A stretch of 64,000 nt of DNA from Cyanobium sp. CACIAM 14 (GTDB lineage Bacteria; Cyanobacteriota; Cyanobacteriia; PCC-6307; Cyanobiaceae), in NCBI GenBank assembly GCA_000708525.1, contig JMRP01000001.1, positions 310,001 through 374,000 on the forward strand. The letters run 5' to 3'. Under the pieces are notes generated by a model. That model did no database searches. It had not been told where the DNA came from and saw only the letters and a list, made by a program, of their open reading frames with translations. Shown here in pieces: positions 1 through 64,000 of this stretch. How positions within the stretch are numbered: position 1 is the stretch's first letter; every line of letters starts with the position of its first letter. A program made the position numbers and the translations under genes.

Positions 1-146
1 CAGGGGCTATGGAGTCCGGTGCAACTTCCCGTCAGAGTCGTGCCGACGTCACCCCGGGCAAGTATGGACGCATAAAATACATTGACTCTGCTAATGTAAG
101 TATCACGAACTCCTGGCAGCAGGCGCTGCAATCGCTGACGTTATCG

Positions 147-1460
147 ATGGTTCTCGAGGCTCTGTTCATTGTGCTGTTGATTCTTTTCAACGGCGTGTTC
201 TCCTGTGCGGAGCTGGCGATGATGTCGGCCAGTCAGCTGCGGCTCGAGCACCGGGCAGACGCCGGGGATGCCAAGGCGGGAAAGGCGCTCAGGCTGATCC
301 GCTCGCCCAATGACTTTCTTTCAACAGTCCAGATCGGCATCACATTGATCGGTATTCTCAGCGGTGCCCTGGGCGGGGCGACGGTGGCCCGCTCGCTGCA
401 ATCGGTCCTCGAGGCACTGCCGCCGCTGCGTCCCGTGGCGGAACCCCTGTCCCTGGGGATCGTGGTCACGCTGATCACCTATCTGTCGCTGGTTCTCGGC
501 GAACTGGTGCCGAAACGCATCGCCCTCAATGATCCGGAGCGGATCGCCTGTCTGGTGGCGCCTGGCATGCGCAGCCTGTCGCGCTGGATGGCGCCGCTGG
601 CCCGCCTCCTCGGTTCCTCCACCGACCGCCTGCTCAGTCTGATGGGCATCGGTGACATCCCGGAGCCCACCATCAGCGAGGAGGAGATCAAGACCCTGCT
701 GCGGCGCGGCACCGAGTCGGGGGTGTTCGCGGAGGAGGAGCACGCCATGGTGCAGCGGGTGTTCCGCCTGGCCGACCGGTCGGTGCGGGCGATCATGACG
801 CCGCGCACGGAGATCTGCTGGCTGGATCTCTCCGAACCCACGCAGAACCAGCTCGAGAGGGTGATGAAGGTGAACCATTCCCTGTTCCCGGTGGCGCGCG
901 ACAGCCTTGATCACTGCGTGGGTGTGGTCCGTGGCCGCAGCCTCCTGGCGGCCCAGCTCTCCGGTGCGCCCGTGGATGTGTCGGCTCTGCTCATGCCCCC
1001 CCTCTACGTGGGAGAAAGCACCCGGGTGCTGACGGTGATCGAGCAGTTCCGCACCTCCGGCATCCACATCGCCCTGGTCACCGACGAATTCGGAGGCATC
1101 GAGGGGCTGGTGACCCTGAACGACATGATGGAGGCGATCGTGGGCGAACTCCCCTCCGCGCGGGACAGGGAGGATCCGATGATCATCCGCAGGGAGGATG
1201 GCTCCTGGCTGCTCGATGGCGCCCTCGACATCGCCGACTTCAAGGACCTCGTCGACAAGCGGCAACTGCCCGATGAAGTGCAGGCCGGCTATCAGACCCT
1301 GGGAGGCTTCGTGATGCACCACCTGGAGCGTATCCCCAGGGCAGGCGATCATTTCGACTGGGAAGATCTCCGGATCGAGGTGGTCGACATGGACGGCAAA
1401 CGGGTCGACAAGCTGCTGATCAATCGTCTGCCGCCAGCCCCTGAGCCCGGGCTTCGCTGA
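147..1460 (+). CDS. CNNM/CBS-domain membrane protein (TlyC/CorC 'hemolysin' family)
   Basis: Integral membrane protein of the family often mislabelled hemolysin; members are linked to Mg/Co ion homeostasis or efflux. From the chosen ATG (437 aa) it begins directly with a hydrophobic helix (MVLEALFIVLLILFNG), followed by the CNNM transmembrane domain to about residue 190 with the GELVPKRIAL signature. A CBS pair covers about 210-340 (IMTPRTEICWLD, HIALVTDEFGGIEGLVT) and a CorC/HlyC domain the C-terminus. The frame is open upstream to position 9, but that DNA is less GC-rich and its translation is not membrane-like, so 147 is preferred, although no clear ribosome site precedes it. Substrate unknown. 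Confidence 0.85.
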   Translation: MVLEALFIVLLILFNGVFSCAELAMMSASQLRLEHRADAGDAKAGKALRLIRSPNDFLSTVQIGITLIGILSGALGGATVARSLQSVLEALPPLRPVAEPLSLGIVVTLITYLSLVLGELVPKRIALNDPERIACLVAPGMRSLSRWMAPLARLLGSSTDRLLSLMGIGDIPEPTISEEEIKTLLRRGTESGVFAEEEHAMVQRVFRLADRSVRAIMTPRTEICWLDLSEPTQNQLERVMKVNHSLFPVARDSLDHCVGVVRGRSLLAAQLSGAPVDVSALLMPPLYVGESTRVLTVIEQFRTSGIHIALVTDEFGGIEGLVTLNDMMEAIVGELPSARDREDPMIIRREDGSWLLDGALDIADFKDLVDKRQLPDEVQAGYQTLGGFVMHHLERIPRAGDHFDWEDLRIEVVDMDGKRVDKLLINRLPPAPEPGLR

Positions 1461-1519
1461 GCCTGGGTTTCACGCGGCTCGGGCAGGGAGCAGCGGAGGT
1501 TCGATCGGTCCCCAGCCGT

Positions 1520-2908
1520 TCACTTGGCGGCAAGGGCCGGCTCGCGTTGGGAGTCCTGTCCCGCCTCGGGATCCGGGCTGGACGCCGGCCGGCCTTCCGC
1601 CGGTTTCATCGCCGAGCGTGGGGCGACCGCCGCCATCAGGGCTTCGGCCTCCTCGGAGGTGCGCACCGCACTGGGGACGGGCTTGTAGCCGGCGGGGGCC
1701 AGGGCCTGACCCCGCAGGACCGCCGCCAGCGTGAGAACCGTCAGCTTGATCTGCTGCCACGGGTTCATCGGCACCACCCGTTTGTAGAGGTAGCTGTCGA
1801 ATGTGAGACGCTGCACGTCCTTGTCGTCGCACATCTCGACGAAGGCTTCCCGCGCCGCATCGTTGCTGTAAAAGATGTTCTGCAGCAGTTCCAGCACCTT
1901 GTAGGTGGCCCCGTACTTGCGGTCCCACTTGCGGATGTACACCTTCAGATCCTTTTCGCTCGGGATGCGCCGACCAGAATCGCTGGCGGCAACGATCTCC
2001 TCGGCGCACATCCGGCCACTCTTGGCGGCGAAATAGATGCCTTCACCGGAGCTCTTGGTGACGTAGCCGGCCGCATCCCCCACCAGGGCCATCCGTCCCA
2101 CCACCCGGCGCGGGCGGGGGTGCTCGGGGATGGGATGGGCCTCCACCTTGATCACTTCACCCCCCAGCAGCCGCCGGCTGGCCCGCTCGCGAATCCCCTT
2201 CTGCAGACCCTTGATCAGCGACTGGTTGGCCTGCATCGTGCCGGTGCCCACAGCCACGTGGTCGTACTTGGGAAACACCCAGGCGTAGAAGTCGGGAGAC
2301 ACGTCGGTGCCGACGTACATCTCCGCCAGATCCTCGTAGTAGGCCATCTCCTCGGCGGGAAGGCGGATCCGCTCCTGGAAGGCGATCGCCACGTTGTAGT
2401 CGCCGGCATCCATCGCCTTGGCCACCCGGCTGTTGGCACCGTCGGCACCGATGATCAGATCCACCTCGAGGGTCTTCAGTTCACCGGTGGGGCCACCGGA
2501 GGAGTAGTCGGCGTAGTGGAGGGTGTAGGGCCCCTGGCGGTCGGTGCCGGTGTCGATGCTCTGCACCAGCCCGTTCACGAGGTGGGCACCCAGGGCGGCG
2601 GCCCGGTTGCGCAGGAAGGCGTCGAAGATTTCCCTGCGGCACATGCCGATGTATTCGCTGCTGTTCTCCAGGTGGATGTCCACTTCCCTGTTCGACGGGG
2701 AGATCATCCGCATGTTGCGGACCTTGCGGTCGATGATGGATTCGGGCAGATCGAATTCCTCGACCATGCACAGGGGGATGGCTCCGCCGCAGGGCTTGGC
2801 GTTGTCAAGCTTGCGCTCGAACAGCCATGTCTGGATGCCGGCCTTGGCGAGAACTTCCGCAGCACATGAACCGCTGGGGCCGCCGCCCACGACTGCCACT
2901 CGCAACAT
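1520..2908 (-). CDS. chlP: geranylgeranyl diphosphate/geranylgeranyl-chlorophyll reductase
   Basis: FAD enzyme that reduces the geranylgeranyl chain to phytyl, supplying chlorophyll a and tocopherol synthesis at the thylakoid. The 462-aa product starts with the dinucleotide-binding motif VAVVGGGPSGSCAAE and has the family FERKLDNAKPCGGAIPLCM segment and a second FAD motif (ALVGDAAGYVTKSSGEG). The frame continues upstream of 2908 for 150 codons, but that part is Arg/Pro-rich and belongs to no family, so the ATG giving MLRVAVVGG is the start. It is convergent with the preceding CBS protein (59-bp gap). The last 50 or so residues are low-complexity Pro/Ala/Glu, probably a species-specific tail. 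Confidence 0.95.
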   Translation of the reverse strand: MLRVAVVGGGPSGSCAAEVLAKAGIQTWLFERKLDNAKPCGGAIPLCMVEEFDLPESIIDRKVRNMRMISPSNREVDIHLENSSEYIGMCRREIFDAFLRNRAAALGAHLVNGLVQSIDTGTDRQGPYTLHYADYSSGGPTGELKTLEVDLIIGADGANSRVAKAMDAGDYNVAIAFQERIRLPAEEMAYYEDLAEMYVGTDVSPDFYAWVFPKYDHVAVGTGTMQANQSLIKGLQKGIRERASRRLLGGEVIKVEAHPIPEHPRPRRVVGRMALVGDAAGYVTKSSGEGIYFAAKSGRMCAEEIVAASDSGRRIPSEKDLKVYIRKWDRKYGATYKVLELLQNIFYSNDAAREAFVEMCDDKDVQRLTFDSYLYKRVVPMNPWQQIKLTVLTLAAVLRGQALAPAGYKPVPSAVRTSEEAEALMAAVAPRSAMKPAEGRPASSPDPEAGQDSQREPALAAK

Positions 2909-3048
2909 CTTGAAACCTGCTCCACCCTTGGGGAATCGTGGCTGGAAGCTAACACCGTCGCGCGGGCATCGAGCGAGCGAATACCAGGAAGCAGATCCAA
3001 TGAAATGGGCCCTCCATCTAGGATCTCGTCCGGCTTGCAGCACTCGGA

Positions 3049-3789
3049 TTGGCCGCCCCAGGCGCCGGAGACGACATTCCGCTGGCCAGGCGCACCACGC
3101 CCAGCCTCCGACGGCCGGCCTCCCTACCGAAGCGTCTGGCGCGTCTGCTGCTGGGCAGCGCACTGCTGGCGGGGGCGGCGGTGTTGCTGCTTCTCGGTCC
3201 GCTGCGCAGCCTGATCGCTCCGCCACCGCCCGTCCCTGGCCTGGCCGCCCGGCTGGGGCCCGACGGCCGGCTGCTCGGCCATTTCCCCTATCCCGACGCG
3301 AGAGAGGAGGATCTGGTGACCATCGGGGCGGGTCTGAGGCTGCGTCCCGACGCGGCAAGGGCCCTGGCGGCCATGCGCGCCGCCGCCGCTGCCGACGGCG
3401 TGGCCCTCACGGTGCTGAGCGCTCACCGCAGCATCGAGTTGCAGAAGAAGCTGTTCTTCGATGTCAAGGCGGAACGCAACCAGACCTCGTCCGACAGGGC
3501 CATGGTGAGCGCCCCGCCGGGGTTCTCCGAACACAGCACCGGTTACGCCGTCGACCTGGGAGACGCTCGCGAGCCAGGGACCAACCTGACGGAGTCCTTC
3601 GAGACCACCGCGGCCTACCGCTGGCTGGATCGCCACGCGGCCCGGTTCCACTTCGTGCGTTCCTTCCCCCGGGGCAACCGGCAGGGGGTGAGCTACGAGC
3701 CCTGGCACTGGCGCTTCGAGGGATCCACGGAGGCCCTCGAGATGTTCGAGCCGGCCCAGCGTCTGGCCCGCGAGGGCAGGGTTCGGTGA
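3049..3789 (+). CDS. M15B family D-alanyl-D-alanine carboxypeptidase
   Basis: Zinc peptidase (VanY / M15B type) that trims peptidoglycan stem peptides in the periplasm. The 246-aa product has a basic N-terminus and one hydrophobic segment (about residues 33-52, LLLGSALLAGAAVLLLLG), an uncleaved anchor or signal peptide. The catalytic domain shows the S-x-H-x-x-G-x-A-x-D motif (SEHSTGYAVDLG) and E-x-W-H (EPWHWRFEG), supplying the Zn ligands His, Asp, His and the catalytic Glu. It is divergent from chlP with 140 bp between the starts. The N-terminal 25 residues before the membrane segment look poorly conserved; a shorter start is possible. Confidence 0.85.
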   Translation: MAAPGAGDDIPLARRTTPSLRRPASLPKRLARLLLGSALLAGAAVLLLLGPLRSLIAPPPPVPGLAARLGPDGRLLGHFPYPDAREEDLVTIGAGLRLRPDAARALAAMRAAAAADGVALTVLSAHRSIELQKKLFFDVKAERNQTSSDRAMVSAPPGFSEHSTGYAVDLGDAREPGTNLTESFETTAAYRWLDRHAARFHFVRSFPRGNRQGVSYEPWHWRFEGSTEALEMFEPAQRLAREGRVR

Positions 3790-4053
3790 GCCGCCTCCAG
3801 AGGGGCGTGGCCCGGAGAGTAGGATGAAGTTTCGCTTCAGCGTTTCGCCACACGTCCGACCGGGCCGGCGAGGCAGGGCTCTCTCTGAGCACCCTGCCGC
3901 AGCGTCAGAGCGCAGGTTGGCGTGACTTCATCGGCCCGTAAGCAGCGAATCGTCATTCATCGTCTCGCTTCCACCGCTTCGTTTCCCACCGGACGAGCGG
4001 TCCGTTCGAATCCGTCGAACCCCTTTCCCCCTCCATCGCAGGACGACATTCCC

Positions 4054-5862
4054 ATGAGCGGCGACATCAAAGGCGCCCCGATACGCAATATCGCGATCAT
4101 TGCCCACGTCGACCACGGCAAGACCACGCTTGTCGATGCCCTGCTCGAGCAGTCCGGCATCTTCCGTGAGGGTGAGGCGGTGCCCACCTGTGTGCTCGAT
4201 TCCAATGATCTGGAGAGGGAGCGGGGCATCACGATCCTGTCCAAGAACACGGCCGTCGATTACAACGGAATCCGCATCAACATCGTCGATACCCCCGGTC
4301 ACGCCGACTTCGGCGGGGAGGTGGAACGGGTGCTCGGCATGGTCGATGGCTGTCTGCTGATCGTGGATGCCAACGAGGGCCCCATGCCCCAGACCCGCTT
4401 CGTGCTCAAGAAAGCGCTGGAGAAGGGACTGCGTCCGATCGTCTTCGTCAACAAGATCGACCGGGCCCGCGTCGATCCCGAGCAGGCGGTCGACAAGGTT
4501 CTCGATCTCTTCCTGGAGCTGGGCGCCGACGACGACCAGTGCGACTTCCCCTATCTGTTCGGCAGTGGCATGGGTGGCTACGCCAAGCCCGACATGGCCA
4601 CCGAGAGCGACACCATGAAGCCGCTCTTCGATGCCATCCTGCGGCACGTGCCACCGCCGGTCGGGGATCCCACCAAACCCCTGCAGATGCAGGTCACCAC
4701 GCTCGACTATTCGGACTTCCTCGGCAGGATCATGATCGGCCGGGTGCACAACGGCACCATCGCCGCCGGTCAGAGCGTCGCGCTGATCAGGGATGACGGC
4801 ACCATCAAGCGGGGCCGCATCAGCAAGCTGCTCGGATTCCAGGGGCTGCAGCGGGTGGAGATCAGCGACGCCCGGGCCGGCGACCTGGTGGCGGTGGCCG
4901 GTTTCGACGAGGTCAACATCGGCGAAACGATCGCCTGTCCCGACCACCCAGAGGCCCTGCCGCTGATCAAGGTGGACGAACCCACCCTGCAGATGACGTT
5001 CGTCGTCAACGACTCCCCCTTCGCGGGCAAGGAGGGCAAGTTCGTGACCAGCCGTCAGCTGCGCGATCGCCTGCAGCGGGAGCTGCTCACCAACGTGGCG
5101 CTGCGGGTGGAGGACACCGACTCCCCGGATCGCTTCTCCGTCTGCGGGAGGGGTGAACTGCACCTGGGGATCCTGATCGAGACGATGCGTCGGGAGGGTT
5201 TCGAATTCCAGGTGTCCCAGCCCCAGGTGATCTTCCGCACCATCGACGGCACGCCCCACGAACCGTTCGAGACCCTCGTGATGGACGTGCCCGAGGAGGC
5301 CGTGGGCAGCTGCATCGAGAAGCTGGGCGTCCGCAAGGGTGAGATGCAGAACATGGATTCCACCGGCGACGGCCGCACCCAGCTGGAGTTCGTGGTTCCC
5401 TCCCGGGGGCTGATCGGCTTCCGCGGCGAGTTCATCCGCGCCACCCGCGGCGAGGGCATCATGAGCCACTCCTTCCTCGACTACCGCCCGATGCAGGGGG
5501 ACTTCGACGCCCGCCGCAACGGCGTGCTGATCGCCTTCGAGGAAGGCACCGCCACGTTCTATGCCCTCAAGGGGGCCGAGGACCGCGGGCAGTTCTTCAT
5601 CACGCCCGGCACCAAGGTGTACAAGGGGATGATCGTCGGCGAGCACAACCGTCCGCCCGACCTGGAGATCAACGTCTGCAAGGCCAAGCAGGTCACCAAC
5701 ATCCGTTCCGCCGGTGCGGAGGTGCTTGACACCCTCCAGTCCCCGGTGCAGATGACCCTGGAGCGGGCCCTGGAGTACATCGGCCCCGACGAGATGCTCG
5801 AGGTGACGCCCGAATCCATCCGGCTGCGCAAGATGCCCGTGAAGAAGACCGCCAAGCGGTGA
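4054..5862 (+). CDS. typA: ribosome-associated GTPase TypA/BipA
   Basis: Translational GTPase of the EF-G superfamily that binds 70S ribosomes and helps ribosome assembly and stress adaptation. The product is 602 aa, normal for the family. G1 is AHVDHGKTT, the switch II region [17 protein letters not shown]4 NKIDR; EF-G domains III and V and the TypA-specific C-terminus ([23 protein letters not shown]) follow. The ATG at 4054 has a GGACGA ribosome-site-like stretch 8 bases upstream; the longer reading frame from 3922 adds non-homologous residues. It is the first gene of a run in which the next start (GTG) overlaps its TGA, suggesting translational coupling. Confidence 0.96.
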
Positions 5863-6293
5863 GTCCGGCTCCCCTGCCCGCTGCCGACGAGCCCATCTCC
5901 GACGAGGAGACCCTGCTGCAGGCCGACCCGCGCCTGTGGCAGGCCGTGGCCCAGTTCAACGACGCCGACTGGTACGCCTGCCACGACGGGTTCGAGGAGC
6001 TGTGGCACGAAACCCAGGGACCGATGCGACCCGTGCTCCAGGGCCTCCTGCAGATCGCCGTCGCCGAGCTGCACCTCGAGAGGGCGAACCGCCGGGGCGC
6101 CACGGTGCTGATGGGGGAGGGTCTGGGGCGTCTGCGCCGCTGCGACGACCAGTCGCTGGGCCTCTCCCTGGCTCCCCTGCGCGCCGTTGCCAGCGAGCGT
6201 CTGGGTGGCCTGCAGGCTGGGGCCGATCTGGCCTCCCTTCCCCTGCCGCGCCTGGAACTGGCGCGAGACGCCGGCAGGGCGCCGGTACATTGA
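5859..6293 (+). CDS. DUF309 domain protein
   Basis: Small 144-aa soluble protein of the DUF309 family, common in cyanobacteria and plastid-bearing eukaryotes and without an assigned biochemical role. The family core is visible as ACHDGFEELWHETQGPMR, followed by a helix (GLLQIAVAELHLERAN) with the conserved GLLQ. The start is a GTG whose last two bases are part of the typA TGA (GTGA overlap), and its own TGA overlaps the TTG proposed for lptA. It is therefore embedded in the typA-lpt run; that says it is co-translated with its neighbours but does not reveal its job. Confidence 0.85.
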   Translation: MSPAPLPAADEPISDEETLLQADPRLWQAVAQFNDADWYACHDGFEELWHETQGPMRPVLQGLLQIAVAELHLERANRRGATVLMGEGLGRLRRCDDQSLGLSLAPLRAVASERLGGLQAGADLASLPLPRLELARDAGRAPVH

Positions 6294-6802
6294 GCACACT
6301 CGAGGCGTCTTCGAACCTCCCCTTGACCCTGCCCAACCGACCACTGCAGCTCGCGCTCGCCGCAGGTCTCGCCGGCGCAGCCCTGATGGGGGGGCCGTTC
6401 CGTCCCGCCGCCGCCCAGGCACCGGCGGGCAGCGCCCCGGCTCAGCCGGCCAGGTCGAAGCCTGCCCCCACCGGGATGGTCACGATCGAGTCCGATGTGC
6501 AGCAGGCCGACAACAAGAACGGCATCGTCACCGCCACGGGCAACGTGAGGATCGTCTACGCCGACCGGGGCATGACGGCCACCTCACGGCAGGCCCAGTA
6601 CTTCAGCAGGGAAGGGCGTCTGGTGCTGACCGGTGACGTCGATGTGATCGACAGGGACGGCCAGCGGCTCCGGGCCGAGAGGCTGGTCTATCTGCTCGAC
6701 AGCGAGCGGATGCTGGCCGAACCTCCCGCAGGCAGGCAGGTCTTCAGCAAGTTCCGCCTGCAGCAGGAGGGCAGCCGGGCCCCCGCCGCCGGCAAGCCGT
6801 GA
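6290..6802 (+). CDS. lptA: LptA/OstA-like periplasmic LPS transport protein
   Basis: Predicted periplasmic bridge protein carrying lipopolysaccharide from the inner-membrane LptBFGC complex to LptD. The 170-aa product has a hydrophobic signal segment (LALAAGLAGAALMGG, ending near AAAQA), a Pro/Ala linker, then an OstA beta-jellyroll with the repeated pattern ADNKNGIVTATGNVRIVYAD and GRLVLTGDVDVIDRDGQ. No ATG fits; the TTG at 6290 overlaps the preceding TGA (TTGA) and has a weak GGCAGGG site upstream. A TTG at 6323 would also leave a good signal peptide. The stop overlaps the lptB GTG. Function is inferred from the fold and from adjacency to lptB and lptF/G. Confidence 0.82.
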   Translation: MSTLEASSNLPLTLPNRPLQLALAAGLAGAALMGGPFRPAAAQAPAGSAPAQPARSKPAPTGMVTIESDVQQADNKNGIVTATGNVRIVYADRGMTATSRQAQYFSREGRLVLTGDVDVIDRDGQRLRAERLVYLLDSERMLAEPPAGRQVFSKFRLQQEGSRAPAAGKP

Positions 6803-7527
6803 GTCTGGCACTGGAGAGGGTGGCCATCACCCTCGCGGGCCGCCGCCTCGTCAACGACGTCAGCCTGGATCTCCACCCCGGGGAGGTGGTGGGGCTGCTG
6901 GGACCCAACGGCGCCGGCAAGACCACCACCTTCAATCTGGTCACGGGCCTGCTCCGCCCCGACTGCGGCGAAGTGCTTCTGGACGGGGCCTCGGTGGCCC
7001 ACCTGCCGATGCCGCGGCGGGCCAGGCTCGGCATCGGATACCTCCCCCAGGAGGCCAGCGTGTTCCGGCAGCTCACCGTTCGCGACAACCTGATGCTGGC
7101 CCTCGAGGAGAGCGGCACCGACCGCCGCCACCGGCGTCAGCGCCTCGAGCAGCTGATCGGTGACTTCCACCTCACGGCCTTTCAGCATCGCCGGGGCTAT
7201 CAGCTCTCCGGCGGCGAACGGCGCCGCTGCGAGGTGGCCAGGGCTCTGGCCGTGGGCGACCATGGGCCCCGCTATCTGCTGCTGGATGAACCGTTCGCCG
7301 GTGTGGACCCCATGGCGGTCGCCGATCTCCAGGCCCTGATCGACATCCTGCGCCAGCGCGGCATGGGCCTGCTGATCACTGACCACAACGTGCGGGAGAC
7401 CCTTGCCATCACCGACCGGGCCTACATCTTGGCGGAGGGCAGAATCCTCGCCTCGGGCCCTTCCCTCGAGGTGGCCAACGATCCCCTGGTGCGGCGGCAC
7501 TACCTGGGTGAGGGGTTTCAGCTTTGA
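6799..7527 (+). CDS. lptB: LPS export ABC transporter ATPase LptB
   Basis: Cytoplasmic ATPase that powers lipopolysaccharide extraction from the inner membrane with the LptF/G permeases. The 242-aa protein is full length: Walker A GPNGAGKTT, Q-loop region LPQEASVF, signature LSGGERRR, Walker B YLLLDEPFAGVDP and H-loop ITDHNVRE, the last typical of LptB. The GTG start overlaps the lptA stop (GTGA) and its own stop overlaps the permease TTG (TTGA), so the three genes should be translated as a unit. No second ATPase is nearby. Confidence 0.94.
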   Translation: MSLALERVAITLAGRRLVNDVSLDLHPGEVVGLLGPNGAGKTTTFNLVTGLLRPDCGEVLLDGASVAHLPMPRRARLGIGYLPQEASVFRQLTVRDNLMLALEESGTDRRHRRQRLEQLIGDFHLTAFQHRRGYQLSGGERRRCEVARALAVGDHGPRYLLLDEPFAGVDPMAVADLQALIDILRQRGMGLLITDHNVRETLAITDRAYILAEGRILASGPSLEVANDPLVRRHYLGEGFQL

Positions 7528-8744
7528 TCGGAGCGCTCCTGGAACGACGACCCACCTGGCTGCATCTGCCGAGCCGGGAGAGGCTGCAGCACTGGTGCAG
7601 GGTCCCCCGCTGGCGGGACCTGCCTCTCCTGGATCGCTGGCTGCTGCAGGAGCTGCTGGGTCCGCTTCTGTTCGGTATCGCCGCCTTCACGGCCGTGTCC
7701 CTGTCGGTGGGGGTGGTGTTCGAGCTGGTGCGCAGGGTGGCCGAATCCGGTCTGCCGGTTCTCGCGGCGGTGAAGGTGCTGTTGCTGCGCCTGCCCTCCT
7801 TCCTGGTCCTGTCGTTTCCGATGGCCACCCTGATGGCCACCCTGCTCGCCTACAGCCGGCTGTCGGGCAGCAGCGAACTCACCGCCCTGCGCAGCGTCGG
7901 CGTGGGCACCGGACGCATGGTGCTGCCTGCCATGGCCCTGGCCCTGGTGATGACCCTGCTCACCTTCGTCTTCAACGACGTGATCGTGCCGCAGGCGAAT
8001 CTGGCGGCCACCAACAGTCTGGAGCGGGCCCTTGGCAAGGCCATCGCCACCGAGCAGAGCGACAACGCCCTCTACTCACGTTTCACCGACGTCAGGCTTG
8101 CCAACGGTGACACCGTGAAGTGGCTCACCCACATCTTCCATGCCCGGCAGTTCCGCAAGGGGGTGATGCTCGATGTGACCCTGCTGGATTTCTCCCGCAC
8201 CGGCTACCGCCAGATCCTCACCGCCCTGACCGGCCGCTGGAACGAGAAGGAGGGCATGTGGGAGTTCAACAAGGGGCGGATCACCAACATCAACATCGTG
8301 GACGGCACCACCACCTCCGCCAGTTTCGACCGTTATCTCTATCCCTTCAGCCGGGATCCGATCGAGGTGGCCCAGCTTCCCACCGATGCCAGCACCATGA
8401 CCGTGGGCCAGGCCCTCACGGCGGAGCGGCTGCTGCTGGAGGCGAACAACACCAAGGAAGCGAGACGCCTGCGCGTGAGGATCCAGGAGAAATTCGCCTT
8501 CCCGGCCATCTGCCTGGTGTTCGGCCTGATCGGCAGCAGCCTGGGTGTCCGCCCCAATTCCCGAACCAGCCGCAGCCAGGGGTTCGGCATCAGCGTGCTG
8601 CTGATCTTCGGCTACTACCTGATGTCCTTCATCTTCAGCTCCCTGGGAATCACCGGCACCTTGCTGCCCTTTCTGGCCGCCTGGCTGCCTGTGGCCATCG
8701 GTCTGGGCGGTGGCCTCTGGCTGCTGCGCCAGGCCAGCCGCTGA
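7524..8744 (+). CDS. LptF/LptG family permease
   Basis: Inner-membrane permease of the LptF/LptG (YjgP/YjgQ) family, 406 aa. Three hydrophobic helices lie in the N-terminal part (about residues 45-150, [21 protein letters not shown] and following), a periplasmic beta-rich domain in the middle ([18 protein letters not shown]), and three helices at the C-terminus (after [20 protein letters not shown]). It starts with TTG overlapping the lptB stop. Only one such gene is visible here; cyanobacteria commonly encode a single LptF/G-type permease that probably works as a homodimer, so I do not choose between the F and G symbols. Confidence 0.9.
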
Positions 8745-8785
8745 GCCCCCCAGCCGCGCGCCGCACGGGCAGGCGGCACGGCAGA

Positions 8786-9724
8786 GTGGTGCGGATTCAC
8801 GACAACTGCCTGGTGAACGATCCGGTCGTCGGACTTGGCCTCACGGCCTTTGCCCTCCTCCTGGTGGTCCTGCCCCTCGCCTTCTGGTCCCTCAGCGGCG
8901 GCCGCAGCAGCACGGCGGTGAGGCTGCTGGTTGCCTCGGCCAATCTCTGCCTCACGGCCCAGCTGGTGCTGCGCTGGTGGCAGTCGGGTCACTTCCCGAT
9001 CAGCAATCTGTACGAATCGCTCTGCTTCCTCGCCTGGGCCTGCACCCTCACCCAGCTGCTGGTGGAACGCACCTGGCCCAACCCCCTGGTGGCGGCCGCC
9101 GCCACGCCCATGGGCCTGGGCTGCATCGCCTTCGCCAGCTTCGCCCTGCCCGAACGCCTTCAGGAGGCCTCGCCGCTCGTGCCGGCCCTGCGCTCCAGCT
9201 GGCTGGTGATGCATGTGAGCGTGATCATGGCCAGCTACGCTGCCCTGCTTGTGGGCTCCCTCCTCTCGGTGGCGGTGCTGTTCGTGGACCGCAACCAGGA
9301 TCTGGAGCTGCGGGGCAGCTCGATCGGCAGCGGCGGGTTCCGCCAGGCCCGCCTGGCCAGCGATGGCCCTGGAGCCATGGCCCTGAGCAGCAGCAGCTTC
9401 CGCATCAGCGAACAGCTCGACAGCCTCAGTTACCGCACGATCACCGTGGGCTTCCTGCTGTTGTCGGTGGGGCTGGTGAGCGGCGCGGTTTGGGCCAACG
9501 AAGCCTGGGGGACCTGGTGGAGCTGGGACCCGAAGGAGACCTGGGCCCTGATCTGCTGGCTGGTGTATGCCGCCTATCTCCACACCCGTCTGATCCGGGG
9601 CTGGCAGGGCCGGCGGCCGGCGATCGTGGCCTCGGTGGGTCTGGTGGTGATCGCCGTGTGCTACATCGGCGTGAACCTGCTCGGCATCGGCCTGCACAGC
9701 TACGGCTGGTTTCTGGGCAGCTGA
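8786..9724 (+). CDS. ccsA: c-type cytochrome synthase subunit CcsA (System II)
   Basis: Heme-handling subunit of the System II cytochrome c maturation complex; with Ccs1/ResB it attaches heme to apocytochromes such as cytochrome f and c6 on the lumenal side of the thylakoid. About eight membrane helices and the heme-binding WWD signature ([13 protein letters not shown]) are visible, with conserved histidines near the helix ends ([19 protein letters not shown]). The 312-aa length fits. The start is uncertain: GTG at 8786, or at 8789 or 8813 (giving [10 protein letters not shown]); none has a strong ribosome site. The 3' end overlaps the convergent GDSL esterase by 25 bp. Confidence 0.9.
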
Positions 9725-10869
9725 GGCGCGGCGTTGAACGGCCTGATCGCAGAGCAGCGGACGCGCCGCCTCAACCGTCGCGACCAGGCAAAGGCGACCG
9801 CCGCACCGAACACGGGCAGGGGACCAGGAACGGGAGCTGCCACGGCCTCGGCGAACCGCTGTCCGAACAACGCATGGGCGGCCGTGGTGGGATGGAAATC
9901 GTCCCAGAAGAAGGAGATGTCCGGGTCGGCACAGACGGTCACCACGTCGTTCACTCGGCTCAGACAGGGCTGCTGGGTGCTCGAGAAGCCATAGGCCTGG
10001 GGATCATCGAGCACCGCATCGAACAGTGCTTCGGTGTCGAAGATATCGATGCTGATCGACTGTTGGGATTGTTGCAATCGGCCTTCGAGCTGGATCAGAC
10101 GCTGATCCAGCGCCTGATTGAAGACATCCGTGATGGCACTGAGCTGATCGCGCTGCACCGCCGGGGCATTCAGAAAGAGCGGAGTGCGGCTCAGATCCGG
10201 CATGTTGGGGACCAGAAACTGGGTCGCCCCGCTGGAGGCAAGGGTGCCGATGGTTTGCGCGATGTTGGTGATGCCATTGCCGATGAGGCTGCTGACATCA
10301 CCGACCGAGCCAGGGGCTCCGGTCACCGTTCCCGGAGTCATGAATCCCGTGTTGAACCAGTACAGCAGGTCATTTGGAAACAGCCACACCAGAAACAGGG
10401 AGCTGGCTGGATCGAAGACGGGCGCTTTTGAGCGGAACTGCGCGAGCTGCCAGGCCGCACCGAACTGCGCGTAGGCAGGACGGAAGGCCGGCAGGACTCC
10501 GGGACTGATCGTGTTGAAATTCTCCAGGCCGGTGGTCGAACCGTTGATGGCGTAGTTGGTTCCTCCCGCAAGGGAGGCCCCAGGACCAGGACTGCCGGGA
10601 TGAAAGGCTTGCCAGAGGTATTCAGGTGCCACGGGGCCGTTGCTGCTGCGCCCCACCCAATAGGGAGGCTGAGGAGGCCAAAACGGAGGATAGCCAGCCG
10701 GAAGGGGGTTCTTATGACCGTAGTCCTCGGTCAGGATCATGCTGTTTCCCGTATCCGTCAGGCTGTCTCCGAAGACGAACAACTTCTGGAGATTGGAAAT
10801 CTTCGCCTCTGCTCGGCCGCTCACGGCAGAGACAAGGATGACGACGAGCAGGAGCAGCTTGTTCTTCAC
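9700..10869 (-). CDS. secreted GDSL/SGNH esterase-like protein with PEP-CTERM-type tail
   Basis: 389-aa exported hydrolase, substrate unknown. A signal peptide ends around AVSGRAEA. The catalytic Ser lies in [12 protein letters not shown] (Ser36), the block II glycine region in [10 protein letters not shown], a block III-like FPND, and the Asp-His pair in [10 protein letters not shown]. Near residue 347 is [14 protein letters not shown] followed by an Arg-rich cluster, resembling exosortase-type sorting signals. The GTG start has no obvious ribosome site. Base composition is visibly less GC-rich than the flanking genes, suggesting an accessory or transferred gene. About 20 residues continue past the basic cluster into the ccsA 3' end, so the original stop may have been lost. 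Confidence 0.8.
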
Positions 10870-11250
10870 AGCAACACCGTTCTGCTGGTTGAGTGACCAG
10901 CACGATCACCCATCGATGGGGAGATCTGAGGTAATGGTGATAACTCGAAAGAACACATCTCGCCACAAACGGTGACGAAGCTGAATGACAGACTCCGCTT
11001 TGCTGAAATGAGATGAATGATTAAGTATGGGCGGCTGAAGGATGTGGAGCATTGGCTTCCCATCGGCTGAAGTTCACCAGCCCATGTGACAGATACCTGG
11101 CCCCAGAGTGCCAGGCGGAGGTGGGGCACAGGAGAAGGCCGGTTCGCTGCTCTCGAAGCTCAGGTACGAAGAGCAGCGGCCAACGGATGGTCCGGTTCGG
11201 GGAGGCCGCGGAGGGGGTCGTCGCTGCCTGGGCTTAGGGGAGCGGGGGGC
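10870..11250. other. 381-bp gene-free stretch between esterase gene and rpe
   Basis: No convincing coding frame. The part at 10890-11040 is clearly AT-richer than the surroundings and should contain the promoter of the esterase gene, which is transcribed leftward. I see no tRNA, strong hairpin or repeat. The part near 11080-11250 is GC-rich and may hold the 3' untranslated region of rpe, which ends at 11251. Confidence 0.5.
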
Positions 11251-11934
11251 TCACACCAGAGCCGGTGCGGGGCGACGGCTGTTGCGGATGCCCGTGATCG
11301 CCTCGGCATAGTCGGCCTGACCGAACACGCCGGAGCCGCTGACGATGGCATTGGCGCCCGCCTCGATCACCTGCCAGGCATTGCCGGCCTTGATGCCGCC
11401 GTCCACCTCGATCCAGGGGTCGAGTCCCCGCTCGTCGCACAAGCGCCGCAGCTGACGGATCTTCTCCACCTGCGAGGGAATGAAGCTCTGACCGCCGAAG
11501 CCGGGGTTCACGCTCATGATCAGCACCAGATCACAGAGCTCCAGGCAGTACTCGAGGGTGTCGAGTGGAGTGCTGGGGTTGAGCACGGCACCGGCCATCT
11601 TTCCCAGGTCCTTGATCTGGGATAGGTTGCGGTGCAGATGGGGGCAGGCTTCCACCTGCACGCTGATGATGTCGGCACCGGCCTTGGCGAAGTCGGGGAC
11701 GTATTTCTCCGGCTCCACGATCATCAGGTGGACATCCAGCGGCTTGGTCGTCACCGGGCGGAGCGCTTCGACGATCAGGGGACCGATGGTGATGTTGGGC
11801 ACGAAGCGGCCGTCCATCACGTCCACGTGGATCCAGTCGGCTCCCGCCGCATCCACGGCGCGCACGTCGTCACCGAGGCGGGAGAAATCGGCGGAGAGGA
11901 TCGACGGGGAGATCACCAGAGACTTGGCGCTCAT
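11251..11934 (-). CDS. rpe: ribulose-phosphate 3-epimerase
   Basis: Interconverts ribulose 5-phosphate and xylulose 5-phosphate in the Calvin and pentose phosphate cycles. The 227-aa TIM barrel carries all family motifs: [13 protein letters not shown] at the N-terminus, the metal-binding [17 protein letters not shown], the phosphate loop [12 protein letters not shown], and EVDGGI near the end. It is divergent from glpX, another Calvin cycle gene, with a 191-bp shared upstream region that could co-regulate both. Confidence 0.96.
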
Positions 11935-12125
11935 GGACGGTCACCGCAGCGGAGAGTTCGGCGATTGTAAGGAGCGGTCCTCCGGGGCTTCCCTGGCGCG
12001 CTGATACGATGACGCCGCTTCGGATCCGAGAGGCCTTGCGGCGGCTCGCTCCTGCTGCCCCGCGCAGGTGGTCCGCCTGCGGCATGTCAGCCCCTCGCCG
12101 AGGTCCCTCTCTCTGCCGGAACTCC

Positions 12126-13130
12126 GTGGATCGCACTCTCATCCAGGAACTGCTCGAGGTCGTCGAGCAGGCCGCCATCGCATCTGCCAAGCTCACCGGC
12201 CTGGGTCTGAAGAACGAGGCCGACGAGGCCGCCGTTGAGGCGATGCGCCAGCGCATGGGCCAGATCGCCATGCAGGGCCGCATCGTGATCGGCGAAGGCG
12301 AGCGGGACGAGGCCCCGATGCTCTACATCGGCGAGGAGGTGGGCAGCGGCAGCGGTCCCGGCGTGGACTTCGCCGTCGACCCCTGTGAGGGCACCAACCT
12401 CTGCGCCAATGCCCAGGACGGCTCCATGGCGGTGCTGGCGGCCAGCAGCCGCGGCGGCCTCTTCAATGCCCCCGACTTCTACATGAACAAACTGGCGGCC
12501 CCACCGGCCGCCAAGGGCAAGGTGGACATCCGCAATTCCGCCACCGAGAACCTGCGGATCCTCTCGGAATGCCTGGAGGTGGCCATCGACCAGCTCGTGA
12601 TCGTCTGTATGGACCGGGCGCGGCACAAGAGCCTGATCGCCGAGATCCGCGCCACCGGCGCCCGGGTCAGGCCCATCAGCGATGGTGACGTGAGCGGCGC
12701 CATCGGCTGCGGCTTCGACGGCACCGGCACCCATGCCCTGATGGGCATCGGGGCCGCTCCCGAGGGGGTGATCTCCGCCGCTGCCATGCGCTGCCTAGGC
12801 GGCCACTTCCAGGGCCAGCTGGTCTACGATCCGGCCGTGGCCCAGACCAAGGAATGGGAGGGTCTCACCCGCGAGGGCAACCTGGCCCGCCTGAGCGAGA
12901 TGGGCATCACCGATCCCGACAAGGTCTACGAAGCCGAGGAACTCGCCAGCGGCGAGCACGTGGTCTTCGCCGCCAGCGGCATCACCGATGGCCTGCTGTT
13001 CAAGGGTGTGAAGTTCGAGCGTGACTGCACCCGCACCAGCAGCCTGATCATCTCCACCCTCGACAGCACGGCCCGGTTCATCGACACGGTGCACATCAAG
13101 CCGGGCGCCAAGCGCGTGGCCCTGCGCTGA
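12126..13130 (+). CDS. glpX: class II fructose-1,6-/sedoheptulose-1,7-bisphosphatase
   Basis: Bifunctional cyanobacterial GlpX-type phosphatase that drives RuBP regeneration. The 334-aa product matches the family size when started at GTG 12126 ([21 protein letters not shown]); the reading frame upstream to 12009 encodes Arg/Pro-rich sequence without homology. Metal and substrate motifs include [22 protein letters not shown], and [10 protein letters not shown] at the C-terminus. It lies 32 bp upstream of hemA in the same direction, so read-through is possible. Confidence 0.96.
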
Positions 13131-13162
13131 TCCCCTGGCCACGCCAACGAGGGCTGCCTGAC

Positions 13163-14473
13163 ATGCACATCGCCGTCGTCGGTCTCAGCCATCGCACGGC
13201 TCCGGTCGAGATCCGCGAGCGCCTGAGCATCCCCGAGCAGGTCATGGAGGACTCCCTCCAGCGGCTCCGCTCGGATGAGCAGGTGCTCGAGGCCTCGATC
13301 CTGAGCACCTGCAACCGGCTGGAGATCTACACCCTGCTGCGCCATCCCGAGAGGGGGATCGCCGCCATCGGCGACTTCCTCAGCCAGCAGTCGGGTCTGG
13401 CGGTGGAGGAGCTGCGCCCGCACCTCTTCACCTACCACCACGAAGAGGCGGTGGGGCATCTGCTGCGGGTGGCCGCCGGGCTCGACAGCCTGGTGCTGGG
13501 GGAGGGTCAGATCCTCTCCCAGGTGAAGAAGATGGTGCGCCTCGGACAGGAACACCGTTCCGTGGGTCCGATCCTCAACCGCCTGCTCAACCAGGCGGTG
13601 AGCACCGGCAAGCGGGTGCGCAGCGAAACCAACCTCGGCACCGGGGCGGTCTCGATCAGCTCGGCGGCGGTGGAGCTGGCCCAGCTCAAGGTGGGCCAGG
13701 CCCGCGGCCAGGACGAACTGGTGCCCCTCGATCAGGAGCAGGTGGCGGTGGTGGGGGCGGGCCGGATGGCCCGTCTGCTCCTGCAGCACCTCCAGGCCAA
13801 GGGCTGCCGCGGTGCCGTGCTCCTGAACCGCACCGTGACCCGGGCGGAGGCCCTGGCGGCCGACTTCCCCGAGCTGCCGGTCCAGTGCCGCCCTCTGGAG
13901 GATCTGGATCACTGCCTCAGCACCTGTTCGCTGGTGTTCACCAGCACCGGGGCGGAGGAGCCGATCATCACCGCCCAGCGGCTGGAGGGGCTGAACCGCC
14001 GTTCCAGCCTGATGCTCATCGACATCGGCGTGCCGCGCAACATCAGCGCCGACGCGGGCGATCTGCCGGGTGTCGAGAGTTTCGACGTGGACGACCTGCA
14101 GGAGGTGGTGGCCCGCAACCAGGAGGCCCGCCGGGAGATGGCCGCCGAGGCCGAGGGGCTGCTGGCCGAGGAGTCCCGTCTGTTCCTGGAGTGGTGGGAC
14201 GGGCTCGAGGCGGTGCCCCTGGTCAACCGTCTGCGCCTGCAACTGGAGGACATCCGGGAGCAGGAACTGCAGAAGGCCCTGAGCCGCATGGGCCCCGACC
14301 TCTCCGCCCGGGAGCGCAAGGTGGTGGAGGCCCTCAGCAAGGGGATCATCAACAAGGTGCTGCACACCCCGGTCACCCGGTTGCGGGCGCCCCAGCCCCG
14401 CCAGCAGCGGCTGGCGGCGATGCGCGTTCTCGAGGAGCTGTTCGAGCTTCACGACGATCCGGGGGAGGACTGA
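13163..14473 (+). CDS. hemA: glutamyl-tRNA reductase
   Basis: NADPH-dependent reductase giving glutamate-1-semialdehyde, the first committed step of tetrapyrrole (heme, chlorophyll, bilin, corrin) synthesis. The 436-aa protein has the catalytic cysteine in [10 protein letters not shown] (Cys50), the LGEGQIL substrate motif, and an NADPH-binding region beginning [12 protein letters not shown]. The C-terminal dimerisation helices follow (LQKALSRM onward). The N-terminus [19 protein letters not shown] is canonical. It follows glpX and precedes glgC by 169 bp. Confidence 0.96.
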
Positions 14474-14642
14474 ACCTCCGCGTCGGGGAGCCTCGGACAC
14501 CCCGCCGGCGGATCCCCGCTCCAGCCGCTGCCCTCCCATCCCCATCACTGCAACGGAAGATGAACCGATCCGCCGCCGCCCAGCCGTCCGCTCCACCACG
14601 CTCCAGTACGGTCTGCCCAGCCAAGAACCGAGGTATGGACTC

Positions 14643-15938
14643 ATGAAACGCGTTCTGGCCATCATCCTGGGTGGCGGTGCGGGAACCCGCCTCTATCCCC
14701 TCACCAAGATGCGGGCCAAGCCCGCCGTTCCCCTGGCGGGCAAATACCGCCTGATCGACATTCCGATCAGCAACTGCATCAACTCGGAGATCAACAAGAT
14801 CTACGTGCTCACGCAGTTCAACAGCGCCTCGCTCAACCGTCACCTGACGATGACCTACAACCTCTCGGCCGGGTTCGGCCAGGGGTTCGTGGAGGTGCTC
14901 GCCGCCCAGCAGACCCCTGACAGCCCCAGCTGGTTCGAGGGCACGGCCGATGCGGTGCGCAAGTATCAGTGGCTCTTCCAGGAGTGGGATGTGGACCACG
15001 TCCTGATCCTCTCCGGCGACCAGCTCTACCGGATGGATTACAGCAAGTTCGTGAGGCATCACATCGAGAGCGGCGCCGATCTCTCGGTGGGGGCGCTGCC
15101 GGTGGATGCCGCCCAGGCGGAGGGTTTCGGCCTCATGCGCACCTCAGCCGAAGGTCGGATCCTGGAGTTCAGCGAAAAGCCCAAGGGGGCCGCCCTGGAG
15201 GCGATGCGGGTGAACACCGAATCCCTGGGACTGTCGGCGCAGGAGGCGGCCAGGCGGCCGTTCCTGGCCTCGATGGGGATCTACGTCTTCAACCGCCACA
15301 CCCTCTTCAGCCTGCTGGCCAGCCATCCGGAGGCCACCGATTTCGGCAAGGAGATCATCCCCACCTCTCTGGCCCAGGGCGACCATCTGCAGACGTTCAT
15401 CTTCGACGACTACTGGGAGGACATCGGCACCATCGGGGCGTTCTACGAGGCCAACCTGGCCCTCACCGACCAGCCCAATCCAGCCTTCTCCTTCTACGAC
15501 GAGAAGTTCCCCATCTACACCCGGCCCCGCTACCTGCCTCCGAGCAAGCTGCAGGATGCCCAGGTCACCCAGTCGATCATCGGGGAGGGCTCCCTGCTCA
15601 AGGCCTGCAGCATCCATCACTGCGTGCTGGGCGTCCGCAGCCGCGTCGAGGACGAGGTGGTGCTCCAGGACGCCCTGGTGATGGGGGCCGATTTCTTCGA
15701 ATCCTCCGAGGAACGGCTGGCCCTGAGGGAACGGGGCGGCACTCCCATCGGCGTGGGCCGGGGAACGACGGTGAAGCGGGCCATCCTCGACAAGAACGTG
15801 CGAATCGGCCGCGATGTCACGATCGTCAACAAGGACAGAGTGGAGGAGGCCGACCGGCCGGAGCTCAACTTCTACATCCGCAACGGCATCGTGGTGGTGG
15901 TGAAGAACGGCACCATCGCCGACGGCACGGTGATCTAG
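14643..15938 (+). CDS. glgC: glucose-1-phosphate adenylyltransferase
   Basis: ADP-glucose pyrophosphorylase, the regulated step of glycogen synthesis. The 431-aa enzyme has the N-terminal nucleotidyltransferase motif [15 protein letters not shown], followed by [16 protein letters not shown], the glucose-1-phosphate site region EFSEKPKG, and a left-handed beta-helix C-terminal domain containing the lysines used by 3-phosphoglycerate activation in cyanobacteria ([17 protein letters not shown]-like segment). A GAGG ribosome site at 14630-14633 lies 9 bases before the ATG, fixing the start. Confidence 0.96.
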
Positions 15939-15991
15939 GGCGGGAGGCAGGGGGACTGGGCCAGCAGTTGCTGACATCCCTCCGCAGGAGA

Positions 15992-16006
15992 CCGACGGCC
16001 CGTCGG
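15992..16006 (+). terminator. short inverted repeat after glgC (possible weak terminator)
   Basis: The arms CCGACGG and CCGTCGG are separated by one base, which in RNA would form about 5 bp with a 5-base loop. It lies 54 bases after the glgC stop and 45 before gnd. No T-run follows. Termination function is only a guess. Confidence 0.25.
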
Positions 16007-16050
16007 CCGCTGGCCACACTTCCAGGGTGATCCACCAGCACGAAGGCTCC

Positions 16051-17469
16051 ATGAGCAAGGCGCATTTCGGACTCATCGGCCTGGGCGTGATGGGTGAGAA
16101 CCTGGTCCTCAACGCCGAGAGGAACGGGTTCTCGAGCGTCGTCTACAACCGCACCTACGCCAAGACCGAGGAGTTCCTGGCCGGGCGCGGGGCCGGCAGG
16201 GACATCGTGGGGGCGGCCAGCCTCAGCGAGTTCGTGGCGGCGCTGGAACGCCCCCGCCGCATCCTGATGATGGTCAAGGCGGGGGACCCGGTGGACGCCA
16301 CCATCGCCAGCCTCGCGCCGCTGCTGGAGGAAGGGGACCTGCTGATCGACGGCGGCAATTCCCTGTACACCGACACCGAACGGCGGGTGGCGGAGCTGGA
16401 GAGCAAGAGCTTCGGCTACATCGGCATGGGCGTTTCCGGCGGCGCCAAAGGGGCTCTGGAGGGGCCGAGCATGATGCCCGGCGGCACCCGGTCGGCCTAC
16501 GACGCGATCGAGCCGCTGGTGCGGAAGATGGCGGCCCAGGTGGAGGACGGGCCCTGCGTGACCTACATCGGCCCCGGCGGCGCCGGCCACTTCGTCAAGA
16601 CCGTCCACAACGGCATCGAATACGGCATCGAGCAGGTGCTGGCGGAGGCGTACGACCTGATGAAGCGCATCGGCGGCATGGACGGCGACGCCATGGCCGA
16701 CGTGCTGGCGGGCTGGAACCGGACCGAGGAGCTCGCCTCCTTCCTGGTGGAGATCACCGAGGTGTGCCTGCGCACCAAGGATCCCGAGACCGGCGGCGAC
16801 CTGGTGGAGGTGATCGTGGACGCGGCCGGCCAGAAGGGCACGGGCCTGTGGACCGTGGAGAGCGCCCTGCAGATGGGGGTGCCGGTTCCCACCATCTATG
16901 CCGCTCTCAATGCCCGGGTGCTGAGTTCCCTGCGCAGCGAGCGGATGGCGGCCGAAGCGGTGCTGCATGGGCCGGCAGCCCACAGCTTCCCGCTGGGGGA
17001 GCCCGCCACTGGGATGGCGCCGCTCCGCGACGCCTGCATCCTCGCCTGCATCGCCAGCTACGGGCAGGGCATGGCCCTGTTGCAGGAGGCCTCCAGGTTG
17101 CACGACTACCACCTGGACATCGCCGCCATCAGCCAGATCTGGAAAGGCGGCTGCATCATCCGCGCGCGGCTGCTGCAGCGCATCCAGGACGCCTACGGCG
17201 CCGCTCCCTCCCTGGCCAACCTGATGCTGGATCCCTGGTTCGCCGCCCAGGTCAACCAGCGGCTGGATGGCCTGCGGCAGGTGGTGGCCGGGGCCGCTCT
17301 GGCGGGGATTCCCGTGCCCTGCCTGAGCAGCACCCTCGACTACATCGACAGCTACCGCACCGGTCGGCTTCCCCAGAATCTGGTGCAGGCCATGCGCGAC
17401 TGCTTCGGCTCCCATACTTATGAGCGCACCGATCGCCCCGGTGCGTTCCACACCGAATGGCTCTCTTGA
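16051..17469 (+). CDS. gnd: 6-phosphogluconate dehydrogenase (decarboxylating)
   Basis: Oxidative pentose phosphate enzyme producing ribulose 5-phosphate, CO2 and NADPH in the dark. From the ATG at 16051 the product is 472 aa, the usual length. It shows the Rossmann motif IGLGVMGENL, DGGNS, GVSGGAKGAL, the catalytic HNGIEYG and KGTGLWT, and the C-terminal RDCFGSHTYER. An in-frame GTG at 16027 would add eight residues and is less likely. Its last 13 bases overlap pgl, the gene for the preceding step of the same pathway. Confidence 0.97.
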   Translation: MSKAHFGLIGLGVMGENLVLNAERNGFSSVVYNRTYAKTEEFLAGRGAGRDIVGAASLSEFVAALERPRRILMMVKAGDPVDATIASLAPLLEEGDLLIDGGNSLYTDTERRVAELESKSFGYIGMGVSGGAKGALEGPSMMPGGTRSAYDAIEPLVRKMAAQVEDGPCVTYIGPGGAGHFVKTVHNGIEYGIEQVLAEAYDLMKRIGGMDGDAMADVLAGWNRTEELASFLVEITEVCLRTKDPETGGDLVEVIVDAAGQKGTGLWTVESALQMGVPVPTIYAALNARVLSSLRSERMAAEAVLHGPAAHSFPLGEPATGMAPLRDACILACIASYGQGMALLQEASRLHDYHLDIAAISQIWKGGCIIRARLLQRIQDAYGAAPSLANLMLDPWFAAQVNQRLDGLRQVVAGAALAGIPVPCLSSTLDYIDSYRTGRLPQNLVQAMRDCFGSHTYERTDRPGAFHTEWLS

Positions 17470-18197
17470 CGGACCCCGCCAGCCGCTACCACCTGACCGT
17501 CGCAGCCAACCCCGAGGAGCTGGCCCGTCAGGCGGCCGAGCAGATCGCCTACGGCATCGACCTGGCCCTGGCCGAGCGGGAGAGGGCCCAGATCGCCCTC
17601 GCCGGCGGCGAAACGCCGAAATCCGCCTATGCCGTGCTGGGCAGGGAGCATCTCCCCTGGGAGCGCGTCGACGTGCTGCTGGGCGATGAGCGCTGGGTGG
17701 CGGCCGACGATCCCTCCAGCAACGCCCGCATGCTGCGGGAAACCCTGCTCGCCCAGGGGCCGGCCAGCCGGGCCCGGTTCCATCCGGTGCCCACCGATCG
17801 CGCCACACCGGAGGCCAGCGCCGCCGCCTACGCCGCGGAACTCTCGGCCCTCTGTCCGGATCCCCTGCCCCGTTTCGACGTGCTGCTGCTCGGGCTCGGG
17901 GATGACGGCCACACCGCCTCCCTGTTTCCAGGCACCGCGGCCCCGGGGGTGAGCGACCGCACCGTCACCATCGGCGAAGGCAAGGGTCTGCCCCGCATCA
18001 CCCTCACCGCCCCGGTGCTCTCGGCTGCCCGCCGGGTCATCTTCCTGGTGAGTGGCGGCGGCAAACGCCAGGCCCTGGCCCGACTGCTCGATCCAGCCGA
18101 GCCCCCCGAGCGCACCCCGGCGCGGCTGGTGCGGCCCGCCGGCGAGGTGCTGATCCTGGCCGATGCCGCGGCGGCCGCCGATCTGGCCTCCGCCTGA
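17457..18197 (+). CDS. pgl: 6-phosphogluconolactonase
   Basis: Hydrolyses 6-phosphogluconolactone in the oxidative pentose phosphate pathway; forms an overlapping pair with gnd. The 246-aa protein has the DevB/NagB-like fold with motifs ALAGGETPKSAY, LLGDERWV, and LLGLGDDGHTASLFPG. The ATG at 17457 lies inside the gnd 3' end (13-nt overlap). The pair order gnd-pgl is as expected for picocyanobacteria. Confidence 0.95.
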   Translation: MALLTDPASRYHLTVAANPEELARQAAEQIAYGIDLALAERERAQIALAGGETPKSAYAVLGREHLPWERVDVLLGDERWVAADDPSSNARMLRETLLAQGPASRARFHPVPTDRATPEASAAAYAAELSALCPDPLPRFDVLLLGLGDDGHTASLFPGTAAPGVSDRTVTIGEGKGLPRITLTAPVLSAARRVIFLVSGGGKRQALARLLDPAEPPERTPARLVRPAGEVLILADAAAAADLASA

Positions 18198-18204
18198 GCC
18201 CGCC

Positions 18205-18759
18205 ATGCTGGTGGTGGGCGGCGACGGGTTCAGCGGCTGGCAAGCCCTCAACGACACGGTGATGGGGGGACGCAGCTCCGGCCGCTGCCTGGTGAGCAGC
18301 CGCGGGCTGCGGCTGGAGGCCGAGGTGGTGGAGGCAGGCGGCGGCTTCGTGAGCTGCCGCTCGCCGCTGTTCTCTCCGCCTCTGGATCTTTCCGGCCACA
18401 GCGCCTTCGAACTGGAGCTGCATGGCGATGGCCGCCACTACAAGCTGGCCGTGGCCTGCGCCGACGGGGTGGCCGGCCTCACCGAACTGATCCCGGGCGG
18501 CCTGCGCTGGGTGGCCAACTTCGCCACCGCCGCCGATGGGCCCTGCCGGGTGCGCCTTCCCTTCGATCGGTTGCGTCCGTCGATCCGGGCGAAGCCCATC
18601 ACCGGGCTGCCGCTCGGCCTGCCCCTGCGCTTCGATCCCAGCCGGATCACCCGTCTGCAGATCCTGCATTCGAAATTCGGCGACGATGGGGCGCCGAACC
18701 CCGGCTTCCGGGCCGGCCCCCTGACCCTGGAGGTGATGGCGATCCATGCCGTGGCCTGA
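18205..18759 (+). CDS. CIA30 (NDUFAF1-like) domain protein
   Basis: 184-aa beta-sandwich protein of the complex I intermediate-associated protein 30 family. Motifs include FSGWQALNDTVMGGRSSG at the N-terminus and a C-terminal strand pattern ending NPGFRAGPLTLEV. In eukaryotes NDUFAF1 assists complex I assembly; the cyanobacterial role is not established, though NDH-1 assembly is an attractive guess. The start at 18205 gives a sensible N-terminus, since the frame upstream (from 18163) lies inside pgl. It sits 7 bp after pgl and overlaps the next gene by 14 nt. Confidence 0.8.
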   Translation: MLVVGGDGFSGWQALNDTVMGGRSSGRCLVSSRGLRLEAEVVEAGGGFVSCRSPLFSPPLDLSGHSAFELELHGDGRHYKLAVACADGVAGLTELIPGGLRWVANFATAADGPCRVRLPFDRLRPSIRAKPITGLPLGLPLRFDPSRITRLQILHSKFGDDGAPNPGFRAGPLTLEVMAIHAVA

Positions 18760-19165
18760 AACGTCGCTCGGTAGCGCCAACACCGACCTCAGCCGGCTGG
18801 TGGCGGCGGCGGCCGACCTCTGCCGTCGGCCCCTCCGCCATGCGGTCGTGCCGTTGGAAGCGGACACTCAGGCACCTCCGGGCTCGGAAGCACTGGATCT
18901 GTGCCTGCGGCTGGAAGCGCGCACGGCCCAGGGTGAACGGCTGCCCCAGGAGGATCTGGACCTGGAGATCTATCGCAGCGGCGACGATGTCAGCCTGACC
19001 CTCAGCTGGTGCCACGGTGACGAACGGCCGCTGCTGTGGCATGGCAAGCATCCGGTCTGGATGGATGGCGCCACGGGGCTGCGCAGCAGCTGCCCGGCCG
19101 ACGGCCTGCCCCTGGAGGCCCTGGCGCGCCGCCTGAAGGCTCTGCTGCGGCCCGATCCTGACTGA
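18746..19165 (+). CDS. conserved hypothetical protein (139 aa)
   Basis: Soluble acidic protein with no motif I can name. It has an alternating polar/hydrophobic pattern (LDLEIYRSGDDVSLTLSWC, PLLWHGKHPVWMDG) suggesting a small beta-rich fold. It overlaps the CIA30 gene by 14 nt and ends 4 bp before the convergent CheB/CheR gene. Its position after gnd-pgl-CIA30 is one I associate with Synechococcus genomes, so it is probably a conserved picocyanobacterial gene. Function unknown. Confidence 0.7.
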   Translation: MPWPETSLGSANTDLSRLVAAAADLCRRPLRHAVVPLEADTQAPPGSEALDLCLRLEARTAQGERLPQEDLDLEIYRSGDDVSLTLSWCHGDERPLLWHGKHPVWMDGATGLRSSCPADGLPLEALARRLKALLRPDPD

Positions 19166-19169
19166 CTCC

Positions 19170-22100
19170 TCAGGGCTGGTCGGGCGCAGGGGCCGTTTCC
19201 GGCTCCGGCATCTGGGAGGTGGGAATCACCAGCAGCAGCGATCCGGGATCCATCGCCGCCGGCAACCGCCAGAGCTCGGCCTTGGAGAGCAGGGTGCTGC
19301 CGTCGCGGTGTTGCAGGGGGAAGCTGTCCTCGACCAGCAGCGGACCCAGGGCGATCGGGTCGCTCTGCAGCAGGCCGGAAAGCTGGGGGAGGCTGCAGAA
19401 CAGCGAAGCCGGTGAGCCGGTGAGGCTCTCGCGCTCGAAGCCGATCCAGCGGCAGAGGGTGTCGTTGACCATCACCACCCGCTGGTTGCCGTCGAATACC
19501 GCCAGGGCGAAGCTGGGGCTGCTGATGAGGGTCTCGAAGAGGTGGGCGAGATCCTGGCTGTGGCGCTCGGCCGTGCGCGTATCCGTCACGTCGGAGAGGG
19601 TGCCGACGACGTAGCGCTCCATCCCGTCGCTGAGCAGCCGGGCGGTCTCCTTCACCCAGTGCTGGCGTCCATCCCGGCTGGTGAGCCGGTACTGCAGGGA
19701 CCAGCCGCCCTCGGTCAGATCGCGGCCGGCCAGGACCCGTTCGCGGTCCTCGGGGTCGATGGCGTCGTCCAGCAGTTCCGGGTGGGCCACCAGTTCGGCC
19801 GGGCTCCAGCCCGTCAGGGGCTGGAAGCGGCGGCTGGCATAGAGGATCCGGTGCAGGGAGGCATCCCGTTTCCACACCGCCTCGTCGAGGGCATCGGTGA
19901 GCGTGGTGAAGGCGTCGAGGGCGGCCTCGGCGGCCCGCCGCAGCGCCACCAGCTCCGTGACGTCGGTGAGTGTGATGATCACCCCGCGCCGCTGTCCCTC
20001 CGGCTCCTCGTAGGGGAGCACCTGGGCCAGGTAGGCCACGTCCTCGTTCTCCGCCTCGATGCTGCAGCGTGGAGCGCCGGCGAGCACGTCCACCAGCGCC
20101 GCGCGCAGGCCCGGCAGGTTCACCGTGGTGGGAATGCCCAGCAGAGGCTGGCCGATGTCCCGCTCCACCAGCGCGAAGACACGCACCGCCAGCGGGGTGT
20201 AACGGGTGATGCGCAGCTCACGGTCGACGATCACCATGCCCTGGTTGGGGCAGCGCTGGATGTTCTCCAGGTCGCTGCTGATCTGCTGCAGCTCCTCCGT
20301 TCTGGCCCGAAGCTGCAGGTTGAGGGTGGCCAGTTCCTCGTTGGTGGCTCGCAGTTCCTCGTTGGAGGATTCCAGTTCCTCGTTGGATGACTGGAGCTCC
20401 TCGGAGGACGCCTGCAGCTCCTCCGCGGAGGCCTCCAGCTCCTCGTTGGCGCCCTCCAGATCGGCCAGGGAGCGCCGCAACGAATCCTGGCTGGCCAGCA
20501 GCTCCTTCTCCAGCCGCGCGATCTCCAGGTCGTAGGGCTCATCGCGGCTGATCTCCGGGATGGGCTCCGGCGGCGCCGTGCCGTCGGGCGGCTCCGGCAG
20601 GAAGCCCAGCAGCGTGAGCCGCTGGTCACCGACCTGCAGCGGCCGGGCCTCCAGCCGCACGCGGATGTCGAACTCGGGCAGATGCAGCAGGCGGCTCCGG
20701 ATCGGCTGCGCGTCGGCCCGAACGATCAGCAGCAGCGCCCGCGCCTCGGCCTGCAGCTCAGGCAGCAGAAAGGTTGTGAAGGCGGTCGAGATCCGGCCCT
20801 CCGGCAGCTGGCAGTAGGGCCTGACATCGCCGATCACCTCCACCAGATCGTGGTTCGCATCGAGCACCAGCGAAGGAGGGCAGAGGCTGCGGACGAGGGC
20901 CTCGAGGGTGGCGACGTGCTGCTCGACGACGGGCTCGCGCAGGATCGAGATCCGGCCGCCCGCCCCCGGCGGCAGCGCTGGCCGCTGATGAGGGAAGGTG
21001 ACGGCGGCGGGAGTCAGGCGCTGGCGTTGCGTGTCCCGCGTGTAGATGCGGTGCTCGGCATCGGCCACCATGAACCCCGGGGTCCTGCTGCCCAGCGATT
21101 CGGACTTCCCGAGGAACAGCAGACCGCCCGGAAGCAGGCCGAAGTGGAACAGGCCGAACACCCGCTCCTGCAGGGGGGGGGTGAAGTAGATGAGCGTGTT
21201 GCGACAGGAGATCAGATCGAGGCTGGCGAAGGGGGGGTCCACGCCGACGTTGTGGCGGGCGAACACGGCGCAGTTGCGCAGCGCTTCGCTGATCACCACC
21301 TCCTCATTGCGACGGATCACGAAACGGTCCCGGAGGATCTCGGGAACGGCCTGGGCGGCGGCCAGGGGGTAGGTGGCCTGGCGGGCCACGATCAGGCTGT
21401 CCTCGTCGAGATCGGTGCCGAAGATCTTCAGATGATGGGAGAGATCCCGGGGGTGGTGGAGCACCTCGCTGATCAGCATGGCGAGGGAGAACACCTCCTC
21501 ACCGGTGGCGCAGCCCGGCACCCACACCCTCAGAGGGCCCTTGCCGCTGCGCTCGGCCACATAGCGTCGCAGCAGCCCGCCGAGGGCCTCGAAGGCGTCG
21601 GGGTCGCGGAAGAAGGCGGTGACGGTGACCAGCAGGTTGCTGACCAGGGCGGAGGACTCGCCGGGTTCGAGGGTGAGGAGCTTGAGGTACTCCTCGAGGC
21701 TGGGGATCTGGCGGATGGCCATCCGCCGCTGCACCTGGCGCTGGAGGGTGGAGACCTTGTACTCGCTGAAGTCCAGGCCGCAGGCCTGCCTCAGCTGCTC
21801 CACGATGTTGCCGATGTCCGGGCTCTGGGCAGAGGCAAGGCTTTCTCCAACCCAATCGCCGCCGCTGTGGGCCAGGTCGTCCAGGTGCTGGCCGATCGCG
21901 GCCGGCTCCAGCACGAGGTCGGCGCCGCCGAGAACGGTGGCGGCGGTGGGCATGCCATCGAAGCGGGCGCTGGCCGGCTCCTGGGCGATGGTGAGGCCGC
22001 CCGCCGCGCGGACGGCCCTCAGGCCGCGGGCACCGTCGGAGCCGGTGCCGGAGAGCACCACGGCGGCTCCCCGCTCGGCCCACTGCTCGGCGATCGATTC

Positions 22101-22592
22101 GAACAGCCGGTCGACGCCGGGACTGGGACCGAAGCGGGGTTCGGGATCCGAGAGCACCACCCGGTTCCCCTGCACGCTGATGTCGTGGTTGCGGGGAGCG
22201 ACGGTGATCGTGTCGGGCAGGAGCTCCGCCCCATGAACCGCCGTGAGCACCCTCAACGGGGTGGCCCTGGCCAGGAGATCGACGATCAGGCTGCGGGAGT
22301 CGGGAGCCAGGTGCTGGGCCACCACATAGGCCACCGCGCCGCTGGGGCTCAGCTGGCCGACCAGCAGCTGCAGGGCCTCCAGTCCACCCGCCGAGGCGCC
22401 GATCCCCACCAGGTGCAGCAGATCGCCGCTCTGCTGATTCGGGGTCTGCTCCTTCGGGGCCTGGTCCTCCGGGGCCTGGTCCTCCGGGGCCAGCCGTGGC
22501 TCCCCGGCAGGCATCGGCTCAACCGGCTCCCCTGAAGCCTCCGGGGAGGGATTGGAAAAGGACGGATCCTCGGCGGAAGATCCCTGCGCCAT
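19170..22592 (-). CDS. CheB-CheR-PAS fusion (chemotaxis-type methylesterase/methyltransferase sensor protein)
   Basis: 1140-aa multidomain signalling protein. An acidic low-complexity N-terminus contains a repeated APEDQ-type unit. CheB methylesterase covers about 60-245 with the catalytic Ser in GIGASAGGLEAL, His in VAQHLAPDSR and Asp in LSGTGSDGARGLRAV. CheR methyltransferase covers about 265-520 with the SAM motif WVPGCATGEEVFSLAM. A long coiled coil of SSEELQ / SSNEEL heptads spans about 692-774. About three PAS domains follow to the C-terminus; no histidine kinase domain is present. The start at 22592 (ATG) is preferred over 22703. No chemoreceptor, CheA or flagellar/pilus gene is nearby, so targets are unknown. 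Possibly acquired. Confidence 0.88.
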   Translation of the reverse strand: MAQGSSAEDPSFSNPSPEASGEPVEPMPAGEPRLAPEDQAPEDQAPKEQTPNQQSGDLLHLVGIGASAGGLEALQLLVGQLSPSGAVAYVVAQHLAPDSRSLIVDLLARATPLRVLTAVHGAELLPDTITVAPRNHDISVQGNRVVLSDPEPRFGPSPGVDRLFESIAEQWAERGAAVVLSGTGSDGARGLRAVRAAGGLTIAQEPASARFDGMPTAATVLGGADLVLEPAAIGQHLDDLAHSGGDWVGESLASAQSPDIGNIVEQLRQACGLDFSEYKVSTLQRQVQRRMAIRQIPSLEEYLKLLTLEPGESSALVSNLLVTVTAFFRDPDAFEALGGLLRRYVAERSGKGPLRVWVPGCATGEEVFSLAMLISEVLHHPRDLSHHLKIFGTDLDEDSLIVARQATYPLAAAQAVPEILRDRFVIRRNEEVVISEALRNCAVFARHNVGVDPPFASLDLISCRNTLIYFTPPLQERVFGLFHFGLLPGGLLFLGKSESLGSRTPGFMVADAEHRIYTRDTQRQRLTPAAVTFPHQRPALPPGAGGRISILREPVVEQHVATLEALVRSLCPPSLVLDANHDLVEVIGDVRPYCQLPEGRISTAFTTFLLPELQAEARALLLIVRADAQPIRSRLLHLPEFDIRVRLEARPLQVGDQRLTLLGFLPEPPDGTAPPEPIPEISRDEPYDLEIARLEKELLASQDSLRRSLADLEGANEELEASAEELQASSEELQSSNEELESSNEELRATNEELATLNLQLRARTEELQQISSDLENIQRCPNQGMVIVDRELRITRYTPLAVRVFALVERDIGQPLLGIPTTVNLPGLRAALVDVLAGAPRCSIEAENEDVAYLAQVLPYEEPEGQRRGVIITLTDVTELVALRRAAEAALDAFTTLTDALDEAVWKRDASLHRILYASRRFQPLTGWSPAELVAHPELLDDAIDPEDRERVLAGRDLTEGGWSLQYRLTSRDGRQHWVKETARLLSDGMERYVVGTLSDVTDTRTAERHSQDLAHLFETLISSPSFALAVFDGNQRVVMVNDTLCRWIGFERESLTGSPASLFCSLPQLSGLLQSDPIALGPLLVEDSFPLQHRDGSTLLSKAELWRLPAAMDPGSLLLVIPTSQMPEPETAPAPDQP
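22446..22490. repeat. three tandem 15-bp repeats in the CheB/CheR gene
   Basis: Two identical units CTGGTCCTCCGGGGC (22461-22475 and 22476-22490) follow a third with two mismatches (22446-22460). On the coding strand they encode a repeated five-residue acidic unit (APEDQ, APEDQ, APKEQ) just before the CheB domain. This is a candidate site of slipped-strand length variation that stays in frame. Confidence 0.85.
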
Positions 22593-23099
22593 CGTCGTCC
22601 GCTCGGGCCGAGGGCCACCGTAGGGGGAAATCCGGAGCTTGCAGGACCGGCCCGTGAGCTGATCCAACCTGGCTTCCCGGCCACACCCCAACGGCACCAG
22701 CACATGTAGAAATGTATCCGGAGAAACCGAGAGACACCGATAGGATGGAAGCTTGAAGTTAGGGGAGTTCGACTAGCTCTGATCCAACCCAATCGGCAGT
22801 ATCTGAACAGTCCAGACCGAGCAGCCTGTCCTGCTCAGGAACAGCTCATCAAGAAACACTTCATGGGTACCAGGACCATGATGACAAGCCACGGTTGAAC
22901 CGCTGGAGGATTTTCTTGTGGGCATCACGATCAACTCCACGCTTCAAGGAGTCTGTGCAACGTATTCGCTACGGCTGATACTGCCTTGCTGCCGGTGAGG
23001 CCGTATCCTTGAGGCACGTCTAAGACTCCTCTGGAGCCCTCGACAATCCGACAGTCCACCCCCGTCATTCCGCAAGGGAGAGAGTCAGCCCACCCGACC
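22593..23099. other. 507-bp divergent intergenic region (CheB/CheR and AraC genes)
   Basis: No coding frame is convincing. The DNA is less GC-rich than its surroundings. It must hold the promoters of two divergent genes, the CheB-CheR fusion and the AraC-type regulator, so operator sites for the latter could be here. A 6-bp hairpin, GAGCAG and CTGCTC with loop CCTGTC, lies at 22819-22836. I could not identify firm -10/-35 boxes. Confidence 0.5.
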
Positions 23100-24209
23100 A
23101 TGAGTGACTCCTCCCCGATCCCGGAATTCGAGCATCCCGAAGCTGCCGTCTATGACAATCCTTTTCTTCCCAGCTTTCACCTGATCGACTCGCCGCAGGG
23201 CTGCACGGGCCTGATGGGCGCAACGCTGCCGCTGGTGGAGATGATTCCACTGGAGGGCATCCTGGGCTGGTGGTTCTATGGTGCCAATCACTGCATCGGC
23301 AGCATCACCGCCACGGCCTGGACCGCGAAACCGATGCGTCTTCTGTTCACCGCCCAGCGGCAACACATCACGCTGATCGGCTATGGGGGTGTGCAGCGGT
23401 TCCGCCAGGCCTCCCGAACCTGGAGATGCACCAGTGACAGCTGTCTGCTGATGGCCAGCGAGCCCTGCTCCATGGAGACGACCTTCTCCTCCGCTGTCGT
23501 CTTTTCGCTGTCCGAGGAGCGCCTGCTCAGCACGGCGATGGCGATGGGGGGACTGGAGCAGAAACCTCCGGACTGGCAACGCCGACTGGAGGAGGCCCAT
23601 GGCTGGACGACGCCCGCCGATCCCGCGACTCCCTCGCTTCAGAGGGCATTGCGACAGGCGATGACCACCGTTTCGCAGTTGTCGGGATTTGGCCGTGGGC
23701 TGCTGAATCGTCTGAATCTCGACGATCAGATCTATCGCCTGATGGCGGCCATGGTGCTGCCGGAGCTGCTTCAGGAGCGGAGCCTCGATCGCCTGGTCCA
23801 GCGGCAGCGTCAGGGACGGGATGCCTTCGATGAATTGATCGATTACATCAAAGCGAATCTTTCCCAGCCCCTCTCCCTGACCCTGCTGGAATCCAGGAGC
23901 CATTATTCCCGGCGGGCCCTGCAGTACGCCTTCGTGGAACGGATGGGCTGCACCGTGACCCACTGGATCCGCAATCAGCGCCTCGATCTGGCCCGGCGGC
24001 GTCTCGAGAATCCTCAGCCGGCTGACACGGTGGGAAGCATCGCGCGCGAGTGCGGCTACCGCTCCCTGGGGCTTTTCAGTGTGGATTTCCAGCAGCGCTT
24101 TCACGTCAAGCCCTCCCTTCTGCTGCGGGAGTCGAGGGCCTCCTCCCCAGGGTCACTGGTCGGTTTGTCGCCGACGGATCCTGGGGAGAACAAATCCTCA
24201 CCCACCTGA
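23100..24209 (+). CDS. AraC-family transcriptional regulator
   Basis: 369-aa regulator. The C-terminal third is an AraC/XylS double helix-turn-helix: the first HTH is around DYIKANLSQPLSLTLLESRS, the second around DTVGSIARECGYRSLGLFS with the conserved F-x-x-x-F-H-V-K-P-S-like end (FQQRFHVKPS). The N-terminal ~240 residues form a ligand or dimerisation domain I cannot classify (LFTAQRQHITLIGYGG). It is divergent from the CheB-CheR gene across a 507-bp spacer. The regulated genes are unknown; autoregulation or control of its neighbour is the simplest guess. Confidence 0.87.
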   Translation: MSDSSPIPEFEHPEAAVYDNPFLPSFHLIDSPQGCTGLMGATLPLVEMIPLEGILGWWFYGANHCIGSITATAWTAKPMRLLFTAQRQHITLIGYGGVQRFRQASRTWRCTSDSCLLMASEPCSMETTFSSAVVFSLSEERLLSTAMAMGGLEQKPPDWQRRLEEAHGWTTPADPATPSLQRALRQAMTTVSQLSGFGRGLLNRLNLDDQIYRLMAAMVLPELLQERSLDRLVQRQRQGRDAFDELIDYIKANLSQPLSLTLLESRSHYSRRALQYAFVERMGCTVTHWIRNQRLDLARRRLENPQPADTVGSIARECGYRSLGLFSVDFQQRFHVKPSLLLRESRASSPGSLVGLSPTDPGENKSSPT

Positions 24210-24265
24210 ACGCAGCGGCTCAGCGCTGGGGCTGAACCGCTGGAGTTCAGCCAGGGTGGCCTCGT

Positions 24266-24490
24266 TCACCTTGCGCCTTTCGGCTCCCTGGCATCGGTGA
24301 ACTCCAGGGCGGATTCCAGCAGAAAGGCGGCCAGATTGGAGAGGGAGCGGCCCTGCCGGTTGCTGCGCTCCAGCAGCGCCTGGTAGGCGTTGTGGGGGAT
24401 GGTGATCGTGACGCGAACGGGCCGCAGAAAGGGACCAGCAGAGGAATGGCCCGAGGAGGACTGTCCCGAAGCAGAGGAAAGGGTCGTCAT
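24266..24490 (-). CDS. ribbon-helix-helix (CopG-like) protein
   Basis: 74-aa small DNA-binding protein. After a Ser/Gly-rich N-terminus comes a beta strand (RVTITIP) and two helices (NAYQALLERSNRQ, SLSNLAAFLLESAL), the ribbon-helix-helix pattern. No toxin gene is adjacent, so this need not be an antitoxin; picocyanobacteria have stand-alone proteins like it. It is convergent with the AraC gene (56-bp gap). Target unknown. Confidence 0.75.
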   Translation of the reverse strand: MTTLSSASGQSSSGHSSAGPFLRPVRVTITIPHNAYQALLERSNRQGRSLSNLAAFLLESALEFTDAREPKGAR

Positions 24491-24659
24491 CGCAATGCTG
24501 TCACTGCGATGTCACTGTCCCATCGGAATGGGGTCCATGGAACAGCGCGCAGGAGCGGAGCCAACGACGTCACGGAGCCGCAGCGTCCGGGAGAGTCCTG
24601 TCCTGGCCTGTGATCCGGGGCGAGGAGGGGGGCAGCGGGGCCGCCGCGCCGTAACGGCA

Positions 24660-24681
24660 GGTCTGCATCAGGGTGCAGACC
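24660..24681. repeat. perfect 8-bp inverted repeat between RHH gene and ilvD
   Basis: Arms GGTCTGCA and TGCAGACC with a 6-base loop TCAGGG. It lies in the 286-bp gap between the start of the ribbon-helix-helix gene and the 3' end of ilvD (both minus strand). It could terminate ilvD transcription or bind a dimeric regulator upstream of the small gene. Confidence 0.5.
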
Positions 24682-24776
24682 CTGCACGTCTCTGAAAAAG
24701 GGCGGGACCCTCGGTGAGCCTTCATGAATCAATCTCCATCCTCCAGGGAACAGGTCCCCTCGCCCGCCGAGCAGGG

Positions 24777-26447
24777 TCAGGGCTGATCGGTCACCGCCCC
24801 CACGCTGCTGCTGCTCACCAGGCGGGCGTACTTGCCCAGCACCCCCGTGCGGTAGCGGGGCTCGGGACGCTTCCAGGCGGCACGGCGGCGCTCCAGTTCC
24901 TCCGGCGCCACGTTCAACTGGAGGAGCCGGGCGGGAGCATCCACGGTGATGCTGTCCCCCTCCTGCACCAGGGCGATGGTGCCGCCCACGGCGGCCTCCG
25001 GTGCCACGTGGCCCACCACCATGCCGTAGGTGCCGCCGCTGAAGCGGCCGTCGGTGATCAGGGCCACCGAGTCCCCCAGCCCCTGGCCGATGATCGCGGC
25101 GGTGGGGGAGAGCATCTCGCGCATCCCGGGCCCTCCCACCGGCCCCTCGTAGCGGATCACCACCACATCGCCGGCCGCGATGGCACCGGCCAGGATGGCC
25201 TGCAGGGCGCTCTCCTCGCTCTCGAACACCCGGGCAGGACCGGTGATCACCGGGTTCTTGACACCACTGATCTTGGCGACGCTCCCCTCGCTGGCCAGGT
25301 TGCCCTTGAGGATCGCCAGGTGCCCCTGGGCATAGAGCGGGTTGCTGAGCGGACGGATCACGTCCTGGTCGGCGGGAGGCTGGGACGGGACATCCGCCAG
25401 CACCTCCCGGATCGTGCGGCCCTCGATCGTGCGGCAGTCGCCGTGGAGCAGGCCGGCGTCGAGCAGCAGCTTCATCACCTGGGGGATGCCGCCGGCCCGG
25501 TGCAGATCCACGGTCACGTAGCGGCCGCTGGGCTTGAGATCGCAGATCACCGGCACCCGCTCGCGGATGGTCTCGAAGTCGTCGATGGTGAGGGGCACCC
25601 CGGTGGTGCGGGCGATGGCCAGCAGATGCAGCACGGAATTGGTGGAGCCGCCCACCGCCATGATCACGCTGATGGCGTTCTCCAGCGCTTCCCGGGTGAT
25701 CAGATCCCGCGGGCGGACGTCGCGGGTGATCGCCTGCACCAGCACCTCCGCGGAGCGGGCCGCGCTGTCGGCCTTCTCCGGATCCTCGGCCGCCATGGTG
25801 GAACTGCCCGGCAGGCTCAGCCCCATGGCCTCGAAGGCGGAACTCATCGTGTTGGCGGTGAACATTCCGCCGCAGCTGCCGGCACCCGGACAGGCGTTCC
25901 TCTCGATGGCGGTGAGCTGGGCCTCGTCGATCAGCCCGCCGGAGTACTGGCCCACGGCCTCGAAGGCGCTCACCACCGTGAGGTCGCAGGGGCCGAGGCG
26001 CCCGGGCTTGATGGTGCCGCCGTAGACGAAGATCGCCGGGATGTTCATGCGGGCCATGGCCAGCATGGCGCCGGGCATGTTCTTGTCACAGCCCCCGATC
26101 GCCAGCAGCCCGTCCATGCTCTGGGCGTTGCAGGCGGTCTCGATCGAATCGGCGATCACCTCCCGCGACACGAGGGAGTACTTCATCCCCTCGGTCCCCA
26201 TCGAGATGCCGTCGCTGACGGTGATGGTGCCGAACATCTGGGGCATGGCCCCGGAGGCATGGGCGGCCTCCTCGGCCCGCCGGGCCAGGTCGTTGAGGCC
26301 GATGTTGCAGGGCGTGATCGTGCTGTAGCCGTTGGCGATGCCGATGATCGGCTTGCCGAAATCCTCGTCCCGGAATCCCACCGCCCGGAGCATGGCCCGG
26401 TTCGGAGAACGTTGGAGGCCCTGGGTGATGGCGTCGGAGCGCAGCAT
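24777..26447 (-). CDS. ilvD: dihydroxy-acid dehydratase
   Basis: Fe-S enzyme converting dihydroxy acids to 2-keto acids in isoleucine and valine synthesis. The 556-aa product starts [19 protein letters not shown]. Cluster and active-site cysteines are in [23 protein letters not shown] and [16 protein letters not shown]; other family motifs are [18 protein letters not shown] and [16 protein letters not shown]. The frame is open nine codons upstream, but this ATG gives the family N-terminus. ilvE, two steps later in the same pathway, lies at 61 kb. Confidence 0.96.
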
Positions 26448-26491
26448 GGCCGGCGATGGTCGGGAGTGCAGCAACCTACCGAGCGGGGGGC

Positions 26492-26782
26492 TCAGGCCTG
26501 GGTCTGCAGCTGCTCGAGCTGGCGGCGCACATCATCGATGGCCTGGTTGAGCTGCTGGACCCGGTCGTGGAGCTGATCGCTGCTCATCACGGGGGGTTCG
26601 TCGATGCCGTCGGCCAGGCGGGACACATGCAGCATCCGCAGCTGCCGGCGACCGGGCCGCTGGCGGTCGGCGCGGCGCAGCAGCCAGACGGCCAGACCTG
26701 CGGCCCCCAGAACGGCGCCGGAGGCGGCGGCCAGCAGCACGAGGCTGCCGCCTCCGGAGGGTCGCTCCCTCGAATCAGCCAT
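26492..26782 (-). CDS. small membrane protein with C-terminal coiled coil
   Basis: 96 aa. One hydrophobic segment (about residues 13-35, [22 protein letters not shown]), a short Arg-rich stretch, then a predicted coiled coil ([23 protein letters not shown]). No recognised domain. It lies between ilvD and upp on the same strand, with gaps of about 44 bp on each side, in a position that seems conserved in picocyanobacteria. Function unknown. Confidence 0.65.
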
Positions 26783-26825
26783 GGATCTGCATCAGCGGGA
26801 GAGCCCCGGATGGGTGGTTTCCAGC

Positions 26826-27491
26826 CTAGGCAGTCGCGGCAGCGGTTCCATACAGCCGCTCGCTCACCTCGCCGAAGCCCGGAACGATGCGGCCGTGGGT
26901 ATCCACGTCGGGGTCGATGCCGCTGCTGTAGAGCGTGAGATCGGGGTGGCGCTCGCCGACGGCCTTCAACCCCGGGGCCGCCGCCAGGGTGGTGATCACC
27001 CGCAGCCGGGCCCCGCTCACCCCGAGTCCCTGCAGGCGCTCCAGAAGCGTCAGCAGGATCGAGCCGGTGGCCAGGGCGGGGAGGAACACCAGCACCCCGC
27101 AGCGGGGATCGACGACGGCGGGAAGATCATCGAGGAACCAATGGGCCTGATGGTCCGGGCCGCAGGCGTCGAGCCCCACATGGGCCACCCGGGCCGAGGG
27201 GAGCACGGACTGACCGCCCTGCCAGAGCCCGAGCCCCCCGCGCAGCACGGGCACCACCAGCAGGGGCACCTCCGGGTCGACGACCTGACCCTCGCTCGGG
27301 CCCAGCGGGGTCTCGACGGAGACCCGCCGGTGGGGCAGCCAGTCGCGCAGGGTCTCGTAGGTGAGCCAGCGCCCCAGCTCGGCCATGGCCGTGGCGAACA
27401 GGGGGGAAGGGGTGGAGCGATCCCGCAGCAGCGTGAGCCAGTGGCCGATGAGGGGATGGGGGGGCACCACCACCCGCAGGGACATGCTCAT
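26826..27491 (-). CDS. upp: uracil phosphoribosyltransferase-like protein
   Basis: 221-aa member of the UPRTase family (uracil salvage: uracil + PRPP to UMP). The N-terminus VVPPHPLIGHWLTLLRD and VPVLRGGLGL are characteristic. The PRPP motif, usually an acidic residue followed by PMLATGG, reads FLPALATGS here, so the acidic residue is replaced by Leu. The C-terminal uracil-binding segment (GFGEVSERLYG) is present in altered form. It may be a cyanobacterial variant with changed activity or a regulatory paralogue. The start could be Met1 or Met3 (MSLRVVV). Confidence 0.82.
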   Translation of the reverse strand: MSMSLRVVVPPHPLIGHWLTLLRDRSTPSPLFATAMAELGRWLTYETLRDWLPHRRVSVETPLGPSEGQVVDPEVPLLVVPVLRGGLGLWQGGQSVLPSARVAHVGLDACGPDHQAHWFLDDLPAVVDPRCGVLVFLPALATGSILLTLLERLQGLGVSGARLRVITTLAAAPGLKAVGERHPDLTLYSSGIDPDVDTHGRIVPGFGEVSERLYGTAAATA

Positions 27492-27600
27492 GACGGGCTC
27501 CGATCGGGCTCATGGCAGGCGCATCGCCGGGCCGGGCCGGCGGGGCCCGCAGAGGGGCGGACACCTGCCATAACTTGAACCGGCAGCGTACCGGTCCGGC

Positions 27601-28149
27601 ATGGTCCCCAGCCCCCTCTCCAGCGTGATCGCCTCGCTCTGGCGTCCCGGCCGCCTCCGCGGCCTGCTGGGGGCACTGCTGGCGGTCGCCCTTCTCTGGG
27701 CATGCCTGCCGGCCGGCGGAGCGCTGGCGATCACGGCGCCGGAACTGCGGGCCCAGCGATCGTTCCAGGATCTCAACCCCGACCTGCGCGGCCGCAACCT
27801 GCAGCAGCAGGAATTCCTGAAGGCCTCGATGGAGGGCTTCGATCTGCGGGAGGCCGACCTGCGGGGTGCGGTGTTCAACGCCACCAACCTGCGGCAGGCG
27901 GATCTGCGCGGCGCCGACCTGGAGGACGTGGTGGCCTTCGCCACCCGCTTCGATGGCGCCGATCTGCGCGGAGCCCAGCTGCGCAACGCCATGCTGATGC
28001 AGAGTCGCTTCCGGGATGCCCTGATCGAGGGCGCCGATTTCACCGATGCGGTGCTCGATCTTCCGGAGCAGAAGGCGCTGTGCGAGCGGGCCTCGGGACG
28101 GCACCCGGTCACCGGCGTGGCCACCAGCGAAAGCCTGGGCTGCCGTTGA
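27601..28149 (+). CDS. exported pentapeptide-repeat protein
   Basis: 182 aa. An N-terminal signal or anchor (LLGALLAVALLWACLPAGGALA) is followed by a mature part with about 12 A(D/N)LXX-type pentapeptides (FDLREADLRGAVFNATNLRQ and onward), forming a right-handed quadrilateral beta-helix. Such proteins are abundant in cyanobacteria; several are thylakoid-lumen proteins of unknown role. The C-terminus after DLPEQKALCERASGR lacks repeats and has two cysteines. It is divergent from upp with 109 bp between. Confidence 0.85.
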   Translation: MVPSPLSSVIASLWRPGRLRGLLGALLAVALLWACLPAGGALAITAPELRAQRSFQDLNPDLRGRNLQQQEFLKASMEGFDLREADLRGAVFNATNLRQADLRGADLEDVVAFATRFDGADLRGAQLRNAMLMQSRFRDALIEGADFTDAVLDLPEQKALCERASGRHPVTGVATSESLGCR

Positions 28150-28204
28150 AGGGCAGCGGCGGCGACTCCCCTAGGTTGCTGAGTTCCCGTCGCCCCTCCC
28201 CCTG

Positions 28205-29293
28205 ATGGTGGTCACCAGCGCCAGACGTCTGCCCGTCACGGTGGTGACGGGGTTCCTGGGGGCCGGCAAGACCACCCTGCTGCGGCACCTGCTCCTCGAG
28301 AGCGGCCAGCGTCTGGCGGTGCTGGTCAATGAGTTCGGAGAGGTGGGCATTGACGGCGACCTGATCGCCTCCTGCGGCTTCTGCCCCGAGGAGGAGCTCG
28401 ACGGCCGGCTGGTGGAGCTCGCCAACGGTTGCCTCTGCTGCACGGTGCAGGACGAGTTCCTGCCGACGATGACCCAGCTGCTGGAGAGGGCCGACCGTCT
28501 CGACGGCATCGTGGTCGAAACCAGCGGTCTGGCCCTGCCCGAGCCGCTGGTGGCGGCCTTCGGCTGGCCGGAAATCCGCAACCGCACGCGCGTCCATGCC
28601 GTGGTGACGGTGGTGGACGGCGAAGCACTGGCCGCCGGACACGTGGTGGGGGACCCTGCGGCGGTGGAGGCTCAGCGCCGGGCCGATCCCAGCCTCGACC
28701 ACCTCAGTGCCATCGAGGATCTCTTCGCCGACCAGCTGGGGGCCGCCGATCTGGTGCTGGTGAGCCGGGCCGACCGGCTGGAGCCGAGCGAGCTGGAGCG
28801 GGTCGGAGCGGCCCTGACGGAGCGCCTGCGGCCCGGAACCGTGGTGCTGCCGATGGCCCGCGGACGGATCCAGCCGGCCCTGGTCCTGGACGGGCCCGGC
28901 CGGGAGGAGCCACAGGATCGCCACGCCGACGACGACCACGAGGATCCTGCCCACGATCACGATCATCACGACCATGCCCATGTGGCCATGGAGGCGGTGG
29001 TGGTGCGTCGCTCAGGATCCTGGGATCGGGCCCGCCTGGAGGCCGAGCTGCGGCGGCTGCTGAGCGAACACCCGGTGGTGCGGCTGAAGGGGCGCCTGCG
29101 TCAGCCTGGCAAGCGCCTGCCCCTGCAGATCCAGGGGGTCGGGCGGCGCCTCGACTGCTGGTATGAGGAGCGCGAGGGGCCCAGCCGCGGCGCGGCTGCC
29201 CTCCCGGCCGATGCCGCCCCCGATCTCGAGCTGGTGGTCCTGGCCCCCCAGGGTGCCGCCGGCGCCCTGCGGGAGGCGCTGGATCGGCTCTGA
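28205..29293 (+). CDS. CobW/COG0523-family metal-chaperone GTPase
   Basis: 362-aa G3E GTPase. Walker A FLGAGKTTLLRH, the metal-binding CXCC motif in NGCLCC, the Mg-site sequence ETSGLALPEP, and a base-specificity segment at SRADRLEP are visible. A His/Asp-rich linker (HDHDHHDHAH, about residues 245-255) precedes the CobW C-terminal domain. Family members insert Co, Zn or other metals into client proteins. The genome also carries cobN (61971), cobU and metH, so a cobalt/cobalamin role is plausible, but COG0523 members with His-rich linkers can be zinc chaperones. I therefore give no symbol. Confidence 0.88.
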   Translation: MVVTSARRLPVTVVTGFLGAGKTTLLRHLLLESGQRLAVLVNEFGEVGIDGDLIASCGFCPEEELDGRLVELANGCLCCTVQDEFLPTMTQLLERADRLDGIVVETSGLALPEPLVAAFGWPEIRNRTRVHAVVTVVDGEALAAGHVVGDPAAVEAQRRADPSLDHLSAIEDLFADQLGAADLVLVSRADRLEPSELERVGAALTERLRPGTVVLPMARGRIQPALVLDGPGREEPQDRHADDDHEDPAHDHDHHDHAHVAMEAVVVRRSGSWDRARLEAELRRLLSEHPVVRLKGRLRQPGKRLPLQIQGVGRRLDCWYEEREGPSRGAAALPADAAPDLELVVLAPQGAAGALREALDRL

Positions 29294-29309
29294 GGCGCAG
29301 GCCCAGGGC

Positions 29310-29669
29310 TCAGTCCAGGGGAATGTCCCCCCGGGTGCAGACCCCGTCCCAGCAGAGACTGGTGTCCGCTTCCCAGCGGCTGCTCACGGGCTGCCAGCTC
29401 CCCGAAGGCCTCAGCATCGTCACACTGCCGCGACCGTTGTGGCGGAATTCGATCCGCTCGCCGGCCACCAGCAGAAACCAGTGCACGCCGATCTGATCCA
29501 CCTGCATCTGGCAGGTCTGCCAGGGGCCGTCCGCCAGACGGCATTCCAGGGTGATCAGGGCAGGCACGGGATCGGCCCGCCCCGAGGGCACGCCGGGGGC
29601 GAGGCCCAGGCCCCCGATCAGCAGCAGGCCGGCCAGCGGTGGCAGACAGGACCGCGGCAGGGCAGGCAC
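29310..29669 (-). CDS. secreted hypothetical protein (119 aa)
   Basis: Has a signal peptide (LPPLAGLLLIGGLGLAPG, cleavage near SGRADP) and a mature region of about 85 residues with four cysteines (LECRLADGPWQTCQMQ and LCWDGVCTRGD), probably two disulfides. No family recognised; cyanobacterial small periplasmic proteins of this kind are common. It is convergent with the cobW-like gene (16-bp gap) and divergent from purS. Confidence 0.65.
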   Translation of the reverse strand: MPALPRSCLPPLAGLLLIGGLGLAPGVPSGRADPVPALITLECRLADGPWQTCQMQVDQIGVHWFLLVAGERIEFRHNGRGSVTMLRPSGSWQPVSSRWEADTSLCWDGVCTRGDIPLD

Positions 29670-29755
29670 GACGGCCGTCGGGACGAGGAGTGACTCCAGG
29701 CTGGACAGCCGCCGGGGGTGGGGGAGGGCGGACTGCCAAGATTTAACAAACGCCC

Positions 29756-30022
29756 GTGGTGCCGGTGCCGATCTTCAACGCCCGCGTCCAGGTTTCCCTG
29801 CGACCCTCCGTGCTCGACCCTGCCGGCGAGGCCACCAGGGCCGCCGCCGCCCGGCTGGGGGTGGAAGGGGTTCGGCGGCTGCGGATCGGCAAGGCGATCG
29901 AACTGGATCTGGAGGCCCCCGACCGGGCCACCGCCCAGGCCCGGCTGGAACTGCTCAGCGACCGTCTGCTGGCCAACCCGGTGATCGAGGACTGGTCCCT
30001 GGATCTGGCCGAAGCGGGCTGA
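29756..30022 (+). CDS. purS: phosphoribosylformylglycinamidine synthase subunit PurS
   Basis: Small subunit of the three-part FGAM synthase (PurL-PurQ-PurS) of purine synthesis. 88 aa, typical size, with motifs [20 protein letters not shown] and [10 protein letters not shown]. The start is one of several nearby GTG codons (29756, 29759, 29765); I use the first. An AT-rich patch (GATTTAACAAAC, about 29740) just upstream may contain the -10 of the purSQ promoter. It is 13 bp upstream of purQ. Confidence 0.92.
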
Positions 30023-30035
30023 AGGGAGCGGAACC

Positions 30036-30689
30036 TTGAGCGTCGGCATCATCGTCTTCCCCGGCTCCAACTGCGACCGGGACGTGGCCTGGGCCCTCGG
30101 CGGCTGTCTCGGCCTGCCGGTGCGCTTCCTCTGGCATGAGGAACGGGATCTGGCCGGCCTGGACGCCATCGTGCTGCCCGGTGGCTTCAGCTACGGGGAC
30201 TACCTGCGCTGCGGCGCCATCGCCCGCTTCGCCCCCGTGCTGGAGGAGGTCCGGAGCTTCGCCGAGCGAGGTGGACCGGTGCTGGGCATCTGCAACGGCT
30301 TCCAGGTGCTCACGGAAATGGGTCTGCTGCCGGGGGCGCTCACCCGCAACCGGGATCTGCATTTCCTCTGTCAGAGCAGCGAACTGGAGGTGCGCCCCGG
30401 AGCCAGCCGCTGGCTGTGCGCCTACGGCGACGGAGAGCGGATCCGCCTGCCGATCGCCCATGGGGAAGGGCGCTACCAGATCGATCCGGAGCAGCTCCTG
30501 GGTCTGGAGGAACGGGGCTGCGTGGTGCTGCGCTACACCGCCAATCCGAACGGGTCGGTCGGTGACGTGGCCGGTCTGAGCAACCCCGCCGGCAATGTGC
30601 TCGGTCTGATGCCCCATCCTGAACGGGCCTGCGATCCGGTCACCGGCGGTCTCGACGGCCGGCGCCTGCTGGCGGCGGCCCTGGGCTGA
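30036..30689 (+). CDS. purQ: phosphoribosylformylglycinamidine synthase subunit PurQ
   Basis: Class I glutamine amidotransferase that supplies ammonia to PurL. 217 aa; nucleophile Cys in GICNGFQVL, catalytic His-Glu in MPHPERA, and N-terminal [12 protein letters not shown]. It begins with TTG, supported by an AAGGGAG ribosome site eight bases upstream (30022-30028) that overlaps the end of purS. No purL lies in this window. Confidence 0.95.
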
Positions 30690-30691
30690 AC

Positions 30692-30715
30692 CGGGTGCTG
30701 CTTCACTGGCACCCG
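30692..30715. terminator. hairpin in the purQ / peroxiredoxin convergent gap
   Basis: Arms CGGGTGC and GCACCCG with a 10-base loop, directly after the purQ stop and 23 bp before the stop of the convergent peroxiredoxin gene. No T-run follows, as is common in GC-rich cyanobacteria. Placement suggests a bidirectional terminator. Confidence 0.45.
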
Positions 30716-30737
30716 ACCGGCGCCGCCCCACAGGGGG

Positions 30738-31337
30738 TCACTGGAGAGCGGCGAAGAAGTCGCGGCTGGCAAGCGGATCAGGCTGCAGGGTCCTGCCGCC
30801 GGGGGTCCAGCCCACCGGGCACACCTGGTCGGGGTGGGCCTGCACGTGCTGGAACGCCTGCAGCACCCGGAGGGTTTCATCCACGCTGCGGCCCACCGGC
30901 AGGTCGTTGATGGTGCTGTGGCGGATCAGGCCGTCGGGATCGATCAGGAACAGTCCCCTCAGGGCCGTGCCGGCCTCCTCGTCGAGCACATGGAAGGCGC
31001 GGGCGATCTCCTTGTTCAGATCGGACACCAGGGGATAGGCCACATCGCCGAGGCCGCCGCTGCGGCGATCGGTCTGTACCCAGGCCAGATGGCTGTAGGG
31101 ACTGTCGACCGAGACCGCCAGGATGTCGGTGCCGAGCCGTGCGAACTCGCTCTGACGATCGCTGAAGGCGGTGATCTCGGTGGGGCAGACGAAGGTGAAA
31201 TCGAGAGGGTAGAAGAACAGCACCACCCAGCGGCCCCGGAACTGGGAGAGGCAGATCTCCTGGAACTCCTGGTCCACCACGGCGGTGGCGCGGAAATCGG
31301 GAGCCCTGCATCCGACAAGCCTGGCGCTGCTGGTCAT
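30738..31337 (-). CDS. 2-Cys peroxiredoxin
   Basis: Thiol peroxidase reducing H2O2 and organic peroxides, reduced by thioredoxin; important against photosynthetic ROS. 199 aa from the ATG giving [17 protein letters not shown]. The peroxidatic Cys is in [10 protein letters not shown] and the resolving Cys in DQVCPVGW, so it is a typical AhpC/Prx1-type enzyme. The frame upstream to 31439 is unlikely to be translated. It faces purQ tail-to-tail and is divergent from the small gene at 31448. Confidence 0.94.
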
Positions 31338-31447
31338 GGGTCGCGGATCCTGAAGGCTGGGGTGTCGCCCCATGCTGCCCTGGCTGCCATTCCCGGCGGG
31401 GCAGGCGCTGGGATCCCACGCCCTACGATGCGTCATCACCAGGGAAG

Positions 31448-31804
31448 ATGGCCTCGATGGGCTGGGATCCGAGCGTTCTGCGCAAATACAACACCACAGG
31501 CCATTTCCGGCTGCTCAACCAGCTTCGCTCCGAACTCAAGGGCAACCCCCTGATCCGTCCCAAGGATGGGGAAACCGTGGGCGCCGCCAATCGCAGCCGC
31601 AGCCTCACCCGGGCCCTTCAGAACCGTTCCCAGGGCAGCGGCAGCACCCGCAGCCGGCGTTCCCTCCAGAACAGCGTTTCATCCGTCGGCCAGCCCCTCG
31701 CCGTCACCGCCCCGGCGTCGACGGTGCCGGCGGTCGGCGAAACCCAGGAAGCGGCGAATGCGCGGAGCTTCCGTGAACGCCTCAGTGCCATCCAGATGCG
31801 CTGA
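31448..31804 (+). CDS. conserved hypothetical protein (118 aa)
   Basis: Basic Ser/Arg-rich protein. The N-terminus ([20 protein letters not shown]) looks well-structured and is what I would expect to be conserved in Synechococcus and Prochlorococcus; the middle and C-terminus are low-complexity. The start may be the ATG at 31448 or at 31457. No function can be assigned. It is divergent from the peroxiredoxin gene (110 bp). Confidence 0.7.
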
Positions 31805-31824
31805 AGCATCGGGTGCTTGGTCAG
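31801..31824 (+). terminator. hairpin overlapping the stop of the 118-aa gene
   Basis: CTGAAGCA, loop TCGGG, TGCTT-gg-TCAG forms an imperfect stem (5 bp, a two-base bulge, then 4 bp) that contains the gene's TGA in its left arm. It is followed by gene-free DNA, so a terminator role is plausible. Confidence 0.4.
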
Positions 31825-32212
31825 CGCCCCCCGGCTGAGGACGGCGGCAAACCCCAGGAGCACTCGCAACGGGTTCGGCAGGACCAGCCCGTTTGGAGAT
31901 GGGCGGAGCGGCCAGCTGGCATCAACCAGTCGCAGGGTCTCCATCAGGTCTCGAACAGGTCTCCGCTGGGACCCTGTTAGGGGGCTTCGTCAGCTCAACC
32001 GAGGAGTCAGGCACGAGAATGCAGGCGACAAGAGTGGAAAAACAGATTCTCAGAAGAAGAATCAGGCGACTGGTGTCCGGCGCTTCACGGCATGTCTATG
32101 GATTGCGCGATCACCTGCCTTGCCGTCGAGAACGTTGGCGGATCGACAGCGCGACAAGGAGAGAGCGCGACAACGAGAGAAAGAGAAAAGAACTGAATTG
32201 AGCTGGAAGAAA
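31825..32212. other. 388-bp gene-free stretch downstream of tRNA-Met
   Basis: No supported gene. The DNA near the tRNA (32130-32210) is strikingly purine-rich (runs of GA), and a small hairpin GATTCT / AGAATC lies at 32045-32063. An open frame (31817-32275) runs into the tRNA and is not credible. Being downstream of the minus-strand tRNA, it may contain its terminator. Confidence 0.45.
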
Positions 32213-32286
32213 TGGCTCGGGGGAGACTTGAACTCCCGACCTTGGGGTTATGAATCCCACGCTCTAACCAGCTGAGCTACCGAGCC
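32213..32286 (-). tRNA. tRNA-Met (anticodon CAT)
   Basis: Reading the minus strand, acceptor arms GGCTCGG and CCGAGCC pair perfectly; the D arm is GCTC...GAGC, the anticodon loop is TTCATAA (anticodon CAT), and the T arm GGGAG-TTCAAGT-CTCCC. Discriminator A; CCA is not encoded. The first base pair is G-C, fitting an elongator rather than an initiator tRNA; a lysidine-modified tRNA-Ile(CAT) cannot be fully excluded by eye. Confidence 0.93.
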
Positions 32287-32330
32287 AGGCGGAGGGACTC
32301 TAGACGATCGCCCCTCGCGGCCCCTGCCGA

Positions 32331-33356
32331 TCAGGCCCGCGGTGGGAGCATCTGCAGGGGATTCACGGCGCCCTGACCGGGCGGATGGATCTCGAAATGG
32401 AGATGGGGACCGGTGCTGCGTCCGGTGCTGCCCATCTGGCTGATCACCTGGCCCTGGGAGACGGTGTCGCCCTTGCTCACCAGGAGACGGCTGTTGTGGG
32501 CGTAGAGACTGCGACTTCCGTCCGGATGGATGATTTCCACCAGGTAGCCGTAACCGCCGTCATGCCAGCCGGCGAAGGCCACCTGCCCCTCTCTGGCGGC
32601 CATCACAGGGGTGCCCACGTTGTTGGCGACATCGATCCCCTTGTGCATGCGGCCCCAGCGCCAGCCATAGCCGGAACTGAAGACGCCCTGGGTGGGCCAG
32701 ATCCAGGCGGAGGAAGGGGCTGTGCCGCTGCTGCCGCCGAAGGAGGGCTGGGGCTCTCCGTATTCGGGTGTGTCGGGCCAGCTCAACCCGCCGCTCACCG
32801 AAGGTTTGAGGCCCAGAAGGAGCTGCGAACGGCCCGGTGCGGACTGGGCCAGGCGGATCTGACTGCCCACCACGAGTCGGGCGGTCTCCAGACCCGGATT
32901 CAGACGGATCAGTTCGGCCACGGTGAGGCCATAGCGCTGGGCCAACTGCAGGACCGTGTCGCCGAAGCGGACGATGCCGTTCCTCTCCACGGGCGGAGGC
33001 GTGGTGACGGGCGGCGTCTGGCGCAGAGCGGAGGGATCGAGCGCGGCGACGCGTCCGACTCGCTCCCTGCCGCGGGAGGGAACGACAAGCCAGTCGCCGG
33101 TGTTGAAGCGATGGTCCTCATCGACATCGTTGAGCCGGGCCAGCCGGCTTTCGTCGAATTCCAGTTCGGAGGAGAGCTCCTCGATGGTCACCGGACGACG
33201 GACCTTCACCCACACTCTGTCGGCCGATGGGGGGAGGGACGCCAGAAGCGTTTCGGTGGAACCTGTGCCGGCAGCGTCATTCGCAACGGCGGCCACGAGC
33301 GGCACGACGGCCGGTGCGGCAAGCAGGAATGGAAAGATGAATTGAACAGGCTTCAT
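32331..33356 (-). CDS. LysM / M23 (LytM) peptidoglycan endopeptidase-like protein
   Basis: 341-aa exported cell-wall protein. A signal peptide (FIFPFLLAAPAVVPLVAAVA) is followed by two LysM-like segments (LNDVDEDHRFNTGDWLVVPS; FGDTVLQLAQRYGLTVAELI...LVVGSQIRL), then an M23 domain with HKGIDVANNVG and HLHFEIHPP, giving the zinc ligands H-x3-D and H-x-H. Likely a murein endopeptidase or an EnvC/NlpD-type activator. The start at 33356 gives the signal peptide; the frame upstream overlaps trmL and is noise. It lies just upstream (minus strand) of tRNA-Met. Confidence 0.88.
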   Translation of the reverse strand: MKPVQFIFPFLLAAPAVVPLVAAVANDAAGTGSTETLLASLPPSADRVWVKVRRPVTIEELSSELEFDESRLARLNDVDEDHRFNTGDWLVVPSRGRERVGRVAALDPSALRQTPPVTTPPPVERNGIVRFGDTVLQLAQRYGLTVAELIRLNPGLETARLVVGSQIRLAQSAPGRSQLLLGLKPSVSGGLSWPDTPEYGEPQPSFGGSSGTAPSSAWIWPTQGVFSSGYGWRWGRMHKGIDVANNVGTPVMAAREGQVAFAGWHDGGYGYLVEIIHPDGSRSLYAHNSRLLVSKGDTVSQGQVISQMGSTGRSTGPHLHFEIHPPGQGAVNPLQMLPPRA

Positions 33357-33507
33357 GCATTTCAAACCCAGCGGACAAATCCCGTCAGAGAAGCCAACAT
33401 CTGCGAGACCGGCAGAGAGTAGCGCCATGAACCTGTGGCGGCAAGCATCTGCGGGCACCCGCTCACGGGTATCACAATGAGATCGCAGCGTCAGGCCCGG
33501 GAGTGTC

Positions 33508-33999
33508 TCAGCGCTCGAGACATCCGCGACGGCCCAGCTGACGCAGGGCCTCGAACAGCACGATGCCAACGGCGACCGAGAGATTGAGGCTGCGCACGCC
33601 GCCATTGCCTGCCCGCGCGGCGTGCGCCATGGGAATGGTGAGCCGGGCATCGGGCACCGTCTGCAGGGTGTTCGGTAATCCGTCGGTCTCGCGTCCGAAC
33701 AGGAGCCAGTCGTCGGGGCCGAAGACGAAGTCGGTGTACGCGTCGGAGGCCTGGCTGCTGAGGGCCACCAGGCGTCCGCCCTGCAACTGGCGATGGTCAA
33801 GGAACGCCTCCAGGTCGGCATGGCGGTGCAGGCGGACCCATGGCCAGTAGTCGAGGCCGGCCCTGCGCAGGTGGGGATCGCTGATCGAGAAGCCGAGAGG
33901 CTCGATCAGATGCAGCTCCGAACCGGTGGCGGCACAGGTACGCGCCACATTGCCCGTGTTCGGGGGGATCTGCGGCTGGTACAGGACGACGCGCGGCAT
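33508..33999 (-). CDS. trmL: tRNA (cytidine(34)-2'-O)-methyltransferase
   Basis: SPOUT-class methyltransferase that 2'-O-methylates the wobble base of tRNA-Leu species. 163 aa, full length; motifs YQPQIPPNTGNVARTCAATG, LLFGRETDGLP, and the C-terminal trefoil-knot segment RSLNLSVAVGIVLFEALRQ. It starts 12 bp after the cobU stop on the same strand, so it is probably the last gene of the psb32-pxcA-cobU-trmL series. Confidence 0.93.
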   Translation of the reverse strand: MPRVVLYQPQIPPNTGNVARTCAATGSELHLIEPLGFSISDPHLRRAGLDYWPWVRLHRHADLEAFLDHRQLQGGRLVALSSQASDAYTDFVFGPDDWLLFGRETDGLPNTLQTVPDARLTIPMAHAARAGNGGVRSLNLSVAVGIVLFEALRQLGRRGCLER

Positions 34000-34011
34000 C
34001 CCCTCCGGGCC

Positions 34012-34587
34012 TCAGGGGACGGTGGGCACGGGGTGGCCGAGCGCCAGCAGATCCAGCGCACGCCCCTGGAGCACGAGCCAGGCCGCGTCGCAGCCGTGCT
34101 GGAGCCGCTCCTGAAGGGTCCCCAGCCGATCCCTGAACCGGCTTCCCACCGCGGTGGAGGGCACCACTCCCCAGCCGGTCTCCTCGCAGACGATCACCAG
34201 GGGCGCCCGGCAGTCGGTGATGGCGTCGCGCAGCCGCTGGCACTGGCGGGACCACTCCTCGGACTCCAGCGCGAGATGGGCCGCCACCCAGGTTCCGAGG
34301 GAGTCCACGAGACCGATCTGGCCCGCCATCAGGGCGGCGAGGGCCTGGGCCAGCTCCCCGCCCACCTCACGGCAGCGCCAGTGCCCAGGCCTGCGGTCAC
34401 GATGCCGGCGCAGGCGCTCCTGCCAGGAAGGGTCGTCCGGCAGCTGGGGGCCGGTGGCCAGATAGACCACCTCGAGGGCGGTGCTGGCGACGAGATGCTC
34501 CGCCCAGCGGCTCTTGCCGCCCCTGGCGGGCCCGCTGACCAGGGTGAGGTGGGGATGGGCCCGGGGGCTGGGCTCAGCCACCACCAT
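34012..34587 (-). CDS. cobU: adenosylcobinamide kinase / guanylyltransferase
   Basis: Bifunctional enzyme (CobU/CobP) phosphorylating and guanylylating adenosylcobinamide for nucleotide loop assembly of cobalamin or pseudocobalamin. 191 aa; P-loop SGPARGGKSRWAEHL, GMP-attachment and kinase motif region LATG, and VDSLGTWVA. The 5' end overlaps pxcA by 14 nt. It belongs with cobN (61971) and the consumer metH (57275) to the corrinoid theme of this window, although these genes are not clustered. Confidence 0.9.
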   Translation of the reverse strand: MVVAEPSPRAHPHLTLVSGPARGGKSRWAEHLVASTALEVVYLATGPQLPDDPSWQERLRRHRDRRPGHWRCREVGGELAQALAALMAGQIGLVDSLGTWVAAHLALESEEWSRQCQRLRDAITDCRAPLVIVCEETGWGVVPSTAVGSRFRDRLGTLQERLQHGCDAAWLVLQGRALDLLALGHPVPTVP

Positions 34588-35719
34588 TCATGTTGCGCAA
34601 GGTCGCCACCGAGGATGGGGAGACACGGTTGAGGTAGCGGAAGATCCAGTACTTGAAGATCGTTGCAAGAACCACCGGAAAGGTGGCGATGAAGAGCATG
34701 ATGAAATCTTCCTGGGCGGGAAGTCCCAGATGCTCCGCGATGCCGTCGAGCAGCACTGTCCAGCCTTCCGGACTATGGAATCCCACGAAGATGTCGGTGA
34801 AAAGGATGATGGCGAAGGCCTTGGCACTGTCGCTCAACCCATAGACGAGCTCATCGATGAAACCCCGCAGCACCTGAATGTCACGGCGGCCGAAGATGCA
34901 GACCAGCACGAAGCCGAGAAAGCCGCAGACATCGGCGAGAACGTTCTTGACGGCGTGGGTGCTTTCCTGATCGGCCTCCTCCTTCAGCATCTGTGCCCGC
35001 TTGGCCAGCTCGGCCTGCAGCTCCTCGCGGCTGGGAAGGGGTTTGCCCTGCAGCAGGGCATCGAACTCGATCTCGGCCTGGTAGACCCGCAGCTTCTCGA
35101 CGGCCTTCTCCTCCAGCTGGGGCCTGGGGTAGGTCAGGAAGGCGTTGTCGGGGGCGAAGCGGTCCACCAGGGGGGACACCACGTAGGTGCGGCTCACCTG
35201 CTGGACGAGAACCGGTACCAGCACCAGCAGCAGCAGGATCCGCAGCGATACCAGGGTGGAGTCGCGCCGACGCCGGAAACCGGCCACCACACTGGCTTCA
35301 GCATCGGGATCCAGCTGGCGGCGGACCTGGTCCACGACACTGGCGATGCTGCGCGGCAGCACCTCCGGCGAGCGGCTCAGGGCCGGCAGCTCATCCCGTG
35401 ATCCCGAGTAGCGGGCGGTGACGGTGTCGATCAGCTGGAACTGGCGGAGTTCCTGGCCGGAGAGTTCCTTGCGGTAGGGAATCAGAGCCTCCCGGGACTG
35501 ACGGCAGACCTGCAGGGCAGCCCGGAAACGGCGCAGCACCTGAGCCTGCACCGCGCGGGGGATGCGCAGCTCCAGCTCGGGACGGACCGGCCGGTCGTTG
35601 TAATGCTCCATCTCGATGCTCTGGATGAGCAGGGCGGCTTCGTAGCCGCGCTCGAGATCGGAACTCAGATCGAGCGACTGGGCCCGTCCGAAGGCTCCCA
35701 TCCAGTCAGTCAGTCCCAT
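34574..35719 (-). CDS. pxcA: proton extrusion protein PxcA (CemA-like)
   Basis: Inner-membrane protein related to chloroplast CemA, required for light-induced proton extrusion and linked to inorganic carbon uptake. 381 aa: a soluble N-terminal part rich in charged residues (LSSDLERGYEAALLIQSIEME), then a CemA-type C-terminal region with about four membrane helices (STLVSLRILLLLVLVPVLVQQ, DVCGFLGFVLVCIFGRRDI, FAIILFTDIFVGFHSPEGW, FIMLFIATFPVVLATIFKYW). It ends inside cobU and follows the TPM protein by 22 bp on the same strand. Confidence 0.92.
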   Translation of the reverse strand: MGLTDWMGAFGRAQSLDLSSDLERGYEAALLIQSIEMEHYNDRPVRPELELRIPRAVQAQVLRRFRAALQVCRQSREALIPYRKELSGQELRQFQLIDTVTARYSGSRDELPALSRSPEVLPRSIASVVDQVRRQLDPDAEASVVAGFRRRRDSTLVSLRILLLLVLVPVLVQQVSRTYVVSPLVDRFAPDNAFLTYPRPQLEEKAVEKLRVYQAEIEFDALLQGKPLPSREELQAELAKRAQMLKEEADQESTHAVKNVLADVCGFLGFVLVCIFGRRDIQVLRGFIDELVYGLSDSAKAFAIILFTDIFVGFHSPEGWTVLLDGIAEHLGLPAQEDFIMLFIATFPVVLATIFKYWIFRYLNRVSPSSVATLRNMNGGG

Positions 35720-35741
35720 GCGCAGGAGAGGATCGGGGTGA

Positions 35742-36467
35742 TCAGCGGGAGAAGACCCACCAGGTCAGCATGGGCACCACGGTCCCCACCACCAGCAACA
35801 CCACCACCCAGGTGAAGGCGTTGCTGCTTGCCGTCTCCTCGCGGGTGGGAATGTTGGACACGGCGGCGACGGGTTCCTCGACCACGGGTTCACCGGGATC
35901 TTCACCCCCCTGGAGGACGGTGGCAAGACGATGCAGGGCGTCCACGACCGCCTGGCGGTACCGATCCCCGCTGCGGAGCGGCTGGGCCATCGTGGTGGCC
36001 GCGGTGCTCTCAAGGAGATCGAGGGGGAGCTGGCGGTCGAGAGGAGGTTGGGCCACGATCGCCGTCGCGCGGGTCTGAGTGTCGATGAGCAGCAGGAGCA
36101 GCGGATCGGGATTGCCGCCGCCAGGGGGAGCCGAGCTCCAGCGCTCCAGCAGCTGCGTACCGAGTGTGGGAAGGTCGAGGCCGTAGTCGAGGCGGTTGAG
36201 GGTGACCAGCCGGGCATCGACCCTCTCGGCGGAGAAGTCGTCCAGCAGCCTTTCGATCTCGCCGTTGCCGGCGCGGCTGAGCACGTCGGCGGCGTCGAGG
36301 ACATGCCCGGCCGGAGGCTGGAGGGGAAGATCGGCGGCGGAGACGGCCCGGGCGGCGGCGACCGGCCCCAGGAGCACCAGGCCGAGGGCCAGGAGCAGGG
36401 AGAGCGCGGATCGCAGCAGGCGGGTCTGCTGGAAGGGGGCTGGAGCCGCTTCGGCGGACGGGGGCAT
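35742..36467 (-). CDS. TPM-domain protein, Psb32-like
   Basis: 241-aa membrane-anchored protein. Signal region (LLRSALSLLLALGLVLLGPVAAARA), a TPM domain (HVLDAADVLSRAGNGEIERLL; ARLVTLNRLDYG), and a C-terminal membrane helix (FTWVVVLLVVGTVVPMLTWWVF). This is the architecture of Psb32, which in Synechocystis helps protect and repair photosystem II. The frame is open to an ATG at 36530, but the shorter start leaves 96 bp for the divergent promoters. It is the first gene of a minus-strand series with pxcA. Confidence 0.82.
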   Translation of the reverse strand: MPPSAEAAPAPFQQTRLLRSALSLLLALGLVLLGPVAAARAVSAADLPLQPPAGHVLDAADVLSRAGNGEIERLLDDFSAERVDARLVTLNRLDYGLDLPTLGTQLLERWSSAPPGGGNPDPLLLLLIDTQTRATAIVAQPPLDRQLPLDLLESTAATTMAQPLRSGDRYRQAVVDALHRLATVLQGGEDPGEPVVEEPVAAVSNIPTREETASSNAFTWVVVLLVVGTVVPMLTWWVFSR

Positions 36468-36563
36468 CTCAGCAGCCACGGGCTTCGGGCGGGACGCCAC
36501 CAGTCTGCCGGTGCGACTTCGCTCCGGCATCCTGAACGGACGTCCGGTCCGGAAGCCCCATCA

Positions 36564-37247
36564 ATGGCGATGCCCACCGCCGCCCGTGTCGTCCTGGCCT
36601 GTGGCCTGACGGGACTGGCTCTGGTCGTGCTGAATCAGGTGACGGCGGCCAGCCTCGACCCTTCTCTGGAGCGGGCCTCGGTGCTGGGCAGCATCCTGGC
36701 GGTGCTGCTGCTGCTGGTGGCCCTGCTCTGGCAGCGGGTGGAGCCCCTGGCGCCGGAGCGGGTGGCCCTGCACGGGGAGGAGGGGCTGCGGCTGGCCGCG
36801 GATCTGGACGCCGCCCTGGCCGAGGAGCTCGGCTGGGGCAGCACCATGCTGCTCACGGCGACGCCGGCCGCGGTGGTGCTGCTCCACTGGCGTGGCAGGA
36901 CCCTGCTGGAGCGGGGGATCCTGGGCCAGGGTGGCTTTCTCCCCGGGGATATCTGCCGGCGCAGCATGGCCCGGGGCCAGACCATCTCCCTGGTGGATCT
37001 GAAGCTCTATCCAGGACGGGAGGAGTTCCGCTCCCTGCCCGCTGGGATTCCGTCGGTGGTGGTGCAGCCCCTCGGCGAGGACGGGGTGCTGGTGCTGGGG
37101 GGCTGGTCGCCGCGGTGCTTCAGCCGCAGTGATCTGGTCTGGATCGAGGGCTGGGCCCGCCGCCTCACAGGCGAATTGGCTCGGGTTGGGGGCGCGGCGG
37201 AGCCGGCCGGGGGGCCGTCTTCGACGGCGGAACCTGGAACTGGCTGA
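36564..37247 (+). CDS. cofactor assembly of complex C subunit B (CCB-like, DUF2930)
   Basis: 227-aa protein related to CCB2/CCB4, which attach heme ci to cytochrome b6 in the b6f complex of plastids and cyanobacteria. Two N-terminal membrane helices (VVLACGLTGLALVVLNQV; LGSILAVLLLLVALLW) are followed by a soluble GAF-like domain (TMLLTATPAAVVLLHWRG; PSVVVQPLGEDGVLVLGG). The start ATG at 36564 is the first sensible codon; the long frame upstream is antisense to the TPM gene. Its 3' end overlaps the convergent lptC gene by 83 bp, and the C-terminal low-complexity tail is coded there. Confidence 0.82.
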   Translation: MAMPTAARVVLACGLTGLALVVLNQVTAASLDPSLERASVLGSILAVLLLLVALLWQRVEPLAPERVALHGEEGLRLAADLDAALAEELGWGSTMLLTATPAAVVLLHWRGRTLLERGILGQGGFLPGDICRRSMARGQTISLVDLKLYPGREEFRSLPAGIPSVVVQPLGEDGVLVLGGWSPRCFSRSDLVWIEGWARRLTGELARVGGAAEPAGGPSSTAEPGTG

Positions 37248-38295
37248 ACACCCTGCCCCCTGGAGCGCTCACCACGACGAACCCGCTGTCCCCCAACCGG
37301 CCCCGCAGCCGACTGCCCCGGGTGAGCTGGCGGCTGGCCGGCCGCTGAAGGAGAACGGCGCCATCGGCGGCGATCGCCTGGGTCTCCCAGTTCCAGGAAC
37401 AGCTGTCGGCCTGAAGACTGGATGCTTCCTGCTGGATCACACAGCCGGAGGGGATGCTCACCAGCCGCTGGCCCGCATCCACCTGCAGGGCCTGGCCGCG
37501 GGCGCTGAGCCCCCCCTTCACCGCCGGATCCGAGAACTGCACCGGGGACCCGAGGTTGAACCGCTGTTTCAGGGTGTTGCCGCTCAGGGCGGTGGCGGTG
37601 AGGACCTGGGGGGGACGATCGGCCGGCGAACCGGGTGGCCGACGTTCTCCCAGGATCGGACCGCGGGCGGTGAGGGCCCCGCTGCCCGGTTTCCACTCCA
37701 CCTTGCCGACCGTGACGACGATCTGGGGGGCACCGGCGGGGTTGGCCTGGAACGGGTCGAAGGCGCTGGCCCAGCGCTGCAGGCGTGGCCGGCCCTGCAG
37801 CTCCAGGGTGTCCCTGTCGATCCGGAAGGTGGCCCGCTCGGCGGTGAGGCGGGTGTGGGGATCGAAGCCCTCCGGACCACGATCGATCTCCATCAGGTTC
37901 ATCGCGGGCACCCAGCGCACCCGGGAGCCCTGGATCATGACCGGCGCATCCCCCAGCCGCTGCAGGCGGATGAGGCCCTCGAGCAGGATCACGGCCCCAT
38001 CGTTGACAACCGTTCCCGTGCTGGACTCCAGCCGATAGGAGGCCTTGCCGTCGACATAGATCACGCCACGGGGCTGGAGGGCCCTGGCGAGGCGGCGGCG
38101 CAGGTCGTAGCGGGCCTCCGGGCTGGTGAGTTCCCACTTCGGGCGGCCGAGCATGTCCTGCTGGCGAAGGTCGAGGGAGCGGAAGACGAAGGGGGTGGCG
38201 CTCTCCTCCCGCACCACCTGGGACCGGGCGCAGCCCGTCAGGAGCAGCAGCAGGACCGCCAGGCGCCAGGGTCGTGCGAGGGCGGGAAGGGTCAA
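37165..38295 (-). CDS. lptC: LptC-like LPS export lipoprotein
   Basis: 376-aa predicted lipoprotein: lipobox LLLLTGCARS at the N-terminus, then an OstA/LptC-type beta-jellyroll (EESATPFVFRSLDLRQQDMLG, EARYDLRRRLARALQPRGV) and a second repeat domain, longer than enterobacterial LptC (about 190 aa). Cyanobacterial LptC homologues are generally this long. It is the missing partner of lptA-lptB-lptF/G at 6.3-8.7 kb. The start overlaps the metG stop (ATGA). Function is inferred from fold. Confidence 0.82.
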   Translation of the reverse strand: MTLPALARPWRLAVLLLLLTGCARSQVVREESATPFVFRSLDLRQQDMLGRPKWELTSPEARYDLRRRLARALQPRGVIYVDGKASYRLESSTGTVVNDGAVILLEGLIRLQRLGDAPVMIQGSRVRWVPAMNLMEIDRGPEGFDPHTRLTAERATFRIDRDTLELQGRPRLQRWASAFDPFQANPAGAPQIVVTVGKVEWKPGSGALTARGPILGERRPPGSPADRPPQVLTATALSGNTLKQRFNLGSPVQFSDPAVKGGLSARGQALQVDAGQRLVSIPSGCVIQQEASSLQADSCSWNWETQAIAADGAVLLQRPASRQLTRGSRLRGRLGDSGFVVVSAPGGRVFSQFQVPPSKTAPRPAPPRPQPEPIRL

Positions 38296-39872
38296 AGGGG
38301 GGAATCCAGTTCCAGGCGGTGCATCACCGGGGTGGGCTCGGGCAGGGGCTGACCGCTGGCCAGCTTCCCCCAGTGTCGGGCCGCCGTCCAGGCGGATTCG
38401 GCCGGTGCAGGATCCTGCCCGGCGGCGGCAGAGCCCGGGAGCGTCGGCTGATCCAGCTGGGCGAGCATGCGGGCCGAAAGGTCCGGCAGGAGGGGGGCCA
38501 GCAGCAGGGCCACCCAGCGGCAGGTCTCCAGCACCGCGTAGAGGTCGGCGGCCACGGCGCCCCGTTCGGCCTCCACCTTGATGGCTTTCCAGGGGGCCCG
38601 GTCGTTGAGGAAACCGTTGGCGGCCTCCGCCAGCTGCAGGATCGCCGCCGCGGCGGCGCGGAAGTCCAGACGCTCCAAGGCACGGTCCACCTCCTCGCCA
38701 CAGCTGTGGCAGTGCAGGGCCAGGGGGTGGTCGGCGGCGGCGGGGCCGGCCGGCGGCACCGCCCCCTCGAACCAGCGTCGCGCCATCGAGGAGGTGCGGT
38801 TGAGCAGATTGCCGATGGTGTTGGCCAGGTCATTGTTGACCAGGTCCATGAAGCGCTGCTGCTGGAAATCGCCGTCGTCGCCGAAGGGGATGTCCCGCAG
38901 CAGGTACCAGCGGACCGCGTCGGCGCCGCAGCGCTCCAGCAGCACCTCGGGATCGAGCACGTTGCCGAGCGACTTGCCCATCTTCTGGCCCTCCCGGGTG
39001 AGGAAGCCATGGCCGAACACCCGCTCCGGCAGCGGGAGGCCGGCCGAGAGCAGCATCGCCGGCCAGTAGACGGCATGGAACCGCAGGATGTCCTTGCCGA
39101 TCACATGCAGCTGGGCCGGCCAGCCCCGCGCCGCCAGCAGGTCAAGATCGGGGGGATCCCCGGGGCGCAGCAGAGCCGAGAGGTAGCCCAGCAGAGCGTC
39201 GAACCAGACGTAGAACGTGTGCCCGCCATGACCCGGCACGGGGATGCCCCACGGCAGATCCAGTCGGGAAATGGAAAAGTCCCTGAGGCCGCCGGCGACG
39301 AAGTTTTCGATCTCGCGGCGCCTGGACCGCGGCGCAATGAAGCCGTCGCTGGCCACCAGCCGCTCGATCTGACTCTGGTAGCGGGAGAGGCGGAAGAAGA
39401 GATTGGGCTCGTCGCGCCATTCCAGGGGCCGCAGGTGGATGGGGCACTGATGGTTCCCCTCCTGATGGGATTCCTCCTTGAACTCCTCGCAGGCAACGCA
39501 GTACCAGCCCCGCTGATGCGCCTCGATCACGTCACCGGCGGCTTCCACCCGGGCGAAGAACTGCTCGACGATGGCGCGGTGGAGGGGATCGGTGGTGCGG
39601 ATGAAACGGTCATGGCTGATGCCCCAGCGGCGCCAGAGGTCGCGGTAGGCGCCGCTGATGGCATCGCAATGGGCCTGGGGGGTGAGCCCGGCGGCCTCCG
39701 CCGATCGCTGGATCTTCAGACCGTGTTCGTCGCAGCCGGTGATGAAGGTCACCAGTTCGCCGCGCAGGCGGTGGAAGCGGGCGATGCTGTCGCAGGCGAT
39801 GGTGGTGTAGGTGCTGCCGAGGTGGGCGCGGTCGTTGACGTAATAGAGGGGGGTGGTGAGGGTATAGGTCAT
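38292..39872 (-). CDS. metG: methionyl-tRNA synthetase
   Basis: Class I synthetase charging tRNA-Met, including the tRNA encoded at 32213. 526 aa from the ATG giving MTYTLTTPLYYVNDRAHLG; the HIGH-equivalent is HLGS and the KMSKS loop reads KMGKS (GQKMGKSLGNVLDP). Zinc-knuckle cysteines (CVACEEF, HQCPIH) are present, while the C-terminal dimerisation domain is absent, as in other short bacterial MetRS. The frame upstream to 40109 runs into the RNase gene and is ignored. It overlaps lptC by 4 nt. Confidence 0.96.
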   Translation of the reverse strand: MTYTLTTPLYYVNDRAHLGSTYTTIACDSIARFHRLRGELVTFITGCDEHGLKIQRSAEAAGLTPQAHCDAISGAYRDLWRRWGISHDRFIRTTDPLHRAIVEQFFARVEAAGDVIEAHQRGWYCVACEEFKEESHQEGNHQCPIHLRPLEWRDEPNLFFRLSRYQSQIERLVASDGFIAPRSRRREIENFVAGGLRDFSISRLDLPWGIPVPGHGGHTFYVWFDALLGYLSALLRPGDPPDLDLLAARGWPAQLHVIGKDILRFHAVYWPAMLLSAGLPLPERVFGHGFLTREGQKMGKSLGNVLDPEVLLERCGADAVRWYLLRDIPFGDDGDFQQQRFMDLVNNDLANTIGNLLNRTSSMARRWFEGAVPPAGPAAADHPLALHCHSCGEEVDRALERLDFRAAAAAILQLAEAANGFLNDRAPWKAIKVEAERGAVAADLYAVLETCRWVALLLAPLLPDLSARMLAQLDQPTLPGSAAAGQDPAPAESAWTAARHWGKLASGQPLPEPTPVMHRLELDSPL

Positions 39873-40017
39873 CGGGGATCGACGGCGGCTGGGCCCAGCG
39901 GCGGATCGGGAGGTGGTCCCGCAACGCCGCCGGGCCTGGGCCAGGGGGCCGGATCCTAGCCGTGGCCCCTCCGGCGTCCCTGCCCGCCGCCGAGGGTCAG
40001 GGGCTCGGTACGCTGCT

Positions 40018-42063
40018 CTAGGCGCTGGCGGTGAGACGCAGCAGGTCGCGCAGGGAATCCACCTGCAGCAGCCGCACCAGCACTTCGTCACCGGGGGCGG
40101 GCGTGTCATGGCATTCGGCCGCCAGATCCATGGCCATGTCCTCCAGATGCACCAGGCCGAGCCGGTCCTGGGGCCGCAGCCAGCGCAGGAAGAGGCCCCG
40201 CCACTGGTGCTGCTGCTGCTGCTCGAACCAGACCTGCTGCCAGTGACGCTGGTCTTCCCGGGCGATCCGCTGGCCCTGGCGCACCGCCCCGTCCAGCTCG
40301 CTCAGCAGGGCACCGAGGTCGGCCTCCGTCAGAGGCGGCTGGCCCTGCCGCTGGGCCTGCAACTGGCGCTGGACCAACAGATCGCCGTAGCGGCGGATCG
40401 GCGAGGTGGCCTGCACGTAGCTCTCCAGGCCAAGGGAGAAATGGGGAGCCGGCGAGGTGCCGAGATGGCTGCGGCTGAGGCAGCGCTTGATGGCCGCGTT
40501 GCGCACCGGACCGGGCGGCAGCCGCTCTAGTTCCTCGGCGGGAGGGAGCTCCACCGGCAGCTGGCTGCGATAGGGCAGTGCCAGCCCGTGCTCCTGCCCA
40601 TGACGGGCGATCACCGCACCGGCGAGAATCATCGCTTCGGCCACCATCCGGCGGGAGGGTGACGGCTCGGTGATCTCCAGCAGGGCGTGCTCGCCGTCGC
40701 CGCGAACCCTCCCCTCCGGCTGATCGAGGTTGAGGGCTCCCCTGGCCATGCGCCAGCGGCGGCGGAGCTCCATCAGGCCGTGGATCTCAGCCAGGTGGCG
40801 CTCCTGGGGCGGCGCCAGCTCGATCAGCTCATCGGCATCCGCATAGCTGAGGCGGTAGGCGGGCTTCACCCAGCTGCGCTCGACCCCCGCCGCCGCCACC
40901 GAACCGTCCTCCGCCAGCTCCACCCAGACGCTCCAGGCCGGGCAGCGCGCTGCCGGACGCAGGCTGAGGGGGCCGGTGCTGAGGATCTCGGGGAACATCG
41001 GCAGGGGGCCCCTGGCCAGGTAGAGACTGCTGCCGCGGCGGCGGGCCTCCAGATCGAGGGGACTGTCCGTTGCGACCAGGCGCCCGGGATCGGCGATGTG
41101 GATCCAGAGCCGCCCCGTTCCTTGCAGGCGGGCCTCCAGGGAGAGACCGTCATCGATGTCCCGGGTGTCGTCGTCATCGATGGTGACGGTGTGCAGCCCC
41201 GTGAGATCCAGGCGGTGTTCGTCTCCCGGCTGAGGAGCTTCGCAGAGGTCCACCAGTCTGCGGGCCTCGGCCTCGAGCTCCTCCGCGAATCCTCCATGCC
41301 AGATGGAGGTCTCCATCGACGGAAGATGGTGACGCTCCCACTGGGCCAGATCCACGAGCAGGTGGCGGATCGAGGCGGCGTCCGCATGGCAGTGGGCCGC
41401 CTGCAGGGCGTGCTGCAGATCGTCGGGGAGGGGGTGGCCGCAGACCCCACCGGCCCAGTCGCGCAGCAGCTGCAGCTGCTCGAGCTGCTCGGGCTCCAGA
41501 TCCTCGACGTGCACCGGCCGCCGCTGGCGGAGGGCCTCCTGCCAGCGACGCCGCCGGTGTTCACGCAACCGCTGGCGGCGAGCGTCCCGCCGCAGCCTGT
41601 GAACATCCACCAGGGAGCGGGCTTCAACTCGCTCCTGGCGCCAGCGAAACAGGGTCTGGGACCCCTGCAGCCAGAGCCAGCAGGCGGCGGTCTGGGCGGG
41701 ATCGGCGCAATCCCCTACGAGATCCACGAAGTCGGGGAGGCTGAGGGAGACGGACTCCTGGACCAGAAGCAACCAGGCCGCCCCCGCCTCCCTCGGGCGC
41801 GGGGCAGCCTGTTGCAGACGCTCCGGACTCAGCTCCCAGGGCACCTGGGAGAGCCGGCAGGGCGGTGGCTGCTCCGCCGGGGGGGAGGCCAGCAGGTCAA
41901 GCTGGCGGGCGCCCCGCTGGACGGGCCGGGCCTCGAAGCCGGCCCTGAGGTCGAGGCGACCGCCCTTCTCGCCCACCACGACGGCCAGCTGGGGCCGGCT
42001 GTCGTCCTGGATCCCGACCAGATCGCCCGCCCTGAAGCGCCGGGAGGCCGCCGTGGCTGGCAA
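40018..42063 (-). CDS. RNase II/R family exoribonuclease
   Basis: 3'-5' exoribonuclease, 681 aa. The central RNB domain has the catalytic aspartates in TIDDDDTRDIDDGLSLE and the conserved SSLYLARGPLPMFPEILS; a C-terminal S1-like domain (LFLRWLRPQDRLGLVHLEDM) is present. The N-terminal part is not the usual pair of cold-shock domains and is Arg-rich, as in the plant RNR1/cyanobacterial RNase II type. It follows rpsR by one base and is followed by metG, suggesting one transcript from rpmG to lptC. Confidence 0.9.
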   Translation of the reverse strand: MPATAASRRFRAGDLVGIQDDSRPQLAVVVGEKGGRLDLRAGFEARPVQRGARQLDLLASPPAEQPPPCRLSQVPWELSPERLQQAAPRPREAGAAWLLLVQESVSLSLPDFVDLVGDCADPAQTAACWLWLQGSQTLFRWRQERVEARSLVDVHRLRRDARRQRLREHRRRRWQEALRQRRPVHVEDLEPEQLEQLQLLRDWAGGVCGHPLPDDLQHALQAAHCHADAASIRHLLVDLAQWERHHLPSMETSIWHGGFAEELEAEARRLVDLCEAPQPGDEHRLDLTGLHTVTIDDDDTRDIDDGLSLEARLQGTGRLWIHIADPGRLVATDSPLDLEARRRGSSLYLARGPLPMFPEILSTGPLSLRPAARCPAWSVWVELAEDGSVAAAGVERSWVKPAYRLSYADADELIELAPPQERHLAEIHGLMELRRRWRMARGALNLDQPEGRVRGDGEHALLEITEPSPSRRMVAEAMILAGAVIARHGQEHGLALPYRSQLPVELPPAEELERLPPGPVRNAAIKRCLSRSHLGTSPAPHFSLGLESYVQATSPIRRYGDLLVQRQLQAQRQGQPPLTEADLGALLSELDGAVRQGQRIAREDQRHWQQVWFEQQQQHQWRGLFLRWLRPQDRLGLVHLEDMAMDLAAECHDTPAPGDEVLVRLLQVDSLRDLLRLTASA

Positions 42064-42064
42064 C

Positions 42065-42286
42065 TCAGCCTTCGGGGTTCACGAAGGGAAGCAGCGCCAC
42101 GATGCGGGCGCGCTTGACGGCCGTGGTGAGGTCGCGCTGCTGCTTGGCCGTCAGGCCAGTGAGGCGCCGGGGCAGGATCTTGCCGCGCTCGGTGATGAAC
42201 TTCTTGAGCAGATCGACGTCCTTGTAGTCGATCGGGTCACCGGGCTTGATCGGCGACAGGCGTTTCTTGAAGAAGGAACTGGACAT
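42065..42286 (-). CDS. rpsR: 30S ribosomal protein S18
   Basis: 73 aa, canonical S18: [59 protein letters not shown]. The start is the internal ATG at 42286; upstream residues in this frame are Pro/Ser noise. It follows rpmG by 91 bp, the standard cyanobacterial rpmG-rpsR pair. Confidence 0.97.
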
Positions 42287-42377
42287 GGCGGGGAACGGAG
42301 GAATCGAGGGGGGAAGCGGGCTGCGACTGCAGGATCCGGGGGCTGTCAGGCGAGGGGCTTCGCTGGGAAAGCGGACC

Positions 42378-42572
42378 TCACTTGATCTCCTTGTGGACGG
42401 TGGAGGCGTTGCAGTGGGGGCAGAACTTCTTGAGTTCGATCCGTTCGGTGGTGTTGCGGCGGTTCTTCTGGGTGGTGTACCGGGACACACCAGGGGACCG
42501 CTTGGCGGGGTTGGACCGGCATTCGGTGCACTCGAGGGTGATCACCAGCCGGACGCCCTTGTTCTTGGCCAT
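42378..42572 (-). CDS. rpmG: 50S ribosomal protein L33
   Basis: 64 aa; [19 protein letters not shown] with a second Cys pair FCPHCN, so it is the zinc-binding C+ form. ELKKFCPHC near the C-terminus is diagnostic. It is divergent from pheT (112 bp), and the promoter for the rpmG-rpsR-RNase-metG-lptC series should lie in that gap. Confidence 0.97.
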
Positions 42573-42684
42573 GGAAGGACGTTGCTCCGCTTGTGCGTTG
42601 CAGTGAGACGATCCAGCACCTTACCTCCCGGTGGGAGAGGCACAGCCCGTTCCTTAAGGTGGGGAGCTGCGTGCACTGGATTCG

Positions 42685-45141
42685 ATGCGGGTTTCGCTCC
42701 AATGGCTGCGGGAGCTGGTCAGCGTCGAGCCGGAGTGCCTCGATCCGGAGACACTGGCGGAACGGCTGTCGATCGCCGGCTTCGAGGTGGAGGCCATCGA
42801 GGATCTGGCGGCCCGTGCCGCCGGGGTCGTGGTGGGCTACGTCGAGGAGCGCCGACCCCATCCCAATGCCGACAAGCTGAGTGTCTGCAGGGTGGCCGTG
42901 GGCAGCGGCGAGCCCCTGCAGATCGTCTGCGGCGCAGCGAACGTGCGCGAGGGACTGCACGTGCCGGTGGCCCTGGTGGGCAGCACGCTCCCGGCGGTGG
43001 GCCTGACCATCAAGCCGGCGGAACTGCGGGGCGTGGCCAGCAGCGGCATGATCTGCTCCCTCAGGGAACTCGGCCTCGACGACGGCAGCGACGGCATCGC
43101 CGAACTGGACGGGCTGCTGGAGACCGTGCCACCCCTGGGCACCCCCGTGGGGCCCAGCCTCGGCCTCGACGATCAGGTGCTGGAACTGGCCATCACCGCC
43201 AACCGTCCCGACGGGCTGTCGATGCGTGGCATCGCCCGCGAAGTGGCGGCCCTCAGCGGCGGCAGCACCCGCTTCCCCCCTGACGCCGCCGCGGTGCCGG
43301 CCGAACCTCTGGCGGCGACCCCCGCCGACCTGAAGGCCATGGAGGCCGGTGGCCTCTTTAGCCTCACGGCCCTGACCGGAGTGCGGGTCGGTCCTTCGCC
43401 GGCATGGTTGCGTCAGCGGCTGGAGCGGGCCGGCGTCCGTCCGATCAACAACGTGGTGGACATCACCAATCTGGTGATGCTCGAGACCGGCCAGCCCCTG
43501 CATGCCTTCGACCGGGAACGCCTGGCGGACCTCGGCGGCGGGGAAGCTCAGCCGGGACGCATCGGCCTGCGCCAGGGCCGGAGCGGCGAAGCCTTCGTCG
43601 CTCTCGACGGACAGGAGCGCAGGCTCGGCGAAGAGAACCTGGTGGTGACCTACGCCGACCACCCCATCGCTCTTGCCGGGGTGATGGGGGGCCTCGGTGA
43701 GGCCGTGAACGAGGCCACCAGCAGCATCTGGCTGGAAGCGGCGGTCTTCGCCCCGGAGGCAGTGCGCCGCTCCGCCCGCAGTGCGGGTCTGCGCACGGAG
43801 GCCTGCAGCCGCTTCGAGAAGGGCGTGCCCTCCGCGATCACTCTGGCGGCCGCCGACCGGGCCGTCGGGCTGCTCCAGGATCTGGCCGGTGCCCGGGTGG
43901 AAGGTCGCTGGCTGCACCGGCGGCCAGCCGAACCTCCACCCGACCTTGTCCTGCGTCGCTCCGCCCTCCACAACCTGCTGGGTCCACTGGTGGTGGAAGG
44001 GGAGGAGATCGATCTGGACGATGGACGCATCACCTCCACTCTCGAAGCCCTCGGCTGCGCGCTCGAGCCCGCCGAGGAAGGCTGGAGCGTGCGGATTCCT
44101 CCGGAGCGGGCCAGGGACCTGAAACGGGAGGTGGACCTGATCGAGGAGGTGGCCCGGCTGGTGGGCTACGACCGCTTCGCCTCCCATCTCCCCGATCCCC
44201 TGGTGGCCGGGGGACTGGAGCCCGCCCAGCAGCTGGAACGCCGCCTGCGCCGTTCCCTGTGCGCGGCAGGCCTGCAGGAGATCTGTTCCCTCTCGCTGGT
44301 GGCGGGGGCGCCGGGCCGGGTGCCTCTGGCCAATCCGCTGCTCGCCGACTACGGCCATCTGCGGGACAACCTGCACCAGGAACTGCTGCAGGCCGCCCGG
44401 CGGAACCTGCAGGCCTCCCTGCCGGGCTTCTGGGGCTTCGAGATCGGCCGGGTGTTTCCCGGCAGCGCCGACGGGGATGGCGGGGGCCCTGCGGAGACCA
44501 CTCTGCTGGTGGGGGTGATCGCCGGCGAACGCCGCAGCGAACGCTGGCGCAGCTCCGGCAAGCCCGGTCCGCCGGATTACTTCCAGGCCCGGGGGGCGCT
44601 GCAGGCAGGGCTCGAGCCGCTGCGGCTGACGGTGGAGGACCGCCCCTGGAGCGAGCTGCCCCTGCTGCACCCCGGTCGGGCCGCCCGGCTGCTGGTGGAA
44701 GGCCGGCCCGTGGGCTGGTTCGGCCAGCTCCACCCCTCTGAAGCCGAAGCACTGGATCTGCCCTCGGCCGCCTACGTCTTCGAGCTGGTGCTTGAGCCGC
44801 TCCTCACGGCCGGCACCCGCCGCAACCGCTGGCAGGCGACCTTCCGTCCGTTCCCCACCGTGCCGGCCTCCGAGCGGGACCTGGCCCTGGTGGTGCCCGC
44901 GGACACCACCGCTGCGGCCCTGCTCGCGACGATCCGCAAGGCGGGTCGGCCCCTGCTGGAGCAGGCCGAACTGATCGACCGCTACGAAGGCTCCCAGGTG
45001 CAGGAAGGTCACTGCAGCCAGGCCTTCCGCCTGCGCTATCGCGACAGCAGCCGCACCCTCACGGACGAGGAGGTGGAGGCGGCCCATCGGCAGGTGCGCG
45101 AGGCGCTGGAACGTCAGTTCGGGGCCGAGCAGCGTCGCTAG
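42685..45141 (+). CDS. pheT: phenylalanyl-tRNA synthetase beta subunit
   Basis: 818-aa beta subunit of the alpha2-beta2 enzyme. Domains in order: N-terminal MRVSLQWLRELV, an EMAP/tRNA-binding domain (about 40-150, HPNADKLSVCRVAVGSG), B3/B4 editing domain (PINNVVDITNLVMLETGQPLH), B5, the catalytic-like core (FEIGRVFPG), and an anticodon-binding FDX-ACB domain at the end (FPTVPASERDLALVVP). pheS is not in the window. Its stop overlaps that of the convergent RNA methyltransferase by 4 bp (CTAG). Confidence 0.97.
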   Translation: MRVSLQWLRELVSVEPECLDPETLAERLSIAGFEVEAIEDLAARAAGVVVGYVEERRPHPNADKLSVCRVAVGSGEPLQIVCGAANVREGLHVPVALVGSTLPAVGLTIKPAELRGVASSGMICSLRELGLDDGSDGIAELDGLLETVPPLGTPVGPSLGLDDQVLELAITANRPDGLSMRGIAREVAALSGGSTRFPPDAAAVPAEPLAATPADLKAMEAGGLFSLTALTGVRVGPSPAWLRQRLERAGVRPINNVVDITNLVMLETGQPLHAFDRERLADLGGGEAQPGRIGLRQGRSGEAFVALDGQERRLGEENLVVTYADHPIALAGVMGGLGEAVNEATSSIWLEAAVFAPEAVRRSARSAGLRTEACSRFEKGVPSAITLAAADRAVGLLQDLAGARVEGRWLHRRPAEPPPDLVLRRSALHNLLGPLVVEGEEIDLDDGRITSTLEALGCALEPAEEGWSVRIPPERARDLKREVDLIEEVARLVGYDRFASHLPDPLVAGGLEPAQQLERRLRRSLCAAGLQEICSLSLVAGAPGRVPLANPLLADYGHLRDNLHQELLQAARRNLQASLPGFWGFEIGRVFPGSADGDGGGPAETTLLVGVIAGERRSERWRSSGKPGPPDYFQARGALQAGLEPLRLTVEDRPWSELPLLHPGRAARLLVEGRPVGWFGQLHPSEAEALDLPSAAYVFELVLEPLLTAGTRRNRWQATFRPFPTVPASERDLALVVPADTTAAALLATIRKAGRPLLEQAELIDRYEGSQVQEGHCSQAFRLRYRDSSRTLTDEEVEAAHRQVREALERQFGAEQRR

Positions 45142-46508
45142 ATCCGCTGGAGGGCCGCCAGGGCCTCCACGTGCGCGGTGTTGGGGAAGAAGTCGACCGG
45201 CTGCACCCACTGGAGCCGGTAGGTGCCCGACCCGCACAGCTGGGCCAGGTCGCGCGCCAGGGAAGCGGGATCACAGCTGATGTAGGCGATGCGGGGAGGC
45301 GGTAGGGCCAGGATCGCGGCGACCGCGGCAGGGCTGAGGCCCTTGCGGGGCGGGTCGAGCACCAGGGCCTCGACCCCTTCCAGCCGTTCCTGCAACGCCT
45401 GCGGCACGTCGGCCTGCTCGAACCGGACCCGCTCCTCCAGCTGGTTGGCAGCGGCATTCAGACGGGCCATGGCGACCGCCCGGGGATGCAGCTCCAGACC
45501 GTGCACCTGCCAGCCGGCGGCGGCGAGGGGCAGGCTGTAGGTGCCGATGCCGCAGTAGGCATCGAGCAGGAGACTCCTTCCGAGGCCGGAGCCAAGGGCC
45601 TCCCTGAGGCTGGGAATCAGCCGTTCCGCCTGGCGGGTGTTGACCTGGAAGAAGGTGTCGGCAGCGATGCGCAGACGGAGGCCGGCAAAGGTCTCGTGGA
45701 TCCAGCCCCTCCCCACGATCGTACGGGTCTCTTCCCCCATCAGCCGATTGGTGGGCAGGGGCTGGAGGTTGAGACAGACCCCCACCAGATCGGGCCAGCG
45801 CCGCCGCCAGTCCGTGGCGAGTTCCACCAGACCCGGCAGGTCGGGATGGCTGCTGATCAGGGTGATCAGCAGCTCGCCCGTCGCGGCGCCCACCCGCAGC
45901 CCCAGGTGGCGAAGGCCAGCCTCCTGGCCCGCGTCGGCGCCCCCCCCATGGCGATCCACGGGCCAGTCGGTGGCCTCCAGATCGGCCTTGAGCGGGGCGA
46001 TCAGGGCGTCGATGCGCGGATCCAGCACCGGACAGCGGGCCATGTTGACGATCCGGTGGGAGCCGCGCCGGTAGAACCCTGCGCGGAGCCTGCCATCGGC
46101 GCTGCGCTCGAGGGGGATCAGGGCGCGGTTGCGGTAGCCGAGGGTGGTCTCGGCGGCCAGCAGCGGGCGAACGGGACAGGACAGTCCACCGATGCGCGCC
46201 AGGGTCTGCTCCAGGCCATGCTGCTTCCACTGGACTTCGGCGCTGTCCTCGAGGGGCTGAAGGCTGCAGCCGCCGCAGTTGTCGGCAAGGATGCAGGGGG
46301 AGCGCCGGCGCTGGGGAGAGGGATCGATCAGCCGCTCCAGCTGACCCACCAGATGGCGGCGAGCCAGAGCGGTGAGCCGCACCTGGACGGTGTCCCCCGG
46401 CAGGGCGCCGCTGACGAAGACCACCTGCCCCTGATGGCGAGCCACGCCCTGCCCCTCATGACCCAGATCGGTGATCGCCAGCTCCAGCCTCTCTCCCACC
46501 GCGGCCAT
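45138..46508 (-). CDS. TrmA/RlmD-type RNA (uracil-C5-)-methyltransferase
   Basis: SAM-dependent enzyme making 5-methyluridine in rRNA (RlmC/RlmD type, formerly RumA). 456 aa: N-terminal TRAM domain (ELAITDLGHEGQGVARHQG), [4Fe-4S] cysteines (C-x6-CGGC in ILADNCGGCSLQ and a later Cys in ARCPVLD), SAM motif LLDAYCGIGTYSL, motif IV LDPPRKG, and the catalytic Cys in YISCDPASLARDL. By analogy 23S rRNA U1939 is the likely target, but I do not assign a position. Confidence 0.92.
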   Translation of the reverse strand: MAAVGERLELAITDLGHEGQGVARHQGQVVFVSGALPGDTVQVRLTALARRHLVGQLERLIDPSPQRRRSPCILADNCGGCSLQPLEDSAEVQWKQHGLEQTLARIGGLSCPVRPLLAAETTLGYRNRALIPLERSADGRLRAGFYRRGSHRIVNMARCPVLDPRIDALIAPLKADLEATDWPVDRHGGGADAGQEAGLRHLGLRVGAATGELLITLISSHPDLPGLVELATDWRRRWPDLVGVCLNLQPLPTNRLMGEETRTIVGRGWIHETFAGLRLRIAADTFFQVNTRQAERLIPSLREALGSGLGRSLLLDAYCGIGTYSLPLAAAGWQVHGLELHPRAVAMARLNAAANQLEERVRFEQADVPQALQERLEGVEALVLDPPRKGLSPAAVAAILALPPPRIAYISCDPASLARDLAQLCGSGTYRLQWVQPVDFFPNTAHVEALAALQRI

Positions 46509-46630
46509 CGGCCTTCCACGCCACTGCTGAGACGTTATCGGTGGTCGTGCGAAGGGGCGTTACACCTTGCAGCCAGGGGCCAGGCAGAGGGTTCACGCTC
46601 GATAGGATGCCGCCGACTGTGGTCGCTGCT

Positions 46631-47125
46631 ATGAGCGTCGTTCGCGATCTGATCCTCCAGGCCGATGATCAGCTCCGCTATCCCACGAGCGGCGAGCTGC
46701 GCTCGATGGTGGAGTTCCTCAGCGGTGGCGCCCGCCGTCTGTCGGTGGTGCGGGTGCTGACCGACAACGAAAGGAAGATCGTCGCCGAAGCCTCGAAGCA
46801 GCTGTTCCTGCGCAAACCCGACTACGTCGCCCCGGGGGGCAACGCCTTCGGCCAGAAGCAGCGCGCCCAGTGCCTGCGGGATTTCAGCTGGTACCTGCGC
46901 CTTGTCACCTACGGAGTTCTGGCCGGCAGCACCGAACTGATCCAGCAGATCGGTCTGGTGGGGGCCCGTGAGATGTACAACAGCCTCGGCGTCCCTCTGC
47001 CCGGCATGGTGGAAGCGATGCGTACCCTCAAGGAGGCCTCCATGGTGCTGCTGGGCAGCGAGGAAGCGGCCCTGGCCGCGCCGTACTTCGACTTCCTCAT
47101 CCAGGGGATGCAGACCTCCACCTGA
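46631..47125 (+). CDS. apcD: allophycocyanin alpha-B subunit (phycobilisome terminal emitter)
   Basis: Low-energy allophycocyanin variant in the phycobilisome core, sending excitation mainly to photosystem I. 164 aa from the ATG giving MSVVRDLILQADDQLRYPTSG. The bilin-attachment Cys is Cys81 in AQCLRDFSWYLRLVTYG. EMYNSLGVPLPGMVEA and the residues just before the chromophore distinguish ApcD from ApcA and ApcB. An in-frame start at 46541 is unlikely. It points into the 1.2-kb repeat-rich stretch. Confidence 0.94.
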   Translation: MSVVRDLILQADDQLRYPTSGELRSMVEFLSGGARRLSVVRVLTDNERKIVAEASKQLFLRKPDYVAPGGNAFGQKQRAQCLRDFSWYLRLVTYGVLAGSTELIQQIGLVGAREMYNSLGVPLPGMVEAMRTLKEASMVLLGSEEAALAAPYFDFLIQGMQTST

Positions 47126-47166
47126 GCGCAGGCGTCTCGGTCGAGACACACCGCTGGACTTGCGGC

Positions 47167-47184
47167 TGGTCCCGAATGAGACGC
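47167..47184 (-). repeat. degenerate GTCTCA/GGACCA repeat, cluster A
   Basis: The minus strand reads GCGTCTCATTCGGGACCA. Just beyond it (47134-47147) lies a related half-site, GTCTCG-gt-CGAGAC, a 6-2-6 inverted repeat. Same orientation as clusters B and C. Confidence 0.7.
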
Positions 47185-47245
47185 GAGGGACCATGGTCGC
47201 GGTCCGCCGCGTTCCGATCCGAGCTGCACCAGCAACGCCTCTCCC

Positions 47246-47275
47246 CCTCGATGTGGCAGAGCTGCCACATCGAGG
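47246..47275. repeat. perfect 14+2+14 inverted repeat
   Basis: Left arm CCTCGATGTGGCAG at 47246-47259, spacer AG, right arm CTGCCACATCGAGG at 47262-47275. It starts 121 bp after the apcD stop. As RNA it would form a very stable stem, so it could terminate apcD transcription, but no T-run follows and the length is beyond an ordinary terminator. Confidence 0.9.
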
Positions 47276-47463
47276 CTGCAACGACGCCGCCGGACAGGCT
47301 GGGAGGACGTCCGCTGGGCTTCCCAATCAGGGATTTCCTATGTCGGCAGCCATGGTCGTGCCGGCTGACACCGGAGTGGCGCAGCGGGTTCAAAGCATCA
47401 ACCGGCCGCTGCCGTTGAGAAGGTGCACGACCGGATCGGATGCAACCCAACGATCCCGCATAT

Positions 47464-47489
47464 CCCGAATGAGACGCCTTTCTGGTCTC
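47464..47489 (-). repeat. degenerate GTCTCA/GGACCA repeat, cluster B
   Basis: The minus strand reads GTGAGACCAGAAAG and then GCGTCTCATTCGGGA, i.e. the tail of one unit followed by the head of the next, as in cluster C. The head is identical to cluster A over 15 bases. Confidence 0.7.
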
Positions 47490-47543
47490 ACGCCAAGTCA
47501 CGGTCAGGATAAAAAGGAACGGAAACCAGGGGCGCTTTGGCGA

Positions 47544-47885
47544 ATGGTGCGAACCCGGGGAACGGAAGCGTCTCCCCGCCGGGAGAGAGCGGGCGTCCTC
47601 GGGGAGCGCCTCGACCTTCTCATCCGAGAATCAGAGCTGGTCCCGATCATGGACCAGGCCGCGGCGCATGGGATGGCCGCGCAACTCTCGCAGGCCGGGC
47701 TCCTCCTGTCCCAGTTGCACCAGCCGCCGCCCCGCCCACGCCAGCGCCCCCAGAGGGACTGGAGGGCGATGCGGCAGGACGACGTACCTGGCGTATCTGT
47801 GTCAAAGACAGATGCGCAAGCCCGATCAGATCAGATCCCGGAAGGGTTTTCGGGTGTCCAGATTCTGTCCATCGGCGCTGCCTGA
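47544..47885 (+). CDS. doubtful hypothetical ORF inside the repeat region
   Basis: A 113-aa frame with a plausibly structured N-terminal half (RAGVLGERLDLLIRESEL, MDQAAAHGMAAQLSQAGLLL) rich in Leu, Ala and Glu, followed by Pro-rich and polar sequence. A GGATAAAA element about 30 bases upstream could be a -10 box, but there is no clear ribosome site and no family is recognised. Cluster-type repeat sequence (TGGTCCCGATCAT) lies inside it at 47639. I include it only because it is the least implausible frame here; it may be remnant coding DNA. Confidence 0.2.
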   Translation: MVRTRGTEASPRRERAGVLGERLDLLIRESELVPIMDQAAAHGMAAQLSQAGLLLSQLHQPPPRPRQRPQRDWRAMRQDDVPGVSVSKTDAQARSDQIPEGFSGVQILSIGAA

Positions 47886-48101
47886 GGGACTGTGGCCAGG
47901 ACAGATCCTCTCGAAGTGCCTGGATGGTCCCGGAGCCAATGACTCATCCCGGAACCAGGGGCTTCGACACTCGCCATGGGGCCTCAAGGACCCACGGGTC
48001 AGCCCTCCGCAGTTGAAATCACCGAAAAATCACGATCCCCCTGGACGCACTGTTGACGCAGTCCTGGACCCGGTCCGCGTCTCAGGCTGGACATGTGCAT
48101 C

Positions 48102-48129
48102 CGGTCATTGGCCAGCTGGCCAATGACCG
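48102..48129. repeat. perfect 28-bp palindrome
   Basis: Left half CGGTCATTGGCCAG (48102-48115) is followed immediately by its exact reverse complement CTGGCCAATGACCG (48116-48129), with no spacer. A zero-spacer palindrome of this size is more like a protein-binding or recombination site than a transcription terminator, since the centre cannot form a loop without melting. It lies 216 bp from the end of the J-domain gene. Confidence 0.92.
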
Positions 48130-48241
48130 ATGGGACAGCGCCAAGGCGATGGAAGGGAAGGCACGGGAGCTCCCGGTGGGCATCCAGGCCAGATGCTTCC
48201 CGAGCCGCGCGGACCGGCGCGGAACAAGAACAGCCTCCAGA

Positions 48242-48310
48242 TGGTCCCCGATGAGACACGAAACTGGTCTTGCCTGAGACGCAAGGCTGGTCTCTGCATG
48301 AGACCAGCCT
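48242..48310 (-). repeat. three tandem degenerate ~23-bp units (cluster C) with 11-bp inverted repeat
   Basis: On the minus strand three units follow one another: TGGTCTCATGCAGAGACCAG, GCGTCTCAGGCAAGACCAG and GTGTCTCATCGGGGACCA, joined by CCTT and TTTC. The first unit together with its flanks is also a perfect inverted repeat: AGGCTGGTCTC (48284-48294), loop TGCAT, GAGACCAGCCT (48300-48310). It lies 36 bp downstream of the J-domain gene's stop. Confidence 0.85.
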
Positions 48311-48345
48311 GAGCTCCCTGGGACGCAGTCTTTGGGTTCTGTGCG

Positions 48346-49374
48346 TCAGCGATCCTCGGAGGCCCGTTGGCGGTAAAGCTCCTTGAGGAGCTGGTAGGCC
48401 TCGTTGAGTCGCCGCATCGCCTCCACCGACCCTCCCGCATCGGGATGGTGGTTCTGGGCCATCTCCCGGTAGGCCTCCCGGATCTGGGCAAGGGTGAGGC
48501 GCTGGCCGGGGTCGGTGGGAAGCTGCAGCAACCGCAGGGCGCCGTGCAGGGTCATGGTGTGCTCGAGCGTCTGGAAGGAGGTACCCCTGCGGCGACGACG
48601 GAAACGGTGCACGAAGCGACGAATCAGGGTGGGGATGCGCAGAGTCAGGGTGGATCCGCTGAAAGGATCCTCGAGCACCCCGGCGGTGACCATCACCCGC
48701 TCGAAGCTCGGTGGCCCCTCGCTCCAGCCGGGCACGAACTGCAGCATCACCTGACAGGCCGAGGACCAGGTGAACGTGCGGCCGTCGCTCTGGTCGGACT
48801 GGGGCCAGATGTCCTGAGCCAGCCAGACCATGGCCGCTTCCAGAACGGTGGCGGTGGCCGGCTGGCCGTACAGCGCCAGCCAGTGGTTGCTCACCTCCTC
48901 CATCGCCTGCTGCACCACGTCGCTGGCGAGGGGAGGCAAGGGAGGCGACCCCGAAGGCGAGGGAGCAGGGGAGCGCAGACTGCGCCGGATCACCTCGGAC
49001 CGGCGCCGTACGAAGCCAGGCAGATCGATCCCCCCGCCACCGCGCCCGCTGGGGGCAGGAGTCTGCGCCGGCCCATCCCATTCGAACTCGGCCTGGAGAG
49101 ACTCGATCGCCCCGCGGCCCACCAGCACCAGAGCGCCCTGCTCCTCGAGATCTCCATCACCCTCATGGAGGTGGGGAGCAGGTTCGAGGGATCCGCCGAG
49201 CTCGTCCCTCTCGTCGCCGGCGCCGGAGTCGAAGAGATCGTCGAGCAGCCGCTGGAGCACGTCGCCGCGGCTGCGGATGCCCCACTCCCGCCGCAGGTTG
49301 TCGAGATGGGAGACCAGCTCGCGGGAGAGATCGAGGCTGATCCTCTGCTTGGCGTCGTTCCTTCGCTCAGCCAC
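48346..49374 (-). CDS. ribbon-helix-helix / J-domain protein
   Basis: 342 aa with an unusual combination. The N-terminus looks like a ribbon-helix-helix (RISLDLSRELVSHLDNLRRE...RGDVLQRLLDDLF, residues 11-48). An acidic then Pro/Ser-rich linker follows, then a mostly alpha-helical region (ASDVVQQAMEEVSNHWLALYG), and a C-terminal J-domain from about residue 270 with the HPD motif in AQNHHPDAGGS. J-domains recruit DnaK; the other parts suggest a specific DNA or protein client. No zinc-finger or substrate domain of classical DnaJ is present. It lies upstream (minus strand) of the repeat region and 43 bp downstream of the DUF3370 gene. Confidence 0.82.
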   Translation of the reverse strand: MAERRNDAKQRISLDLSRELVSHLDNLRREWGIRSRGDVLQRLLDDLFDSGAGDERDELGGSLEPAPHLHEGDGDLEEQGALVLVGRGAIESLQAEFEWDGPAQTPAPSGRGGGGIDLPGFVRRRSEVIRRSLRSPAPSPSGSPPLPPLASDVVQQAMEEVSNHWLALYGQPATATVLEAAMVWLAQDIWPQSDQSDGRTFTWSSACQVMLQFVPGWSEGPPSFERVMVTAGVLEDPFSGSTLTLRIPTLIRRFVHRFRRRRRGTSFQTLEHTMTLHGALRLLQLPTDPGQRLTLAQIREAYREMAQNHHPDAGGSVEAMRRLNEAYQLLKELYRQRASEDR

Positions 49375-49417
49375 GACGGCGGTCCTTCGGCGCTGGGGTC
49401 CGATGCATCCGGTGAAT

Positions 49418-51091
49418 TCAGGGTGCCTGCTGGCCGCGCAGGAACTGCTGCTGCGCCTCCACCGCCTCCCGGTAGCGGTCCACCAGGGTGTTCCCCTGGA
49501 ACCCCCTGCCGGAACTGCTCCGCAGCGGGGAGACCAGGGGAGAGGGAGCGAAGGGGGATCGGTTGATGGATCCGGGCACCGGCGGAGGCGGCTGCATCCA
49601 GCCGGGCGAGGAGGCCGGTCGGAGAATCTGGGGAGGAGGAACCAGGGGCCCGGTGCCGGGGCCTGGCGTGGGGACGTCGGACAGAGGAGCCGGGGCGATC
49701 GTCACCTCCGGCGGCGGCGCGGCGGGAGGCTGGGGAGGGCGTGTGGCGGCACCGGCCCGGGCCAGTTCCTGGAGCCGCTCCCGCTCCTGGACGACGGCCA
49801 GCTGACTGGCGCTCACGACACTCAGCAGGTGGCCGGGGGTGGCGTCGGCCGGATAGACCAGACTGACGCGCACAGGCGTGACCTCGCCAGGAACCAGATC
49901 GATCTGCCCCAGGGAGAGGCTCTGGCCGGAGCGGAGGCCGACATGCACCTCCCGCAGACCGGCAGGGGTCTGGATCTGGATCGAACCCCGAAAGGCCGTG
50001 AAGGGGCGACCTCCGATCATGGTGGGATGGCTCATGACCAGTTCGTAAGGCCCGCTTCCCCGCAAGTTCAGGGTGACGTCGAAGCGCACCCCGTAGGTTC
50101 CGACGTTGTCGAGCGATGAATCGACCATGCGGCTGGCCAGAGGATTCACCTGCACGTCCCGGGTGCCGAAATTGGTCCGGTCGGTGCTGGTGAGCGGCAC
50201 GTGCAGCGGTCCTTCGGTCTGCAGGTCGTGGCTGATGGTCGCCTGGTAGGCATCGCCAAGGGCCACTCCACCCACCCGGGAGAAGATCAGACGGTTGTGG
50301 ATGTCGTTGATCCGACTCAGATAGACCCGCCCCGGTGCCAGCAGCCCCTGATCCAGCACAGCCAGAACATCGGCATCGGAGCTCGGGTTCTTGGCCGCCA
50401 CCACGGCCATCTGGAACGGACCGTCGCTGCGGCCGCGCAGCAGGGCGTTGGCGATGCCGAGGGCCGGCAGCTGCGTCTGGAAGAGGACGATGCGGCTGCG
50501 GGCGGGAATGGTGATCTCATCGGCGAGCCGGCTGTCCAGCCTGCCGCGGAGCATCTGCACCGCCGTGGCATCGCCCGGGCCGGTGTTCCACGGCCGCGGG
50601 CCCAGGGGCTTCACCCCCATCAGGTTGTTGGCGAGGTAGGGAGCTTCGAAGCTGTTGCGCACCGCGCCGGTCATGAAGCGGATGTGGACCGGACGCACGC
50701 CCGGATTGATGAGGATGGCCGCGAGGGTGAGTTCGTCGCGACGATCCGAGGGGGAGATGGAGCGGCGGTTGGGCGGGAAGTACTTGTGGTGCAGATGCAT
50801 GCCGAAATCGCCGTTGAAGGTGTATTCGGCGTTGCGCAGAGGCTGTCCGCTCTCGCTGGCGTAGGAATAGCCGGGGGTGGTGCTGATCAGGATGCCCGGG
50901 CCCTCCACCTCCTCGGGCTGGTTCGAATGCAGCACCGGCACGTTGTTGAAGGTGCCGTTGAGGGGGCGTGCCCGCTGACCCGCCATCAGAGCCACGTAAG
51001 CCTGGGCCGGCAGGGGTTGCTGCAGGACCGCCGCACCCAGACCCAGGGCAAGCCAGATACCGATGGGACCAATGGGAGCGACCGATCTCAA
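49418..51091 (-). CDS. exported DUF3370 protein
   Basis: About 557-aa secreted protein of the cyanobacterial DUF3370 family (role unknown; some members are surface or exoproteome proteins). The start is uncertain: TTG at 51091 gives a clean signal peptide (IGIWLALGLGAAVLQQPLPAQA), whereas the open frame to ATG 51343 adds Arg/Pro-rich sequence and would share its start bases with a divergent gene. The core contains the family text LNGTFNNVPVLHSNQPEEVE, GDFGMHLHHKYFPPN and AAILINPG. The C-terminus is a Pro-rich tail. No ribosome site fits clearly. Confidence 0.8.
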   Translation of the reverse strand: MRSVAPIGPIGIWLALGLGAAVLQQPLPAQAYVALMAGQRARPLNGTFNNVPVLHSNQPEEVEGPGILISTTPGYSYASESGQPLRNAEYTFNGDFGMHLHHKYFPPNRRSISPSDRRDELTLAAILINPGVRPVHIRFMTGAVRNSFEAPYLANNLMGVKPLGPRPWNTGPGDATAVQMLRGRLDSRLADEITIPARSRIVLFQTQLPALGIANALLRGRSDGPFQMAVVAAKNPSSDADVLAVLDQGLLAPGRVYLSRINDIHNRLIFSRVGGVALGDAYQATISHDLQTEGPLHVPLTSTDRTNFGTRDVQVNPLASRMVDSSLDNVGTYGVRFDVTLNLRGSGPYELVMSHPTMIGGRPFTAFRGSIQIQTPAGLREVHVGLRSGQSLSLGQIDLVPGEVTPVRVSLVYPADATPGHLLSVVSASQLAVVQERERLQELARAGAATRPPQPPAAPPPEVTIAPAPLSDVPTPGPGTGPLVPPPQILRPASSPGWMQPPPPVPGSINRSPFAPSPLVSPLRSSSGRGFQGNTLVDRYREAVEAQQQFLRGQQAP

Positions 51092-51341
51092 ACTGCGACT
51101 GGCTGGGTTGGCAGGACGACGATGGTGGAGTATCGCCTGTTGGCCCCTTCCTGCGCTGACGCGGAGAGGACCGGCGGGACCGCACGGCCTGGCAGGAACC
51201 CACGCCCACCAGGGCAGGGGTGGAGCTCTGGCCCACCGCTGCTCGGGTGAACCGCAGGCCAGCGATCCCATGGGATGGACCGCGGCGCCCCCGGTGGAAG
51301 CGTTGGGCTCGCTAGAACGTTCGGACTCTGCAGATTTTGTC

Positions 51342-51533
51342 ATGATTCCTCCCCTCGGGTGCTGCTCCGGCTCGGAGTCCGGATCCGGCGCCCTGCGGCG
51401 GTATCAGGAACGCAAGCTGCGTCTGCTGAGCTTCTGGAGGGATGGGGTCGAGCGGCAGCTCGCCGCCCTCAACGCGGCCATCAGCACCCTGGAACAACAG
51501 ATGCACCGGGATCAGAGAGATCCCCAGGCCTGA
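51342..51533 (+). CDS. small conserved hypothetical protein (63 aa)
   Basis: A short basic-helical protein; the C-terminal two-thirds form a predicted amphipathic helix (RRYQERKLRLLSFWRDGVER, QLAALNAAISTLEQQMHRD), a sequence style I associate with a small conserved cyanobacterial protein. The ATG at 51342 shares bases with the alternative DUF3370 start on the other strand (CATG), which supports the shorter DUF3370 start. Its last 53 bases are antisense to the 3' end of the sigma factor gene. No function known. Confidence 0.6.
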   Translation: MIPPLGCCSGSESGSGALRRYQERKLRLLSFWRDGVERQLAALNAAISTLEQQMHRDQRDPQA

Positions 51534-52311
51534 CGCCCTGGATGTCCATGTGCTGGCGCAGCTGTTCCAACCCCTTGTGAAGCAGGCGCTTCACCGTCAT
51601 CGGACTGACGGCCATCTGCCGTCCCAGTCGGCGGTAGCTCCAGCCGCCCAGGACCACCTGCCGCACGACCAGGCTCTGACGAGGCTCCAACAGAGCCAGC
51701 ATCGCCTCCACCGGTGAAGCCTCCGGCGAAGACACCCGCCCGTTCGCCGCTTCGGACGGCAGTTCCGTAGCGACGGAGGTTGCCAGGGCTTCGGCCAGGG
51801 CCGGATCGTCCAGGTGCGCGGGCCTGGCCAGCTGACGCTGCATCTCCAGCCGTTGCCATTCCTCCCCGCTGACCCCCAGGGTCCGGCACAGGGCGGCGAT
51901 GCCCTGGGTTCCCCCGGCGAGCACCGCCGGGTGATTCCTCAGCCGGTTGAAACGCTCCTGCAGTTCGGCCTGTCGCCGCGGCAGTCGCACCAGAGGAGCC
52001 GCATCCCGAAGGTAGTGGAGGATCGCCCCGCGGATGTGGGGGCGGGCGAAGGCCTCGAAGGGGGTCTGCCGATCCTCGCTGTAGAGCTCGGCGGCCCGGA
52101 TCAGCCCCATCAGGCCGACCTGAAGCAGGTCCTCGACGGATTCGCGACTGCAGCGGGCGTAATGAACCGCCAGCGGCCGGACCACGCTGCGGTAACGCTC
52201 CACGCGCCGGTTGCGTTCCTGAACCGCGCTGGCCGGGATTGACCTCCGCCCGGGACGGCTGACCGCCGCCGTGGGACGGGTCTGGAGAGAGATGGAGACG
52301 GATGAGGCCAT
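51481..52311 (-). CDS. alternative sigma-70 factor (group 3, SigF-like)
   Basis: 276-aa sigma factor without region 1. Region 2 is visible as LAVHYARCSRESVEDLLQVG...FEAFARPHIRGAILHYLRD (about 48-105), region 3 follows, and region 4 near the C-terminus (PRQSLVVRQVVLGGWSYRRLGRQMAVS; MTVKRLLHKGLEQLR). Missing region 1 and the short length point to a group 3 factor like SigF; the exact subclass is not certain. Targets unknown. A tail of about 20 Pro/Gly/Asp residues is antisense to the 63-aa gene. Confidence 0.88.
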   Translation of the reverse strand: MASSVSISLQTRPTAAVSRPGRRSIPASAVQERNRRVERYRSVVRPLAVHYARCSRESVEDLLQVGLMGLIRAAELYSEDRQTPFEAFARPHIRGAILHYLRDAAPLVRLPRRQAELQERFNRLRNHPAVLAGGTQGIAALCRTLGVSGEEWQRLEMQRQLARPAHLDDPALAEALATSVATELPSEAANGRVSSPEASPVEAMLALLEPRQSLVVRQVVLGGWSYRRLGRQMAVSPMTVKRLLHKGLEQLRQHMDIQGVRPGDLSDPGASVVPGC

Positions 52312-52486
52312 GGGACGAAGCCTTGACGACTGGCTGGAGACGTGGATGTGGATGGTGGAACCACCTGCCAGCGGATCGGGGTTGGCAGGCGGAACTTCTT
52401 CCAGAGAGCGCCAGGGTCAGCACGAGCCGCAACCGTGGAAACACGGGAGTTCCCCTCACGGGCAGGGTCATGGGCCTGGTGCCGGC

Positions 52487-53314
52487 TCAGCCGGCGGCGG
52501 CCACCGCTTCCAGGAGCGCCCAGGGGCCATGCCGCTCCAGCCAGCCGTGGTCGGCCCCATCGGTGCTGAGCAGATACCCCGCGAATCCCAGGGCATTGAC
52601 ACTGAACCCGGCGCAGTGTTCCCGCACCCGACGCACGGTCATGAACCACTGGTCGTCGAAGAGCAGGTTGTAGGGATGGAGCGGATGGGGGTGATGGGCG
52701 GGCTCTCCCAGCCCGAGGGCCAGGGCATGGGCCCGGTACAGCGTCTCCAGATCGGAACTTCCTGCGGGGTCGGTGCGCAGGCTGAGCTGATAGGCCCAGC
52801 GCCAGGGCGGATCACGTCCCTCCAGTTGCGCCAGCAGCCGGGGGGCGAGAGGGCAGCTGCTCTCGCCCGCGCGGCGGGGGAGGAGCTGGAGATGACGGTG
52901 GGGCTGGCTGGCCCCGGAGCGGGCGCCGCTGTTGAAGAACCACAATCCGCCGGTGTCCCGGCTCACCTGGGCCACCGCCTGCCAGTCGGAGGGCTCCAGC
53001 CAACCGCCCTGGGGCCGCCAGTCGCGGGTGATCACGAGGAGATGGGCCTCCTGAACCGGGAATTTGTTGAGGAGCAGTACATGCCCCGGCTCGAGCAGAT
53101 CCACCTGCAAAGGCCGGTCCCAGGGCAGGAAGGGGTTCGGCCGGGGTCCTCCCCGACGCAGCTGGCGGGGTGGTGCGTTGAGCAGCCGGCGCACCACGAA
53201 GGGCTCGACGCCCGGTAGCGGGAGGATCTCCGTTTCGAGGGGCACAAGGGCTCCGAGCCGGCGTGCCCGCTCCGCCACCTCCCTCGCCCGATGCCACTGA
53301 CGCTCAGCTCGCAC
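52487..53314 (-). CDS. ATP adenylyltransferase (Ap4A phosphorylase)
   Basis: 275-aa HIT-superfamily enzyme splitting diadenosine tetraphosphate to ATP and ADP, controlling the alarmone Ap4A. The histidine motif is SQPHRHLQLLP; N-terminal VRRLLNAPPRQ and the PNPFLPWDRPL stretch and C-terminal HPYNLLFDDQWFMTVRR agree with the Apa1/Apa2-like family. It overlaps the upstream SpoIID-like gene by 11 nt. Some cyanobacterial members accept sulfate as well; not judged here. Confidence 0.88.
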   Translation of the reverse strand: MRAERQWHRAREVAERARRLGALVPLETEILPLPGVEPFVVRRLLNAPPRQLRRGGPRPNPFLPWDRPLQVDLLEPGHVLLLNKFPVQEAHLLVITRDWRPQGGWLEPSDWQAVAQVSRDTGGLWFFNSGARSGASQPHRHLQLLPRRAGESSCPLAPRLLAQLEGRDPPWRWAYQLSLRTDPAGSSDLETLYRAHALALGLGEPAHHPHPLHPYNLLFDDQWFMTVRRVREHCAGFSVNALGFAGYLLSTDGADHGWLERHGPWALLEAVAAAG

Positions 53315-54386
53315 CGGCCTGCAGACGGGCCAGGGAGGCGCCCTGGTAATAGCGCCCGAGAATCTCGTTGTATCGCAGTCCCTGCTCCGCCAGATCCTGG
53401 GCGCCGTGCTGGCTCATGCTCGCCCCCAGGTGGCCATGGGCCTCCTGGCTGATGCGGCTGGTGGCGGCGTAGAGGCTCTCGACGATCCCGCCCTGGTAAC
53501 TCAGGATCACCCCGGAGGTGCTGGCGGTGGCCTGACGGGTGCGGGCGGTGACGCTGCCCAGCCCCCGGTAGGCCTGCCAGCGGGTGGTGTCGCCCAGATG
53601 CCAGTGGGTGCTGGCGGGCCTGGCCATGTGGGCCATGGCATAGGAGCGGGCCGCCACGGCCTGGGCCCTCAGGGCCTCCATGTTCCAGCCACTGGGCATC
53701 TCGGCTCCCACCACGGAGCTCACGTAGCGCTCCAGCGGCAGGTGATTCACCACCTGAAATCCCTCCGAGCCCCGCAGCACCCGCAGCCGGCCTTCGTAGG
53801 GCTGGCCATCCACCAGCAGGACATCCCCTGGACCGGTCTCCATCCAGACCTCGGACCGGCCGCTTAGGGCGGCCACGAGATCGGCGGCCATGGCCGTATC
53901 CCCATGCTGCAGGGCCTGGCCGCTGCGGTCCAGCAGGCGCCAGGGACCGGTGGCGGAGAGGCGGGGCGAGGCCGAGGCCCCCAGCAGGGCCACCCTGATC
54001 TCGAGGGGGACCTCCGGACCCGGTGCCGGCTCCGCCAGGGAGTGGTCGGGGTTGCTCAAACCGGCCCGGTGAGCCCTCAGCGAAGCAGCCGCCAGAAGGT
54101 CCCGGTCCTGGGGAGTCGGCACCGCTCGGGTCGGCCGGGACATCTCCCGGGGTTGGGCGATGAGGGCCTCGAGCAGCTCGGCATCGGAGGTGGAACGGTT
54201 TCCGGGAAGCAGCTCCTGGGAAGCGAAACCGGCACCGACCGCCAGGACCGCCATGGGAGCGGTGACCAGGAGCGGATGTCGACGTGCCCCCTGCAGCAGC
54301 CTTCGGCCGCTGGCACGGAGCATGGCGATGGTGGCCGCGACGTGCCGGCTCAAGGTGGGGGATCCAGAACGCTTCCGCCGGATCAT
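53304..54386 (-). CDS. SpoIID/LytB-domain protein
   Basis: 360-aa exported protein; a membrane/signal segment (LLVTAPMAVLAVGAGFASQ, about residues 38-57) is followed by a linker and a SpoIID domain (LPLERYVSSVVGAEMPSGWNMEALRAQAVAARSY in part, YAATSRISQEAHG, MSQHGAQDLAEQG). SpoIID proteins are lytic transglycosylases acting on denuded glycan in endospore formers; cyanobacterial homologues are common and probably act on cell-wall glycan at division. It overlaps the Ap4A phosphorylase gene by 11 nt. Confidence 0.86.
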   Translation of the reverse strand: MIRRKRSGSPTLSRHVAATIAMLRASGRRLLQGARRHPLLVTAPMAVLAVGAGFASQELLPGNRSTSDAELLEALIAQPREMSRPTRAVPTPQDRDLLAAASLRAHRAGLSNPDHSLAEPAPGPEVPLEIRVALLGASASPRLSATGPWRLLDRSGQALQHGDTAMAADLVAALSGRSEVWMETGPGDVLLVDGQPYEGRLRVLRGSEGFQVVNHLPLERYVSSVVGAEMPSGWNMEALRAQAVAARSYAMAHMARPASTHWHLGDTTRWQAYRGLGSVTARTRQATASTSGVILSYQGGIVESLYAATSRISQEAHGHLGASMSQHGAQDLAEQGLRYNEILGRYYQGASLARLQAGAS

Positions 54387-54469
54387 GCCTGAGAATCCGC
54401 CCTTCGACGTGTTTCGGCCAGGACGGTCGACGCATTGCCCCCGGGGCCGCGTCGCCGAGGGGGGGCGCC

Positions 54470-55390
54470 TCAGCCGATCGCTTCGGCTTTCAGATCCCGT
54501 CGCATCAGCTCCTGAACCGCCTGCCGGGCCTCCACCCGGCCACTGAGCAGCCGCACCACCTGCCGGCAGATGGGCAGCTGCCAGCCTTCCCGTCTGGCGA
54601 GAGACAGGGCCGCCCGAGCCGTCCTGGGACCCTCGACGGTGGCGCCGATCCTCTCCAGGGCCTCACCCTCGCCGCAGCCCTGGGCCAGCAGGGTGCCGAA
54701 GCGGTAGTTGCGGCTGAGGCTGCTGTTGGCGGTGGCCAGCAGATCCCCCAGCCCCGCCAGCCCATAGACGGTGCTGCGCTGGCCTCCCAGCGCCCTGAGC
54801 ACCACGGCGATCTCCGCCAGCCCACGGCAGAGCAGCGAAGCCTTGGCATTGGCCCCGAGGCCCAGGCCGTCGCTGACCCCGGCGGCCAGGGCCATCACGT
54901 TCTTGAGGGCGCCGGCGGCCTCGGTGCCGATCGGATCGTCGTTGGTGTACAGCCGCAGGTTGGGGGTGTTGAGCTGCTCCTGAAGCCGGCGGGCCAGGGC
55001 CGTGTCGACGCTGCTCAGCACGCTGGCGGCCGGCAGCCCCTGATCCAGCTCCTGGGCCAGGTTGGGACCGCTCAGCACCAGCAGCGGCACCCCGGGGAGA
55101 TGCTGCCGCCACAGCTGGCTGGCAGTGCAGAGTCCCTCCAGGTCGATGCCCTTGCTGCAGCTGAGAAGCGGCAGGCCCGCGGGCCAGTGACCGCTCAGCC
55201 GTGCGGCCAGCGGCGCCACGCCGGCCATCGACACCGCAACCACCGCCAGATCACAGGCCAGCAGGAGCTCCCCGGGATCTCCTCCATCCCGCCGGGACCA
55301 GCTCCTGAGGCTGTGGCCGTGCCGCTCCCAGAGACGCAGCAGTGTGCCGCCCCAGGCGCCACGCCCCAGAACGGTGATGCGCAGAGGCAT
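54470..55390 (-). CDS. gpsA: NAD(P)-dependent glycerol-3-phosphate dehydrogenase
   Basis: Makes sn-glycerol 3-phosphate for phospholipids and glycolipids. 306 aa from the ATG giving MPLRITVLGRGAWGGTLLRL; NAD motif GRGAWGGTL, catalytic Lys in GALKNVMALAAG, and the GLGDLLAT signature. The frame upstream to 55477 is not conserved. It is divergent from the SDR gene by 64 bp and lies upstream of the SpoIID-like gene (83-bp gap). Confidence 0.95.
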   Translation of the reverse strand: MPLRITVLGRGAWGGTLLRLWERHGHSLRSWSRRDGGDPGELLLACDLAVVAVSMAGVAPLAARLSGHWPAGLPLLSCSKGIDLEGLCTASQLWRQHLPGVPLLVLSGPNLAQELDQGLPAASVLSSVDTALARRLQEQLNTPNLRLYTNDDPIGTEAAGALKNVMALAAGVSDGLGLGANAKASLLCRGLAEIAVVLRALGGQRSTVYGLAGLGDLLATANSSLSRNYRFGTLLAQGCGEGEALERIGATVEGPRTARAALSLARREGWQLPICRQVVRLLSGRVEARQAVQELMRRDLKAEAIG

Positions 55391-55454
55391 GGACCCAGGC
55401 GGCCCGGACCGCGGTACCGGGGCGGATCCCCGGATGGCCCTGCCATCATGCGCC

Positions 55455-56198
55455 ATGCCGGACCCCGCCATGAGCACACCGAGGCAGCAGCGATGGCCCG
55501 CCTGGGAGGGTCAGGCCCTGATCGTGGGGCCCGGCGGGATCGGCGCCGCACTCGCCGTCGAACTGGCCCGGAGGGCCCCCGGGCTGCGGGTGCTCACCGC
55601 CGGGCGCCGCCATGCCGATCTTCCCCTCGATCTGGTCGAGGATGCCAGCCTGGCCCGGCTGGCGGCGACGGCCGCAGCGGAGCTGAGCCCCCTGCGGATC
55701 GTGATCCATGCGGCGGGGCTGCTGCACGACGGGGGGATCCAGCCGGAGAAACGCCTCTCCCAGGTCCGCCGCGCCGCCCTGGAGAGGAGTTTCGCCGTGA
55801 ACGCCTATGGCCCCCTGCTGCTGGCCCAGGCCATCGAGCCGGCCCTGCCGAAGGATCGGCCGGTGCACTTTGCCAGCCTCTCCGCCCGGGTGGGCAGCAT
55901 CGGCGACAACCGGCTCGGCGGCTGGTACGCCTACCGGGCGGCGAAGGCGGCCCAGAACCAGCTGCTTCGCACCCTCGCGATCGAGTGGCAGCGCCGTCTG
56001 CCGCTGGCCTGCGTCACCCTGCTCCACCCCGGCACCACAGCCACGCCCCTGTCCGCGCCCTACCGGGGCTCGGTACCCGCAGCGGGCCTGTTCACGCCGG
56101 AAAGGGCAGCCGCCCACCTGCTCGATGTGCTGGAGACCCGGACGCCCGAGACGAGCGGATCCTTCCTGGCCTGGGATGGATCCACGGTCCCCTGGTGA
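55455..56198 (+). CDS. SDR-family NAD(P)-dependent oxidoreductase
   Basis: 247-aa short-chain dehydrogenase. The nucleotide motif GPGGIGAALA replaces the usual TGxxxGxG, as seen in the CsgA-like subgroup. HAAGLLHDGG, NAYGPLLLAQ, a catalytic Ser region (FASLSARVGS) and the YxxxK pair (YRAAKAA) are all present, so it should be active. C-terminal LAWDGSTVPW. The ATG at 55455 or 55470 (MSTPRQQRW) may be the start. Substrate unknown. Confidence 0.86.
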   Translation: MPDPAMSTPRQQRWPAWEGQALIVGPGGIGAALAVELARRAPGLRVLTAGRRHADLPLDLVEDASLARLAATAAAELSPLRIVIHAAGLLHDGGIQPEKRLSQVRRAALERSFAVNAYGPLLLAQAIEPALPKDRPVHFASLSARVGSIGDNRLGGWYAYRAAKAAQNQLLRTLAIEWQRRLPLACVTLLHPGTTATPLSAPYRGSVPAAGLFTPERAAAHLLDVLETRTPETSGSFLAWDGSTVPW

Positions 56199-56205
56199 GG
56201 GGTCC

Positions 56206-56592
56206 TCAGGCGGCGTGGCGGCGAAGAATCTCGAGGGGGATCACCTCCAGGGTGGAGAAGGCGGAGGCCTCCAGACGCACCGGCGGTGCCATGCCGTCCT
56301 CGTAGGCCTCCAGCCAGCGGGCGGCACACACGCACCAGTGATCCCCGGGTCGCAGGCCTGGAAAGGCATGGGCCGGCACCGGTGTGGAGAGATCGTTGCC
56401 CTGGGCGCGGCTGTAGCTCAGGAACGCCTCGCTCACCACGCAGCAGACGGTATGGCGGCCGAAATCGGCGGCATCGCTGCGGCAGAAGCCGTCCCTGAAC
56501 CATCCGGTGAGGGGCTGACATCCACACTCCTGCAGGGGATCTCCCAGTACGTTGAGGCTCTCGGCCTGGGGCGGCGGCAAGGAGGAGGCCAC
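56206..56592 (-). CDS. DUF2237 family protein
   Basis: 128-aa small protein with the DUF2237 pattern: NVLGDPLQECGCQPLTGWFR, GRHTVCCVVSEAFLSYSRAQ, GNDLSTPVPAHAFPGLRPGD and HWCVCAARW. Several conserved cysteines suggest a metal- or disulfide-dependent fold; no function is known. It is convergent with the SDR gene (7-bp gap). The TGA stops of the two genes sit in a short TGAGG-ggt-CCTCA repeat. Confidence 0.84.
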   Translation of the reverse strand: MASSLPPPQAESLNVLGDPLQECGCQPLTGWFRDGFCRSDAADFGRHTVCCVVSEAFLSYSRAQGNDLSTPVPAHAFPGLRPGDHWCVCAARWLEAYEDGMAPPVRLEASAFSTLEVIPLEILRRHAA

Positions 56593-56708
56593 GGCACGGG
56601 CGGTGGGGTGACCGGGTGAGTCTGCCGGAGGACCGGCACAAAATGTCGTCAGGAGGTTGACGAATTCCGGGGGGTAGGCGTTAAAGATCTTTCAGCACGA
56701 CCCCCTTC

Positions 56709-56936
56709 ATGAGCTGGGATTTCACCGAGGATGCGGCCTTCCTGGCCCTCTGCGACGCCTACAAGGAAAGCGGTGAGCCCTCCGCCATGGAGTTCCTTGC
56801 CCATGGCGAAGGGGCTTTTCATTTCCAGGAACTCACCCAGAATGCCGCTGGGGAGGGCATCGACCTGAGCGATTCCGACGCCCTCGATGAGTTCCAGCAA
56901 GAGGTGATCGACAGCCTCGAGGAGATGTGCAGCTGA
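56709..56936 (+). CDS. conserved hypothetical acidic protein (75 aa)
   Basis: Acidic, soluble, Trp at position 3 (MSWDFTEDAAFLALCDAYKE), ending DEFQQEVIDSLEEM. No recognised family, but a compact all-helical look and an intact frame make it credible as a small conserved picocyanobacterial gene. It is divergent from DUF2237 (116 bp). Confidence 0.65.
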   Translation: MSWDFTEDAAFLALCDAYKESGEPSAMEFLAHGEGAFHFQELTQNAAGEGIDLSDSDALDEFQQEVIDSLEEMCS

Positions 56937-56953
56937 CGCCGGGATGGCGTCAG
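56933..56953. terminator. hairpin containing both stop codons of a convergent gene pair
   Basis: Perfect arms CTGACGCC (56933-56940) and GGCGTCAG (56946-56953) with loop GGGAT. The TGA of the plus gene is at 56934-56936 and that of the minus gene is the complement of TCA at 56950-56952. Eight GC-rich pairs make it a good bidirectional terminator candidate, though no T-run is present. Confidence 0.65.
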
Positions 56954-57222
56954 TCATAGAAGAAGGCGATCTCCTTCTCCTTCAGCCCTTCCCAGCCGGC
57001 GTCGCGCAGTCGCTGATCGAGAGTCTCCCTGTCGAGATGTTTGGCTCCGGTGCGCACGATGCGGTTGCGCATCGATTTCTTCACCCCGCTGCGGGTTCGC
57101 CGGTTCTCCAGTTCCATCACCTCGGCATAGAGGGCGAGCATGGCCGCCGGGATCGGCGTGCCGTCGAGATCCACCCCTGCCGCGATCGCGTCATCGACGC
57201 CGCCGGGTCCTGCGATGGCCAT
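56950..57222 (-). CDS. conserved hypothetical protein (90 aa)
   Basis: Basic C-terminal half with a helix-rich pattern (ELENRRTRSGVKKSMRNRIV; KHLDRETLDQRLRDAGWEGL) and a conserved-looking IAFFYD end. No family recognised. It lies 52 bp upstream of the metH 3' end on the same strand. It is probably a cyanobacterial core small protein, function unknown. Confidence 0.65.
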   Translation of the reverse strand: MAIAGPGGVDDAIAAGVDLDGTPIPAAMLALYAEVMELENRRTRSGVKKSMRNRIVRTGAKHLDRETLDQRLRDAGWEGLKEKEIAFFYD

Positions 57223-57274
57223 GGCCTGGATTGCGAAGGTCGCCCAAAGCCTGCCATGGCCCGGAGGGGCCCCC

Positions 57275-60200
57275 TCAGGCGCTGAAATAGCGGGCCTGGC
57301 TGTGCAGGGCCACCAGGGCCGTCGTGCTCTGCTCCGGCTCCAGCTGGTCGCTCTCGTCCATCGTCAGGCCGATGCGGTCGGCGCCCAGCCAGGCGAGCTG
57401 CTGCCGCGAATCGGCCACGTTCGGACAGGCGGGATAGCCGAAGGAGTAGCGGCTGCCCCGATAGCGCTGGGCCAGGACGTCCCGCAGGGCCTCCGGTTCC
57501 TGGGCGGCGAAACCCATCTCGCGGCGGATGCGGGCGTGGGCCCACTCCGCCAGCGCCTCGGCCATCTGCACCGCCAGCCCGTGGAAATAGAGATAGTCGC
57601 TGTAGCGGTCGGCCCGGAAGAGCTCCTGGGCGAAGCTGGTGGCCCGCTCCCCCATGGTGACGGCCTGCATGGGCAGCACGTCGGTCGGTCGCAGGGCGCC
57701 CTCCGCGGAGACCTCGAGGTCGCGGTAGAAGTCGGCGATGCAGTAGCGGTTGCCGGCTCGCTGACGGGGCAGGAGGAAGCGTCCCAGCTCCGCACCGGCG
57801 CTGTTCGGCAGGGCACCGTCGGCCATGGCACCGGGATCGAACACCACCAGGGCGTTGCCCAGACGGCCGCAGGGGAAGTAGCCGTAGGCCACCCGGGGGG
57901 TGAGCAGCCGCTCCTCACGGCAGCGCCCGAGCCAGTGCTGCAGAACCGGCTCCGCCTTGGCGGCCAGCATCGCCTCATAGTCCTCGCGGCTCTGGCCCTG
58001 GCTCTTGCGCAGCTGCCACTGACCGGCGAAGAGGGCGTTGCGATCGAGGTAGGCGAAGACCTCGTCGAGGTCGATGGCCGCCTCGTCGATCACCCGGCTG
58101 CCCCAGAAAGGGGGCTGGAGCATCGCTTCGGCAGGCACCGCCTCGGAGCGCTGGTCTGCGATGGCCGGCGGGTCGACGCCGGGGAGTGCGGCACCGCGGC
58201 CTGCAGCGGGCTGGGCGGTCCTATCAGCCGCCGCGGGGTCGGTGGCGATGGAGGCATCGGCCCTGGCGGTGTCGTCACCCGTCGCCGACGGCGGTGGGTC
58301 GCCGAGCCCCAACCCCTCGGGGGTGCCGTCGAGGAAGCCTGCCCGGTCATCCCAGCGGCCGGCCGCCTTGGCCTCCATCAGGGCGTCCATGAAGCGCAGG
58401 TCGGCGAAGGCGTCACGGCCGTAGATCACCTGGCCCCGGTAGGCCGCCCGGCAATCACCGTTCACGAATCGGGGGGTGAGGGCCGCACCCCCCAGGATCA
58501 CCGGCACGGTGATGCCCACCTCGTTGAAGGTTTCGAGGTTGTCCTTCATGAAGGCGGTGGATTTCACCAGCAGGCCGCTCATGGCGATGCAGTCGGCGCC
58601 GTGCTCCCGCTGAGCCTCGACGATGGCATCGACGCTCTGCTTGATGCCGAGATTGATGACCTCATAGCCATTGTTGGTGAGGATGATGTCCACCAGGTTC
58701 TTGCCGATGTCGTGCACATCCCCCTTCACGGTGGCGATCAGGAACTTGCCCTTGCTGCTGGCCTGTCCCTCCTGCCGCTCCATGTGCGGCTCGAGAAACG
58801 CCACGGCCGCCTTCATGGTCTCGGCACTCTGCAGCACGAAGGGCAGCTGCATCTGGCCGGAACCGAACAGATCGCCCACCACCTTCATCCCGTCCAGCAG
58901 AAAGGTGTTGATGATCTGCAGGGGCGGATACTGCTTGAGGGCCTCTTCGAGAGCAGGCTCCAGGCCGATGCGTTCGCCATCGATGATGTGCTGCTTCAGC
59001 CGCTCCTCGAGCGGTAGATCCGCCAGAGTGGGGCCTGAAGCACGGGCTTCCCTGGCACTCACCCCTTCGAACATGGTGGTGAGCAGAGTGAGGGGATCGT
59101 GGACGCAGATGTCGCCTTCGAAACGGCGTCGGTCGTGAATCAGATCGCGGCAGATCCGCTGGTGCTCCTCACTGATCTTCGCCAGCGGCAGGATCTTCGC
59201 CGGGCTGACGATGGCCGCATCCATGCCCGCCTCGCAGCAGTCGTGGAGGAACACGGAATTGAGAACGATGCGGGCGGCCGGTGAAAGGCCGAAACTGACG
59301 TTGCTGACCCCCAGCAGCACATGCACGCCGGGAAGATCGCTGCGGATCCTGCGGATCGCCTCGATCGTGGCGGCACCGTTGCCGCGGTCCTCCTCGATGC
59401 CGGTGGAGATGGGCAGCGCCAGGGGGTCATAGAAAATCTCGTGGGCCGGGATGCCGAACTCCAGGGCATCCCGGTAGGCCCGCTGGGCGATGGCGAACTT
59501 GCGCTCGGCGGTGCGGCCCATGCCCTCCTCGTCGATGGTGCCCACCACCACGCCGGCGCCGTAGGTCCTGGCCAGTTCGAGCACCTTGAAGAAGCGCTCA
59601 TCGCCATCCTCGTAGTTGGTGGAATTGAGGATGCACTTGCCTCCGGCCACCTTCAGACCGGCCTCCATCTTCTGCCATTCGGTCGAATCCAGCATCAGCG
59701 GCAGGTTCACATTGGTGACCAGCCGGCTCACCAGTTCGTGCATGTCCCTGACGCCATCGCGTCCCACGTAGTCGACGTTCACATCGAGCACGTGGGCGTT
59801 TTCCTTGAGCTGGCTCCTGGCCACCGCCACCAGGCCGTCCCAGTCCTCGGCATTGAGCAGGTCGCGCACCTTCTTCGAGCCGCTGGCATTGAGCCGCTCG
59901 CCGATGATCAGGAAGGAATTGTCCTGGAAATACGGCGTGACGCCGTAGATCGAGGCCACCGCCGGCTCGTAGTGGAGCGGGGGTCGCTCGAGGCGCTGAT
60001 CGGGGAGACGCACGTCCCGCACGGCGGGACGCAGGCCGCTGGCCATCTCCGCCAGCGCCCGGATGTGGGCAGGGGTGGTGCCGCAGCAACCCCCGATCAC
60101 CTGCACCCCCAGATCCTCCACGAAGTGCAACAGCTGCATCTTCATTTCCGTGGGGGTGAGCCGGTAGTGGGCCACGCCGCCGATGTTCTCGGGCAGCCCT

Positions 60201-61000
60201 GCGTTGGGGATGCAGCTGACCACGAAGGGACTGTGCCGGCTGAGGTAGCGCACGTGCTCCTTCATCTGCTCGGGCCCGGTGGCGCAGTTGAGGCCGAGCA
60301 CGTCGATCGGGAAGGGCTCCAGGATCGCCACCACCGCGGCGATGTCCGAGCCCACCAGCATGGTGCCGGTGGTCTCCATGGTGACGGAGACCATCAGCGG
60401 CCGCCGTTCGCCCGCGGCTGCGAAGGCCTCCTCGATCCCCTGCAGCGCCGCCTTGATCTGCAGCACGTCCTGGCAGGTCTCGACGATCAGGAGATCCACG
60501 TCACCGGCGATCAGGCCAGTGGCCTGCTCCCGGAAGGAGGCCTTCATCGTGTCGAAGTCGATATGGCCGAGCGTGGGCAGCTTGGTGGTGGGACCCATCG
60601 ATCCCGCCACGAAGCGAGGCTTCTCGGGCGTGCTGTAGGCCTCCGCCATCTCGCGGGCCAGCTGGGCCGCACGACGGTTGATCTCGAAGGCCTTGTCCTC
60701 CAGACCGTATTCGGCCAGCACGATCGAGGCGGCCCCGAAGGTGTCCGTCTCGATCACGTCGCAACCTGCCTCGAGGAACTGGCGGTGCACCGCCTGAACC
60801 GCGTCGGGCCGGGTGAAGACCAGGTTCTCGTTGCAGCCCTCGAGCGCGGCACCGCCGAAATCCTCGGCCGTCAGCCCCATCTCCTGCAGCGACGTGCCGG
60901 TCGCCCCGTCGAACACCAGCACGGGCCGCTCCGGGCCGTGCAGCCTGTCGAGGAAGGAGATGCGGTCGGTGGGCCGGTGGGTGGCGGCGGTGGCGACCAT
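57275..61000 (-). CDS. metH: cobalamin-dependent methionine synthase
   Basis: 1241-aa MetH transferring the methyl of methyltetrahydrofolate to homocysteine via methylcobalamin. Domains: homocysteine domain with zinc cysteines in GLNCATG and GGCCGTTP (about 30-340); pterin domain ([16 protein letters not shown] onward); cap and B12 domains with DxHxxG in [12 protein letters not shown] (about 690-880); and the SAM reactivation domain (about 965-1241, [21 protein letters not shown]). Residues about 885-960 are a low-complexity Ala/Asp/Pro linker. The start overlaps the ilvE stop by one base. Confidence 0.97.
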
Positions 61001-61917
61001 CAGGTGTCGAGGCGAATGCGGGTGACCCAGTGGTCATAGGCGGGATCGCGGCCTTCCGTGATCGCGGTGAGGCGGTCGCGGAGTCGCTCCATCACCGGCC
61101 GGTGGCTGGGGAGGTCGGTGGATTCGATGCGACGCACCGGGGTGACGCGGGCGGCCGTGCCGCTGAGGAAGACCTCGTCGGCCACCATCAGTTCGGTCTT
61201 GTCGACGGCACGCTCGAGCACGGGGATGTCCATGGCCCGGGCCAGTTCCAGCAGACTCGCCCTGGTGATGCCCTCGAGGATGTCCTGGTCGACGCCGGGG
61301 GTGATCAGGACCCCGTCGCGGACCAGAAAGAGATTCATGCCGCTGGCCTCACTCACCTTGCCGCGGCTGTTGAGCAGCAGGGCCTCGTCGAAGCCGCTCT
61401 GGACCGCTTCCGTCTTGGCCAGGGAACTGGTGATGTAGGCCCCGCTGATCTTGCCCCGCAGGGGGAGAGAGCGGTCCTCCTGGCGGCACCAGCTGCTGAT
61501 CCGGCAGCTGACGCCCTCGGGCGAGAGGTAGTCGCCCATCTCGATGCCGTAGATGAGGAAGTCGGTCTGGATATTGTGCAGCCGCGGCGCGATCCCCAGA
61601 TCGCTGGTGTAAACGAAGGGCCTGAGGTAGATCGGACAGGTGGGCCGATTGGCGCGCAGGAACGCCTCGATGGCGCTGTGGATGGTCTCCTCGGGGAGAT
61701 CGGCGAGCAGCAGCCGGGCGCTCTGGCTGAGCCGTCGGGCGTGGCGGTCGGCACGGAAGAGCAGGATCTCCGCCGGATCGGCCGGGTTGGGGAGGGCCCG
61801 CATGCCGCCGAACGCCCCGGTGCCGTAGTGCAGGGCATGGGTGGCCACCGACAGGGTCGCCTCGGCGAAGGGGACGCACTGTCCGCCGAACCAGGCATAG
61901 GGCAGGAACTGGTGCAT
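61000..61917 (-). CDS. ilvE: branched-chain amino acid aminotransferase
   Basis: PLP class IV transaminase, last step of Leu/Ile/Val synthesis. 305 aa; the motif [12 protein letters not shown], the Schiff-base lysine region [15 protein letters not shown], and the C-terminal [17 protein letters not shown] are typical. It is immediately upstream of metH (TGATG overlap) and should be co-transcribed with it. ilvD is at 24777. It is divergent from cobN with 53 bp between the starts. Confidence 0.95.
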
Positions 61918-61970
61918 GGAAGGCGGTGGCGACGCAGCGATCTTCTCATCGCGTTCGGCAGGATGGTGTG

Positions 61971-64000
61971 ATGCATCGACTCGCGCCCATCCCCGGGGAC
62001 CGAAGCGAGGACGAGGGGGTCCTGCTGGTGGAGCAGCCGCCGGCGCCGGTGGTGCTGCTCAGCAGCGCCGACACGGACCTCGTGGTGGTGGCGGAGCTGC
62101 TGCGCGCCGAACCGGAGCTGCTGCCTGTGCCGCTGCGGGCCCTGAATCTCGCAGCCCTCCAGCATCCGGCGGTGATCGACCACTACGTGGCCACCAGCCT
62201 GGCCTCCACCCGGCTGGTGGTGGTGCGGCTGCTGGGGGGGCGGGGGCACTGGAGCTACGGGCTGGAGTGCCTGCGCCACTGGGCCGGCGCCGCCGGGGGC
62301 CGGCAGCTGCTGGTGCTGGCCGGCACCGCCGGGGAGGACGGCGCCCTCGCGTCGCTGGGAACGATCGGCGGCTCCCTGGCCACGGCCTTCGCCGCCTGTC
62401 TGCGGGAGGGGGGTGCCGGCAATCTGCGGCTGCTGCTGCGGGGCCTGGCCACCCTGCTGGCCGGGGAGCCCTGCAGGCCGCCCCAGCCCGAGCCTGCCGT
62501 CGATCCCCTTCCCCATGACTGGCGCGCCGAAGCGGGACCCAGGGTGGGCCTGATCCTCTACCGGGCGCTCTGGCAGGCGGGCGATCTGGCTCTGGTGGAG
62601 GCCCTCCTCCAGGCCCTGCGCCGCCGGGGCCTCTGTCCCCGGGCCCTGTGGGTCAGCAGCCTCAGGGACGCGGCCGTGCAGCGCGGGGTGGGCGATCTGC
62701 TCGAACGGGAGCGGGTGGAGGCCGTGCTCTGCGGCACGGGCTTCGCCTCGGTGTCCTTCGAGGAGGCGGGTCTGGGGGCTCCCCTGTGGGAGCGGCTGGG
62801 GGTGCCGGTGCTGCAGGTGCTCTGCAGCGGCCGCAGCCGTGAGGCCTGGCTAAGCAGCAGCATCGGCCTGGCGCCCCTCGACCTCAGCCTGCAGGTGGCC
62901 CTGCCGGAACTGGACGGGCGGCTCACCACCCGTGTGGGAGCCTTCAAGGAACGGGCGACCACCAGCGAGGCCCTGGCCACGGCCCTTTACCGCTACGCGC
63001 CGGATGCCGAGCGGCTCGACTGGATCGCCCGGCTCTGCGGCGCCTGGATCGATCTGCGCCGGACCGCCGCCGGCGAGCGCCGGCTGGCCATGGTGCTGGC
63101 CAATTACCCCAACCGCAACAGCCGGCTGGCCAACGGCGTGGGCCTCGACACGCCCGCCAGCGCCGCCCTGATGCTTGGCTGGCTGGCGGAGGCCGGCTAC
63201 GACCTGGGCCCGGCGAGCGCGCTGCCGGCGGATGGCGATGCACTGATCCACCGGCTCCTGGAGGGCCGCAGCAACGACCCGGAGAGCGGCCATCGCCCTC
63301 CCCTCGCCCACCTGTCCCTGGCCGACTACCAGGCCTGGTACGCCGCTCTGCCCCAGGAAGGGCGCCAGCGGCTGGAGGCGGTGTGGGGACCGCCGGAGGC
63401 GGATGCGGGCCTCGAGACGCTGACGGGCCCCGACGGCGCCGATGGCGCGGCCTTCCCGGTGCGCGGTCTGCGCTTCGGCAACGTGGTGCTGCTGATCCAG
63501 CCGGAACGGGGCTACGAGCGGGATCCGAGCCTCAGCTACCACAGCCCCGATCTGCCCCCCACCCATGCCTACCTGGCCCAGTACCTGTGGCTGCGGCAGA
63601 CCTTCGCTGCCCAGGTGGTGGTGCACGTGGGCAAGCACGGCAATCTCGAGTGGCTGCCGGGAAAGGGCCTGGGGCTCTCGCAGGACTGCTTCCCCGAATG
63701 GGCCCTGGGCCCCCTGCCCCACCTCTACCCGTTCATCGTCAACGACCCCGGCGAGGGCAGCCAGGCGAAGCGGCGGGCCCAGGCCGTGATCCTCGACCAC
63801 CTCACCCCGCCCTTGGGCCGGGCCGGCCTCCACGGGGATCTGCAGGCCCTCGAGGCCCTGCTCGACGAGTACTGGGAGGCGCGGCAGCTGGGCAGCGAGC
63901 GGGCGGCGCCGCTGCGGGAACGGCTGGACGGCCTGCTGCGGCAGCTGCGGCTGCCCGCCCTCTCGGCCGGGACTCTGGAGGCCCGCCTGGAGGCGGCGGA
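61971..64000 (+). CDS. cobN: cobaltochelatase subunit CobN (5' part, cut by window end)
   Basis: Large subunit of the cobaltochelatase inserting cobalt into the corrin ring; 676 residues are visible and the frame is still open at 64000, so the 3' part lies outside the window. Start ATG giving MHRLAPIPG. Motifs: LANYPNRNSRLANGVGLDTP, VHVGKHGNLEWLPGKGLGLS and FIVNDPGEGSQAKRRAQAV are highly characteristic of CobN. A ChlH (Mg chelatase) identity is less likely. It is divergent from ilvE-metH: metH uses the vitamin made by this pathway. Confidence 0.93.
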   Translation, partial: MHRLAPIPGDRSEDEGVLLVEQPPAPVVLLSSADTDLVVVAELLRAEPELLPVPLRALNLAALQHPAVIDHYVATSLASTRLVVVRLLGGRGHWSYGLECLRHWAGAAGGRQLLVLAGTAGEDGALASLGTIGGSLATAFAACLREGGAGNLRLLLRGLATLLAGEPCRPPQPEPAVDPLPHDWRAEAGPRVGLILYRALWQAGDLALVEALLQALRRRGLCPRALWVSSLRDAAVQRGVGDLLERERVEAVLCGTGFASVSFEEAGLGAPLWERLGVPVLQVLCSGRSREAWLSSSIGLAPLDLSLQVALPELDGRLTTRVGAFKERATTSEALATALYRYAPDAERLDWIARLCGAWIDLRRTAAGERRLAMVLANYPNRNSRLANGVGLDTPASAALMLGWLAEAGYDLGPASALPADGDALIHRLLEGRSNDPESGHRPPLAHLSLADYQAWYAALPQEGRQRLEAVWGPPEADAGLETLTGPDGADGAAFPVRGLRFGNVVLLIQPERGYERDPSLSYHSPDLPPTHAYLAQYLWLRQTFAAQVVVHVGKHGNLEWLPGKGLGLSQDCFPEWALGPLPHLYPFIVNDPGEGSQAKRRAQAVILDHLTPPLGRAGLHGDLQALEALLDEYWEARQLGSERAAPLRERLDGLLRQLRLPALSAGTLEARLEAA

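Follow-up and report, generated by a model that had tools for sequence, protein, structure and literature searches.

A candidate dif-like terminus site between apcD and a J-domain gene in Cyanobium and its relatives

In the archaeal XerA/dif system, a single recombinase acts at one terminus-region site per chromosome without FtsK, and in the Thermococcales the dif site is flanked by inverted repeats (sections of PMC2958812). Single-recombinase variants have also been described in bacteria as XerS/difSL and XerH/difH (sections of PMC5357621); the XerS gene adjoins its site, and the system still needs FtsK (sections of PMC2958812). For cyanobacteria, the prediction of dif failed in all five that were tried by Kono 2011 (sections of PMC3025954). 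The 2019 genome paper on Halomicronema stated, in the sections cited here, that no dif was predicted in cyanobacteria, that the role of the Xer-like proteins of cyanobacteria was uncertain, and that the Halomicronema species has FtsK (PMC6416890). The words cyanobacteria, Synechoc- and Prochlorococcus are absent from the Xer review (PMC5357621), and the accessible parts of PMC7901474 and PMC3861242 added nothing on such a site. No published description of one was found among the titles and abstract openings covered, which were drawn mostly from outside the subscription literature.

The window analyzed here, a 64-kb stretch of the Cyanobium sp. CACIAM 14 genome, contains a gap between two convergent genes, apcD and a J-domain gene (hereafter J). 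We put the probability at about three in four that this gap is a replication-terminus locus in which positions 47791-47817 (the core) form a dif-like site, and that a single recombinase together with accessory repeats resolves chromosome dimers there. The antipodal, single-copy, dif-like character of the site is well supported by the sequence comparisons. The pairing of the site with the recombinase, the resolution of dimers and the role of the repeats are what we infer, and binding and recombination at the core are predictions of the same kind.

The locus resembles archaeal XerA/dif of Pyrococcus abyssi in its single recombinase, its one terminus site, the apparent lack of FtsK and the flanking inverted repeats. 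It differs in the recombinase, which has an extra conserved N-terminal stretch and for which the NCBIfam models of XerA or XerS came first, far below the cut-off (26.4 vs 220 bits for XerA), and in the site, which has another arm sequence and a 7-bp spacer instead of the 11+6+11 layout of dif. With bacterial XerCD/dif/FtsK it shares the terminus position, the presence in one copy, the near-palindromic arms and the fixed spacing, but it has a single recombinase where that system has two, no FtsK match above the cut-off and an unrelated site sequence. A single recombinase is also common to XerS/difSL and XerH/difH, although in XerS/difSL the gene adjoins the site and FtsK is needed, whereas the recombinase gene of the source genome lies 305 kb from the core. 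Because the recombinase matched none of the named Xer subfamilies (C, D, S, A) above the NCBIfam cut-off, with no XerH model among the matches, the system is not placed in any of them. We propose that the site works like XerA/dif.

The gap and its contents

The features of the locus are listed in Table 1. A preliminary description of this DNA had pointed to a convergent gap of 1,220 bp without a recognizable gene, with an exceptional density of inverted repeats and with degenerate repeats, and all three observations were borne out. None of the eight longer ORFs scanned within or overlapping the gap had a Pfam match at E≤0.01, so that neither a hidden gene nor a conserved protein family was found there, and Rfam returned no match, either at its gathering scores or at E≤1. 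Three of the six strong hairpins of the window (arms of at least 10, loop of at most 10) were inside the gap, namely the two perfect palindromes of Table 1 and a third at 48284-48310. The words GTCTCA/TGAGAC occurred 15 times in the window, 7 times in the gap and 8 times in the remaining 62.8 kb. The excess of hairpins and repeat words in the gap is well beyond chance.

Table 1. Coordinates of the features of the locus (window positions unless a contig is given)
Feature	Coordinates	Strand	Remarks
apcD, phycobilisome protein (PF00502)	46631-47125	+	Left flank of the gap; ends at 47125
Conserved convergent gap (proposed terminus locus)	47126-48345	.	1,220 bp; 874-2,116 bp across the 29 same-genus genomes with both flanks; limits set by the apcD end and the J stop
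TGAGAC repeat word	47177-47182	+	
Perfect palindrome	47246-47275	.	14-bp arms, 2-bp loop
TGAGAC and GTCTCA	47470-47490	.	TGAGAC 47470-47475, GTCTCA 47485-47490
dif-like core	47791-47817	+	Arm GCGTATCTGT 47791-47800; spacer GTCAAAG 47801-47807; arm ACAGATGCGC 47808-47817
GTCTCA repeat word	48079-48084	-	
Perfect palindrome	48102-48129	.	14-bp arms, no loop
Three palindromic units GGTCYY-N3/4-TGAGAC	48243-48310	.	Steps of 23-24 bp; TGAGAC at 48252, 48275 and 48299
J-domain gene (PF00226)	48346-49374	-	Right flank of the gap; stop at 48346
Tyrosine recombinase, own copy	G000:C1:51938-53137		Outside the window

The explanations first offered for the gap, a decayed mobile element, an intergenic repeat family or an RNA-producing locus, were not supported, the last as far as the core is concerned. 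A search of the source genome at E≤0.001, which also looked for similar sequence at unrelated loci, returned nothing beyond the gap and two matches of its palindromes to themselves; it gave no sign of an IS or MITE remnant, nor of further copies that would make the two perfect palindromes members of a REP family. The gap was syntenic in all 29 same-genus genomes with both flanks, and the core was single in nearly all genomes with its pattern (see below), which also argued against an element or a repeat family. TGAGAC stands near both gap edges and was considered as the terminal repeat of a lost transposon; this was rejected because all 29 gaps contain the word, at positions that vary from gap to gap, and because it clusters at the site in other genera. 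As for an RNA, the Rfam search was negative, and the arms of the core do not pair in several relatives. The preliminary description had further suggested that conservation only at apcD would favor a local function. That came close to the result, although a terminus or recombination site had not been considered.

The palindromes at 47246-47275 and 48102-48129 were absent from the hairpins listed for 28 other same-genus gaps and are apparently private to the source genome. Private palindromes were also seen in some other same-genus gaps, for example in locus L069 with 16-bp arms.

Comparison of 32 same-genus apcD loci, the source genome included, showed the J gene on the same piece in 29, with a gap of 874-2,116 bp in all of them; it was not found on the piece in the other three (L075, L076 and L077). 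The gap was thus kept in 29 of the 29 genomes with both flanks, own included, while its sequence diverged from one genome to another. A pairing stretch around the core was listed in 25 of the 28 other gaps, the arms being imperfect or the core diverged elsewhere.

The core sequence and its conservation

When the whole gap was used to search 60 relatives, the strongest recurring match was to window positions 47791-47819, found in 13 same-genus genomes (E≤0.001). In 12 of the 13, which had apcD on the same contig, the match lay about 0.5-1.4 kb beyond apcD and on the strand of apcD. Weaker recurring matches to a G+C-rich part of the gap (query 565-653) fell at other places and were taken as compositional. 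The consensus of the core is GCGTAYCTGY-N7-RCAGRTACGC, a near-palindrome distinct from the perfect palindromes of the gap, and the source-genome copy departs from the exact pattern only by the G at 47814.

The pattern GCGTAYCTG-N5..12-CAGRTRCGC, with 5-12 free bases in the inner stretch, was present in 79 of 201 family genomes, once in 77 of them and twice in G171 and G197, and a control pattern read backward gave 0 in all rows. Although 5-12 bases were allowed, the inner stretch was 9 bases in every match listed, and the spacing of the core is fixed. A scan of named genomes gave at least 118 stretches with the pattern. Of these, 84 also held apcD or J, including Prochlorococcus sp. AG-363-B04 (L198), and all 84 syntenic loci had Y and R bordering the spacer, at positions that the pattern had left free. 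The other 34 held neither gene, the 24 titled ones among them came from other taxa, and all 34 were treated as chance matches. When 71 loci were oriented by J, conservation was down to the background level some 2 bases beyond the core; the arms were fully conserved in these loci because the search pattern had fixed them. Wherever a J match was present (71 of 71 loci), the J homologue pointed toward the core. By conservation, the core has 27-29 bp with inverted arms of 10-11 bp and a spacer of 7 bp, compared with about 28 bp, 11-bp arms and a 6-bp spacer in dif.

For 26 family genomes lacking the pattern, the scan covered at most 1.5 kb beyond the J gene, and a diverged core of 27 bases with 1-4 mismatches was found at the same place in 21. 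Among the remaining five, G225, G174 and G233 met the contig end, G066 had no J match, and G075 had no core candidate within 1.5 kb of J. The diverged core was GCGTCACTGTGTCTACAGCAGGTACGC in G092, G157, G179 and G217 and GCGTAACTGTCTATATGACAGTTACGC in G110. Overall, almost every family genome examined had the core, including the small genomes.

Several observations were made around the core. Directly 5' of the core, the sequence GACGTACCTG at 47781-47790 looks like an additional half-site in direct orientation. A weak core at the same place was recognized by eye as GTACTG-N9-CAGTAC in G075 and as GTACTG-N9-CAGCAC in G207, which we take to be Prochlorococcus MED4. Just 5' of the weak core of G207 lies an ORF of 82 aa (L477, 12956-13204), and a similar frame is readable in G075. 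In G140, a long exopolyphosphatase-like ORF and a transposase-like ORF, both named by reading, stand between the core and apcD (L156, 7130-9922), and the core remains beside J despite the displaced apcD.

The convergent flanking genes would also suit an RNA hairpin, either a terminator or a small RNA, and in some gaps the pairing continues into outer extensions of the arms, over as much as 19 bp. This reading has very little probability in our view. The inner stretch was 9 bases in every match listed where 5-12 were allowed, the arms GCGTCACTG/CAGGTACGC have two adjacent non-pairs common to several relatives, no T-run follows the core in the window, and Rfam had no match. An RNA stem is also argued against because the arms of the G092 type no longer pair fully.

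Antipodal position, recombinase and repeats

The core lay at 0.390-0.499 of the circle from dnaN, with a median of 0.477, in 22 of 22 near-complete genomes. The gene dnaN was located in 24 genomes, of which 22 were counted (21 single-contig genomes and G177), since in G197 and G249 it was on another contig. In 17 further genomes the J gene lay at about 0.33-0.495 of the circle from dnaN, lowest in G128 (0.33) and G112 (0.36); these came from 19 searched, G138 (other contig) and G168 (already counted) being left out, and rounded lengths were used for 11. In most genera seen, the site is found together with apcD and J, so the antipodal positions do not count as independent observations. No clear GC-skew switch marked the site in any of the three sequences compared (the window, G022 and G207), and only the AT skew of G207 changed nearby, 20 kb from the site.

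A data set published in 2024 bears on the same region. The vesicle DNA of Prochlorococcus MED4 was enriched at ter (826,000-832,000) and was highest, as the authors put it, “directly at the dif site” (sections of PMC10913375). The MED4 dif positions were cited by these authors from other papers, and the sections cited give no sequence for it (PMC10913375). The midpoint of the ter window equals half the length of the MED4 chromosome, so that the published dif position could have been taken from the midpoint and not from a sequence. In G207 the J gene is at 829,624-830,634, which places the homologous gap inside 826,000-832,000.

Of the 201 family genomes, 184 had a tyrosine recombinase of about 390 residues (128 of the 131 good genomes); 170 of them gave a single match to it, and 14, including the source genome, gave two or three. 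The second match in G000:C1 and 13 other family genomes (with a third in G251) is a fragment or a paralogue. Five family genomes (G121, G097, G068, G066 and G084) had a single PF00589 (Phage_integrase) match, and in G121 and G068 this sole match fell in the gene of about 390 residues. The PF00589 match of the recombinase was just above the cut-off. The residues R, K, Y-x-x-R, H and Y, which are the catalytic residues of the tyrosine recombinase family, were invariant in eight of eight sequences and present in the own copy. A PDB profile search returned only 4a8e (E 0.0043), which we take to be the P. abyssi XerA structure, an archaeal XerC-like recombinase. The first 100 or so residues were conserved and had no Pfam match; that they bind the repeats would be a guess, made by analogy with integrases of the arm-binding kind.

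At E≤1e-15, 143 of 195 genomes sampled from the class had relatives of the recombinase, 23 of the 143 belonging to the family, and the class matches at 35-41% identity may be paralogues. The co-occurrence of recombinase and site says little because both are near-universal. In G285, presumably Synechococcus elongatus, the recombinase was present, and no core with fewer than 3 mismatches was found in 380 kb mid-contig, no better than in shuffles. FtsK (PF01580) was above the cut-off in 0 of 29 family genomes, with matches below it in G158 and G075; the control gave a signal in 10 of 14 known genomes, 8 of them above the cut-off; among seven genomes outside the family, G057 had FtsK.

In the proposed mechanism, the single tyrosine recombinase would bind the two 10-bp arms of the core, cut, and then swap strands across the 7-bp spacer, and this strand swap would turn chromosome dimers into monomers ahead of division. 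Because FtsK was not found, the repeats of the form GTCTYA-N2-TRAGAC clustered around the core are proposed as accessory sites that would impose the correct topology; either a partner protein or the extra N-terminal stretch of the recombinase would bind them.

Repeat density was compared across 20 loci, each 14 kb long and taken from other genera (23,460 bases inside, 180,040 outside). Relative to the sequence beyond 2.5 kb, that within 600 bp of the core was 7.6-fold richer in GTCTCA and 31-fold richer in GTCTTA. The unit GTCTYA-N2-TRAGAC, with at most 2 mismatches, occurred 36 times within 600 bp and 14 times beyond 2.5 kb, where about 7.7 times more sequence was covered. G207 had seven copies of the unit with at most 1 mismatch in 400 kb, five of them at -316 to +386 of the site. 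The other two lay about 100.5 kb to the left and 100.6 kb to the right of the site, a near-symmetric placement that may be chance. No unit with at most 1 mismatch was found in 400 kb of G022, although GTCTCA was denser close to its site, with 4 of the 55 words lying within 1 kb. The word TGTACA was also enriched within 600 bp of the core, with 22 occurrences against 0.9 expected (L145-L164).

The antipodal position and the clustered palindromic repeats would equally fit a terminus mark for a protein other than a recombinase, such as a MatP-like organizer or a Tus-like fork trap, with the repeats as further sites. We regard this as unlikely. A fork trap is generally understood to need polarity, and a near-perfect palindrome is not polar; a single copy per genome is unlike a matS set; and the Y-N7-R spacer with a variable inside, like the carriage of the core by viruses, fits a crossover site better.

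Viral copies of the core and their possible meaning

In IMG/VR, at least 120 viral stretches held the core, compared with 6 for a mirror pattern of equal make-up. These stretches were not dereplicated, and 82 distinct 7-base spacers were present among them. None of the 120 listed viral loci held apcD or J, and Y and R bordered the spacer in 115. The clusters of neighboring ORFs in the listed loci, named by PHROGs through one representative each, included terminase (57), ThyX (26), T7-like RNA polymerase (19), a second terminase (18) and portal protein (13). TGTCCA was within 120 bp to the left of the viral core in 55 of the 120 listed (to the right in 20), and TGGACA was within the same distance to the right in 52 (to the left in 20). 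The GenBank metagenomic phage uncultured MedDCM-OCT-S28-C3 (AP013539) had the core with no mismatch, and nothing within 2 mismatches was found in 16 other phages of record (17 partial genomes, loosened pattern). The Prochlorococcus-type core had three matches in viral contigs, not clearly more than chance (6 for a looser mirror control).

No homologue of the host recombinase was found in the 120 listed loci at E≤0.01. PF00589 was matched in 1 of the 28 viral records checked, which were picked from the longer of the 120 listed and may be fragments; L303 and L345 were omitted as likely chance matches. The viral spacer was equal to a host spacer in 10 of the 120 listed loci, against 2.9 expected from a column shuffle (0 of 2000 as high). 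These carriers resemble the IMEX (CTXphi, VGJphi, TLCphi and GGI) in having a dif-like site on the element and, in 27 of the 28 records, no integrase match. They differ in being relatives of tailed dsDNA phages, with spacers mostly unlike those of known hosts and no integrated copy found. We propose that the core-bearing phages may borrow the host recombinase, either for integration or for the resolution of their own multimers.

The same viral copies could mean that the core is mainly a phage or plasmid attachment site, kept through repeated integration and not for dimer resolution. The spacers shared with hosts would agree with this, as would a second core amid plasmid- or phage-like ORFs (by reading) on a 10.4-kb contig of G197 (C20; L491, 3306-3332), which is perhaps the resolution site of an extrachromosomal element. 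Against it, no second core was found by pattern in 48 chromosomal loci, nor near the displaced apcD of G140, and the core is kept in nearly all family genomes examined, even in small ones. We therefore give this explanation only a slight chance, and return to the reading of the core as a dif-like site for the chromosome.

A more specific form of that reading is that picocyanobacteria have a resolution system of their own, free of FtsK, with a single recombinase, an array of accessory sites and an N-terminus of the arm-binding type, and that integrase-free T7-like and siphovirus-like phages, with copies of the site, hijack this recombinase. We offer it tentatively, as somewhat less probable than even.

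Picocyanobacteria, the relatives of Synechococcus and Prochlorococcus, are very abundant photosynthetic cells, and for the resolution of their chromosome dimers the comparison provides a defined sequence of 27 bp and a candidate protein. The core might also explain why Prochlorococcus vesicles contain terminus DNA, and it offers a candidate route by which picocyanobacterial phages may hijack their hosts.
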